From Candidatus Fermentibacterota bacterium (lineage in GTDB: Bacteria > JAFGKV01): 6,439 bases of DNA. The notes beneath the pieces were generated by a model. That model was not told the origin of the DNA and did no database searches. It was given only the letters and a program-made list of their open reading frames with translations. The stretch is from NCBI GenBank assembly GCA_030620115.1, contig JAUXFG010000195.1, positions 1 through 6,439 of the forward strand, in the 5' to 3' direction. The position numbers and the translations under genes are program-made. Within the stretch, counting starts at the first letter, position 1. The number at the start of each line of letters is the position of its first letter. This document shows, piece after piece, positions 1 through 6,439 of the stretch.

Positions 1-341
1 ACCACCGCTCTGGCGATATCCAGCTCTTTGAACGCGAACGAGAGCGTCATGGCCGCCACCAGACCAAGGGTTGCCGCCTGGAGGATCTGTTGGAACTCGC
101 GGAGCCTGCCCAAGGCGGGAGGCCGCCGGTAGAGCCCTCGCGAGGCGTTTGCGGCCAACAAGAGCGGCACCAGAATGGGCAGCAGCATGAGATGATTCCT
201 CAGAGGGTTCACCATCCGCCCCATGAGACCATCCAAGGAGTGGCGAAGCGCCCAACCCAACACCCACGAGGCGGCAGCCAGGAATGTGTCGGAGACTACC
301 AGGTTCCTGTAGAGACGATCGAGTGGGGTTGTTGCTGCCAC
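1..341 (-). CDS. Sugar transferase (polyprenyl glycosylphosphotransferase), N-terminal part
   Basis: This gene is cut by the left window edge; only its first 113 codons are present. The visible protein has three hydrophobic segments at about residues 14-33, 50-66 and 86-104. An LLAANASRGLYRR stretch follows the second, and an acidic linker (LREFQQIL) precedes the third. A short linker ending in LDIARAVV then leads towards what should be a fourth segment. This is the layout of the N-terminal membrane region of WcaJ/WbaP-like enzymes, which move a sugar-1-phosphate onto undecaprenyl phosphate at the inner membrane to start capsule or exopolysaccharide synthesis. The catalytic C-terminal domain lies outside the window, so the assignment rests on topology and the GLYR motif. 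The start used is GTG 341, with AGAGAG seven bases upstream; ATG 410 in the same frame is possible but has no visible ribosome site. A TGA closes the frame upstream of 410. The gene lies downstream of ileS on the same strand. Confidence 0.6.
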   Translation of the reverse strand, partial: MAATTPLDRLYRNLVVSDTFLAAASWVLGWALRHSLDGLMGRMVNPLRNHLMLLPILVPLLLAANASRGLYRRPPALGRLREFQQILQAATLGLVAAMTLSFAFKELDIARAV

Positions 342-417
342 GGGAAATCTCTCTGCGCGGAGCCCGTCAGCCTCCGGGCCCTTGGAGGAGAAGCACAGGG
401 CAACACACATCAAAGAC

Positions 418-452
418 CGGGTGACGGCAATGATTCATCACGGTCTCACCCG
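418..452 (-). terminator. Hairpin after ileS, weak terminator candidate
   Basis: A perfect 7-base inverted repeat, CGGGTGA (418-424) with TCACCCG (446-452), lies 16 bases after the ileS stop codon. On the transcribed minus strand it is followed by GGTCTTTG, which has only a short, interrupted T run. It could weaken read-through into the sugar transferase gene but is not a convincing intrinsic terminator. Confidence 0.3.
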
Positions 453-467
453 CGCCATGTGGGGCGG

Positions 468-3400
468 TCAACCGTTAGCTCGCTCCAGGGCGACCTTTAT
501 GCACCCCTCTCCCCACGGGCACTCCGCGCGTGGCGCGTCCGGAGGAGGCTCCCTTACTTCGATGCTTCGAGCCAGTACTTCCTGTTGCACATAGGGGCCC
601 TGCTCGGAGATGAGCTCAGCCACACCGGGAGCAGGCGTAATGTAAACCACGATCCTATCGCTCACCTCCAGGCCGGCGTCCTTTCGCAGATTCTGGAGCC
701 GGCGGACGAGATCTCTTGCCTCTCCCTCCCTGCGGAGCGAGTCCGTAATCGTGGTACAGAGGATCATCTGCCATTCACGGTTTTCTTGGAAGATCCACCC
801 CTGTGGCGAGTGTTTCTCTATGATCACCTCATCACTGTGTATCTCTATCTCCTCCCCATGGATGAGGACGCGCCAGGGAGTCTCGCCCTTGAGCGCCGCG
901 GCAGCTTCGTCGGGCTTCTCCTTGAGCAACTCCGCCAGGCGTTTGATTCCGCCTCCCAGCCGAGGACCAAGCTTCGAGAAATCGGGCTTGACGCTCACCG
1001 CCGCAAGCTCTTCCCCCTCAGCCGCGAGCCGTATTGCCTTGATGTTGAGCTCGTCCTTAACCAGGGGCTCTACCATAGGCCATGTTTCCATGTCCGATTC
1101 CGGCCACCCCTTGAAGATCGCCTCGCTCAGCGGTTGACGTACTTTGATGCCGGCCCTGTTCCTTGCGGCATGCCCCAAGGTGACCATCTCTTGCGTCATG
1201 GCCATGATACGAACAAGCTCTTCGTCCTCCTTGCTTGGTTCCCATTCCGGGTAGTCTTCGAGATGAACGCTCTCCTTCGAATGCACGCAGCTCGAAGGCG
1301 CCAAGTTCTGATACAATTCCTCGGTAAGGAATGGAATCACCGGCGCAAGAAGTCTACAGAAGCCAAGGAGAGAATGGTACAGGGTCGCATAGGCCGATTC
1401 TTTGTCAACATCAGACTGGCTCTTCCAGAATCTCCTCCGGCTCCGTCGGATGTACCAGTTGGAGAGATCATCCAGAAAAACCTCTGCCGCCTTGACAAAA
1501 CCTGCCAGCTCAAATCCGTCTAGGGAATCACGACCGTGCGCCGCCAATTGCGCTAACCGAGCCCTTATCCATCGGTCCAGGAGCGAAGGAGCGGGCGGCT
1601 CGGCCGGAATATCTTCCGGTCCGAGCCCATCCACCGTGGCATAGGTGACGAAAAAAGCATAGGAGTTCCAGAGCGTGGAGAGCCTCCGCTTCACGTCGGC
1701 AGCCTGTTCATAGCCGAAGTTCAGATTTGCGGATGGATTCTGCCGCGCGAAGATCCAGCGCATGGCCTCCACACCCATTTTCTCCGCCGCCTCATCGAAC
1801 CATATGGCATTGCCCTTTGATTTGTGCATCTCCTCGCCATTTTCATCGCGGACAAGGGCATGGCCCAACACAACCTTGAACGGCTCCTTCTGCTCCAGCA
1901 CGGTGCTCATAGCGAGAAGCGAATAGAACCAGTTCCTGAACTGCCCGGGGAAACACTCGGTGATAAAATCGGGCGGAAACCAAACCTTCCACGCGTCAAG
2001 ACCATGGCGATATCCCAAGGTTGAGTAGGGTACGATTGCCGCGTCGAGCCATGGGTTGCTCACGTCAGGAATCCTGGCCGCCGTACCCCCACAACTAGGG
2101 CAGGCGATCTTTACCGCATCTATCCACGGGCGATGCGGTGAGCGCCCCCTGAACTCTTCCCAGCCCTCCACTGCCCGCGCTTGCAGTTCCTTTTCGCTTC
2201 CCACGACATGGAAATGGTCTTTTTCGCAAACATAGATGGGTAAGGCAAGGCCCCAGTAGCGTTTTTTCGAAATACACCAGTCACTCATGTTCCGGAGCCA
2301 ATCGAGCTCGCGATCGAGCCCGAATGAAGGCATCCATGTGATCCTCTTGGCAACATCTATGATTCGAGGACGCAACTCGTCCATGTGGATGAACCATTCG
2401 TCCACCAACCGAAACACGAGTTCCTCTCCACATCTCCAACATACGGGATAGCGATGCGTATAGTCCTCGATCTTGTAGAGGATCCCCTTCTCTTCCAGCG
2501 ACCGGAACACTTCAGGCGCCACTCCCTTGGCCGACCCTCCGGTGAGCGAGGAAAAACCCTGCATGAAGACCCCATACTCATCCAATGGCGCAACCACCGA
2601 GAGGTCCCACTCCTTGGATAGGGCGAAGTCTTCCTTGCCGCAGCCAGGCGCGATGTGCACGATTCCGGTGCCTTCCGATTCCGATACCTCGTTCCACGCG
2701 ATGACTTTGTGTGACACATCCTCTTGGGCTGGAAGCTCATCAAAGGGCCCCCGATAGCCCCAGCCCAACAAGGAAGATCCCGGCATGGTCTCGAGGATCT
2801 CATAACCGGGTTCGAGAACGGCCTCGGCTCCTTTGGAGAGATAGAGTATCTTCTCGCCTTGGCGGACCTTGAGGTATTCCAGTTCTGGATTGATCGCCGC
2901 GGCCACGTTGGAACTCAGTGTCCACGGCGTAGTGGTCCAGACCAAGAGGTGCTCCCCCTCCCGATCAATCAGCGGGAAAAGCAAAAACACCGCCTTATGC
3001 GTGATCTCCCGATAACCCTCAGTGGCGATTTCATGTTCAGACAAGGCACAGCTGCAGCGCGGGCACCACGGCATCACGTCATGCCCTCGGTAGACCCATC
3101 CGTGCTCAAAACATTTTTTCAGGAACAACCAAATAGTGTAGTTGTTCTCCTCACTCATGGTATAGTAGGAGTTTCCCCAATCCATCCAGTAACCTAATCG
3201 TACCGACTGATCAGTCTGAATCCTTGAGTACTTGAACACACGTTCCTTGCATCGCTGCACAAACGCGGCCACACCGTACTCCTCGATATCCCGCTTCGAG
3301 GTGAATCCAAGCTCCTTCTCGACCTCGACCTCAACCCACAACCCCTGGCAATCAAAGCCATTCTGATACCGCTGCCGGTAGCCGCGCATGCCCTTGTATC

Positions 3401-3608
3401 GCTGGAACACATCCTTGTACGTGCGGCCCCACGCATGGTGAACTGCCATGGGGTTGTTGGCGGTGATGGGACCATCGAGGAATGACCATAGAGGACCGTC
3501 GGCATTTGCCTGTCTTCTCTTTTCGAACGTATCGTGGGCTGCCCAGAACTCAAGCACACGGTGTTCCAAGGGCACAAGATCGAGCTTTGTTTGGACTTGT
3601 CTGAACAT
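468..3608 (-). CDS. ileS: Isoleucyl-tRNA synthetase (IleRS2-like, altered HIGH motif)
   Basis: A complete 1046-residue cytoplasmic class Ia synthetase that charges tRNA-Ile with isoleucine. Visible landmarks are: the Rossmann-fold signature region near 47-66 (ITANNPMAVHHAWGRTYKD), with AVHH at 55-58 where HIGH normally stands; CxxC pairs at 182/185 and 390/393, probably zinc ligands; the CP1 editing domain with WTTTPWTLSSN at 224-234 and GTGIVHIAPGCGKEDF at 313-328; DWCISKKRYWG at 443-453; Cys461 and CPSC at 503-506, a possible second zinc site; MHKSKGN at 594-600 in the KMSKS loop; and the helical anticodon-binding domain from about 675 (APVIPFLTEELYQNL near 755-769). The C-terminal region from about 850 looks like the extension of IleRS2 enzymes rather than the zinc tail of E. 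coli-type IleRS. ATG 3608 is chosen because AGGAGGGG (3614-3621) sits five bases upstream. GTG 3626 in the same frame would add six codons that read through that site. The identity is secure; the IleRS2 subclass is inferred from motifs. Confidence 0.97.
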   Translation of the reverse strand: MFRQVQTKLDLVPLEHRVLEFWAAHDTFEKRRQANADGPLWSFLDGPITANNPMAVHHAWGRTYKDVFQRYKGMRGYRQRYQNGFDCQGLWVEVEVEKELGFTSKRDIEEYGVAAFVQRCKERVFKYSRIQTDQSVRLGYWMDWGNSYYTMSEENNYTIWLFLKKCFEHGWVYRGHDVMPWCPRCSCALSEHEIATEGYREITHKAVFLLFPLIDREGEHLLVWTTTPWTLSSNVAAAINPELEYLKVRQGEKILYLSKGAEAVLEPGYEILETMPGSSLLGWGYRGPFDELPAQEDVSHKVIAWNEVSESEGTGIVHIAPGCGKEDFALSKEWDLSVVAPLDEYGVFMQGFSSLTGGSAKGVAPEVFRSLEEKGILYKIEDYTHRYPVCWRCGEELVFRLVDEWFIHMDELRPRIIDVAKRITWMPSFGLDRELDWLRNMSDWCISKKRYWGLALPIYVCEKDHFHVVGSEKELQARAVEGWEEFRGRSPHRPWIDAVKIACPSCGGTAARIPDVSNPWLDAAIVPYSTLGYRHGLDAWKVWFPPDFITECFPGQFRNWFYSLLAMSTVLEQKEPFKVVLGHALVRDENGEEMHKSKGNAIWFDEAAEKMGVEAMRWIFARQNPSANLNFGYEQAADVKRRLSTLWNSYAFFVTYATVDGLGPEDIPAEPPAPSLLDRWIRARLAQLAAHGRDSLDGFELAGFVKAAEVFLDDLSNWYIRRSRRRFWKSQSDVDKESAYATLYHSLLGFCRLLAPVIPFLTEELYQNLAPSSCVHSKESVHLEDYPEWEPSKEDEELVRIMAMTQEMVTLGHAARNRAGIKVRQPLSEAIFKGWPESDMETWPMVEPLVKDELNIKAIRLAAEGEELAAVSVKPDFSKLGPRLGGGIKRLAELLKEKPDEAAAALKGETPWRVLIHGEEIEIHSDEVIIEKHSPQGWIFQENREWQMILCTTITDSLRREGEARDLVRRLQNLRKDAGLEVSDRIVVYITPAPGVAELISEQGPYVQQEVLARSIEVREPPPDAPRAECPWGEGCIKVALERANG

Positions 3609-3613
3609 CGTTT

Positions 3614-3621
3614 CCCCTCCT
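3614..3621 (-). promoter_or_regulatory. Ribosome binding site of ileS
   Basis: AGGAGGGG on the minus strand, five bases before ATG 3608. It decides the start codon, because an initiation site at GTG 3626 would place this sequence inside the coding region. Confidence 0.85.
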
Positions 3622-3718
3622 GGCACCTGACATCCATGACCGGCTGTTTATGAATCACCATGATCAGAAAAAAGACTATGATGCCGAAGGACTATTCCGT
3701 TTGGAAATGATATGGCTT

Positions 3719-3752
3719 TGTCAAGCTATTCCTGCGGGGCGTACTGTCAAGC
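3719..3752 (-). promoter_or_regulatory. Duplicated TTGACA boxes upstream of ileS
   Basis: TTGACA occurs at 3724-3719 and 3750-3745 on the minus strand, each within GCTTGACA. Both are perfect sigma-70 -35 hexamers, 111 to 142 bases upstream of the ileS start. Neither has a good -10 match 16-18 bases downstream (AACGGA and AGCTTG at 17). They may instead be a repeated regulator site. The promoter call is weak. Confidence 0.25.
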
Positions 3753-3841
3753 CAGGGATCCTCGGAGCACCGGAGCTTTTGAGGTGGCACTTTGCCGACT
3801 TGGAGGCGATCTTGTGCAATCAGCCCTTAATTGTGTCCTCA

Positions 3842-3907
3842 CACTTCGCAATCCACACCGGTGTATGGTGAGAAATGCGGGTCAGGAAGCTACTGGTGTG
3901 CGAAGTG
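3842..3907 (+). repeat. Inverted repeat in the leader of the kinase-like gene
   Basis: CACTTCGCA (3842-3850) pairs perfectly with TGCGAAGTG (3899-3907). Skipping a five-base bulge (ATCCA) on the left arm, CACC also pairs with GGTG (3895-3898), giving 13 pairs around a roughly 36-base loop. The right arm ends seven bases before the GGGAGA ribosome site (3914-3919). The palindrome ACACCGGTGT (3855-3864) overlaps the left arm and could be an alternative protein-binding site. Confidence 0.45.
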
Positions 3908-3926
3908 AAGACAGGGAGATGAGGCG

Positions 3927-4595
3927 ATGTGCCCAGAAGACGCTGCAACTGAAGACGTAACCTGCCGACTGGCGGTCGTGGGACGGTTGACCGCGCATGT
4001 GATCCATGATGTGAACAATACATTCACCCCCCTGATTGGGCGGCTGCAAATGCTCCGAATGAAAACCGCCACAGAGCCGGTTGCCATGGGGCCGGAGCTC
4101 GAGACCATAGACCGGGACGCCCTTTCGATAAGCCAGCGGCTCCAAGCGCTCTGTGGACTTGCTCGTCAAGCCGCATACCCCGCCGCTCCAGGTCCCTGCG
4201 TGATCTCTGACTTGCTTCGCGAGGTTGACTATCTTGTGGGCCATCATCTGGCCCGGAGGGGGCTATCGGTTCACCTCGATCTTCCGCCCTCGCTCCCGCC
4301 GATTCTGGCGCGAGCCGCGGACGTAAAGCTCCTGGCTGCCGCACTGATGTTGATGTTCCTGGATGCTGCACCTTCTGAGAGCGAACTGCAGATCAGCGCA
4401 TGTGAAGTTGATCGTGGCCGTGTGCTCTTGCGATGTGCCGTCCAACAAGACCTTGGTGAGATCTCGATCCCTCCAGAGCTGCGCCACCTCGCCTTTTGCG
4501 TCTCGACAGAAGGCATCGAGGTGCAACTGCCTGACCGCCACAACCCATCGAGCAGAATATGGGTGCCTGTGGCCACATGGGGATCAGTGGCATAG
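3927..4595 (+). CDS. Degenerate histidine kinase / histidine phosphotransferase-like protein
   Basis: A 222-residue soluble protein without sensor domain, signal peptide or membrane segment. Residues 15-45 match the first DHp helix of NtrB-type kinases (LAVVGRLTAHVIHDVNN), with phospho-acceptor candidate His27 followed by Asp28 and the usual NN. Residues 57-82 form the second helix of the hairpin. The remainder follows the kinase ATPase domain, with GLSVHLDLPPSLPPILA at 112-128 and LLAAALMLMFLDAAP at 135-149 where the N-box should be. Both expected N-box Asn positions are Ala139 and Met143. The DxGxG box, the ATP lid and the second glycine box are absent. The last strand survives as RIWVPV (210-215). 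The domain should therefore not bind ATP, so a phosphotransferase of the ChpT/Spo0B kind or a pseudokinase is more likely than an active kinase. GGGAGA (3914-3919) supports ATG 3927. The gene is divergent from ileS and 90 bases upstream of the lipoprotein gene. No response regulator is in the window. Confidence 0.65.
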   Translation: MCPEDAATEDVTCRLAVVGRLTAHVIHDVNNTFTPLIGRLQMLRMKTATEPVAMGPELETIDRDALSISQRLQALCGLARQAAYPAAPGPCVISDLLREVDYLVGHHLARRGLSVHLDLPPSLPPILARAADVKLLAAALMLMFLDAAPSESELQISACEVDRGRVLLRCAVQQDLGEISIPPELRHLAFCVSTEGIEVQLPDRHNPSSRIWVPVATWGSVA

Positions 4596-4596
4596 G

Positions 4597-4662
4597 CCGC
4601 ATTCCGAAATCCCCGCTCTCAGCCGTTGCAGTCCCGCGGAGGACGCGGGATGAGAGATGCGG
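4597..4662 (+). repeat. Long imperfect hairpin between two plus-strand genes
   Basis: Beginning two bases after the stop codon at 4593-4595, three left-arm segments pair in order with one continuous 18-base right arm. CCGCAT (4597-4602) pairs with ATGCGG (4657-4662), CTCTCA (4616-4621) with TGAGAG (4651-4656), and TCCCGC (4632-4637) with GCGGGA (4645-4650). The left arm has bulges of 13 and 10 bases, and the loop is seven bases. There is no T run after it, so it is not an intrinsic terminator. It ends eight bases before the lipoprotein ribosome site and could act on mRNA stability or on expression of the second gene. Confidence 0.5.
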
Positions 4663-4670
4663 ATTAAGTG

Positions 4671-4676
4671 AAGGAG
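4671..4676 (+). promoter_or_regulatory. Ribosome binding site of the lipoprotein gene
   Basis: AAGGAG nine bases before ATG 4686. It favours this start over the in-frame GTG 4668, which lies upstream of the site. Confidence 0.7.
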
Positions 4677-4685
4677 ACATGCCTG

Positions 4686-5135
4686 ATGAAGAGAGTAATG
4701 CTAATACTCGTGCTCCCGATGGTCCTCTCCTGTAAGGGAGAAGAGAAACCCCGCATGACCATAGACAGCCTACAGCGAGTACTCGTGCATGAGGGCGGGA
4801 TTGTGGTTCAGGAGACCAGTCTCAGAGGGGATAGCGTTCACATCCATGTGGCGCTGACTCGCGACGGCGTAAAGGCGTGGCGATCGGCCCACAGCGCCCT
4901 GGGACGAACTCCGGTTCTGAAATGGGCGACTCTCTCGACTCAGTACCTCAAGGATGGCCAGGTGATCGGCAAACGGCAGCTTCGGATGGGCCAACTCCGC
5001 GATTTGGGGCCAGACAAACCCGAGCTCCACATTGCCATGCCAACACAAGCCGCCCGATCACGCAGCCCACGCCGCCCGCCTTTTCCGGAAGGCACTGAGA
5101 TCAACTGCAAAATCTGGGCTGTACAGTTCGACTAG
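4686..5135 (+). CDS. Putative small lipoprotein, function unknown
   Basis: A 149-residue protein that starts with a short lipoprotein-type signal: MKR, a hydrophobic stretch (VMLILVLPMVL), then a lipobox-like VLSC with Cys16 as the candidate lipidated residue, followed by the polar KGEEKPR. The mature protein would be anchored to a membrane and face the periplasm. The rest is an alpha/beta-looking domain with segments such as SVHIHVALTRDGVKAW and VLKWATLSTQYLKDG, a basic, proline-containing patch (ARSRSPRRPP) near 122-131, and a final NCKIWAVQFD. I recognise no family. It follows the kinase-like gene by 90 bases on the same strand, so co-transcription is possible, but a hairpin fills the gap. 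Its stop codon overlaps that of the convergent ankyrin gene by four bases. Confidence 0.7.
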   Translation: MKRVMLILVLPMVLSCKGEEKPRMTIDSLQRVLVHEGGIVVQETSLRGDSVHIHVALTRDGVKAWRSAHSALGRTPVLKWATLSTQYLKDGQVIGKRQLRMGQLRDLGPDKPELHIAMPTQAARSRSPRRPPFPEGTEINCKIWAVQFD

Positions 5136-5743
5136 CGAGCTTGTCGAGTCTTCAGGAGCTGCACTACTGAGAGGTTGCCACTCTCCTTGGCGAGGTCCAG
5201 GGGCGTGCGTCCCTGGCTATCCAGCGCATTGATGTCAGCCCCATCATCCACAAGCAGCTCTGTGGCACGCCGCTTGCCATATTTCGCCGCAAGGTGGAGC
5301 GGCGTCCTGTCGTGGGTATCCCTCTTATTGAGGTCCGCCCCACTGTCGATAAGCAACTTCGCTAGATCGATTCGATCCAGTGCAACGGCCAGATGAAGCG
5401 GCGTGAGCCTTTGGCCGTCTCGCACATTGACCGAGCCCCCTTTCGCGATCAGCAGCTCGGCAACGTCACGGTGTCCTTGCATTGCAGCCAGATGAAGTGG
5501 CGTCTTCCCATCATTGTCCTGTTGATTGATATCGTCGTAAGAACACTTATCCGCCAACAACAGCACTACTTGACGAGGGCTCCAACCTGCAGCCCAATGC
5601 AATGGCGTTCGACCGTGCTGGTCCCTGGCGTGGACATCGGCGCCTTGCTCGAGCAATGCCTCAATCCGGCCGGCATCTCCAGCTAGTGCTGCCTTGTGGA
5701 GTTGTACTCCCAATGAGCGGCGGGAGTCAGTTTCTGCACCCAT
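5132..5743 (-). CDS. Ankyrin repeat protein
   Basis: A 203-residue protein made almost wholly of ankyrin repeats, which form helix-turn-helix stacks for protein binding. Six units are visible: an N-terminal capping repeat at about 12-44, repeats at 45-79, 80-112, 113-145 and 146-178 carrying TPLHWAA, TPLHLAA, TPLHLAV and TPLHLAA, and a C-terminal capping unit at 179-203 (TPLDLAK). The second unit is two residues longer than the usual 33 (ADKCSYDDINQQ). There is no signal peptide or membrane segment, so the protein should be cytoplasmic. The start is ATG 5743, because AAGGAG (5751-5756) lies seven bases upstream; an in-frame TTG at 5767 has no such support. Its partner cannot be named from sequence. 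The archease gene lies 104 bases upstream on the same strand, and the 3' end overlaps the convergent lipoprotein gene. Confidence 0.92.
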   Translation of the reverse strand: MGAETDSRRSLGVQLHKAALAGDAGRIEALLEQGADVHARDQHGRTPLHWAAGWSPRQVVLLLADKCSYDDINQQDNDGKTPLHLAAMQGHRDVAELLIAKGGSVNVRDGQRLTPLHLAVALDRIDLAKLLIDSGADLNKRDTHDRTPLHLAAKYGKRRATELLVDDGADINALDSQGRTPLDLAKESGNLSVVQLLKTRQAR

Positions 5744-5750
5744 GCCTATA

Positions 5751-5756
5751 CTCCTT
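5751..5756 (-). promoter_or_regulatory. Ribosome binding site of the ankyrin gene
   Basis: AAGGAG on the minus strand, seven bases before ATG 5743. It places the start eight codons inside the longest open frame. Confidence 0.8.
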
Positions 5757-5787
5757 TCGCTTGGCAATGTGCATAAGGGGGAGAGCC

Positions 5788-5827
5788 GCTGTCAAGAATA
5801 CTTCACTTTCTGGCCGTCAGCTGTCAA
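5788..5827 (-). promoter_or_regulatory. Duplicated TTGACAGC boxes upstream of the ankyrin gene
   Basis: TTGACAGC occurs twice on the minus strand, at 5827-5820 and 5795-5788, 32 bases apart. The hexamer is a perfect -35 box. Downstream of the first copy, AAGTAT sits 18 bases away as a poor -10 candidate; the second has only TATGCA at 14. The ankyrin gene may have its own promoter here rather than relying on read-through from the archease gene, but the -10 evidence is weak. Confidence 0.3.
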
Positions 5828-5847
5828 TCGGCGCGCCAAGAGTTATG

Positions 5848-6297
5848 TCACAGATCCAGGGTGACCTTGGTCACCCATGTCCCATCATTGCCCTGCCCGA
5901 GAAAGGGGCAATGCCGCGTTGCCGCCTTGATCTCCTTCTCCATTCGATCCCGCGCCGGATCGAAAAAGAAGCCGTTCAACCGGCAACGAATACTCGTCGG
6001 GGAAACGAGAACAAACTTCGGCGCCCAACAAAGCCACTGGTCGACCTGAGATCTGAAATTGACCTCATTCAGCCAATCGAGCAGCAGCTCGATCTGGTCC
6101 GGGCTACAAAGATCCACCATGGGACCGGGTGAGACTCTTTCGTCGGGATTCTCGAGTACCGCCGAGAACTCGAGCAGGGCTCTTGCCCCGCCCAAGAGAA
6201 GCGCTTCAAAGGAAGGGGCCCAGACCAGGAGCGCAGCGTCGCTCCCCGATCCAAGCTCACGCCAACCACTATTGACGTTCACAGGTTCAGCGTTCAC
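5848..6297 (-). CDS. Archease family protein, divergent
   Basis: A 149-residue protein matching archease, the activator of RtcB RNA ligase, which speeds RtcB guanylylation and turnover in tRNA splicing and RNA repair. The fold landmarks are in order: an N-terminal segment ending in SD then AALLVWAPSFEALLLGGARALLEF (21-44); DQIELLLDWLNEVNF (67-81); a basic-hydrophobic strand with RCRLNGFFFDPARD (104-117); EIKAATRHC (122-130), the family's EIKAxTyH motif; and a terminal VTLDL. Asp20 and Asp148 fall where metal-binding acidic residues are expected, but the usual DHTAD reads GSGSD. No rtcB is in the window. GTG 6297 is the first start after an in-frame TGA. It lies inside short GTTCA repeats and has no good ribosome site; GTG 6282 is an alternative. 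The first eight residues are thus repeat-encoded, and the original N-terminus may have been altered. The family call is firm; activity is uncertain. Confidence 0.8.
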   Translation of the reverse strand: MNAEPVNVNSGWRELGSGSDAALLVWAPSFEALLLGGARALLEFSAVLENPDERVSPGPMVDLCSPDQIELLLDWLNEVNFRSQVDQWLCWAPKFVLVSPTSIRCRLNGFFFDPARDRMEKEIKAATRHCPFLGQGNDGTWVTKVTLDL

Positions 6298-6304
6298 CGT
6301 TCAG
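6276..6304. repeat. Short tandem heptamers, consensus [CG]GTTCA[CG]
   Basis: Four near-tandem seven-base units: CGTTCAC (6276-6282), GGTTCAG (6284-6290), CGTTCAC (6291-6297) and CGTTCAG (6298-6304), with one extra base at 6283. They cover the probable start of the archease gene. Confidence 0.7.
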
Positions 6305-6379
6305 AGTTGCCTTGATTTCGTTGACTTTGTTCATACGAGTATCTGATGAAACCACATCCTCGAATTGCTCCATTCTCAT
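6287..6379 (-). pseudogene. 30-codon ORF, possible four-helix-bundle (23S-IVP-like) remnant
   Basis: ATG 6379 opens a frame of 30 codons that begins MRMEQFEDVV and ends KATLNGER. The FEDV near the start resembles the FEDLxVWQ opening of S23/IVP four-helix-bundle proteins, but the helical body is missing. The last residues are encoded by the GTTCA heptamers. It overlaps the archease start by 11 bases. The match is only a few residues long, so it may equally be a chance ORF. Confidence 0.25.
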
Positions 6380-6423
6380 GACTTCTTCATTCAGAACTCA
6401 TTAATTGCCTGTCCCGATCTTCG

Positions 6424-6439
6424 CTGAACCCCGAACCCT
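6424..6439. repeat. Heptamer-like repeat at the right edge
   Basis: CTGAACC (6424-6430) is followed directly by CCGAACC (6431-6437), and the window then ends. CTGAACC is the exact reverse complement of the GGTTCAG unit at 6284-6290, so the two arrays face each other across about 120 bases. The true extent of this array cannot be seen. Confidence 0.45.

Follow-up and report, generated by a model that had tools for sequence, protein, structure and literature searches.

A type 2 isoleucyl-tRNA synthetase with AVHH and EMHKS at the class I signature sites in an uncultivated bacterium

Non-canonical type 2 isoleucyl-tRNA synthetases (IleRS2) with a G/AXHH motif, in which the first residue is Gly or "rarely" Ala, have been described in two IleRS2 clades (Brkic et al. 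2023, PMC10485003); the same study states that HXGH is present in all IleRS1. The natural ALHH IleRS2 of Deinococcus radiodurans combines a mupirocin Ki of 6.6 mM with a normal kcat/KM, conversion of its ALHH to HVGH lowers the Ki 823-fold, and GVHH put into two canonical IleRS2 enzymes raises it about 200-fold or more (PMC10485003). For the S. griseus IleRS2, which shares this non-canonical motif, the Ki lies near 10 mM (PMC4861432). In IleRS1, the mupirocin carboxylate bonds with the backbone NH of a Lys in the KMSKS loop (PMC10485003), and the Phe of the HGF motif stacks on the antibiotic (PMC4861432). The AxHH form itself is already published with a tested natural example, and the enzyme described here is another natural instance.

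This enzyme is encoded in the window, the whole stretch of 6,439 nucleotides that we analysed, by the following elements:

468–3608, minus strand: ileS, type 2 isoleucyl-tRNA synthetase (IleRS2), 1046 amino acids plus stop, ATG start at 3608
3616–3621, minus strand: AGGAGG, likely ribosome-binding site upstream of the ATG at 3608
483–1064, minus strand: DUF5915 domain (PF19302, 144 bits), residues 849–1042, C-terminal, part of the long IleRS2-type C-terminus

In an alignment of relatives, the homologues likewise begin with MFxxV. With 696.6 bits the product passes the cut-off of 621.4 for the IleRS equivalog TIGR00392, which identifies it as an isoleucyl-tRNA synthetase, and it falls under the cut-offs of the valS models; the profile search finds tRNA-synt_1, Anticodon_1 and DUF5915 domains in it. 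That it is a type 2 enzyme, as the initial annotation had proposed, is agreed upon by the sequence tree, the DUF5915 C-terminus and the fold ranking. Specifically, a FastTree tree with many open forks, built from 194 IleRS proteins after both signature regions had been cut out, places the window protein among 180 IleRS2 rows and separate from 14 IleRS1 rows with support 100. A structure search with the predicted model (mean pLDDT 88) places Priestia megaterium IleRS2 first, with the top four structures at Z 40.9–42.4, followed by yeast and Thermus IleRS and then IleRS1 (Z 28.7–35.4). Over the full length, no solved structure comes closer in fold than P. megaterium IleRS2 (8c8u, 8c8v, 8c8w; Z 41–42); it is about 33–34% identical, and its wild type has HVGH with KMSKS. 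Judged by homology and predicted fold, the window enzyme is still class I; its signatures have diverged and its class has not. The acquired mupirocin-resistant enzymes MupA and MupB are related, in that their NCBIfam models match the window IleRS, but at 622 and 587 bits against an exception-model cut-off of 1900 we reject identity with either. Within the window, no T-box or other Rfam RNA was detected upstream of ileS at E values up to 1.

Three blocks of the catalytic core depart from those of other IleRS:

3435–3446, minus strand: AVHH where class I enzymes have the HxGH signature, residues 55–58 (A55-V56-H57-H58), from the translation and the structure alignment
1926–1949, minus strand: PGQFRNWF where other IleRS have the DQTRGWF block, residues 554–561
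1818–1832, minus strand: EMHKS where class I enzymes have the KMSKS signature, residues 593–597, with MHKS in 95 of 95 clade members

The placement of AVHH in the HxGH column, claimed initially from the sequence, is confirmed when the protein is aligned with P. megaterium IleRS2 structures. The window's TANNPMAVHHAWGRTYKD lies over TANGLPHVGHALGRTIKD, so that the first His of HVGH pairs with Ala55 and its Gly with His57, and the VHH matches that of the GVHH mutant 8c8w letter for letter. A true HxGH elsewhere in the protein would have overturned this assignment; a regex over the entire protein finds no H.GH and no G.HH, and a single A.HH, at residue 55. The enzyme therefore has AVHH and EMHKS rather than the canonical class I pair of HxGH and KMSKS, and with Ala first and His third it has the sequence form of a G/AXHH IleRS2. 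Both H57 and H58 are invariant in an alignment of 28 relatives, which argues that the motif is not due to chance. In the predicted model AVHH sits at the tip of helix 56–74, and the HIGH motif of class I enzymes sits at such a helix tip (PMC10485003). At the position of the mupirocin-stacking Phe of IleRS1, the window IleRS has Leu585.

To place Ala55 in an evolutionary context, the closest comparison is with Candidatus Eisenbacteria Prado127 and Candidatus Fermentibacteria Zod_Metabat.355, the only other genomes of the window's phylum in the genome collection compared. The window protein groups with their IleRS2 (support 100 in the 194-protein tree), with which it shares 70–71% identity, EMHKS and the flanking motif TANNPM-xVHHAWG; in contrast to the window's AVHH, both have GVHH. 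Because these two genomes of the same family carry GVHH, Ala55 is, on the sequences compared, a local and recent replacement of Gly by Ala in a family that otherwise has GxHH, and this is what makes the window enzyme useful. Among the 94 members of the wider window clade with a readable motif, 91 have GxHH and 3 have AxHH, in keeping with the initial view of AxHH as a less common form of the known GxHH swap, and H57 and H58 are kept in all. The three are the window enzyme (AVHH) and two from Chloroflexi-named genomes, L028 (AVHH) and L078 (AIHH); they need three separate changes on the tree, and Ala would have arisen at least three times within the clade.

The form also occurs outside this clade. 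In a separate pattern search, a type of search whose counts miss diverged sequences, TANGxPAMHH was present in 23 of 81 genomes (our own count of the printed rows) of the phylum of genome G021, which we take to be Deinococcota on the strength of a 1772-bit match between the G021 enzyme and T. thermophilus IleRS (1ILE) that spans all 821 residues. Inspection of twelve AMHH loci found DQTRGWF in all 12 and KMSKS in 11; in the twelfth, L281, the KMSKS regex had caught an earlier, unrelated stretch. For the phylum around G235 the search covered only five genomes, none with AxHH. Because AxHH is found both in window-clade members and, as AMHH, in the phylum of G021, it is present in two or more IleRS2 types that are distant from each other, with AMHH common in the putative Deinococcota, a different IleRS2 clade. 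These AMHH enzymes keep KMSKS and DQTRGWF, whereas the window enzyme, in another deep clade, has EMHKS and PGQFRNWF.

The initial annotation was right about AVHH and missed the altered KMSKS. In the 194-protein tree, all 95 window-clade rows have MHKS, with the first Lys replaced by E, D, P, I, A or S, so that every sampled member is without the first Lys and first Ser of KMSKS; in contrast, a KMSK-like motif is present in 40 of 40 other GxHH IleRS2 and 45 of 45 HxGH IleRS2 rows, and the 40 other GxHH enzymes retain DQTRGWF too. Some of the clade members were collected by a scan with an EMH-containing peptide, which could bias the MHKS count; in genomes sampled without that scan there are 14 clade members, 14 of them with MHKS, versus 40 GxHH enzymes with KMSK. 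Most of the clade, which spans many uncultivated lineages, has PGQFRNWF for DQTRGWF: GQFRNWF is found in 12 of the 14 scan-free members, and the other two, which branch first in the clade, have MREQIRLWF. In the 28-row alignment K596 and S597 are invariant, which fits retained catalysis. The running text of the literature searched contains no mention of an MHKS motif, and no assay of an IleRS from the MHKS clade came to light. The clade-wide change appears to have been little noticed; since Fig. 2b of PMC10485003 shows KMSKS alignments, we do not claim that it is unreported.

The MHKS motif is not unique to the window clade. It is also seen in the IleRS1-type genes L107, G337:C4, G166:C1, G019:C27 and G211:C44, which implies that it arose more than once. 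A requirement of GxHH for MHKS is rejected by the 40 GxHH rows that keep KMSK, and the idea that MHKS tracks altered HIGH motifs generally finds no tight link in pattern-sampled IleRS1: when paired by eye, MHKS accompanies HxGT in three genomes (G337, G166 and G019) and plain HMGH in G211, and HxGT alone is common in this sample. Among the matches listed by the pattern search, roughly 150 IleRS1-type sites include about 55 with the Thr of HxGT, counted by eye. Separately, several IleRS2 rows (L094, L204, L207, L223 and others) have a FATGLPHYGH context, often with KMSKR or KLSKR, and stand apart from the TANG-type IleRS2.

The view that this is the housekeeping enzyme is supported by its being the only match above the IleRS cut-off in its own assembly (98.26% complete, 296 contigs, draft); the remaining hits in the genome are far weaker and come from class I synthetases of other kinds, among them one that carries HMGH and MSKS. 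A second ileS could still lie on a missing contig of the draft genome. Two motifs of the editing domain are conserved:

2919–2936, minus strand: TTTPWT, residues 225–230, invariant in the 28-row alignment
2628–2657, minus strand: HIAPGCGKED, residues 318–327, with a conserved Asp327 that is invariant in the 28-row alignment

We favour, with a probability of about 0.88, the reading that the window gene encodes the housekeeping IleRS2 in an uncultivated bacterium, in which AVHH would bring takeover by His57 and a millimolar-range mupirocin Ki. The catalytic His of HxGH has shifted from the first to the third position, and His57 there would stand in for the lost first His in the transition state, a takeover that has been reported in GxHH and AxHH enzymes. 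His57 is also predicted to clash with mupirocin and so to raise the Ki to the millimolar range, and the acidic Glu593, near the expected site of the mupirocin carboxylate, may disfavour the antibiotic as well. Like the D. radiodurans ALHH enzyme, this is an IleRS2 with Ala first and His third, and hyper-resistance is expected in both; takeover and hyper-resistance are here inferred from other G/AXHH IleRS2, and the predicted resistance is extrapolated from IleRS2 of a different clade. The AxHH relatives of the assayed Deinococcus enzyme keep KMSKS, unlike the window enzyme with its EMHKS. The initial claim linking the motif to natural G/AXHH enzymes agrees with the literature, but its statement that mupirocin binding is abolished does not hold: binding is weakened about a thousandfold, with Ki values in the millimolar range (PMC10485003).

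Why the motifs changed is a different question. There is slightly less than an even chance that an old IleRS2 lineage remodelled its active site to suit catalysis, folding or the handling of tRNA, with mupirocin resistance only a by-product that has no selective role, and this can be compatible with the housekeeping, resistant IleRS2 proposed above. The HIGH, KMSKS and DQTRGWF blocks all differ together in a clade that covers many uncultivated lineages, and the two basal rows with MHKS but MREQIRLWF suggest that the changes accumulated stepwise; however, GxHH also arose alongside ordinary KMSKS and DQTRGWF blocks in 40 rows, and for such enzymes antibiotic selection has been argued (PMC10485003).

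Two other alternatives concern the gene itself. It is improbable that a mistake in assembly or sequencing turned the family's Gly into Ala55: this is a single draft assembly, both same-family genomes have Gly and GCA (Ala) differs from GGA (Gly) by one base, but the independent AxHH of L028 and L078 and the AMHH in 23 of 81 genomes of another phylum show that Ala is tolerated at position one. Most class I synthetases should be badly impaired if they lose both signatures, and this copy has lost both; even so, we consider it very improbable that it is degenerate or catalytically weak while another IleRS does the work, given the lack of a second IleRS in the 98.26%-complete assembly, the intact 1046-residue frame, the conserved editing residues, H57, H58, K596 and S597, and the normal kcat/KM of the D. 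radiodurans ALHH enzyme.

In class I synthetases the KMSKS loop is regarded as a key element of activation with ATP and of the contact with mupirocin. We raise tentatively, as a doubtful but possible reading, that a deep IleRS2 clade replaced both signatures (HxGH by G/A-xHH, and KMSKS by xMHKS with a mostly acidic first residue and a His that never varies where the Ser stood). The resulting activation site would use relocated histidines, and its acidic residue would disfavour the mupirocin carboxylate besides the clash with the third His. The wider clade may matter more than the window enzyme, as its enzymes could, if assayed, show how far both class I signatures can be rebuilt together.

The window also holds other frames. 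A short histidine-kinase-like frame (3927–4595, plus strand), with a weak match to the AtoS model, is divergent from ileS, and a sugar-transferase-like frame (3–413, minus strand; TIGR03025, weak) is cut by the window edge. On the minus strand there are also a 211-residue ankyrin-repeat protein (5132–5767) and, near ileS, an Archease-family protein (5848–6297; PF01951, 55.6 bits), a member of a tRNA-processing helper family.
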